A stretch of DNA of 34,787 nt, taken from assembly GCA_022823055.1 (NCBI GenBank), contig JAJDXX010000064.1, positions 1 through 34,787 on the forward strand, written 5' to 3'. The notes under the pieces are model-generated. The model was not told the origin of the DNA. It saw only the letters and a program-made list of their open reading frames with translations, and did not search any database. The translations under genes were made by a program, and so were the position numbers. The stretch comes from Candidatus Binatia bacterium (lineage in GTDB: Bacteria > Desulfobacterota > Binatia > UBA9968 > JAJDTQ01). Shown in pieces: positions 1 to 34,787 of the stretch. Position 1 is the stretch's first letter; each line of letters starts with the position of its first letter.

Positions 1-53
1 TCCAGCGCCACCTTCGCCTTGAACTCCCCGCTGAACCGTCGTCGTGTGCTCAT
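1..53 (-). CDS. IS3-family transposase OrfA, N-terminus only
   Basis: The ATG at 53-51 starts a frame reading MSTRRRFSGEFKAKVALE, which then leaves the window. This basic opening followed by EFKAKVALE is the classic start of IS3-family OrfA, the helix-turn-helix subunit that binds the inverted repeats. A GGAGGGA ribosome site lies about 6 bases upstream, which fixes the start. Only about 17 codons are visible, so whether the gene is intact cannot be judged. Family assignment rests on the N-terminal motif and the terminal repeat next to it. Confidence 0.6.
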   Translation of the reverse strand, partial: MSTRRRFSGEFKAKVAL

Positions 54-120
54 CGCGTATCCCTCCTTCTTCAGGTGGAATACACCTTAACAACCTGTCA
101 GTATTTCCGGGACAACCTCA
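1..120 (-). mobile_element. Terminal part of an IS3-family insertion sequence (5' end)
   Basis: On the minus strand, reading from about 120 downward, the sequence starts TGAGGTTGTCCCGG and runs through a leader with GGTGTATTCC into an OrfA start. This is the usual layout of an IS3-family end: a terminal inverted repeat beginning TG, a short leader, then a ribosome site and the transposase. A related but diverged end is seen at 16605-16665. The rest of the element lies outside the window, so the exact boundary and any target duplication cannot be confirmed. Confidence 0.6.
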
Positions 121-285
121 GGTAACTGTTCGGAGCGACAACTGGCATGCGGGGTGTCCTAATCCCTCCCGGAGCATAACCCCTAAAGGCTCTCACCCTA
201 TGACGTGCGACCCGCCCCGCATGCCTTCCCCCTCAAATTGGCCGATCTGAGAGGATTCCTCAACATACAAATGACGGGAAGGGAA

Positions 286-322
286 GACCGGAATGACGGA
301 GGAGGGGGACCGGAATGACGGA
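286..322 (+). repeat. Pair of short direct repeats between IS end and era
   Basis: The 15-mer GACCGGAATGACGGA occurs at 286-300 and again at 308-322, a 22-base period. The GGAATGACGG core resembles the short dispersed intergenic repeats common in many proteobacterial genomes. The stretch 121-385 otherwise shows no gene and no convincing terminator. Confidence 0.4.
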
Positions 323-385
323 GAGGAAAAGCGGGCTAGCGGAGCGGAAAGACGGACTCCGGCACACCCGTGCCGCGAGGTCCCT

Positions 386-1321
386 TTACAGCCCGAAGGC
401 CGCCAAACTCCGCGGATCCCGGCTCCATCCCGGCGTGGCCTTGACCGCGAGATCCAGGTAGACGCGGCAACCGAGCAACCGTTCCAGGTCCTCCCGGGCG
501 GCGCTGCCGATCTCCTTGAGCGCCGCGCCGCGCTTGCCGATGAGGATCGGCTTGTGGCTTTCCCGCTCGGTGTGGATCGTGGCGGCGATGACCACCAGGG
601 CGTCGTCGTTCTTCTCCTCGAAACGCTGCACCGAGACCGCCGTCCCGTACGGTATTTCCTGGCGGGTGCGCAGAAAGACCTTCTCGCGGACGATCTCCGC
701 GGCGATGAAGCGTTCCGTCTGGTCGGTCAGCTCATCCTCCGGGAAATAGCGCGGCCCGGCGGGCAGCCGATCGAGGACCCCCTCCACGAGCAGCGGCAGG
801 TTCTCTCCGGTGCGCGCGCTGATGGGCACGATCTCCCGCTCCGGCAGCAGCCCCGCCAGCCGCGCCATCACCGGCAAAAGCCGCCCCTTGGCCACCACGT
901 CGATCTTGTTGAGCGCGATCAGGGCCGGGTGGCTACCGCCGGCGAGAATGCCGGCGATGTCCTCGTCGTCCCCGCGGATGCCGCCGCGGGCGTCCACCAC
1001 CCAGACCACCGCCTCCACGTCGCTCAGCGAACGCTTGGCCACGTCCACCATGCGCCGGTTCAGGAGCGAACGGGCGCGATGGATGCCCGGCGTGTCCAAC
1101 AGCAGCATCTGACCCCGCGGCACCGTCTTGATGCCCATGATCCGGTTGCGGGTGGTCTGCGGCCGGGGCGAGACGATGGCGATCTTCTCCCCCAAAAGCT
1201 CGTTCAACAGCGTGGACTTGCCGACGTTGGGCCGCCCCAGGATCGACACGAATCCCGACCGGAAATCCGCGGACGCGGGCGTGCTACCATACGCCTCGGG
1301 CATGGCCTCGTTCTCGCCCAT
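386..1321 (-). CDS. era: GTPase Era
   Basis: Era is an essential GTPase that binds the 3' end of 16S rRNA and assists 30S subunit maturation. The 311-residue product has the full G-domain: G1 GRPNVGKST at 29-37, G3 DTPG at 76-79, G4 NKID at 138-141 and G5 SAR at 168-170. A C-terminal KH RNA-binding domain follows, with its GxxG-type loop IGKRG at 261-265. Length is normal for the family. The ATG at 1321 is the likely start, although its ribosome site is weak and the second Met (residue 7) is an alternative. The usual neighbours rnc and recO are absent. An IS end lies downstream and a dead transposase upstream, so mobile DNA brackets the gene. Function is certain from the motifs. Confidence 0.95.
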   Translation of the reverse strand: MGENEAMPEAYGSTPASADFRSGFVSILGRPNVGKSTLLNELLGEKIAIVSPRPQTTRNRIMGIKTVPRGQMLLLDTPGIHRARSLLNRRMVDVAKRSLSDVEAVVWVVDARGGIRGDDEDIAGILAGGSHPALIALNKIDVVAKGRLLPVMARLAGLLPEREIVPISARTGENLPLLVEGVLDRLPAGPRYFPEDELTDQTERFIAAEIVREKVFLRTRQEIPYGTAVSVQRFEEKNDDALVVIAATIHTERESHKPILIGKRGAALKEIGSAAREDLERLLGCRVYLDLAVKATPGWSRDPRSLAAFGL

Positions 1322-1413
1322 CGCGCCATTATGACACGGGTGGAGGGCAACGCAAGGTGAGCGGGAGAGGGGTGCCTCAGTTTGAAGCCATGCGACGCTT
1401 CACGCGAAACCGT

Positions 1414-1638
1414 CTACGTCCACACGTCGCCAGCACGGCCGGAGCATCGTTCGCGCACGTTCTTTTGCTTGGCGTAGAAGAAGCTCCAGATTTCATCACA
1501 CTGGACGCACCGCGCTTCGACGTCCCGAACCCGCTCATGGTCGTAGGTCGCACGCGCTTTGCCCGCGTCCGCCAAAAGCTTCGTGACCGTGTTGATGGAC
1601 ACACCGGTTACACGACCGATGGACTACCCCTCCGCCAG
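1414..1638 (-). pseudogene. Remnant of IS1-type transposase
   Basis: The minus frame reads LAEG-stop-SIGRVTGVSINTVTKLL, then a segment with VQCDEIWSF and YAKQKNV, and ends GDVWT-stop. These are landmarks of IS1-family transposases: a helix-turn-helix with SINTV, then the first part of the catalytic domain. Two amber codons interrupt it, one at 1624-1626 inside the helix-turn-helix and one directly after GDVWT where the family usually has Trp (TGG to TAG). The rest of the catalytic domain is missing, so the gene is dead. It marks the junction between era and the accessory protease genes. Confidence 0.75.
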
Positions 1639-1690
1639 GGGCCAGAAAGAACGGTGATGAGTCGCACCGCTACTAACTAGCCGGACAACG

Positions 1691-1888
1691 TCATCGGTTT
1701 GTGTAGCTGGCCTTCGGCTTCGGTTCCTGGACATGGGAATCCGCATCCTGCCGGCGAGTCCCATAGGGTAAGCCAAGCCGATATTCTGAACGCTTCGTCC
1801 GAGGGGTAGTTGCAATGATTGCCTGGTTCTTCTCGAAGACCTCTCGGGCATTTGGGTTCTTTTCCAGGAGCTTGTCAACGTCTAGCAT
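1691..1888 (-). CDS. Small hypothetical protein, third gene of the protease unit
   Basis: This is a 65-residue frame starting MLDVDKLLEKNPNAREVFEK, 3 bases after the stop of the Clp-fold protease gene. The first half looks like a charged amphipathic helix. The second half is basic and polar (TRRQDADSHVQEPKPKAS) and may be disordered. I recognise no family. Its tight spacing suggests co-translation with the protease, as a partner, adaptor or substrate, but this is inference from position only. It ends next to the dead IS1 remnant, so its C-terminus may have been altered by that insertion. Confidence 0.5.
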   Translation of the reverse strand: MLDVDKLLEKNPNAREVFEKNQAIIATTPRTKRSEYRLGLPYGTRRQDADSHVQEPKPKASYTNR

Positions 1889-1891
1889 CTT

Positions 1892-2776
1892 CTAACCCCC
1901 CCATCGGCGCCCATCGAAGATTTCCCGTGTTTGAACGACGCTATCAAGACCCATTTTGAGCGAATAGTCGAGCACGAGAGTATGATGACTCCTGACAGCA
2001 TTCCTCAACACAGGATTTCGTCCGAAATCATCTATGTACAGATTGAGTTCTTTTCGTAGCCGTTGCATGTTTATGCCAATGCCGTGGGAGTTCCATCTCC
2101 TTATGTCATTCAGCTTCTTCGCGATTTCGATGGCCCGCTCCTTCCTCATTTTGTCGGTAACTTGGATCTTCCGTGTCTTCGTGACGGTCCAATTCTTGAA
2201 CTTGTACTTGGCCAACCACTCTTCCAGAAGAGCCACTGACAAGTCACGGGCCTGACCATATGCGTAAAGCTCGCCTTGATCAAAACTAAGAAGTATTTGC
2301 AACTCCGCAGCCCCAGCCTCCCCTCGATTAGCCTTCGCCAACAAGTCCTCGTATCTCAGTAGGTATCCAAGTGCAGGCAACAACTTGCTGCCATCTTGGC
2401 TGGGTACTTGTGGGTCTATGGGTCCGAGAACGGAATAGTAGTCCATCAAAATGGCGTTTCCCGACAACGCCAGTATCGTTCCGGCAGACATGGCGTGACT
2501 GGGTATAAGAAAATCAACCTCCCGATAATGATGCCTCAGCGCATCAGAAATTCGGCGAGCATCCTCGGCAAAACCGCCCGGCGTCTCTAGAACGAAAACG
2601 AGCTTGCGTCGCCGCTTAGTGAAACCCTCCACGGCATCCCGAATTCGATCATCCGCGCCAAATGCGATAGACCCCTTGTAGAAGAGGCAGTCAGCACCAA
2701 GTGCGCGTTCAATATCTAGGAGAATCTCAGCTAACCGCGCCTCTATGAGGGGGTTAGCTCCCTTTGGCGGTGCCAT
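1892..2776 (-). CDS. Clp-fold serine protease, SDH/SppA-like
   Basis: The 294-residue protein looks like the serine-dehydrogenase-proteinase branch of the ClpP/SppA crotonase-like fold. After a strand FVLETPGG (61-68), which forms the oxyanion side, comes IPSHAMSAGTILAL (91-104). Ser97 is the probable nucleophile in the SAG context. GPIDPQ (119-124) matches the conserved turn that follows in this fold. No signal peptide or membrane helix is seen, so it is probably cytosolic, unlike classical SppA. The C-terminal half carries basic, helix-rich sequence. It is the middle gene of a three-gene unit, 3 bases after the upstream frame. Base composition is visibly less GC-rich than in flanking genes, which suggests transfer. 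Substrate unknown; such proteins often sit in accessory or defence islands (family knowledge). Confidence 0.75.
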   Translation of the reverse strand: MAPPKGANPLIEARLAEILLDIERALGADCLFYKGSIAFGADDRIRDAVEGFTKRRRKLVFVLETPGGFAEDARRISDALRHHYREVDFLIPSHAMSAGTILALSGNAILMDYYSVLGPIDPQVPSQDGSKLLPALGYLLRYEDLLAKANRGEAGAAELQILLSFDQGELYAYGQARDLSVALLEEWLAKYKFKNWTVTKTRKIQVTDKMRKERAIEIAKKLNDIRRWNSHGIGINMQRLRKELNLYIDDFGRNPVLRNAVRSHHTLVLDYSLKMGLDSVVQTREIFDGRRWGG

Positions 2777-2779
2777 GGG

Positions 2780-3007
2780 CTAGCTTCGAGGCTCGGTCCA
2801 GCGTTTCGCGGCCTCTTCCCTAGCAATGGCAGATCGTTGTTCTGGCGCTAACCGCTCTGCGTAGGCTCGGCCTCCACATTGGCCGAGAGCCTGACCGGGA
2901 GTACCTGCTTGGCGTTGCTCTGTGAATTCACCGGTTGCCAACTTGGCTACCGTCACCGCACATCCGACCACATCACCGGGCCGCCACTGTCCCTGTGGTC
3001 CTTTCAT
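2780..3007 (-). CDS. Small hypothetical protein, first gene of the protease unit
   Basis: A 75-residue product whose start is supported by an AAAGGGGC ribosome site a few bases upstream and by a strong promoter before it. The C-terminal half contains AERLAPEQRSAIAREEAAKRW. This pattern (L-x-PEQR-x-x-IAR-x-AA-x-x-RW) is widespread in small helical proteins of mobile DNA, some antitoxin-like. I cannot name a family. The gene ends 3 bases before the protease start, so the two are probably translated together. Confidence 0.55.
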   Translation of the reverse strand: MKGPQGQWRPGDVVGCAVTVAKLATGEFTEQRQAGTPGQALGQCGGRAYAERLAPEQRSAIAREEAAKRWTEPRS

Positions 3008-3028
3008 GTCATGCCCCTTTCGCTTACA

Positions 3029-3069
3029 TCACAGTGTACCAGCTGTGACAAAGTGGGACAATGTCCCAC
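3029..3069 (-). promoter_or_regulatory. Promoter with two overlapping dyads ahead of the protease unit
   Basis: On the minus strand there is a -35 TTGTCC (3061-3056), a 17-base spacer and a -10 TACACT (3038-3033). A perfect palindrome with arms GTGGGACA and TGTCCCAC around one base (3053-3069) covers the -35. A second dyad, TCACAG and CTGTGA separated by 8 bases (3029-3048), covers the -10. The layout fits a tightly repressed promoter for the three genes 3007 to 1691. No dedicated repressor is visible next to it; the 75 aa protein could be tested as one. Confidence 0.6.
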
Positions 3070-3167
3070 CATAGCCGTGCTGAGTAACGTAGCCCTGTCT
3101 CATTTGTCAAGCACCCTGCCCATGTCATGTCGCCGCACTGAAGCCGAGACACTACCGGGAGGGGACA

Positions 3168-6100
3168 TCACCGCGCCCGGCGCACGTGCAGGAGCGCGCG
3201 CAACGCCAGATCCAGCAGGAAGACGCCGAGGCCGGCGGCGGCCAACGCCCACCAGATGCCCCGGACCGAACCCGAGGCGTCGGGGTCGGCGGTGAAGAGG
3301 CGTTCGATGTCCTCCGTCAAGGCTTCCTGGCGCAACACCTTGCCGCCGGTCTCCCGGGCCAAGCGCTCCAGCAAATCGTGGTTGGCGTCCATTTCGCGAT
3401 ACTCTTGCGAGAAAGGGACGATGAACGGGATGGTGAAAGCGACGGCGGGCGCGGCCTCGGGCCTAGGGGCCAAAAAAGACACGTCGCCAAGAACCTCGCC
3501 CATTGGGTCCGGGACCTTGCCGTGTTGTACCGTGAGCAGGTTGATACCCCGGCTGGGGGTGGCGAAGCGGGTCTGGTAGCGGCCCGGCGCCACCTGCCGG
3601 AAGGTCTCCTCTTGCAAGGTCTCGTCGGCGCGGGTGAGCAGTCCCTGGAGCTTGAGGTGGTTCACGGGCCTTCCCGTGGCCGAGAAGAGGTCCACCACCG
3701 CGCTCATGGACTCGCCCTCGCGCACGAAGTCCGTGCGCAGGCGATGGTCCGAGACGTTCCTCACGGCCAGCCGGGCCATCTGCGCGGCCCACCTGGAGAA
3801 TGCGGGCCACCGCACCCAGTGGCGCCCCCAGCGGCCCGAGACATCCGAGGTGAAGGCGTACACCTGTCCCAGACCGTAGCGCCAGGACACCAGCAACGGG
3901 TCCTCGCCGGCGCGCAGGTGGACCTCCGCGCCGGGCTTTACGTGGGTCAGGACGTAGCCCAGAATCTGCGGCAGCGGCTGCGCCGCGAGCCCGCGCATGG
4001 GCCCCGAAACCCCCAGCGCCACCGGCGTCACGGTCTTCTCCACCAGCAGGTCCCGCGAGATGAGCAGGGTCTCGGTGGTGAAGATCTGCGGGATGGTGCG
4101 CGGGTCCACGGTGGCGTAGCTGCGCCCCTGGCCGCCCTGGGCGAGCTGGGTCATGAGCCGCCGGTCGGCGTCGCCGCCGATGGACACCGTCGAAACCGTG
4201 ATGCGGTCCCGGGCCATGCGGGTCACCTGCTCCACCAGGTCCGCCTTTTCGGTGAGCCCGTCGGACAGCACCAGCACGTGCTTGATGGCGGCCTCCTCGG
4301 CGGCGAGGGCGCGATGGCCCTCCACCATGGCCTTCAGGAGGTCGGTGCCGCCGTCGGAGGTGAGCGCGGCGACGTCCTCGGCGATGCTCTCGCCGCCGCC
4401 GGCCTGCCGGAACGGTACCACCCACTCCCAGTTGGAGTCGAACGCCAGGATGCCCACCTCGTCGGTGGGGTTGAGCAGCTCGGCCGACGCCATGGTGGCG
4501 GCCTTGGCCAGGTCCAGCTTGGTGGTGCCGAAGGGGCCGCCGCCCATGCTGCCGGACTTGTCCACCACGAAGAGCAGCGCTACGTGCGGCAGCTCCATCC
4601 GCACCGGCGGACGCATCTCCACCGGCAGCGTCTGCTCCAGCGGCGTGCGGTAGTAGCCGCCGGCGCCGTAGCTGCGGGTGCCGCCGAGCACGATGAGACC
4701 GCCGCCGAGATCGCGCACGAAGCGCTCGATGCGCTCCATCTTCACCTGCGAGAGCTGGTAGGCGGGGACGTTGTCCAGCACCAGCAGGTCGAAGCCCGAC
4801 AGCTCGGGCAGGGTGAGGTTGGCCCGCGCCGGGGTTTTCTCCACGACCTCGTAACCCTGCACCTGGAGCGCCTCGGCCATCAAGCGGCGCGCCGCGTCCG
4901 GACCGTGCAGGTAGAGGATACGGGACGGGCCCTTCACGCTGACGATGCCCTGCAACAGGTTGTTCTCGGCCAGCACGTCCGCGTCCGCCTCCACCATCAG
5001 CTCATAGGTGTGGGTGCCGCGCTGACCCACGCTGTCGGTGAAGCTGAGCCAGTTGGCGCCGGGCGCCAGCTCCCGGCGGGTGGAGCGGATCACGCGTCCG
5101 TCGCGCAACAGGGACACGTTCGCCGACGACGCCCCGGCGCTGGTGAGGGCGGCCTTGATCTCGAAGGTCTCGCCGCTGTCCACCACCGAGGGAACGGAGA
5201 ACTCGGACAGGTAGACCTCGTTTTGGCCCTCCGCCAGACTCACGGGATACGGCCACACGGCCACTCCGTGGGACCGCAGCATGGGCATCACCCGCTCCAC
5301 CGAGCCGCGGTTCTCGTTGGCGTCGGAGATGAGCACGATGCGGCTCTCGCGCCCCTCGCTCAACTCCCCCAGGGCGCCTTGAATCGCCGCCGCCAGGTCG
5401 GTGGCATCGCGCTCGGGCGGGGGCGGCAACTCGCTCACCGGGAGCTCGTCGGTTGGCAGGAACTCCCACTGGGGGCGCCGCGCGAAGGAAAACAGGCCCA
5501 GGCGCACCTTGGGGTTCACCAGACCCTGGGCTTGCTCCAGCACGTCCGCGGCGCGGGCGCGGGCCTCCTCCCCGACGCTGTGGGAGAGGTCCACGGCCAT
5601 GACCACGTCAAGCTCGGGCTCCTCCGCCAGCATGCGCGGGTTCACCAGGGCCAGCACCAGCACCGCGGCCGCGGGTATCCGCAGCCACAGCGGCAGCAGC
5701 GACCGGCGCGTGCGGCAGACCACCACGCATTCCGCCAGGAGCAGCGCCAAGGCCAGCACCAGCAACACCGGCCAGAGGTCGAGGCGGACGCCCGGAGCAC
5801 TCTCGGCCGCCGCCGGCGCGGCCTCCGCGGGGTCCGCCTGGTATGAGGGACGGATGCGCGACTCCTCCTCGCTGAACAGGTTCACGGCGAACTCGCCGTC
5901 CCCGCGCGTCCCGCGGAACTGGTAGAAGCCCACCTCCTCGGTGTCGCTGTAGGTGCCGGTGCGTTCCCGGGTCTGCACGGGGACCGTCTCGCCCGACGGG
6001 CTCACGAACACCAGTTGCTCCTCGTCCACGCCCACGTCGGCCGCGAACGGCAGGCCCGCGGCCACCTGGCTGGCGGGGAACTCCCGCGACGCGGGCCGGA

Positions 6101-7550
6101 ACCAGGAGAAGGCGTTACGCACCAGCAACGGGAACGACACCCGGAACGGCAGGTCCGAACGGGTGAGGTCGAAGGCGAAGACCAGCGCCTTGAGGTCGCC
6201 CTTCTCCACCGCGTGGATCAGCGGTCCGCTCTCGGACCCGGCAAGGGTCACGCCGCCTTCCGCCACGAGCGTCAGGGCGTCGCGGACCACCAGCCCGTCG
6301 AGGCGCACGCCCGCCGCCAGCGGATGCGCGGAATCGGCCGACGCCAGGACCGGACGCGGCGTCACCCCGGACGCGCGCACGCCCAGCCCTTCGGGCACCG
6401 TGCCCATGAGGATGAAGTTGCCGCGCTCAAGGGGCGGCGCCGGCACCCGGTCGAGCATCACCACGTCGTAGGCCGCCACCTGCTCGGTGACCCGGTCCTC
6501 CGGGATGCGATCGATGCGCGCCAAAGTGACGTGGGGGAAATAGCGCAACAGCCGCTCCAGGTACGGGTTGCCGGGCCCCACGTACAGCACCCGCGTGGGG
6601 CGCTGGTCCGGGAAGGACAGATACGCGCGGTTGTCGGTCTGAAGATCGTCGTCGACGGCCAGCAGGGCGGTGGCGCGTCCGTGCAAGGGCCCCGGGACGC
6701 CGTAGATGCGCACCTCCCGGGCGGACGGCCCGAGGGACAGCAGCGTGCGGGTGACCACGCGGTCGGCCACGGTGACCACCAGCGGCACATGCACCGGCCG
6801 CTCGGTGAAGTTCTGCACCAGCACCATGGCCTCGTACTCGTCGGCCTCGCCGGGCACCCGGCGGAACTGGAAACCCAGGATGCCGACGTTGTCGGCGCCG
6901 CCCTCCACCCGCACCAACTCCAGGTAGGATGCCGCCCACGGCAACTCCTCGATGCCCTTGAACGCGGCGTCGGTGAGCACCACCACCCGGTGCGGCCCCT
7001 GGCGCTTGAGGAACGTGTGCGCGAGCAGCACCGCCTCCTTCACCGGCGCCTCGGCGTCGGTGGCGTTGAGATCCGCGGCCGTGCGCCGCAGCCGCGCGCG
7101 GTCGCGGGTGAAGGGCTGCACCACCACGGGCTCCGCCGCCGCCCCGATGATCATCATGCGATCGCTGCCGCCGAGCCCGTCGATGCGCCGGAGCAGCTCT
7201 TCCCGGGCGGCGTCGAAGCGCACGCCGGACGCGCCGGCTGCCTTCATGCTGGCGCTCTGGTCCAGCACCACCACCCAGTCGCGAGCACCGGCGCCCATGC
7301 CCAGGAGCGCGGGGCCGGCCAGCGCGGTGATGACCGCGAGGGCTGCCAGAAGCTGCAGGATCAACGGCAGATTGCGGTGCCAGAGCCAGCCCAGGCGACG
7401 GCCCATGGGGCGCTCCCGCAGCACTTTCTCCAGGAGGAACAACGCGGTCACGGGGACGCGCGGACCCCTGGGCCGGAGGCTGTTGAGCAGCAGGATGAGC
7501 GGCACCGCTCCCAGCAGGATGAAGAAGGCTGTGGGGAAGAGCCAGAGCAC
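3168..7550 (-). CDS. Giant membrane protein with three von Willebrand A domains (BatA-like N-terminus)
   Basis: 1460 residues. The N-terminus (1-83) is BatA-like with two membrane helices (about 5-25 and 61-83). VWA1 has its MIDAS DQSAS at 97-101. A region with amidotransferase-like character (about 320-365) and a helix near 590-610 follow. VWA2 has DLSHS at 654-658, TD at 717-718 and D743. An amidotransferase-like Rossmann segment (about 876-960) leads to VWA3, with DKSGS at 997-1001, T1069 and D1097. A C-terminal helix lies near 1430-1452. The domain order suggests two proteins that are often separate, a BatA-type VWA protein and a VWA/amidotransferase protein, joined near residue 612. The VWA domains probably face the periplasm and bind partners through metal ions. 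It is the last gene of the MoxR operon, 4 bases after the DUF58 gene. In this family MoxR ATPases are thought to remodel VWA partners; the target is unknown. Confidence 0.85.
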   Translation of the reverse strand: MLWLFPTAFFILLGAVPLILLLNSLRPRGPRVPVTALFLLEKVLRERPMGRRLGWLWHRNLPLILQLLAALAVITALAGPALLGMGAGARDWVVVLDQSASMKAAGASGVRFDAAREELLRRIDGLGGSDRMMIIGAAAEPVVVQPFTRDRARLRRTAADLNATDAEAPVKEAVLLAHTFLKRQGPHRVVVLTDAAFKGIEELPWAASYLELVRVEGGADNVGILGFQFRRVPGEADEYEAMVLVQNFTERPVHVPLVVTVADRVVTRTLLSLGPSAREVRIYGVPGPLHGRATALLAVDDDLQTDNRAYLSFPDQRPTRVLYVGPGNPYLERLLRYFPHVTLARIDRIPEDRVTEQVAAYDVVMLDRVPAPPLERGNFILMGTVPEGLGVRASGVTPRPVLASADSAHPLAAGVRLDGLVVRDALTLVAEGGVTLAGSESGPLIHAVEKGDLKALVFAFDLTRSDLPFRVSFPLLVRNAFSWFRPASREFPASQVAAGLPFAADVGVDEEQLVFVSPSGETVPVQTRERTGTYSDTEEVGFYQFRGTRGDGEFAVNLFSEEESRIRPSYQADPAEAAPAAAESAPGVRLDLWPVLLVLALALLLAECVVVCRTRRSLLPLWLRIPAAAVLVLALVNPRMLAEEPELDVVMAVDLSHSVGEEARARAADVLEQAQGLVNPKVRLGLFSFARRPQWEFLPTDELPVSELPPPPERDATDLAAAIQGALGELSEGRESRIVLISDANENRGSVERVMPMLRSHGVAVWPYPVSLAEGQNEVYLSEFSVPSVVDSGETFEIKAALTSAGASSANVSLLRDGRVIRSTRRELAPGANWLSFTDSVGQRGTHTYELMVEADADVLAENNLLQGIVSVKGPSRILYLHGPDAARRLMAEALQVQGYEVVEKTPARANLTLPELSGFDLLVLDNVPAYQLSQVKMERIERFVRDLGGGLIVLGGTRSYGAGGYYRTPLEQTLPVEMRPPVRMELPHVALLFVVDKSGSMGGGPFGTTKLDLAKAATMASAELLNPTDEVGILAFDSNWEWVVPFRQAGGGESIAEDVAALTSDGGTDLLKAMVEGHRALAAEEAAIKHVLVLSDGLTEKADLVEQVTRMARDRITVSTVSIGGDADRRLMTQLAQGGQGRSYATVDPRTIPQIFTTETLLISRDLLVEKTVTPVALGVSGPMRGLAAQPLPQILGYVLTHVKPGAEVHLRAGEDPLLVSWRYGLGQVYAFTSDVSGRWGRHWVRWPAFSRWAAQMARLAVRNVSDHRLRTDFVREGESMSAVVDLFSATGRPVNHLKLQGLLTRADETLQEETFRQVAPGRYQTRFATPSRGINLLTVQHGKVPDPMGEVLGDVSFLAPRPEAAPAVAFTIPFIVPFSQEYREMDANHDLLERLARETGGKVLRQEALTEDIERLFTADPDASGSVRGIWWALAAAGLGVFLLDLALRALLHVRRAR

Positions 7551-7554
7551 GGCG

Positions 7555-8460
7555 TTATCCGGGTCGTCTGTCCTGGGTCAGGTAACGCAGGACGAAGTCG
7601 TCGAAGGGAACGTCGCTGGTGGTGCGGCGGTAGTCCATGGCCTGGCTCTCGCAGAAACGCCGGGTGCCGTCGAAGTACGCCTCCACCTCCCGGTGGAAGC
7701 GCTCGGCCAAGTCGCCGTCGAGGAACACCCGCCGTTCCCGGTCGCTCTCCACGTCCACCAGGGACACGTCGCCGTCGGGGTCCAGCCGGTTCTCGCCCTC
7801 CCCCAGGACGTGCACCAGCAGGACGTCGTGCCGCTTCCGCGCCAGTTCCTCCAGCCCGGCACGGCAGCCGGCAACGTCCAACAAGTCGCTGAACAGCACC
7901 GCCAGACCGGGCCGCGGATAGAGCCGGGTGAAGGTCTTCATCGACGCCTCCAGGTCTGTGCGGCCCGCGGGAGCCAGTTCCTCGAGGAAGTTGAACAGCG
8001 AGAGGATCTGGCCGCGGGTTCGTGCCGGCGGCAACTGCGCCCCCACGTCCCCGGCGAAACCCATGGCCCCGACCCGGTCGTGGGTCTTGAGGCCGATGTA
8101 GCCCAGGGCCGCGGCCACGTTCTTGGCGAACTCCAGCTTGGCGGGGTCTCCCTGGCCCATGGACAGGCTGGCGTCCAGCAGGAGATACACGGTGATCTCC
8201 TCCTCGGCCGTGAACACCTTGAGCAGCAGCCGCTCCAGGCGCCCGTAGACGTTCCAGTCCACGTAGCGCAGGTCGTCGCCGTGGCTGTACTTGCGGAAGT
8301 CGGAAAACTCCAGGCTGTATCCCTTGCGGATGGTCGGGTGCTCGCCGCGTGCCACGCCCCAGCTCAGGCGCTTGGCCACCAGGCGCAGCTTGTCCAGCCG
8401 CGCCAGGAAGTCGGGCTCAAGGAAGCGATGCACCTCGTGGTGTGCCTCGGCCTCCGCCAT
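7555..8460 (-). CDS. DUF58 family protein with VWA-like fold
   Basis: 301 residues from the ATG at 8460, which overlaps the moxR stop by one base (TGATG). The DUF58 signature FRKYSHGDDLRYVDWN lies at 55-70. It is followed by a MIDAS-type DASLS at 96-100, so the metal-binding VWA-like core is present. There is no signal peptide or membrane helix, so it should work on the cytosolic side. DUF58 proteins are regularly encoded next to MoxR ATPases and are presumed partners or adaptors. The frame is open far upstream inside moxR, but that extension is a shadow. Coupling by stop/start overlap implies a stoichiometric link to MoxR. Confidence 0.9.
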   Translation of the reverse strand: MAEAEAHHEVHRFLEPDFLARLDKLRLVAKRLSWGVARGEHPTIRKGYSLEFSDFRKYSHGDDLRYVDWNVYGRLERLLLKVFTAEEEITVYLLLDASLSMGQGDPAKLEFAKNVAAALGYIGLKTHDRVGAMGFAGDVGAQLPPARTRGQILSLFNFLEELAPAGRTDLEASMKTFTRLYPRPGLAVLFSDLLDVAGCRAGLEELARKRHDVLLVHVLGEGENRLDPDGDVSLVDVESDRERRVFLDGDLAERFHREVEAYFDGTRRFCESQAMDYRRTTSDVPFDDFVLRYLTQDRRPG

Positions 8461-9485
8461 CAGGCCTGCACCTCCGGCACCCGCGCCAGCACCTCTTCCA
8501 GCACCGCTTCCGGCGCGATGCCGGAGGCCTCCGCCGCCAGGTTGAGCAGCAGACGGTGGCGCAGGCTCGGCATCAGGTCGCGGCGGATGTCCTCGAACGA
8601 GACGTTGGGACGGCCGGAGAGCAACGCCCTCGCCTTGGCCGCCAGGATGACCGCCTGCAAGCCTCGGGGGCTGGCGCCGTACTGCACGTACTTGCGCGCC
8701 AGCTCTGTGCTGTGCTCGGTCTCGGAGTGGGTCGCCATCACCAGGCGCACGGCGTAGTCGCGCACCGCGGCGGCCAGCGGCACCGCCCGCACCGCCGCGC
8801 GCATCTCCAGCACGGACTCCGCCGCCAGCACCTTGGCGAGGGCCCCGGAATGCGCCGCGGTGGTGAGATCGGCGATGCGCGCCATCTCGTCGTAGGAGGG
8901 ATAGCGGACGATGAGCTTGAAGAAGAAGCGGTCCACTTGCGCCTCCGGCAGCGGGTAGGTCCCCTCCATCTCGATGGGGTTCTGGGTGGCCAGGACCATG
9001 AACGGGCTCGGGATGGCATGGAGCGCGCCGCCCGCGGTGACGCTCTGGTCCTGCATCGCCTCCAGCAGCGCCGATTGGGTCTTGGGCGTGGCCCGGTTGA
9101 TCTCGTCCGCCAGCACGATGTTGGCGAACACCGGACCCGCCTCGAACACGAACACCTTGCGCCCCGACGCGTCCTCGTTGACCACGTTGGTGCCGGTGAT
9201 GTCCGCGGGCATGAGGTCGGGGGTGAACTGGATGCGCGAGAAGCTCAGGTCCATCAGCTCCCCCAGCGAGCGCACGATCAGGGTCTTGCCGAGACCCGGC
9301 ACCCCCTCCAGCAGGCAGTGCCCGCCGCACACCAGCGCGATGAAGATGCCCTCGATGAGCTCCTCGTGGCCCACCACGGCCTTGTGCATCTCGCTCTTGA
9401 CTTCCTCGAACGCCCGCTGGGCGTCCCGCATGCGGGTGCGCACGCCCTCGGTCGTCGTTTCCTCGGTGGTTGCTTCCAGTGTCAC
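8460..9485 (-). CDS. MoxR-family AAA+ ATPase
   Basis: The AAA+ core is complete: Walker A GVPGLGKT at 61-68, Walker B IVLADEIN at 123-130, followed by RATPKTQSALLEAMQD typical of MoxR. The C-terminal lid helices are present. I place the start at the GTG at 9485 (341 residues) because GGGGAG lies 9 bases upstream. A GTG at 9518 would add 11 residues but lacks a ribosome site. MoxR ATPases act as chaperones in assembling or activating protein complexes with VWA proteins. Here the VWA partners (DUF58 and the triple-VWA protein) directly follow. Between it and the upstream coiled-coil gene is a 105-base gap with no further gene. Confidence 0.93.
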   Translation of the reverse strand: MTLEATTEETTTEGVRTRMRDAQRAFEEVKSEMHKAVVGHEELIEGIFIALVCGGHCLLEGVPGLGKTLIVRSLGELMDLSFSRIQFTPDLMPADITGTNVVNEDASGRKVFVFEAGPVFANIVLADEINRATPKTQSALLEAMQDQSVTAGGALHAIPSPFMVLATQNPIEMEGTYPLPEAQVDRFFFKLIVRYPSYDEMARIADLTTAAHSGALAKVLAAESVLEMRAAVRAVPLAAAVRDYAVRLVMATHSETEHSTELARKYVQYGASPRGLQAVILAAKARALLSGRPNVSFEDIRRDLMPSLRHRLLLNLAAEASGIAPEAVLEEVLARVPEVQA

Positions 9486-9590
9486 GTTACATCGCTCCCC
9501 GGAGCCCGGCGGGGACACGGCTCGGCGCGGACGCGGGCGGACGGCGATCCGCTTCCACGTCCGTGCCCTGCCGCGGCGCCGGGCTTCCGA

Positions 9591-10988
9591 CTAAGGTCTC
9601 CCGGTCACTCCCAGGGACAGGAAATAGTTCTTGATGGTTTCCTTGAACTCGGCGGGAATCTCCGCGGAGGACAGCTCCGCCTCCACCTGCCGTTGATACC
9701 GCACCACCACCGCCTCTTCCGTCACCGTGCTCTCGCCCGGACGCGCCTCCCCGCGGAAGCCGAACCCACGGCTCGGCCCCTGCCCCAGGAGCCCTTGCAG
9801 ATGGGTGCGCACGCGCGCCTGGAAGGCGGGGTCATAGGGTTCCTGCCCGCCCTTGCCGGGCTCGTTGCCCGGTTGCCGCCCCGCGGGCGGCGATTCCTCC
9901 ATCTCACTCTTGGGGCCGCCGGGCCGCGCTGCCTCGGCGAGGGATTCGCCCGGCGCATCCCCCGGCAACAGCTCGGTGAGGAACTGTTGCGTGGAGGCCA
10001 TCTCGCGCCGGTCCTGCTCCTGCCGGGCCTCCCGCTCCACGCGGTCGAGGAAGTCGCGGATCTCCTCCTCGCTCATCTCCGTGGAGTTCCCGGGCTGCCG
10101 GTCCAGGGAGGACAGGCCCATCGACTCCAGCATCTCGCTTCGGCTCTTGCCCTGCAGGGAACCGTCCATCTGCCGCGTCCTCGAGCGCTGGAGCTGCTCC
10201 CGCAGCTTCTCCAGGGCCGCGTCGGACAGCACCGGCCATTCCAGGCCCGCCTCGGTGGGCCACGAGCGGGTCATGTCCTCCAGCACCTCCACCATGGCTC
10301 CCACCGCGGCCTCGATCCCGGACTCGTCGTCCGCGGGATCGTCGAGCTGCCTTTCGGCCATCTCGCTCAGCGCCTCGGCCATGCGCCGGCTCTCGGCCAG
10401 GTCCCGCTCGCGCGCCCGCTCCTCCAGCTCCCGGGCGTGTTCCCGCAGCGTCTCGGCCATGCGCGACGCCGCCGACACCGCCTCGGGAGCACCCCCCGGC
10501 GGCAGCCACATCCCCGCCCCCGCCAGCAGCACCAGGAACGCGCCGGCCCAGGCGTGCCAGGACCGCGGACGCGGCAGCAACGGCGGGAGGGTCACCCGCA
10601 CGAGCTTCTCGGCCGCTTCCTCCACCACCAGCTCTTCCTCCGGACGGCGGCCCCCTTCCGCGGGCTCGCGGGACAGGATGTCCGATGCGGTCAGGACCCG
10701 TTCCCGGAGCTCCAGGCGGTCGTCCACCCCCTTGAGCGCACCCAGGAACGCGCGTTCGCGCCAGGGGCGCAACAGGAACACCGCCAAGGCCGCCGCGGCG
10801 AAGACCGCGGGCGCAAGCCACAGCAGGGCGGCGTCCGCCGCCGTGAGCGCGCGCGCCGCCACCACTGCAGCGGCCGTCAGCGCCGCGTAGAAGAGGCTTT
10901 CCCACAACAGGCGCTCGCGCCGCTTGCGCCGCTCCCACCGGCGCAGTTCGGCGAGCTTCTCGCGCAGCAGGGATTCGGAGTCGGTCAA
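9591..10988 (-). CDS. Membrane-anchored coiled-coil protein of the MoxR operon
   Basis: 465 residues if translation starts at the TTG at 10988. That codon overlaps the stop of the preceding gene (TTGA) and has AAAGG six bases upstream. Longer starts would lie inside the upstream gene and give Arg/Gly-rich nonsense. A charged N-terminus leads to two membrane helices (about 28-50 and 52-73) and a third (about 145-162). A long Glu/Arg/Met-rich coiled coil (about 175-420) follows, then a short folded tail with VVVRYQRQVEAEL. VDDRLELRERVLTASDI (88-104) resembles a motif of membrane proteins from other MoxR/VWA operons. The long charged part is presumably extracytoplasmic. No enzyme motif is visible, so a structural or partner-binding role is inferred. 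Confidence 0.75.
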   Translation of the reverse strand: MTDSESLLREKLAELRRWERRKRRERLLWESLFYAALTAAAVVAARALTAADAALLWLAPAVFAAAALAVFLLRPWRERAFLGALKGVDDRLELRERVLTASDILSREPAEGGRRPEEELVVEEAAEKLVRVTLPPLLPRPRSWHAWAGAFLVLLAGAGMWLPPGGAPEAVSAASRMAETLREHARELEERARERDLAESRRMAEALSEMAERQLDDPADDESGIEAAVGAMVEVLEDMTRSWPTEAGLEWPVLSDAALEKLREQLQRSRTRQMDGSLQGKSRSEMLESMGLSSLDRQPGNSTEMSEEEIRDFLDRVEREARQEQDRREMASTQQFLTELLPGDAPGESLAEAARPGGPKSEMEESPPAGRQPGNEPGKGGQEPYDPAFQARVRTHLQGLLGQGPSRGFGFRGEARPGESTVTEEAVVVRYQRQVEAELSSAEIPAEFKETIKNYFLSLGVTGRP

Positions 10989-11755
10989 TTGTAGCCTTTC
11001 TGCACCCGCCTGAGCCCCCAGGCCAGGAGCGCCAGCGCCACCGCGAACACCACGCCCTGGAAGCCCCAGTGGATCAGCGAAGGGGTCCACAGCACACCCC
11101 AGCGCACCGGCGCGGCGGCGATCTCCAGGGTGCCGAGATGATAGAGCAGAAACGCCACCGGGTTCAACGTCTGGGCCCATGCGCCGAAAGCACCGGAGAT
11201 CAGGAAGAAGCAGACGAAGATCCAGCGGATGAAGACCCGGCGGGTGTCCGCCTTGCGTTCCCAGAAGGCCAGCCCCACGAGGCCCCAGATGCCGTAGCCC
11301 ACGGCGTAGAGGAACAGCATGGGCAAGGTCGAGGCCATGTCCGCCAGGGGAGCGCGCGCGATGGCCCCCGACCAGGCCAGCAGCGGCGCGGCCAGGAGCA
11401 GCAGGATCAGCGAATGAACCAGCAGGATGGACAGCAGGCCGCCCGCCACCGCCGTGATGCTCAGCCGTTCCTCCTCGAGCCAGTGGCGCAGCGGCGAGAA
11501 GCGCCAGGCGAGGAACTCCAGGCCGGCGAAGCGCAGGGTCAGGTAGACGATGAGCAGCAGCGAGGCCACCGTGGAGAACTTGAAGAGGAAGGCCGGTCCG
11601 ATCCAGAAGCGGGCTTCTCCGGAGGGGAGCACCAGCGCCAGAAGCTGCAGCGCCCCCAGGATGAGCAGGTAGAACAGGTAGGTCACGTAGGCCTGCCCGT
11701 CCACCCAGTACACGGCCACGGCCTCGCGAAACACCGGATTGGTCCAGGGCCTCAC
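10985..11755 (-). CDS. Multipass membrane protein, ABC-2 permease-like
   Basis: 256 residues with about six hydrophobic helices. The N-terminus reads MRPWTNPVFREAVAVYW, typical of permease subunits in operons with MoxR and gliding/Gld-type genes (NPV-x-x-RE start). It starts at GTG 11755, overlapping the previous stop as GTGA, and ends overlapping the next start as TTGA, so it is fully translation-coupled on both sides. No partner ABC ATPase is encoded in the window. It may act as a membrane component of the MoxR/VWA complex rather than as a transporter. Family assignment is tentative; membrane topology is clear. Confidence 0.7.
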   Translation of the reverse strand: MRPWTNPVFREAVAVYWVDGQAYVTYLFYLLILGALQLLALVLPSGEARFWIGPAFLFKFSTVASLLLIVYLTLRFAGLEFLAWRFSPLRHWLEEERLSITAVAGGLLSILLVHSLILLLLAAPLLAWSGAIARAPLADMASTLPMLFLYAVGYGIWGLVGLAFWERKADTRRVFIRWIFVCFFLISGAFGAWAQTLNPVAFLLYHLGTLEIAAAPVRWGVLWTPSLIHWGFQGVVFAVALALLAWGLRRVQKGYN

Positions 11756-13518
11756 GGGTCCTCCTCCTCGGCGCCCACCGGGAGGGCGACGCGGAACAGC
11801 TTGAAGTGGTGCGCCGAGACCCGCGCGTCGTTCACCTGGAGCGCCGGTTCGTCACCGCCGATCCAGCCGATGACGAAGGCCGCCTTGGGGTCGTCGGCCT
11901 CGTTGTCCGGGAACACAGAGTAGCGCAGCAGCAGCTCGCGCGCTTCGTCGTCGAAACTCACGTCGCGCGGCTGGCGCTCATCCCCTGCCTCGCTTTCGGG
12001 AGGCGACACGGAAAGCTCCCGCCGCAGCACGCCGCCGGGCGGCACATCACCGAGCTTGTAGCCCTTTCCGCCCACCACGAGCCAACAATCCGTGAACGCG
12101 CCGGAGCCGCGGTTGGCGATACCGATCCGGTAGGTATCCGCGGTGTGCTGCCAGTCGATGCCCACCGGCGACGGCTCCAGCGAGCGCAGCTTGAACAGCG
12201 CGGAGTTCCATTCCGTGAGCGGGACGTGCACCCGTCCGTGGGGGCGTCCCTGCCGCAGCACGAGCGCCGCCTCCAGGTCGTCGCCGGAAGCAGGCACGAG
12301 GTCGAACTGGCTCCACCCGTCCCTGAGGCTGAAGGAGAAGTCCTTGTGCCGGGTGGCGAACAGGCCCACGTTGGCGTGGACCGGCGCCACGTCGGACCAC
12401 GGACTGCCGTCCACCACGGTCGAAGAGATCAGGATGCCGTCGGGCACGTGGCCGCCCCGGTCGAAGTACCAGTAGCCGGCCAGCGCCGATGCCGCCACCA
12501 ATGCCGCGGGCGCCAGCACGAGCCGGTAGCCGGCGGGCACGCCGCTCCTCCAGTAACGGAACCAGAGCAGCAGCGAGCCGATGTAGAGCGCCAGCGCCAG
12601 CAGCAGCGTCAGTATCGGAGAGCGCAGGCTGGAAAAGCCGAAGTCCTGGAGCAGAATCGTGAACACCGACCGGTTCCACGCGCTCCACGGGTCCGTGCCT
12701 CTGGGCGGCGGCTTCCCCAGCACCTCGCCGAAGAGCGCCGGAAGGCCCTCCCAGTCGGACACGGGGGGGCGGCCCACGTCCAGCGACAGGTAGGCCACCC
12801 GGCCGGCGCCGTGATCGCGCTGCACCAGGATGGGCGTGCCCCCTTCTTCCACGAGCACCGTGCTGTCCGCGGCCGCCACCGTATCCTGAACGAGGAGATC
12901 CGCAAGCGTGCCGCCGAACTGCGCGGACAGTTCGGGTAACGCGTCCACGCGTTTCACCCCACGCACCGTCACCGGGAGGATCGGCGCGGTGGCGCGGTCG
13001 CGGTACAAGGCGAAGTGCGCCCCGCCCAACACCGCGAGGGTCCCGCCGGACGAGAGCCAGCGTTCCAGGGCGGCGCGCTGGCGCCGCGACATGCCGCGCA
13101 GGGACTGCTCGTAGAGCACGACGCTCCATACCCCGCCGTAGGCGCGGGCGTCCTCGGGCAGATCGCTCAGGGGAAGGGACACGACGGGCACGGGGGTCTC
13201 GTAGGGAAGGGGAATGGCCGGGGCGACGTTGCTGCGGGTCAGCAGCAGCACCAGCGGCTGACCCGTGAAGCGCCCCCGGAGCGTGACGGCGGTCTCATGA
13301 CTCTGTCCGCCGCCCGTGAAGCGCAGCACCAGCGGCTGCGCCACCGTATCCGGGTCGACGGTGACGAACAGGACCTTGCGGGCGTGGGCGGAGAGAAAGA
13401 GATCGCGCTGCTGGATGAAGGAGTAAGGTTCCATCCCGCGGGTGGGCCCGCCGCGGGCCTCCACCACTTCCAGTACGCCGCGGACGGCCGCGCCGGAGTT
13501 CACCAGCTCGATGCGCAC
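11752..13518 (-). CDS. Amidotransferase-like membrane protein (DUF4350/GATase type)
   Basis: At least 588 residues from GTG 13518. A segment VVLYEQSLRGMSRRQRAALERWLSSGG (in two parts, 133-159) followed by LAVLGG looks like the non-catalytic class I amidotransferase fold of proteins in MoxR operons. Two membrane helices follow (about 301-321 and 332-351), then a beta-rich C-terminal domain. The open frame continues upstream of 13518. It encodes a hydrophobic run ALALLLAVPVQAQ, like a signal peptide, then HAEPGFGGIFRLGEPLPV, which looks like genuine mature protein. However, no ATG, GTG or TTG occurs in that stretch back into greA, so the true start is unresolved (a rare ATC or CTG codon, or a sequence error). 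Most of the protein is expected in the periplasm. Confidence 0.75.
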   Translation of the reverse strand: MRIELVNSGAAVRGVLEVVEARGGPTRGMEPYSFIQQRDLFLSAHARKVLFVTVDPDTVAQPLVLRFTGGGQSHETAVTLRGRFTGQPLVLLLTRSNVAPAIPLPYETPVPVVSLPLSDLPEDARAYGGVWSVVLYEQSLRGMSRRQRAALERWLSSGGTLAVLGGAHFALYRDRATAPILPVTVRGVKRVDALPELSAQFGGTLADLLVQDTVAAADSTVLVEEGGTPILVQRDHGAGRVAYLSLDVGRPPVSDWEGLPALFGEVLGKPPPRGTDPWSAWNRSVFTILLQDFGFSSLRSPILTLLLALALYIGSLLLWFRYWRSGVPAGYRLVLAPAALVAASALAGYWYFDRGGHVPDGILISSTVVDGSPWSDVAPVHANVGLFATRHKDFSFSLRDGWSQFDLVPASGDDLEAALVLRQGRPHGRVHVPLTEWNSALFKLRSLEPSPVGIDWQHTADTYRIGIANRGSGAFTDCWLVVGGKGYKLGDVPPGGVLRRELSVSPPESEAGDERQPRDVSFDDEARELLLRYSVFPDNEADDPKAAFVIGWIGGDEPALQVNDARVSAHHFKLFRVALPVGAEEEDP

Positions 13519-13654
13519 GGGCAGCGGTTCGCCCAGACGGAAGATGCCGCCGAATCCCGGCTCGGCATGGATCGAAACCTGAGCCTGAACGGGAACGGCG
13601 AGGAGCAGCGCCAGGGCCGCGATGCCGGCCGCGCGGCTCGCGACAAACGCGATC

Positions 13655-14143
13655 CTATTCGATGAAGGAGACGTCCAGGACCTCGAAGTTCCGTACGCCC
13701 GCGGGCGTGCGCACCTCCACCAGGTCGCCCACGCGCCGTCCGATCAGCGACCGTGCCACCGGAGACCCAAGGGAAATCCTTCCCTCCTTGGGCTCGGCCT
13801 CGTGCTCGCCCACGATCTGGTAGACGACGTCCTCGTCGGTGTCGTCGTCCACCAGCTTGACGGTGGCGCCGAACACGATCTTGTCGCCGGAAAGCTTGGA
13901 AATATCGATGATCTGCGCGCGCGCGATCCTGTCCTCGAGTTCGCGGATCTGGACGTCGAGCAGGGACTGGCGGTCCTTGGCCGCGTGATACTCGGCGTTC
14001 TCCGACAGGTCGCCGTGGGCGCGGGCCTCCTCGATGTCGCGGACGTTCCTGGGACGTTCAACCGATTTGAGGCGCTGGAGATCCTCCAGCAATTGCTGAT
14101 GCCCACGCGCCGTCATGGGCACGGAGCCGTCGTGGTCTGCCAT
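13655..14143 (-). CDS. greA: Transcription elongation factor GreA
   Basis: 162 residues, normal for GreA. The product rescues backtracked RNA polymerase by stimulating transcript cleavage. The N-terminal coiled coil contains the tip region ARAHGDLSENAEYHAAKD, with the conserved acidic residues of the tip (D and E of GDLSENAEY). The C-terminal FKBP-like domain ends with GSPVARSLIGRRVGDLVEV. The start at 14143 has an AGAGGTG ribosome site at good spacing; the longer frame to 14329 crosses the promoter and is rejected. The stop lies inside the open frame of the next gene, so greA appears to head the MoxR/VWA operon. Confidence 0.95.
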   Translation of the reverse strand: MADHDGSVPMTARGHQQLLEDLQRLKSVERPRNVRDIEEARAHGDLSENAEYHAAKDRQSLLDVQIRELEDRIARAQIIDISKLSGDKIVFGATVKLVDDDTDEDVVYQIVGEHEAEPKEGRISLGSPVARSLIGRRVGDLVEVRTPAGVRNFEVLDVSFIE

Positions 14144-14246
14144 CTGACTGCACCTCTGAAGAATGTTTGTCTGAAAATGTTTCTCTGAAAAAGCTCCGGG
14201 CGAGCCGAGGAACCTCCGCCCGCCCGTGGATATTGACCAAGTGGGG

Positions 14247-14274
14247 ATTTTAACACCCGTCCATGAGAAGTCAA
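14247..14274 (-). promoter_or_regulatory. Sigma-70-type promoter of greA and the MoxR operon
   Basis: The minus strand shows TTGACT (14274-14269), a 16-base spacer and TAAAAT (14252-14247). Transcription would begin about 95 bases before the greA start. The leader is rich in repeats of AAACATT and ends with the greA ribosome site. As no other clear promoter is seen down to 3168, this one may drive the whole operon. Confidence 0.6.
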
Positions 14275-14332
14275 AGAAGGGTTTCAGGCACCGGCTCGGA
14301 CCTCCGCACCGAACCGGGAACCCCCGCACGGC

Positions 14333-15334
14333 TCAGGAAAGCCGCGGCGGATTCGGCCAGGAGCGCTTGCCGGGTCCGAAGACGTGACAGGCCGTGCCGT
14401 GGCCGCCGTAGGCGAACTCCAGCTCGGGCTCCACCTCGGTGCAGATCTGCTCGCGGTACGGGCAACGCGGGTGGAAGTTGCAACCCGACGGCGGGTTGAC
14501 GGGGCTGGGCACGTCGCCCTCCAGCACCATGCGGTCCTTCTTGGGATTGGGATCCGGCATGGGCACCGCGGACAGCAGCGCGCGGGTGTACGGATGGCGC
14601 GCGTCCTTGTAGATGGCGTCGCTGGGAGCGATCTCCACGACCTTGCCCAGGTACATGATCGCCACCCGGTGGCTGACGTGCTCCACCACCCGGAGGTCAT
14701 GGGAGATGAAGAAGAACGTGAGGCTCATGCTCTCCTGCAACTCCTGCAGGAGGTTGATGATCTGGGCCTGGATGGACACGTCCAGCGACGACACGGGTTC
14801 GTCGGCGACGATGAACTTCGGCGACACCGCCAGCGCCCGGGCGATGCCGATGCGCTGCCGCTGGCCGCCGCTGAACTCGTGCGGATAGCGGTCGTAGTGG
14901 TCCTCCCGGAGCCCCACCTTGTCGAGCAGCGCCATCACCTGTTCCCTGCGTCCGCTGCCGGAAGCCATCTTGTGGATCTTGAGGCCCTCGCCGATGATCT
15001 CGCCCACGCGCATGCGCGGGTTGAGGGAGGCGTAGGGGTCCTGGAAGATGATCTGCATGCGCCGGCGCAAGTCACGCATCTCGGCGCTGGAGACCCGCAT
15101 GATGTCCTTGTTCTCGAACAGGATCTCGCCGTCGGTGGGCTCGATCAGCCGCAGGATCGTGCGCCCCAGCGTCGACTTGCCGCAACCGGATTCTCCCACC
15201 ACGCCGAGAGTCTCTCCCTCCTCCACCGTGAGGCTGACCCCGTCCACGGCCTTCACGTCGCCCTTGCGCCGGGAGATCAGTCCCTCCGCCACCGGGAAAT
15301 ACTTTTTGAGGTTCCTGATTTCCAGCAAGCTCAT
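14333..15334 (-). CDS. Peptide/nickel ABC importer ATPase, DppF/OppF-like
   Basis: 333 residues with Walker A GESGCGKS at 47-54, signature FSGGQ at 154-158 and Walker B ending DEP at 178-180. The C-terminal oligopeptide-transporter extension holds four cysteines (GC, RC, IC, AC), a pattern that binds a [4Fe-4S] cluster in a mycobacterial OppD (family knowledge). It lies 43 bases after the DppD-like gene, with which it should form the nucleotide-binding heterodimer. Energises uptake of di- or oligopeptides; exact substrate unknown. No permease or binding-protein gene adjoins. A 32-base collapsed copy of its middle occurs at 17011-17042. Confidence 0.9.
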
Positions 15335-15377
15335 GGGATTCCACGTCCTGTCGCGGGCAATCCGCCGTTCCCCGGAA

Positions 15378-16340
<963 letters not shown>

Positions 16341-16391
16341 GTCGCGCAGCCGCCGCCCTCTCCCACCGGCCCAACCGAACCGTAAGCGCGC

Positions 16392-16419
16392 ACTGTACCA
16401 AAAAACGGCGGGGGTGCAA
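16392..16419 (-). promoter_or_regulatory. Putative promoter of the dppD-dppF pair
   Basis: The minus strand has TTGCAC (16419-16414), a 16-base spacer containing a T-run, and TACAGT (16397-16392). It would give the two ATPase genes their own transcript, with a leader of about 45 bases. Its presence argues that the pair can be expressed without an upstream permease operon. Confidence 0.45.
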
Positions 16420-16442
16420 ACGGCTTTGCGGCTCTCCGCGAC

Positions 16443-16547
16443 CCCGGATCATACGCGCTATGCGTTCGCGCGGCGTTCGGCGGCGGCCCGGTCCCGGCGC
16501 TGCCTGGATGCGTCGCCTCTTGCAGCCGGAACAGGATGCGCCAAAGC
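16443..16547 (-). pseudogene. Collapsed chimera of higA 3' end and higB middle
   Basis: Bases 16443-16500 match the 3' end of the intact higA (around 17176-17235) almost exactly. From there the sequence continues directly as the middle of higB (around 17660-17711, encoding RRILFRLQE-THPGSA). The start of higA and the end of higB, about 430 bases in the intact locus, are missing. The join sits on a GCGC shared by both parents. It is a second copy of the higBA locus with an internal deletion, and it is not functional. Confidence 0.75.
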
Positions 16548-16604
16548 CTCTCCCGGTTCACCGGAACAGGACGACATGTTAAACAGGACCTTGGCGGCAT
16601 GATC

Positions 16605-16665
16605 CATTATCAGGAATACACCTTATTTCTGCCGCCCACCTGTCCTGCGAAGTGGGACCACCTCA
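16605..16665 (-). mobile_element. Remnant of an IS3-type terminal end
   Basis: Read on the minus strand from 16665, the sequence begins TGAGGTGGTCCCAC, includes GACAGG and reaches GGTGTATTCC. These landmarks occur in the same order and similar spacing as in the IS end at 1-120, but the two differ at many positions. No transposase frame follows, so this is a solo end. The lipoprotein gene begins just outside it. Stretch 16341-16695 has no intact gene: it holds the dppD promoter, the higBA chimera and this end. Confidence 0.5.
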
Positions 16666-16695
16666 CGAGTGAAGGTCCAGACAGGAGCGTGAGCC

Positions 16696-17010
16696 ATGAG
16701 AACACACGGACGTACGCCGCTGACCGGGATCACGATGGCGGCGATGTTCGCGTTAGCACTGCAAGGGTGCACCGAGAACATGGTGGCGGAGATGGTGTTC
16801 GACATGGACAAATACAACGTGAACCAGTGCCTGCTAAAGCCGCAGCCGACGCACTCGGGGGTCACGTTACCGAAGGGTACGCGCGGGACGTTCCAGGAAG
16901 ACGGAGGACGGGCGATTTTCTTCGTGGAGCCCGAGGACGGGGGGCACCCGGTCATGTACGACATCACCGGCCTCGGATGGTTGATGAGAACGTGCCGTGC
17001 GGGCGACTGA
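16696..17010 (+). CDS. Small putative lipoprotein
   Basis: 104 residues. The N-terminus has a basic start, a hydrophobic stretch and a lipobox-like LALQGC with Cys24, then TENMVAEMVFDMDKYNV. A signal peptidase II lipoprotein anchored in the envelope is therefore likely. An AGGAG ribosome site 8 bases upstream supports the ATG. The mature part contains a second and third Cys (CLLKP and RTCRAGD) that could pair. No known domain recognised. It stands alone between an IS remnant and a collapsed dppF fragment, so it may be cargo of the island; expression is uncertain because no promoter is evident. Confidence 0.6.
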   Translation: MRTHGRTPLTGITMAAMFALALQGCTENMVAEMVFDMDKYNVNQCLLKPQPTHSGVTLPKGTRGTFQEDGGRAIFFVEPEDGGHPVMYDITGLGWLMRTCRAGD

Positions 17011-17042
17011 ATCGCCACCCGGTGGCTCATGCTCTCCTGCAA
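17011..17042 (+). repeat. Collapsed fragment of the dppF-like gene
   Basis: The first 17 bases equal 14659-14675 and the last 19 bases equal 14722-14740 of the DppF-like gene, in the same order and strand. The two blocks share GGCT at the join, where 51 bases of the parent are absent. The fragment carries no function. Downstream, 17043-17184 has only a 25-codon frame (17069-17146, MTDHAKSAFAKRIRAAK start), possibly the truncated beginning of another gene. Confidence 0.7.
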
Positions 17043-17184
17043 ATGGGCCTTGCGGCGTTCCGCGGCCCATGACTGACCATGCCAAGTCCGCCTTCGCCAA
17101 GCGTATCCGCGCCGCCAAGCCCCCCAGGCACTCGCCCGTTCGGTGAAGCGGTCGCCCTTCCTCCAGTACAGCCGCGAGCCCGGA

Positions 17185-17499
17185 TCATACGGGCAATGCG
17201 TTCGCGCGGCGTTCGGCGGCGGCCCGGTCCCGGCGCGCCCGAGCAAGTTCGTAGCTAGCCTGCATCCGCATCCAATGCTCGGCGGTGCCCCAGCCGATAT
17301 CCTCCAGCGCCAGCGCCATGTTCGCGGACACCCCTGCCTTGCCGTTCAACAGGCGGGACAGGGTTCCGCGTTCACAACCCAGGTGCACTGCCGTCTCGGT
17401 CACGTTCCAGCCCGCCTCGTCCATGCTCTCGCGAACAAGCTCGCCCAGGTGCGGCGGGTTCTGCATCGGGCCGACGCGATCGTTTGCTATGTCGTTCAT
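17185..17499 (-). CDS. higA: HigA family antitoxin
   Basis: 104-residue antitoxin with an XRE-type helix-turn-helix. MQNPPHLGELVRE at 12-24 is the typical HigA opening (NPPHPG-x-x-L). WNVTETAVHLGCERGTLSRLL gives the DNA-binding helices, and MALALEDIGWGTAEHWMRMQ is the family's dimer region. It neutralises HigB and represses the operon. It starts 18 bases after the higB stop, with an AAGGAGC ribosome site; a Met at residue 12 is an alternative start. Toxin-first order is usual for higBA. The last bases of the gene are duplicated in the chimera at 16443-16500. Confidence 0.9.
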   Translation of the reverse strand: MNDIANDRVGPMQNPPHLGELVRESMDEAGWNVTETAVHLGCERGTLSRLLNGKAGVSANMALALEDIGWGTAEHWMRMQASYELARARRDRAAAERRANALPV

Positions 17500-17517
17500 G
17501 GTCAGTGCTCCTTCAGG

Positions 17518-17790
17518 TCAGTGATAGTCGATCAGGTCCACGTCCACGGCCTCGCCGTCCTCGAAACGGAACACCACGCGCCAGTTGCCGGAGAGGCGAA
17601 CGCTCCACTGGCCCGCACGGTCGCCCTTCAGGGGATGCAGCCGGAAGCCCGGCGCGTCTGCGCTGCCCGGATGCGTTGACTCTTGCAGCCGGAACAGGAT
17701 GCGCCGGAGCCGTGGCACGAGACCGGCAGGCAGCCGCGTGGCATCGTCGTGCTCGTGCAGCGCCCGCAGTCCCTTGTACCTGATCCTCAT
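17518..17790 (-). CDS. higB: HigB family toxin (RelE-like mRNA interferase)
   Basis: 90 residues of the RelE/HigB fold, which cleaves mRNA in the ribosomal A site. The C-terminal half reads GDRAGQWSVRLSGNWRVVFRF with the conserved WSVR-x-x-GNWR-x-x-F motif, and DVDLIDYH ends the protein as in the family. The N-terminal half with RLRRILFRLQESTHPG forms the helical hairpin. The length is standard, so the toxin looks intact. First gene of the pair, with a palindrome just upstream that should be its operator. Part of the gene is duplicated at 16497-16547. Confidence 0.88.
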   Translation of the reverse strand: MRIRYKGLRALHEHDDATRLPAGLVPRLRRILFRLQESTHPGSADAPGFRLHPLKGDRAGQWSVRLSGNWRVVFRFEDGEAVDVDLIDYH

Positions 17791-17797
17791 GATTCAC

Positions 17798-17816
17798 TGT
17801 AGCGCGCGGCGCTACA
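17798..17816. promoter_or_regulatory. Palindromic operator of higBA
   Basis: A 19-base dyad with perfect 8-base arms TGTAGCGC and GCGCTACA around three bases, 7 bases upstream of the higB start. Position and symmetry fit the site bound by the HigA dimer for autorepression. Confidence 0.6.
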
Positions 17817-17949
17817 CGCCGCAAGCGTCAGCCGTGCCGTCATGAACGCCGGGCGGCGGTTGATTCTCACACCCCACGCATCGGGGAATGCACTTCCGTT
17901 AGGTGCCCTCCATCGCGTGCGAGGACGGATCGCACTGCCTCGCCGCCTT

Positions 17950-18141
17950 TCAGGTGAGCACGTGGAGCGCGGTCTCCGGCGCCTTGTCGAGCACCCACAG
18001 CAGGGCGCGCGCCGCGCCGGTCGGGCAGCGCTTCCCCTGCTCCCAGTTACGGATCGTCTCGTGCGGGACGTCGATGCGCCGCGCCAGCTCGGTCTGAGAG
18101 AGACCAAGTCGCCGGCGAACCCGGCGCGCGTATCGAGCCAT
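17950..18141 (-). CDS. Small XRE-family helix-turn-helix regulator
   Basis: 63 residues that are nearly all DNA-binding domain: RRRLGLSQTELARRIDVPHETIRNWEQG (in two parts, residues 9-36), then KRCPTGAARALLWVLDKAP. This is the compact form found as the antitoxin or repressor of type II toxin-antitoxin pairs. It starts 26 bases after the second higA stop. The frame is open upstream (DEEEAIQD) but without a start codon, so the true N-terminus may have been lost or fused. No toxin partner is visible on either side; 17817-17949 shows no gene. It may be an orphan left by the rearrangements around it. Confidence 0.7.
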   Translation of the reverse strand: MARYARRVRRRLGLSQTELARRIDVPHETIRNWEQGKRCPTGAARALLWVLDKAPETALHVLT

Positions 18142-18167
18142 GTCCTGTATGGCCTCTTCCTCGTCCT

Positions 18168-18491
18168 CTAGGCGCTTGAGCAGGGACCACGCTCATCGTC
18201 CAGAAAATCGCGACGCCGACCGAACGATGCAACCTTGATCTCCCCTGCGCGCCCTCGGGCCTTGGCGATGTCGTGACTGTTCTGCATCCGCATGAGGGTG
18301 TCCATCGAGACGCCGGACGCCTTCTGGATCCGCAGCGCCATCTCCGGCGACAGACGCGCGCGCTCATTCAGAACGGCCGACAGTGCCGCCCGTGTGACGC
18401 CAAGCGCCTTGGCCACCGCCGTCACCGAGAGATCGAGAGCATCGATGATCTCGTGCCTAACGAACCCGCCGGGATGCGGAGGGTTCTTCAT
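18168..18491 (-). CDS. HigA family antitoxin, second copy without toxin
   Basis: 107 residues beginning MKNPPHPGGFVRHEIIDAL, the HigA signature, followed by LSVTAVAKALGVTRAALSAVL (in two parts) for the helix-turn-helix and SPEMALRIQKASGVSMDTLMRMQ for dimerisation. It is clearly distinct from the first HigA. Upstream, where higB should be, only the toxin's last codons and the leader with GAGAGGCAGACAGGAGACC remain; then the sequence jumps into a fragment of the ATPase gene (see 18481-18570). The antitoxin is intact but has no cognate toxin. It could act as an anti-addiction module or a regulator. Confidence 0.85.
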   Translation of the reverse strand: MKNPPHPGGFVRHEIIDALDLSVTAVAKALGVTRAALSAVLNERARLSPEMALRIQKASGVSMDTLMRMQNSHDIAKARGRAGEIKVASFGRRRDFLDDERGPCSSA

Positions 18492-18570
18492 CCGGATGCC
18501 TTGAGCAGGTCTCCTGTCTGCCTCTCAGTGGCAATCCCGGTGCGTAGGCATTGATCAAGGCGGAGCCCGA
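18481..18570 (-). repeat. Deletion scar joining higB tail to ATPase-gene head
   Basis: Bases 18481-18531 match 20493-20542 (3 substitutions and 1 indel): the start of higA, the leader and the last bases of higB. Bases 18539-18570 match 21741-21772 (30 of 32): codons near the start of the DUF4143 ATPase gene. In the second copy these blocks are about 1.2 kb apart, separated by the ATPase gene. Copy one is therefore the same unit after a deletion that removed nearly all of the ATPase gene. The AbiE genes sit directly beyond it. Confidence 0.75.
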
Positions 18571-18594
18571 CCCTTCCGTCAGGACATGGTAGGG

Positions 18595-19644
18595 CTACCC
18601 GTCGAATCTCCTGCCATTCAGTGTGCGCTCGATCCGGTCAAGCGACGCCAGGATGTCGTCGAAGTCAGGCGGGGGTCCGAAGATCATGGCGGTCGTGTTG
18701 GCGTAATCGCGTCGGAGGGCGTCAACCATGCCTCCTGTCGGCGCGATTGCGAATGTGCCAGGAGCGGCGGAGGCTAGATCGAAGTCGGGCCGGTCGAAGA
18801 ACATGCGGGCGTGTCGCACACAGTCCGCCCCGAGGTCGATGTCTTCCAATGCGGCGTTGCCGACGGTCGAACCGAGCAGGCAATGCAAATCGTAGTAGTG
18901 ACGCGAAATGCGCTGCCCCTCGTGCCGCAGGATGCCGCGGCGCTCGTGCCAGCGGCGCAGGCCGTGAGCGATCACGATCTTGTCCCATAAGGTGCGGCCA
19001 GGCTCGATGGTGACAACGTCGTGGACGGTCAGATCGAGGTCGGGAGCCTCATCGGCGACATAAGGCCGGATCGCAACGGAGCGGTTCGGATCGATAGCAG
19101 ACTTCGCGCCGGATTCGACACGGACGGCCGGACGAACGTAAACGCTGTCGGCCGGCGCGACCGCAGGATAATGGATGAGCAAGGTCTGGCGGTCGGGATC
19201 GTCGGGGTCAATTTCCGTGCGCGCCGCCTCACCGGTGACGCCGGCAAGCTGGGCAGCGAGGGACGCATGGAGCGGACCTGTGATATAGGCCCGGCAGGCG
19301 TCGCGGATCGCGTCGAGCCTGACCCGGCGCTTCTTGTTCGACAGTCTGGCCAGGTCCTCCACTGACGCGGGTTCGCCGAGGTCGTCGCGGAAGACGGTGA
19401 TGTCGATGTCTTCCGAGAAGCGCCGGATCAATCCATGGGCCATCGAGAGGGACGTGCCGCCCTTGAAGAGGAGACGGGGTCCTCCGGCGGGGCGCTCGCG
19501 GAACAGCGCGTTCAGCGTCCAGCATACCCAGAAATCCTTCTCGACGTTGGCGACCGGTGCGCCGAGCCGGTTGGCGGTCGCGAGAAACAAGTCGAGGCGG
19601 TCGCGGGGCGGCGCAGCAATGACCCCTCGATATGCGGCGGTCAT
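18595..19644 (-). CDS. abiEii: AbiEii/AbiGii nucleotidyltransferase toxin
   Basis: 349-residue toxin of the AbiE type IV toxin-antitoxin/abortive-infection system. The nucleotidyltransferase core has KGGTSLS (61-67) and SEDIDI (77-82), the G-S plus D-x-D motif that binds metal and NTP. It is preceded by VEKDFWVCWTL (34-44), typical of AbiEii. LWDKIVIAHGLRRWHE further on corresponds to the conserved motif with the catalytic Lys. Related toxins (MenT type) add nucleotides to tRNA and stop translation; direct substrate here is unknown. It starts at an ATGA overlap with the AbiEi gene, so the two are coupled. Length and motifs look intact. Confidence 0.88.
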   Translation of the reverse strand: MTAAYRGVIAAPPRDRLDLFLATANRLGAPVANVEKDFWVCWTLNALFRERPAGGPRLLFKGGTSLSMAHGLIRRFSEDIDITVFRDDLGEPASVEDLARLSNKKRRVRLDAIRDACRAYITGPLHASLAAQLAGVTGEAARTEIDPDDPDRQTLLIHYPAVAPADSVYVRPAVRVESGAKSAIDPNRSVAIRPYVADEAPDLDLTVHDVVTIEPGRTLWDKIVIAHGLRRWHERRGILRHEGQRISRHYYDLHCLLGSTVGNAALEDIDLGADCVRHARMFFDRPDFDLASAAPGTFAIAPTGGMVDALRRDYANTTAMIFGPPPDFDDILASLDRIERTLNGRRFDG

Positions 19645-20309
19645 TGTCGGGCCTCGTCCTCGCCGGCATCGGCAAGCGGTTCGCGCAGGAATTCCTGCAT
19701 CCAGATCGGCAGAGCGACGAATCCCGACCAGAGATCATCGCGGATCGCCGGACCGTGGCCGGGATCGGCGAACAGGCGGCGCAGGGCCGACCGGACGCGC
19801 CGTCGTTCGGTGTCGTCGGTCAGCATGTCCTGCATCCAGTGCAGGGCCTGGACAACGCGCATGGCGGGCCGGCCGGCCCAATAAAGGCGACTTGGCGCGG
19901 CGTACCTGAAACGAATCTCCTGGTTGCCAAGCCTGATCGGTTTCAACCGCGCATCGACCACAACCTCAATGCGCGCTGGCACGGCGGTGGTCAGCCCGAG
20001 TTCGTTGGCTGCGGTCATGCCGTCTATGACAGCGCGCGCCCGGTCGCGGCGCGTGACGGCGCGGATAACAGCGCGATAGTCGGGAACGGTCGGACGGCCG
20101 GTCAACGCATTCAGCCGGGGTTTGTCGTAAAGGCCGCGGTCAATGCGGCGTAAATCGCTCCGGGCGGCAAGACGCTGAAGGGTCTTGTCGATAGCCGATC
20201 TGCTGCCAAGGTCCGCAAAATCGCCGGGTGTCCAGACCTCGTCCGGCTGAGCCGCGATCCGCGCCAGCAGCCGGGACTTGAGGTCGGAAACATGGGCCAA
20301 GGTTGTCAT
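19641..20309 (-). CDS. abiEi: AbiEi-type antitoxin with winged helix (DUF6088)
   Basis: 222 residues. The N-terminal winged helix (about 10-65) includes VWTPGDFADLGSRSAIDKTL, then LRRIDRGLYDKPR, the hallmark of AbiEi/DUF6088 antitoxins. The C-terminal domain (about 75-222) would mediate toxin neutralisation and cooperative DNA binding. AbiEi represses its own operon by binding repeats near the promoter (family knowledge), and repeated TTGTCCGAA boxes are present just upstream. The ATG lies immediately after a likely -10 box with no room for a normal leader, so the mRNA may be leaderless. First gene of the pair. Confidence 0.85.
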   Translation of the reverse strand: MTTLAHVSDLKSRLLARIAAQPDEVWTPGDFADLGSRSAIDKTLQRLAARSDLRRIDRGLYDKPRLNALTGRPTVPDYRAVIRAVTRRDRARAVIDGMTAANELGLTTAVPARIEVVVDARLKPIRLGNQEIRFRYAAPSRLYWAGRPAMRVVQALHWMQDMLTDDTERRRVRSALRRLFADPGHGPAIRDDLWSGFVALPIWMQEFLREPLADAGEDEARQ

Positions 20310-20377
20310 GTCCTAAATATGCCACATGGTTCGGACAATGCAAGGTTTGCCCGAAAAAAGTGGCAAATTTCGGACAA
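20310..20377 (-). promoter_or_regulatory. AbiE promoter and candidate AbiEi operator repeats
   Basis: On the minus strand TTGCAT (20343-20338) and CATATT (20321-20316) are spaced by 16 bases; TATTTA shifted by two is an alternative. Only 6 bases separate CATATT from the ATG. The box TTGTCCGAA occurs twice, at 20377-20369 and 20338-20330. Each is followed by a half site of an inverted pair, TGCCAC then GTGGCA. The copy nearest the gene lies inside the promoter spacer, where a bound repressor would block polymerase. Confidence 0.5.
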
Positions 20378-20458
20378 GCCGCCTAAACCGATAGCGGTCT
20401 CACACGCCTCGCAGACCGGCCACTCCTGAGCCGACTTCGAGCAGTTGCCTAACCTCAA

Positions 20459-20565
20459 TCACTGGAATCGAGACAGGCCGAACTGATGTGGCGGGTTCTT
20501 CATCCAGATGCCTTGAGAGGTCTCATGTCTGCTTCTCAGTGGTAGTCCTCGTAGTCGAGATCGAC
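20459..20565 (-). pseudogene. Remnant of a third higBA locus
   Basis: 20536-20565 encodes VDLDYEDYH-stop, the C-terminal end of a HigB toxin. After a leader, an ATG at 20503 opens MKNPPHQFGLSRFQ-stop, a HigA beginning cut off after about six residues. Nothing else of either gene remains. The ATPase stop lies 15 bases beyond the toxin end, so the ATPase gene has taken the place of higB. 20378-20458 holds no gene. Confidence 0.7.
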
Positions 20566-20579
20566 GATCTACCACCCGG

Positions 20580-21815
20580 TCAAACAACTCGCCACCACGG
20601 CACCGCAAGGACATCAGGCGCCAGCCATTCAGTCGTGTCGCCCGTATGCAGCAGCAAACCGGCCCGTACCTGTCCGCGATACTCGGCACGGAACGTACGC
20701 AGGTGCCGCGTGTCGCCCAGGCCCGGCCGCCGGCTTGCCTTGACCTCGATTGGCAGGAGTCCGTCGTCGGTTTCCAGCACGAAGTCCACTTCCTCGCCGG
20801 CCGCGGTGCGCCAGTGGAGAATCTCGGCCCGTGGGAGACGGGAGTCGCGCCACACGAGCAGGTCGTTGAGAACCAGATTCTCCAGGAAAGCGCCGGTGGG
20901 CTCTCCGCCGGCCAAGTGCAGGGCAACGCCGGTGTCGCTCCAGTAGAGCTTGGGCGCCTTCATCAAGCGCTTGGTGCGATTGACCGCGTAGGCCGGCACG
21001 CGCACCAGCAGGCAGGACGTTTCCAGGAGATTGAGGTAGCGGTGCACCGTGGCCTGCGGCAGCGCGACATCGCGTCCCAACTCCGTCTGGTTGACCGTCT
21101 GGCCGATGCGCAGGCATGCCGCGCGCATGAGCCTGCGGAAGTCCGGCAGGGCGGCCACGGAGGAGAGTTGCAACAGGTCGCGTTCCAGGTAGGTGCGGAC
21201 ATAGCCGTCGAACCAGACGGTCCGCTCCTCCTCGGTGCCGAGATGCACCGCCGGGAACGGAAAGCCGCCGCGTCGGGCCAACGGCCGCCACTCCTCGGAG
21301 TCGGAGGCGTTCTCCATGGCAACATCCCGCCACGCCGTATCCGGGGCGGCAAGCAACTGCTCCCACACCCCGCAGGTGCCCAAGCCAAGCTGCTCGCGCC
21401 GCGACATGGGCCACAGCGAAAGATGGCTGGCGCGGCCCGCCAGCGACTCGGAGACTTGTTGCATCAGCAGCAGGTTGGCCGACCCGGTCAACAGGAACTG
21501 GCCAGGACGGCGATGGCGGTCTATTTCCATCTTGACCGCGGTCAAGAGCGTAGGGGCTCGCTGCACCTCATCCAACGTAACCGGCGTCTCACCGCCCACC
21601 AACGCGAGCGGATCGCGCACGGCGGCGTCCAGTGCGTCAAAGTCGTCCAAGGAGATGAAGCGGCGCTCCCGAGACACCAACGGGCCGGCCAAAGTGCTCT
21701 TCCCTGTCTGCCGGGCACCGCTGATCACTACCGCCGGCATGGTGCGCAGACATTGATCAAGGCGGAGCCCGATCTGGCGCGGAAGAAAACCATTCATGCC
21801 ATGAATGATATCCAT
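20580..21815 (-). CDS. AAA+ ATPase with DUF4143 domain
   Basis: 411 residues. Walker A GARQTGKS at 33-40, Walker B VTLDEVQRAP at 79-88 and sensor-like LLTGSANL at 108-115 define the AAA_14 domain. A winged-helix region with LGRDVALPQATVHRYLNLLE follows. The DUF4143 part near the C-terminus has ILHWRTAAGEEVDFVLE and LLPIEVKAS, a PD-(D/E)xK nuclease-like core with E-V-D and E-x-K. Such proteins are common in mobile and defence islands; their function is poorly known. The ATG at 21815 is used; a Met at residue 7 is an alternative. Two overlapping dyads cover the start. The gene head is partly duplicated at 18539-18570. Confidence 0.85.
   Translation of the reverse strand: MDIIHGMNGFLPRQIGLRLDQCLRTMPAVVISGARQTGKSTLAGPLVSRERRFISLDDFDALDAAVRDPLALVGGETPVTLDEVQRAPTLLTAVKMEIDRHRRPGQFLLTGSANLLLMQQVSESLAGRASHLSLWPMSRREQLGLGTCGVWEQLLAAPDTAWRDVAMENASDSEEWRPLARRGGFPFPAVHLGTEEERTVWFDGYVRTYLERDLLQLSSVAALPDFRRLMRAACLRIGQTVNQTELGRDVALPQATVHRYLNLLETSCLLVRVPAYAVNRTKRLMKAPKLYWSDTGVALHLAGGEPTGAFLENLVLNDLLVWRDSRLPRAEILHWRTAAGEEVDFVLETDDGLLPIEVKASRRPGLGDTRHLRTFRAEYRGQVRAGLLLHTGDTTEWLAPDVLAVPWWRVV
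21741..21772 (-). repeat. Parent copy of the ATPase-head repeat
   Basis: This 32-base stretch of the ATPase gene (coding for about residues 14-25) recurs at 18539-18570 with two mismatches. It is the outer boundary of the segment missing from the collapsed copy. Confidence 0.7.
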
Positions 21816-21819
21816 TCAT
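21792..21819. promoter_or_regulatory. Two overlapping inverted repeats at the ATPase start
   Basis: 21792-21806 is a dyad with arms ATTCATG and CATGAAT around one base. 21801-21819 is another with arms ATGAATG and CATTCAT around five bases. They share a half site and cover the first codons. The arrangement could bind a dimeric regulator or form a hairpin that hides the start; the sequence does not tell which. Confidence 0.45.
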
Positions 21820-21923
21820 CGGTCGAAACGCTACCCCTAATGGACCGTGTCGACCCGCGAGCCAACTCGTCAATGGCACTTGCTTGGCGAACGGACACCC
21901 GAAGTCCACGCCTGTTTCCGGTA

Positions 21924-21987
21924 GTGCCCCGGTTTACCGAGGCACGTGCCCCGTTTCCTTGATCGGCCCCAGGAATCCTGTTAGACG
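21924..21987 (+). promoter_or_regulatory. Stem-loop and weak promoter ahead of the seven-gene operon
   Basis: A hairpin with arms GTGCC and GGCAC enclosing CGGT/ACCG spans 21924-21945. It is followed by TTGATC (21959-21964), a 17-base spacer and TAGACG (21982-21987). The -10 is poor. This is the only promoter-like site in the 200-base gap that separates the divergent ATPase gene from the operon. Confidence 0.25.
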
Positions 21988-22016
21988 CGACATTGGGTCC
22001 TACGCTCTTTCGAGCC

Positions 22017-22301
22017 ATGGAAGCGCCTCACGACAGCCAATCCACGACCACCGACGCGCTCATCGAGCGCCTCGCCCAGGCGGTGCATGCCCGGCGCATG
22101 ACGGTGCCGGCGATCCTGTTTCTCGAAGCCCACAAACCGCTGACGTCGCTGTTCCACACGGCGGCGGTGATGAGCCTGCCGATGATGCTGCCGCTGTTCG
22201 GCGCGAAGGCGCGGGAGCTGCCGGCGTTTCTCCAGTCGCGGGACAACGTGGAGCGGCTCATCCGGCGCATCGAGGAACTCGCCGGGGAAGGCGGCCGCTG
22301 A
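22017..22301 (+). CDS. Small hypothetical protein, first gene of the seven-gene membrane operon
   Basis: 94 residues from the ATG at 22017; a TTG at 21993 would add eight. A polar start leads to LIERLAQAVHARRMTVPAILF and LEAHKPLTSLFHTAAVMSLPM, an amphipathic and then hydrophobic region that may lie on or in the membrane. A charged helix DNVERLIRRIEEL ends it. The stop overlaps the next start by one base (TGATG), which ties it to the following membrane protein. No family name recognised; I infer a small subunit of the complex encoded by this operon. Confidence 0.65.
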   Translation: MEAPHDSQSTTTDALIERLAQAVHARRMTVPAILFLEAHKPLTSLFHTAAVMSLPMMLPLFGAKARELPAFLQSRDNVERLIRRIEELAGEGGR

Positions 22302-23110
22302 TGGGCGGGTTCGAGAACGCCACTCCGGGGGTGCTGGTGGTGATGGCCCTGATGATCGGGCCGGTGCTCTACTACATCCGCGTGGCGCGGCGCCGGAAGG
22401 ACCTCTACGTGCGCCGGCTGGCCGGGGTGGACGCCATCGACGAGGCCGCCGGCCGCGCGGCGGAGCTGGGACGCCCGCTGTCCTTCTCCACCGGCCTCAC
22501 CAACGTCAGCCCAGTTCTGTACGCCTGCCTCGGGGTGCTCTATTACGTGGCGCGCAAGGCGGCGCAATACCGGTCGCGCCTGCTGGTGCCGCAGAACACC
22601 CCGGAGGTCATGGCCATCGCCGAGGACGTGCTGCGGGAAGCCTACCGCGCCGAGGGCCGCTCGGCCCAGTTCGACCCGCGCAACATCCGTTTCCTCTCCG
22701 AGGAACAGTTCGCCTTCGCCGCGGGCTACATCGGGATGGTGCAGCGGGAGCGCGTGGCGGGCGCCTTTCTCTTCGGCCACTTCGCGGCGGAATCGCTGAT
22801 CCTGGCGGAGGCGGGGCAGCAGGTAGGGGCCATGCAGGTGGGCGCCTCGGTGAGCCCCGAGCAGGTGGCGTTCTTCATCGCCGCGTGCGACTACACCCTC
22901 ATCGGCGAGGAGCTGTTCGCCGCCTCGGCCTACCTCACCCGTGAGCCGGTCCAGCTCGGCAGCCTCTACGGACAGGACCGCGCCAAGCTCTTCCTGTTCC
23001 TGATGATCCTGGTCGGGGTGGGCATCGCCACTGTCAACTCCCTGTGGCCCGAACTGGGCCTCACCAACCTGGGCACGCTCATGCACCTCGGCTGGGGGTT
23101 CGGGTCGTGA
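22301..23110 (+). CDS. Membrane protein, DUF6754-like
   Basis: 269 residues. An N-terminal helix (about 10-28) is followed by RVARRRKDLYVRRLAGVDAIDEA, an Arg-rich cytosolic stretch. A central domain reads GRPLSFSTGLTNVSPVLYACL and LVPQNTPEVMAIAEDVLREAY. FLFGHFAAESLILAEAGQ and a C-terminal helix (LFLFLMILVGVGIATVNSL) complete it. The layout resembles the DUF6754 group as I remember it; this cannot be checked here. The central part could be a cytosolic ligand- or nucleotide-binding domain tethered to the membrane. Start and stop both overlap neighbours, so it is translated as part of the operon. Confidence 0.7.
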   Translation: MGGFENATPGVLVVMALMIGPVLYYIRVARRRKDLYVRRLAGVDAIDEAAGRAAELGRPLSFSTGLTNVSPVLYACLGVLYYVARKAAQYRSRLLVPQNTPEVMAIAEDVLREAYRAEGRSAQFDPRNIRFLSEEQFAFAAGYIGMVQRERVAGAFLFGHFAAESLILAEAGQQVGAMQVGASVSPEQVAFFIAACDYTLIGEELFAASAYLTREPVQLGSLYGQDRAKLFLFLMILVGVGIATVNSLWPELGLTNLGTLMHLGWGFGS

Positions 23111-24156
23111 ACGTGCGCGGGCGCCTGATCAAGCTCGTCACGTTCCTGGGCGGCATCTATTTCTTCCTGGAGTTCGTGCTGCCGGGCACCGTGTTCGGGG
23201 TCAAGATCGACACCTACCACGACCAGATCTCCAACGGCTTCATCACCGTGGGGGCCATGGCCGCGGGGCTGGGGCTCATCAACCTACTGATGCAACACGG
23301 CTCGCGCATTGTCTTCCTGCGCCGGGAGTGGCCCTACAGCCTGGCGCTGCTCTCCGGCCTGGCCATCATGATCGCCGTGACGGTCCAGGACTGGCGCGGC
23401 ACCAGCCGGGTGGCGCAAGAGGTGGCCGGCATTTCCCGGCTGGCGGACTTCGCCGGGCGCATCCGGTCGGACCACGAGGGCGCGACCGAGGGCGTACTGC
23501 CCGCGCCCGCGCGCAACCGCAGCCTGCGCGAAGCGCTGGACCGGCTGCTCGCGCGCATCGAAGACGAGGCCGGCGCCTTCGACCTTGACCGTTTCGTGCA
23601 GGGGAGCATCGACCACGGACTCGCGCGGGGCTACCTGGCGGAGGCGGGGAACCGCGCCGACGCGGCGCGCGCAGCGGCCGAACGACTCACGGTGGCCGAC
23701 GGCGCGGCCCCGGACCTTGCCGCCAACGCGGCGGTGGTGCGCGCCCTGCGCGGCCTCGCCGAGAACTGGCGCAACCTGCGCAACCTCGAGTACGAGTACT
23801 CCACGCCCAAGCACGTCTACCGGCTGCTCTTCGAAGGGCTGTTCGTCGCCCTGGGCTCGGCCATGTTCTCGCTGCTGGGTTTCTACATCGCGGCCGCGGC
23901 CTACCGCGCCTTCCGGGTGCGCTCCGCCGAATCGTCGCTCATGATGGTCGCCGCGGTGCTGGTCATGCTCGGGCAGATCCCCTTCGGCGTGTGGATCTGG
24001 TCCGGACTCCCGGACCTCCGGTTGTGGCTCCTGGAGATACCCAACTCGGCCGCGTTCCGCGCCATCACCTTCGGCGCCGGGGTGGCGGGACTGGTGATGG
24101 CGTTCCGCATGTGGTTCTCCATCGAGTCGGAGTCCTTCGACCGGGAGGAACGCTGA
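23107..24156 (+). CDS. Membrane protein with large soluble loop
   Basis: 349 residues from GTG 23107, which overlaps the previous stop as GTGA; longer starts would sit inside that gene. Three helices near the N-terminus (about 8-26, 42-62, 78-93) and three near the C-terminus (about 240-262, 276-297, 315-336) enclose a helical soluble region (about 97-235) rich in Ala, Arg and Glu. No enzyme motif is visible. LEYEYSTPKHVYRLLFEG just before the fourth helix looks like a conserved amphipathic entry. I recognise no family. Its symmetrical 3+3 topology suggests a scaffold or channel-like subunit of the operon's complex; this is inference. Confidence 0.7.
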   Translation: MNVRGRLIKLVTFLGGIYFFLEFVLPGTVFGVKIDTYHDQISNGFITVGAMAAGLGLINLLMQHGSRIVFLRREWPYSLALLSGLAIMIAVTVQDWRGTSRVAQEVAGISRLADFAGRIRSDHEGATEGVLPAPARNRSLREALDRLLARIEDEAGAFDLDRFVQGSIDHGLARGYLAEAGNRADAARAAAERLTVADGAAPDLAANAAVVRALRGLAENWRNLRNLEYEYSTPKHVYRLLFEGLFVALGSAMFSLLGFYIAAAAYRAFRVRSAESSLMMVAAVLVMLGQIPFGVWIWSGLPDLRLWLLEIPNSAAFRAITFGAGVAGLVMAFRMWFSIESESFDREER

Positions 24157-24157
24157 C

Positions 24158-25027
24158 GTGAACCTCGCCCGGCTCGACCGCCGCTGGATCTACCTGCTGG
24201 TGTTCGTGGCACTGAGCGTGCCCATCATCACCCAGTACACCGTGCAGCCGGCACGCATGAGCGACGCGGAGCGGTTCTTCGAGTTGGTGGAAGGCATCGA
24301 GGCGGCGCCCGCCCGCTATGCCTTCGTGGCCATGGACTTCGGCCCCAGCACCAAGGGCGAGAACCAGCCCCAGGCACGCGCGGTGATGGAGCATCTGATG
24401 CGCCGGCGCATCCCGGTGATCCTGTTCTCGCTCTACTACCTGGCCGAGCCCTTCCTCAAGTCCATCCCCGAGGAAGTGGCGCGCCAGCTCGAGCGCGAAC
24501 ACCCCGGCGAGACCTGGGAATACGGCCGGGACTGGATCAACCTGGGCTACCGGCCCGGAGCCGGAGTCCTGATCCAGGCCATTCCCAAGTCGGAGAACTT
24601 GGCCGAGCTGTTCGAGAAGGACGCCCGCGGCAACCGCATCTCAGAGCTGCCCGCGTTCAGCGAACTGCGCACGCTGCGCCAGATCGCCTTCCTTGCGGAG
24701 TTCACGGGACTGGTGGGGGTCTTCGACAACTACGTGCAATACTTCACCAGCAAGGACTACACGCCGGCCTTCGGCCACGGCTGCACCTCCATCACCATCC
24801 CGGAGGCGTTCATCTACCTGGACTCGGGGCAGATCCAGGGCCTGCTGGGCGGGCTGGCTGGCGCCGCATGGTACTCCGAGCTGTTGCGCAGGCGTTACCC
24901 CGAGCGCCCGGTGGACGAATCGCTGATGCTCAACACGGGGCTGGGGGTGGCCCAGCTCGTGGTCATCGCCTTCATCATCCTGGGGAATCTGGCGGGCCTG
25001 CTCGGGCGCCGAAAGGAAGGGTCCTGA
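24158..25027 (+). CDS. Membrane-anchored protein with Rossmann-like soluble domain
   Basis: 289 residues, GTG start one base after the previous stop. A signal-anchor helix (about 10-26) and a C-terminal helix (about 262-283) flank a soluble domain. In it, YAFVAMDFGPSTKGENQPQARAV (in two parts) and RRIPVILFSLYYLAEP look like alternating strand and helix of a Rossmann-type fold. GHGCTSITIPEAFIYLDSG is a striking Gly/Ser/Thr-rich motif near the end. With one helix at each end, the domain is probably outside the cytosol. No known enzyme motif is evident. It could sense or bind a ligand for the complex. Confidence 0.68.
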   Translation: MNLARLDRRWIYLLVFVALSVPIITQYTVQPARMSDAERFFELVEGIEAAPARYAFVAMDFGPSTKGENQPQARAVMEHLMRRRIPVILFSLYYLAEPFLKSIPEEVARQLEREHPGETWEYGRDWINLGYRPGAGVLIQAIPKSENLAELFEKDARGNRISELPAFSELRTLRQIAFLAEFTGLVGVFDNYVQYFTSKDYTPAFGHGCTSITIPEAFIYLDSGQIQGLLGGLAGAAWYSELLRRRYPERPVDESLMLNTGLGVAQLVVIAFIILGNLAGLLGRRKEGS

Positions 25028-25030
25028 CCC

Positions 25031-25741
25031 ATGACGAGTCAAGACGCCTGGCATGTGGCCACGGTGCTCGTCGGCGGCATCGGGACGCTCGCCATCTTCA
25101 GCTTCCTGATCAAGGAGAACCCCTTCTTCCGGGTCTTCGAGCACGTGTTCATCGGCATTGCCGCGGGTTTCGGCTTGGTGCTGGGCATCAAGAACTTCCT
25201 CTGGCCGAAGGTGCTGGTGCCGATGCTGGGCCTGGACATCGTCACCTACCCCGACGGCAGCCTTTCCCACGAGTACGACCCGCGGCTGCTGCTCTACCTC
25301 CTGCCCATGGTGTTCGGGCTGTTCTACTACTTCCTGTACTCGCGGCGGTACGCGTGGCTCGCCAAGCTGGTCATCGGCTTCTCCCTGGGGATGAGCGGAG
25401 GGCTGGCCTTCAAGGGCTTCTTCAACCAGATCATGCCCCAGGTGGTGAGCAGCTTCCGCCCCCTGGCGGTGTTCGAGAACGGCGTGCTGGCCGTGGGCGC
25501 CAGCCTGGAGAACGCGTTCTTCATCTTCACGCTGCTGGCGGTCATGTACTACTTCTTCTTCTCGTTCCGGCACGAAAACCGCGCCGCCGACGGCGTTTCC
25601 CTCTCGGGCCGCTGGCTTCTCATGGTGTGCTTCGGCGCGTTCTTCGGTTCCACGGTCATGGCGCGCACCGCCCTGCTGGTGGAGCGGGTGCAGTTCCTGC
25701 TCGTCGACTGGTACGGCGCGCTGGCGGGGCTGATCGCATGA
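25031..25741 (+). CDS. Six-helix integral membrane protein
   Basis: 236 residues with about six hydrophobic helices (8-26, 36-53, 85-103, 107-125, 160-178, 191-211) and short loops. Polar residues inside the membrane part are few. FKGFFNQIMPQVVSSFRPL (129-145 region) is a likely reentrant or periplasmic segment. It starts 3 bases after the previous stop and ends overlapping the GlmL-like gene as ATGA. Unknown family. Topology fits a permease or a membrane core subunit. Confidence 0.7.
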   Translation: MTSQDAWHVATVLVGGIGTLAIFSFLIKENPFFRVFEHVFIGIAAGFGLVLGIKNFLWPKVLVPMLGLDIVTYPDGSLSHEYDPRLLLYLLPMVFGLFYYFLYSRRYAWLAKLVIGFSLGMSGGLAFKGFFNQIMPQVVSSFRPLAVFENGVLAVGASLENAFFIFTLLAVMYYFFFSFRHENRAADGVSLSGRWLLMVCFGAFFGSTVMARTALLVERVQFLLVDWYGALAGLIA

Positions 25742-27576
25742 AGACGGACCCCGCCGCCCTGCGCACCGTGCTGGTCACGGACTGCGGCTCCACCACCACA
25801 AAGGCGCTGCTGTTCGAGAAGACCGGGGAAGGCTGGCGCCAGACGCACCGGGGCGAGGCGCCCACCACCGTGGAGCAACCGGTGGCGGACGTGACCGCCG
25901 GCGCGCTCAACGCCTTCGCCGAGGTGGAGGAGATCAGCGGACGGAAGATTCTGACGCCGGACACCGGGCAAGATGGCGGGGCGCCATTCCTCGAATCCGG
26001 CGAAGACGGTGCCCACGGCATCGACCTCTACCTCTCCACCAGCTCCGCCGGCGGCGGCTTGCAGATGACCGTGGCCGGGGTGGTGCGGCAGATGAGCGCG
26101 GAGTCCGCAGAACGGGCGGCCCTGAGCGCCGGCGCCATCGTCATGGACGCCATCTCCGCGGACGACGGACGCGAGGACCACGAGCGCATCCAGCGGCTGC
26201 GGCAACTGCGGCCCGACATCGTGCTGCTCACCGGCGGCGTGGACGGCGGCTCCCAGGAGCACGTGGTGGAGATGGCGGAGACCCTGGTGGCGGCGGCGCC
26301 GCGGCCGCGGTTCGGCGACACGCTGCGACTGCCGGTGATCTACGCGGGCAACAACGAAGCCGTGGACGACGTCCGGCGGATACTGGAGAAGACCGCGCAG
26401 ATGGCGGTGGTGGGCAACGTGCGCCCGGCTCTCGACGCCGAGAACCTCGGCCCGGCGCGGGAGGCCATCCACGAGTTCTTCCTCACCCACGTCATGAGCC
26501 ACTCGCCGGGCTACGACAAGCTGCTGCGGTGGACGCCGGTGCCGGTGATGCCCACGCCCGCGGCCGTGGGGGACATGGTGCGGGAGCACGCCGCCGGCAC
26601 CGGACAGGCGGTGCTGTGCGCGGACATCGGCGGCGCCACCACCGACGTGTTCAGCGTCTTCGAGAACCGGGGCGGCGAGCCGGCGTTCAACCGCACGGTG
26701 AGCGCCAACCTGGGCATGAGCTACTCCGTGGCCAACGTGCTGATCGAGGCCGGCGTCGAAGGCATCCGCCGTTGGCTCCCCTACGGGATCCAGCTCTCGG
26801 AGATCCGCGACCGGTTGCGCAACAAGATGATCCGGCCCACCTCGATTCCGCAGACCCTGGAGGACCTGTGGCTGGAGCAGGCGGTGTGCCGCGAGGCCCT
26901 GCGCCTGGCGCTGGTGCACCACCGCTCCCTGGCGGTGGGGCTCAGCGGCGTGCAGCAGCAACGCGGCATCGCCGACATCTTCTCGCAGACCGCGAGCGGC
27001 GCGGGCCTCGTGGACATGATGCGCCTGGACCTGGTGATCGGCTCCGGCGGCGTCCTGAGCCACGCCCCGGACCGCCTGAGCGCCGCGCTCATGATCCTGG
27101 AGGGGTTCGAGCTGCTGGGCTTCACGCAGATCGCCGTCGACTCCATCTTCATGATGCCCCACCTCGGCGTGTTCGCCTCGATCCACCCTGAAGCCGCGCG
27201 AGAGATATTCCTGCGCGACTGCCTCGTGAACGTGGCCCACGCGGTGGTGCCCGTGTTCCCGCGCAAGCGCCCGGCCGGCTCGGTGCTCGCGGAAGTGTTC
27301 GTCAACGGCGAACCCGCCGAACCCTTCAAGGCAGGCGCGCTGGAGCGCATCGACCTGAAAACCGGGACCGCCACCCGGCTCGTCGTCCGGCCCGCGCGCG
27401 GATCCATCGACGTGGGCGCCGGCCCGGGCATGCCCCTGGACCGGGAGTTCACCGCGGGCCTGTGCGGCGTCATCCTCGACGGCCGCAACCGGCCGCTTCA
27501 AACCGCTCCGTCCGTGGACGAGCAAGCGGTGGAGCGCCGGGCCGTCATGGCCGGGCTGGGGCTCATCGAATCATGA
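25738..27576 (+). CDS. GlmL/MutL-type ASKHA ATPase
   Basis: 612 residues of the actin/Hsp70/sugar-kinase superfamily, closest in layout to GlmL (MutL), the protein encoded with glutamate mutase. Phosphate-1 loop DCGSTTTK at 15-22 and phosphate-2 loop ADIGGATTDV at 295-304 are textbook; GSGG further on provides the adenosine motif. GlmL is thought to act as an ATP-dependent helper of the B12-dependent mutase. Here no mutase subunit lies nearby; instead, membrane proteins precede it and a barrel-sandwich protein follows, both overlapping by ATGA. I infer that it energises or assembles this membrane complex. Start at 25738 is set by the overlap. The family match is good; the function in this setting is open. 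Confidence 0.85.
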   Translation: MKTDPAALRTVLVTDCGSTTTKALLFEKTGEGWRQTHRGEAPTTVEQPVADVTAGALNAFAEVEEISGRKILTPDTGQDGGAPFLESGEDGAHGIDLYLSTSSAGGGLQMTVAGVVRQMSAESAERAALSAGAIVMDAISADDGREDHERIQRLRQLRPDIVLLTGGVDGGSQEHVVEMAETLVAAAPRPRFGDTLRLPVIYAGNNEAVDDVRRILEKTAQMAVVGNVRPALDAENLGPAREAIHEFFLTHVMSHSPGYDKLLRWTPVPVMPTPAAVGDMVREHAAGTGQAVLCADIGGATTDVFSVFENRGGEPAFNRTVSANLGMSYSVANVLIEAGVEGIRRWLPYGIQLSEIRDRLRNKMIRPTSIPQTLEDLWLEQAVCREALRLALVHHRSLAVGLSGVQQQRGIADIFSQTASGAGLVDMMRLDLVIGSGGVLSHAPDRLSAALMILEGFELLGFTQIAVDSIFMMPHLGVFASIHPEAAREIFLRDCLVNVAHAVVPVFPRKRPAGSVLAEVFVNGEPAEPFKAGALERIDLKTGTATRLVVRPARGSIDVGAGPGMPLDREFTAGLCGVILDGRNRPLQTAPSVDEQAVERRAVMAGLGLIES

Positions 27577-28730
27577 CCCAGGCGCTCACACCCACGCTGC
27601 AAGTGGCGGCCGAAACCGTGGTGCGGAAGACCCGCGAGCTTCCGGTGCCGGGCCGCATCCTGTGCGCCCCCGGCGACGCCGTGGCCGCCGATGCGGTGGT
27701 GGCGCGCGCGGAGCTGCCGGGCGACCTTTCCATCCTGCGCATCCCCGAGGCTCTCGGCATCGAGCCCGCCGAGGCCCTCAGGAGCCTGGCGGTGAACGAG
27801 GGCGATGCCATCGCGGAGGGAGACCTCCTGTGCGAGCACGTGGGCCTCTTCGGCCTGTTCCGCTCGCGCTTCCATGCGCCCTTGGGCGGCGCCGTCGAGT
27901 TCATCGCGCCGCGCACCGGACACGTGGGGGTGCGGCTCGCGCCGCATGCCATCGAGCTGATCGCTTATGTACCCGGCACGGTGGCCGCCGTGGACCCGGG
28001 CAAGTCCGTCACCGTCGAGAGCCAGGGAGCGTTCATCCAGGGAATCTTCGGTGTCGGCGGCGAGCGCTCCGGCCCCATCCGCATGCTCGACGGCGGTCCC
28101 AAGACGCTCCTGGGTCCCGCGAAGATCCCCGACGACGTGGCCGGCCAAGTGCTGGTCGGAGGAACGCGCCCGACACTGGAGGCCTTGCAGCGCGCCGCCG
28201 CGAACGGCGCCGCAGGCCTGGTGGTGGGCTCCATCGACGACTACGCGCTCACCGGCTACCTCGGCTACGACCTCGGCATGGCCGTCACCGGACACGAGGA
28301 CGTGGCCATGACAGTCATCGTCACCGAAGGCTTCGGCTGGCTGCCCGTGGCCGAGCGCACCCACGCCCTGTTGCGAAGTCTCGAAGGCCGCGCCGCCTCC
28401 ATCAACGGCGCCACCCAGGTGCGCGCCGGCGCGGTGCGCCCGGAGATCATCGTGGCCCGGACCGAAGAACCGGCCGGCTCCGGCGGCGGGCAGGACGCGG
28501 GGACCGGCGCCCTCTCCACGGCCGCGCCGCGGGACCCCGCGTCCGGGCTGCGCGTCGGCGCCTTCGTGCGCATCATCCGGGAGCCCCACTTCGGGGTCGA
28601 CGCGGAGATCATCGCCCTGCCAACCGAACCGCAACCCATCGAGACCGGCGCCCGCACCCGCGTGCTGGGCGCCCGGCTCCCAGACGGCACCCTCGTCACC
28701 GTGCCTCGCGCCAACGTCGAGCTGCTGTGA
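27573..28730 (+). CDS. Protein with lipoyl-like barrel-sandwich hairpins, last gene of the operon
   Basis: 385 residues, starting with ATGA overlap to the ATPase gene. The N-terminal half contains repeated beta-hairpin turns: VPGRILCAPGDAVAADAVV, LAVNEGDAIAEGDLLCEH, then FHAPLGGAVEFIAPRTGHV. This is the pattern of barrel-sandwich hybrid domains (lipoyl, RnfC, membrane-fusion types), but without the modified Lys motif. The middle (about 170-290) has a Gly-rich alpha/beta region with GLVVGSIDDYALTGYLG. An Ala/Gly linker (about 300-325) precedes a small KOW-like barrel ending in VPRANVELL. No signal peptide, so cytosolic. Likely an adaptor between the ATPase and the membrane part; unknown family. 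Confidence 0.68.
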   Translation: MTQALTPTLQVAAETVVRKTRELPVPGRILCAPGDAVAADAVVARAELPGDLSILRIPEALGIEPAEALRSLAVNEGDAIAEGDLLCEHVGLFGLFRSRFHAPLGGAVEFIAPRTGHVGVRLAPHAIELIAYVPGTVAAVDPGKSVTVESQGAFIQGIFGVGGERSGPIRMLDGGPKTLLGPAKIPDDVAGQVLVGGTRPTLEALQRAAANGAAGLVVGSIDDYALTGYLGYDLGMAVTGHEDVAMTVIVTEGFGWLPVAERTHALLRSLEGRAASINGATQVRAGAVRPEIIVARTEEPAGSGGGQDAGTGALSTAAPRDPASGLRVGAFVRIIREPHFGVDAEIIALPTEPQPIETGARTRVLGARLPDGTLVTVPRANVELL

Positions 28731-28822
28731 CCACGGGCACCCCGCGGGAACCCCGTGGCGCGGCCTCGGGCTCGGATAGGGTTGGCCGCCCGGGAGCCAC
28801 GGGAGACACGCCGGCAGGGTTC

Positions 28823-28893
28823 TTGAAATGGGTCCCTGCGCCTATCATACTTTCATCCATAGCCGGTGATCAGCGTTTCCCGAATCAAGGAGG
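28823..28893 (+). promoter_or_regulatory. Promoter and ribosome site of the yej operon
   Basis: TTGAAA (28823-28828), a 17-base spacer and CATACT (28846-28851) form a good sigma-70 promoter. A near-perfect AAGGAGG at 28887-28893 lies four bases before the start of the binding-protein gene. It separates the importer from the preceding seven-gene operon. Confidence 0.6.
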
Positions 28894-28897
28894 TTCC

Positions 28898-30745
28898 ATG
28901 CGATCGAGTCGGCTGCTGGGGGCGGTTTTGTGGGCGCTTGCGCTGGCGGCCGCGCCGGGTGCCGCGGGGGCCGTCGAGGAGACGCGCCCGAGCCACGGCA
29001 TCGCCATGCACGGCGACCTGAAGTACCCGCCGGACTTCAAGCACTTCGATTACGTGAATCCCAACGCTCCCAAGGGCGGCGCCGTCCGGCTTCAGGCCAT
29101 CGGCACCTACGACAGCTTCAATCCCTTCATCGTCAAGGGCAGCCCGGCCGCGGGGATCGGGCGCATCTACGAGACCCTGATGACCGCGTCCGCGGACGAG
29201 CCCTTCAGCGAATACGGCCTCCTGGCGGAAAGCATCACCGTCCCCAAGGACCGCTCCTGGGTGGAGTTCCGGCTGCGGCCGGAGGCGCGCTGGCACGACG
29301 GCAAGCCGGTGACCGCGGACGACGTCGTGTGGACCTTCGAGACCCTGATCACCAAGGCGGTGCCCTTCTTCCGCGGCTACTACGGCGACGTGAAGCAGGT
29401 GGAGAAGCGCGACGCGCGCACCGTGCGCTTCACGTTCAAGAGCGGCACCAACCGCGAACTGCCGCTGATCCTGGGGCAACTGATCGTGCTGCCCAAGCAC
29501 TACTGGGCGGAGCGGGACTTCACCAAGACGACCCTGGAGCCGCCCCTCGGAAGCGGTTCCTACAAGGTGGGCGCCTTCGAGCCCGGCCGGCACGTGGAGT
29601 ACGAGCGGGTGGAAGACTACTGGGGCGGGAACCTGCCCGTGAACGTGGGCCGGGACAACTTCGACCGCATCCGCTACGACTACTACCGCGACGGAACGGT
29701 GTCGGTGGAGGCGTTCAAGGCCGGCGAGTACGACTTTCGGAGCGAGAACAGCTCCAAGAACTGGGCCACCGCCTATGACTTCCCCGCGCTGAAGCAGGGG
29801 CTGGTGAAGAAGGAGGAAATCCCCCACGATCGTTCCACCGGGATGCAGGCGTTCGTGTTCAATACGCGCCGGCCGCTCTTCCAGGACCGAAAGGTGCGCC
29901 AAGCGCTGGCCTACGCTTTCGACTTCGAGTGGTCCAACCAGGCTCTCTTCTACGGGCAGTACGCGCGTTCCCGCAGCTACTTCGACAACTCGGAGCTGGC
30001 GGCCACCGGGCTGCCGGGTGCGGAAGAGCTTGCGATCCTCAAGCCCTACCGCGGGCGGGTTCCGGAGGAGGTGTTCACCCAAGCCTACGCGCCGCCGGCC
30101 ACCGACGGTTCCGGGCGCATCCGCGCCAATCTCGGTCGGGCGGCGAAGCTCTTGCGCGAGGCCGGCTGGAGCTTCGACAAGGCCGCGCGCAAGCTCACCC
30201 ACAAGGCCAGCGGCCGGACCATGGACTTCGAGATCCTGTTGGTGAGCCCGCTGTTCGAGCGCATCGTGCTGCCTTTCGCGAAGAACCTGGAGCGGCTCGG
30301 CGTCGCCGCCACCGTGCGCACGGTGGACAGCGCGCAGTACCGCCGCCGGCTCGACGACTTCGACTTCGACGTGGTCATCGGCACCTGGGGGCAGTCGCTT
30401 TCGCCCGGCAACGAGCAGCGGAACTACTGGGGCTCGGATTTCGCCGGCCGCCCCGGCAGCCGGAACCTCGTGGGCATCAAGGACCCGGTGGTGGACGCGC
30501 TGGTGGAGGGCGTCATCAACGCCGCCGACCGCAAGAGCCTGGTGGCGCACGTGCGCGCCCTGGACCGCGTACTCCAGTGGGGCCACTGGGTGATCCCCCA
30601 GTGGCACATCCCCTACGACCGCCTGGTGTACTGGGACCGCTTCGGCCGCCCCGAGGTCACTCCCACCCAAGGCGTGCAGTTCGACGCATGGTGGATCGAC
30701 CCAAAAAAGGCGGCCGAACTGGAGGCGAAGCGCAACGGGGGCTGA
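28898..30745 (+). CDS. yejA: YejA-like peptide-binding protein (family 5)
   Basis: 615 residues. The first 25 form a Sec signal peptide (basic start, ALALAAAPGAAGA) with cleavage after about Ala25. Mature sequence HGIAMHGDLKYPPDFKHFDYV followed by NPNAPKGG is the signature of the YejA branch of family 5 solute-binding proteins. W-x-EFRLRPEARWHDGKPVTADD is the usual family-5 motif. It captures peptides in the periplasm (in Escherichia coli Yej takes up peptides including microcin C). The start is fixed by AAGGAGG and the signal peptide; the frame is open upstream but codes for Arg-rich nonsense. First gene of the operon, 22 bases before the permease. Confidence 0.9.
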   Translation: MRSSRLLGAVLWALALAAAPGAAGAVEETRPSHGIAMHGDLKYPPDFKHFDYVNPNAPKGGAVRLQAIGTYDSFNPFIVKGSPAAGIGRIYETLMTASADEPFSEYGLLAESITVPKDRSWVEFRLRPEARWHDGKPVTADDVVWTFETLITKAVPFFRGYYGDVKQVEKRDARTVRFTFKSGTNRELPLILGQLIVLPKHYWAERDFTKTTLEPPLGSGSYKVGAFEPGRHVEYERVEDYWGGNLPVNVGRDNFDRIRYDYYRDGTVSVEAFKAGEYDFRSENSSKNWATAYDFPALKQGLVKKEEIPHDRSTGMQAFVFNTRRPLFQDRKVRQALAYAFDFEWSNQALFYGQYARSRSYFDNSELAATGLPGAEELAILKPYRGRVPEEVFTQAYAPPATDGSGRIRANLGRAAKLLREAGWSFDKAARKLTHKASGRTMDFEILLVSPLFERIVLPFAKNLERLGVAATVRTVDSAQYRRRLDDFDFDVVIGTWGQSLSPGNEQRNYWGSDFAGRPGSRNLVGIKDPVVDALVEGVINAADRKSLVAHVRALDRVLQWGHWVIPQWHIPYDRLVYWDRFGRPEVTPTQGVQFDAWWIDPKKAAELEAKRNGG

Positions 30746-30767
30746 GGACGAATGACGCGGTAAGCGC

Positions 30768-31883
30768 ATGTTCGCCTACATCATCCGCCGGCTGCTGCTG
30801 ATCGTCCCGACGCTGATCGGGATCATGGTGCTGAACTTCGTGATCATCCACTCGGCGCCCGGGGGGCCGGTGGAGCAGATCCTGGCGAAGCTTCAGCAGA
30901 CGGACGTGTCCGCCACCGAACGGTTCAGCGGCGGCGGCGACGAGCGCGAGGTGGGACCGTCGGCGCAGCAGTCACGGGACAGTGGCGGCGGCACCGCCGG
31001 GCGCTACCGCGGCGCCCAGGGCATCGACCCCGAGTTCATCAAAGAGATCGAGCGCCAGTTCGGCTTCGACAAGCCGGCCCACGTGCGCTTCTTCCTGATG
31101 ATGTGGAACTTCCTGCGCTTCGACTTCGGCGACAGCTTCTTCCGCGACCGCTCGGTGGTGCAACTGGTGATGGACAAACTGCCCGTGTCCATCTCCCTGG
31201 GGCTCTGGACCACGCTGCTCGTGTACCTGGTTTCGCTCCCGCTGGGGGTGGCCAAGGCCGTGCGCGACGGGACGCGCTTCGACGTGTGGACCTCCGGAGC
31301 GGTGATCGTGGGCAACGCGGTGCCGGGGTTCCTGTTCGCCATCCTGCTCATCGTGCTGTTCGCCGGCGGGCGCTACTTCGACTGGTTCCCGCTGCGCGGC
31401 CTGGTGTCCGACAACTGGAGCGAGCTGGGCTTCTGGCAGCGCATCGTCGACTACCTCTGGCACATCACCCTGCCGGTGGCGTCCATGGTCATCGGCGGCT
31501 TCGCCGGCCTCACCATGCTCACCAAGAACTCGTTCCTGGACCAGATCAACCAGCAGTACGTCATGACGGCCCGCGCCAAGGGGCTGAGCGAGCGGCGGGT
31601 GCTCTACCGGCACGTTTTCCGCAACGCCATGCTCATCGTCATCGCCGGCTTTCCCGGCGCCTTCGTCGGCATTCTGTTCACCGGCGCCCTCCTCACCGAG
31701 GTGATCTTCTCCCTGGACGGCGTCGGGCTTCTGGGGTTCGAGGCGGCCATCAACCGCGACTACCCGGTGATGTTCGGCACGCTCTATTTCTTCACGTTGC
31801 TGGGTCTGGTGATGAAGCTGGTGGAGGACCTCACCTACGTGGTGGTGGACCCGCGCATCGACTTCGAGAGCCGGGAGACCTGA
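30768..31883 (+). CDS. yejB: YejB-like peptide ABC permease
   Basis: 371 residues of the binding-protein-dependent permease family. N-terminal [19 protein letters not shown] is the typical first helix. An inserted periplasmic segment rich in Gly/Ser (about 45-85, [15 protein letters not shown]) is characteristic of YejB against OppB. The coupling loop (EAA motif) lies around [21 protein letters not shown], and about six helices are present. It forms the membrane channel with the YejE part of the next gene. The start is taken at the ATG following the binding-protein gene; no strong ribosome site is visible. Confidence 0.9.
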
Positions 31884-31916
31884 GGCGATGCTGAAGGCGG
31901 TGCCTGAGGCAAAGCG

Positions 31917-34787
31917 GTGGAGCGGGCATCGGGGCGGGCGCTGCGGAAGGGCGTGCCGTTGACGCCGCTCAACCGAAGACGCCTGCGGAACTTCCGCGCG
32001 AACCGGCGCGGGTACTGGTCGCTCGTGGTGTTCTCCGCGCTGCTGTTCATGAGCCTGTTCGCCGAGTTCATCGCCAACGACCGGCCGTTGCTGGTGCGCT
32101 ACGAGGGGAAGTTCTACACCCCGGTGCTGGTGGACTACCCCGAGACAGAGTTCGGCGGCTTCCTGGAGACCGACGCGGACTACAACGACCCCGAGGTGCA
32201 GGCGCTCATCCGGGAGCGCGGCTGGATCGTCTGGCCGCCCATTCGCTACAGCTACGACACCATCGTGTTCGGCCTGCCCACGCCGGCGCCCTCGCCGCCG
32301 AGCACGCGCAACTGGCTCGGCACCGACGACCAAGCGCGCGACGTCACCGCCCGGCTCATCTACGGCTTCCGCATCTCGGTGCTGTTCGGCCTGGTGCTGA
32401 CCCTGGTGAGCTCCGTCATCGGCGTCGGCGCGGGCGCGGTCCAGGGTTACTTCGGCGGCTGGCTCGACCTGCTCTTCCAGCGCTTTATCGAGATGTGGTC
32501 CGGGCTGCCCACCCTCTACCTGCTCATCATCCTGGCCAGCGTCGTGACCCCGAGCTTCTGGTGGCTGCTGGGCTTCATGCTGCTGTTCAGTTGGATGGCG
32601 CTGGTGGGCGTGGTGCGCGCGGAGTTCCTGCGCGCGCGCAACCTCGACTACGTGCGCGCCGCCCGCGCCCTGGGCGTGGGCAACCCGCGCATCATCGCGC
32701 GCCACGTGCTGCCCAACGCCATGGTGGCGGCGCTGACCTTCCTGCCCTTCATCACCAGCGGCGCGGTGGTGACGCTCACCGCCCTGGACTTCCTGGGCTT
32801 CGGCCTGCCGCCGGGCTCGGCGTCCCTGGGCGAGCTGCTGAAGCAGGGCAAGGACAACCTGCAGGCGCCGTGGCTCGGGTTCGCCGCCTTCTTCGTCATC
32901 GCCGTCATGCTGAGCCTGCTGGTGTTCATCGGCGAGGCGGTGCGCGATGCCTTCGACCCGCGCAAGACCTTCGCGCCAGAGTCCGCGGACGATGCCGAGG
33001 GCGTGTCCGCGGCCCTTGCGGGCGAACCCGGAGACAGCGCCGGGACCGGGGCCGCGACGGTAGTGCCGGAGGCCGCGGCAGACGCCGGAACCCGGTCCAC
33101 CACCATGGCGCAGGAGGCCGGAAGCGCCGCCGAGACCGTGTCCGGGACGGTGGCACCGGCAGCGGCGAGCCCCGCGCCCGGCGCCGTGCGCGGGGCCGGC
33201 ACCGCGCTGCTCTCCATCGACGACCTGGGGGTGCGCTTCGGCGCGGGGGCCGGCGCCGTGGAAGCGGTGGACGGGGTCTCCCTCACCATCCGCAAGGGCG
33301 AGACCGTGGCGCTGGTGGGCGAAAGCGGCTCGGGCAAGTCGGCCACGGCGCTGTCGGTCCTGCAACTCCTGCCCTACCCCGCCGCCAGCCACCCGCGCGG
33401 CAGCATCCGCTTCCAGGGGACCGAGCTGCTCGGCTCCTCTCCCCGGGACCTCCAGGAGATACGCGGCGACCGCATCGCCATGATCTTCCAGGAACCCATG
33501 ACCTCGCTCAACCCGCTGCACTCCATCGCGCGCCAGATCGGCGAGACGCTGAAGCTGCACAAGGGACTCGACGGCGCCGCGGCCACGGAGCGCACGCTGG
33601 AGCTGCTGCGGCTCGTGGGCATCGCCGAGCCCGAGCGCCGGCTGGGCGCCTACCCCCATGAGCTTTCGGGGGGACAACGACAGCGGGTGATGATCGCCAT
33701 GGCCCTGGCCAACGAGCCCGACCTGCTCATCGCGGACGAGCCCACCACCGCCCTCGACGTGACCATCCAGGCGCAGTTGCTGGAGCTTCTCGTGGACCTG
33801 CAGCGGCGCCTGGGCATGGCAATCCTGTTCATCACCCACGACATGGCCATCGTACGCCGGCTAGCCGACCGCTTGTGCATCATGCGGCGCGGCAAGATCG
33901 TGGAAGCGGGCGCCACCGCCGACGTCATGGAGCGGCCCCAGCACCCCTACACGCGCCACCTGCTGGCGGCGACCCCCAAGGGCGCCCCGACCCCTCCCGA
34001 CACGGGCGGCGCGCCGTTGGCGGCATGCGACCACCTCAAGGTCTGGTATCCCATCAAGGCGGGGATTCTCCGGCGCACGGTGGACCACGTGCGCGCCGTG
34101 GACGGCATCTCCATGGAGCTTCACCCGGGACAGACCGTGGGCGTGGTCGGCGAGAGCGGCTCGGGCAAGACCACGCTGGGGATGGCGCTGCTGCGCCTCA
34201 CCGGCAGCAACGGCTCGGTGCGCTTCGACGGGCGCGAGATCCAGGGGCTGCGCTCGCGCGCGCTGCGGCCGCTGCGGCGCGACATGCAGGTGGTGTTCCA
34301 GGACCCCTACGGCTCGCTCAACCCGCGCCTCTCAGTGGCGCAGATCATCGAGGAAGGCCTGGTGGTCCACGGGCTCGGGCGCACCGCCGAGGAGCGCGAC
34401 GCGCTCATCGTCGAGGCCCTGCGCGAAGTGGAGCTGGAGCCCGAGGCGCGCCACCGCTATCCTCACGAGTTCTCGGGAGGACAGCGCCAGCGCGTCGCCA
34501 TCGCCCGGGCCATGGTACTGAAGCCGCGGTTCGTGGTGCTGGACGAGCCCACCTCCGCCCTGGACGTGTCGGTGCAGGCACAGATCGTCGCGCTGCTGCG
34601 ACGGCTCCAGGAGCAGCACCGCTGCGCCTACCTGTTCATCAGCCACGACCTCAAGGTGGTGCGGGCCATGAGTCACCACGTCCTGGTGGTGCACCGGGGC
34701 GTGGTCGTGGAGCAGGGTCCGGCCGCGGCCATCTTCGAGGCGCCGCGGCACGAGTACACGAAGGAGCTCGTGGCCGCCGCGTTCGAC
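31917..34787 (+). CDS. Fused YejE permease - YejF tandem ABC ATPase (3' end beyond window)
   Basis: An uninterrupted frame of 957 codons to the window edge. Residues 1-350 are a YejE permease ([20 protein letters not shown], then a helix; EAA loop about 238-270). Residues 350-430 are an Ala/Gly/Thr-rich linker. The rest is YejF with two ATPase domains: Walker A GESGSGKS at 468-475 and GESGSGKT at 745-752, signatures LSGGQ at 583-587 and FSGGQ at 852-856. The frame nearly reaches the usual YejF end. The GTG at 31917 is the earliest in-frame start; GTG 31953 or TTG 31959 match the family's start better, with GGAAGG just upstream. YejE and YejF are normally separate genes. Internal initiation within the linker is possible, though no ribosome site is obvious there. 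Confidence 0.85.

Follow-up and report, generated by a model that had tools for sequence, protein, structure and literature searches.

The seven genes at positions 22017-28730 of the window, the stretch of 34,787 nucleotides of a Candidatus Binatia contig analyzed here, belong to a gene set that is new as a system, as no known machine that we could name has these parts; this claim concerns the parts and not the function. To judge from the sequences, the set very probably consists of two units, a membrane unit of g2-g5 and an ATPase unit of g6-g7, with g1 accompanying either of them. By its scores, length and position in the tree, the operon ATPase is not GlmL and forms a clade of its own. As a tentative reading, which we prefer to the alternatives weighed below, the set would encode a membrane machine resembling a transporter, together with a shared, separable ASKHA ATPase that serves it.

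Organization of the operon in the window

ORF analysis placed all seven genes on the plus strand, each overlapping or nearly touching the next. The junctions from g1 to g7 read TGATG, GTGA, a 1-base gap, a 3-base gap, ATGA and ATGA, so that coordinates and sequence confirm the original prediction of seven plus-strand genes joined by overlaps or gaps of 1-3 bases. The first gene, g1 (22017..22301), recognized as an ORF with homologues, encodes a soluble or amphipathic protein of 94 aa without known family. It is followed by ORFs g2 (22301..23110; 269 aa, DUF6754), g3 (23107..24156; 349 aa, six predicted TM helices), g4 (24158..25027; 289 aa, a Rossmann-like alpha/beta domain between two TM helices, AF2 pLDDT 92) and g5 (25031..25741; 236 aa, a polytopic membrane protein with at least five predicted helices). 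The last two are g6 (25738..27576; 612 aa, an ASKHA-type ATPase of the MutL/GlmL family) and g7 (27573..28730; 385 aa, barrel-sandwich, swivelling and KOW/SH3-like domains, AF2 pLDDT 89). Protein-level conservation of every one of the seven in further phyla shows that none is a chance ORF. The closest named relatives of g6 are 84-90% identical and come from 'Candidatus Binatia' and sponge-type 'Deltaproteobacteria' assemblies, the label 'sponge-type' being our reading of the record names.

Downstream of the operon (28898-34787) lie genes, conserved in the genus, for a peptide-binding protein of family 5 and for ABC permeases of the peptide type. A family-5 binding protein is also encoded near g1 in two other loci (L089 and L094), but no ABC genes adjoin it in those loci, and in the window the gene for the binding protein has a promoter-like site in front of it; for these reasons the peptide ABC transporter was not counted as part of the module. 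Upstream of the operon, the minus strand (18595-21815) carries genes for an AbiEii-type nucleotidyltransferase, a partner upstream of the nucleotidyltransferase gene (222 aa, possibly an antitoxin) and a DUF4143 AAA protein.

Conservation across phyla

Homologous loci were collected via g6, giving a sample of 80 named loci. All seven homologues occurred together in 46 of these, in only two orders: 31 were of type B (g1-g6-g7-g2-g3-g4-g5) and 14 of type A, the order g1-g7 of the window, while one locus held a doubled set. A dedicated set with conserved order, as originally proposed, is thus what we find. Most of the loci with fewer genes were cut by contig ends or had an unlinked g6. According to the record titles, the set is present in Binatota, other 'Deltaproteobacteria', Bdellovibrionales, Nitrospira, Latescibacteria, Gemmatimonadetes, Planctomycetota and an 'Eubacteriales' assembly; in a genome from the same phylum as the latter (L228) the type A order was observed.

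The homologues were not scattered either, an outcome that would have spoken against a dedicated complex. Where g6 was unlinked, g2 (DUF6754) was found elsewhere in 9 and g7 in 10 of the 12 genomes. A survey of 193 Binatota genomes detected g7, either full-length or split, in 15, every one of which also contained DUF6754, and one further genome gave a fragment match only. Where bacterial operons are compact, genes without a common function can end up in a single transcription unit; with the same set retained in two orders over many phyla, and co-occurring even when unlinked, we give this explanation almost no credence.

The membrane proteins

TM helices were predicted in each of g2, g3, g4 and g5, in agreement with the four membrane proteins of the original prediction. 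Topology was derived from hydropathy and the positive-inside rule, a simple method. In a Pfam search g1, g3, g4, g5 and g7 had no family match. ORF g2 matched DUF6754 (PF20539) at 1.9e-84 with 283 bits over profile positions 13-250 of 257, above the gathering score, and is therefore a full member of a family without assigned function. Its DUF6754 domain of about 200 residues is predicted to be cytoplasmic and is flanked by two TM helices, while the g2 homologues of type B loci have an added signal-like N-terminus and an FN3-like outer region (the fn3 match being weak, 0.02). For g3, a loop of 151 residues is predicted outside; the type B homologues (about 215 aa) are without this loop. The g4 domain is likewise predicted to lie outside the membrane, and its confident AF2 model is Rossmann-like. 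Foldseek and VIA searches with this domain gave generic Rossmann matches only (best Z 9.6) and no specific homologue, and no relationship was detectable between the g2 and g4 domains. Profile searches against PDB sequences with g2, g4, g6 and g7 returned nothing convincing. For g2-g5, Pfam revealed no homologue of known function, and the fold searches, which covered g4 among these proteins, gave no transporter-like match; neither client, cofactor nor enzyme activity was identified, and the folds point to no enzyme.

The ATPase g6 and its relation to GlmL

ORF g6 matched the Pfam family MutL (PF13941) at 1.1e-119. The entire MutL domain is common to g6 and GlmL, the accessory protein of B12-dependent glutamate mutase, and the ATP-site motifs ATDCGSTTTK, DIGGATTDV and SGGVLSHAP, which the two also share, are largely invariant among the relatives of g6. 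The description of g6 as a GlmL/MutL-type ATPase consequently holds at the level of the MutL family. It does not extend to GlmL itself: g6 scored 214.9 bits against the NCBIfam model for GlmL (NF040745), which has a cut-off of 475, and 209 bits against that for Or-4 (NF040744; cut-off 600). Or-4, a GlmL-related protein of ornithine degradation, belongs to the same ATPase superfamily branch as g6, but no OraE/OraS context was seen around g6. Its existence in NCBIfam also makes the earlier statement that GlmL is known only as a helper of glutamate mutase slightly too narrow. In the tree, 28 operon ATPases and 19 GlmL-type proteins were split by a branch with 100/100 support and a length of 5.2 changes per column. 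The operon ATPase is about 610 aa long, compared with about 460-500 aa for GlmL, and possesses a conserved C-terminal extension of about 120 residues that is absent from GlmL.

The genomic context differs as well. Genes named GlmL are placed between GlmS and GlmE (loci L196-L198), whereas the operon ATPase was never beside GlmS/GlmE in the loci examined, which answers the concern that its homologues might always sit with mutase subunits. Glutamate mutase (PF06368) was found neither in the genome of the window nor in eight congeners (nine genomes, G000-G008), extending the initial observation that no mutase is present. The same genome encodes three B12-binding domains, all on contigs other than that of the window. 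Together with the Pfam family name, these domains could be taken to mean that g6 is the displaced helper of a B12-dependent mutase encoded elsewhere in the genome, its linkage to the membrane genes being incidental. This is very improbable in view of the separate clade, the lack of PF06368 in all nine genomes of the genus, the position of true GlmL between GlmS and GlmE, and the linkage of g6 to g2-g5 and g7, which is conserved in many phyla.

The barrel-sandwich protein g7

The AF2 model of g7 comprises a barrel-sandwich domain (residues ~11-130), a swivelling beta/beta/alpha domain (~130-300) and a KOW/SH3-like domain (~323-385). The earlier barrel-sandwich label is right for the N-terminal part, because 33 of 42 relatives matched RnfC_N and 32 of 42 matched Biotin_lipoyl in Pfam. 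VIA-align with g7 listed RraA/UPF0107-like and KOW entries at Z 8-9.5; overall, the fold searches pointed to resemblance at the level of domains and to no specific homologue. The N-terminal domain is of the same type as that of RnfC/NqrA, but g7 is without the Fe-S, flavin or quinone-binding part of these proteins and carries the swivelling and KOW-like domains instead.

Two separable units

Comparison of loci and genomes shows that the membrane and ATPase genes behave as separate units. The order g2-g3-g4-g5 was kept in every locus read, while the g1 homologue adjoins g6 in type B and g2 in type A loci. Complete g2-g3-g4-g5 units number two in G197, three in G198 and two in G201, and each of these genomes has one g6 and one g7. 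G316, from the phylum of locus L103, has about ten DUF6754 copies versus four PF13941 matches, and multiple copies of g2-g5 were also present in Bacillota-like genomes. The seven genomes of the Binatota genus g25, two of which consist of a single contig, contained DUF6754 but neither g6 nor g7, and g1-g5 were found together in two fully read loci. Because this genus keeps g1-g5 without g6/g7, the ATPase is not always needed, and the constant pairing of a dedicated ATPase with the membrane unit, as looked for in a transporter, was not observed there; a stand-in ATPase may take the place of g6.

Foreign genes interrupt the set between g3 and g4 (L145), between g4 and g5 (L187) and between g5 and g6 (L034 and L149), and the tight junctions of the window are not general among homologous loci, where insertions and gaps of hundreds of bases occur. 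The initial suggestion that the coupling implies a fixed stoichiometry must be abandoned, since membrane units outnumber ATPases, genus g25 has no g6/g7 and insertions fall within the set. The genes apparently inserted within g2-g5 of L187 (3523-6172) and L145 (4507-8287), which belong to unrelated genomes, are DNA-methyltransferase or restriction-like. A divergent pair consisting of an ATPase (555 aa) and a g7-like protein (452 aa) is encoded among amino-acid metabolism genes of G316 (L233:3063-6954), and divergent ATPase/g7-like pairs of a second type exist in several Bacillota-like genomes.

These copy numbers also bear on a different role for the ATPase unit. GlmL and diol-dehydratase reactivase are reactivating factors for B12 enzymes. 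By analogy, g6/g7 could be an ATP-dependent chaperone or reactivating factor with g2-g5 as its client, which would be assembled or reset and then work without further ATP. Such a role is suggested by the kinship of g6 to GlmL, for which the role of a reactivating chaperone has been described (PMC4682846), by the single g6/g7 found for two or three membrane units and by the g1-g5 of genus g25 that do without them. Against this, the linkage conserved over many phyla exceeds the needs of a helper, and g2-g5 yielded no client, cofactor or enzyme activity. We regard the chaperone role as a serious though tentative alternative, close behind the transport-like machine.

Genes flanking the membrane units

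Around the g2-g5 units of five Bacillota-like genomes, up to two genes away, 13 of 55 genes encode peptidases, amidases or related amide hydrolases, compared with 5 of 158 genes taken from elsewhere in these genomes (p 2e-5), with categories picked after the neighbours had been seen and same-genome copies not being independent. The 13 hydrolases include TldD/PmbA (four), C26 (three), M20 (two) and one each of amidase, nitrilase, S9 and amidohydrolase, the YcdB-like gene and DUF885 having been left out of the count. With duplicates collapsed, the numbers were 9 of 51 versus 4 of 157 (p 6e-4), and counted per locus a hydrolase neighbour was present at 10 of 19 versus 3 of 16 (p 0.04). Owing to the choice of categories after inspection we treat this enrichment as a lead only; amino-acid fermenters are in any case rich in such genes, which lowers its weight, and single-copy loci in other phyla were mostly without peptidase or amidase neighbours. 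In G198, which is unrelated to the Bacillota-like set, a peptidase gene lies at most 2-3 genes from all three units (two subtilases and one TldD/PmbA pair).

Other neighbours were restricted to particular groups of loci. A Memo-family protein (PF01875) is encoded downstream of g5 in about 20 loci, mostly of Nitrospira (range L052-L107, e.g. L057:14539-15837). Directly after g7 in G198 is a lone gene resembling V-type ATP synthase subunit F (L192:4355-4678; PF01990, 1.7e-15) with no further V-ATPase genes. One genome has a LolB-like lipoprotein adjoining g2, but Pfam did not confirm this assignment and no second case was found, and an outer-membrane role was dropped, as G205 has the gene set without Omp85.

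In seven type A loci (L036, L037, L039, L042, L043, L045 and L048), c10 and c11, a pair of coiled-coil proteins that are either membrane-bound or secreted, are encoded upstream of g1, joined in five of them by a hexapeptide acyltransferase (c16). The coiled-coil pair is located elsewhere on the contig in L047 and does not adjoin the operon in the window. Such neighbours before g1 in several 'deltaproteobacterial' loci, and the place of g6 in the ASKHA fold family, would agree with an envelope scaffold in which g6 acts like the actin-type ATPases MreB and PilM and is tied to the envelope via g2-g5 and the coiled-coil proteins. We consider a scaffold improbable: the coiled-coil and acyltransferase genes are missing from the window and most loci, the family of g6 is MutL and not MreB or FtsA, and up to ten membrane units per genome in peptidase-rich surroundings do not suggest one.

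A possible membrane machine

In the transport-like machine that we tentatively favor, g2-g5 would form a permease-like complex. Its membrane core would consist of g3 and g5; g4 and the FN3-like region of g2 would be exposed on the outer side, and the DUF6754 domain of g2 on the cytoplasmic side. ATP binding and hydrolysis by g6, transmitted by g7 to this DUF6754 domain, would drive or reset the membrane unit, and one g6-g7 unit, with g1, could serve more than one membrane unit. Contact between the units, the drive by ATP and a transport function are all points that we infer. The multiplied membrane units beside different catabolic genes favor a transport motor, while the absence of the ATPase unit from genus g25 fits an accessory or assembly role better than an obligate motor. 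Substrates might conceivably be peptides or amide-type compounds, with separate membrane units per substrate.

ECF transporters use a shared energy-coupling module, with ABC ATPases, to serve several S-components, each a small protein. The likeness to the present set would be one of working only, in that one energizing unit is apparently common to several membrane units; here an ASKHA ATPase is combined with a four-protein membrane unit, and Pfam showed no sequence relation. We know of no ASKHA ATPase that powers a transporter. That the set represents a new class, with exchangeable four-protein units numbering up to ten per genome, situated beside various amide hydrolases and powered by a GlmL-type ATPase and a barrel-sandwich adaptor, is conceivable but rather doubtful.

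A search of the open-access literature, with subscription journals outside its scope, returned no paper on DUF6754, PF20539 or PF13941. The gene set has no assigned function although it is found in many phyla and even in Nitrospira, a much-studied genus of nitrifiers. ATPases of the g6 type are likely misnamed after the helper of a B12 enzyme, and a corrected annotation removes false predictions of a glutamate mutase pathway. If the machine proposed here is real, it would represent a new energy-coupling principle for membranes, and the parts list and two-unit layout make testing possible.
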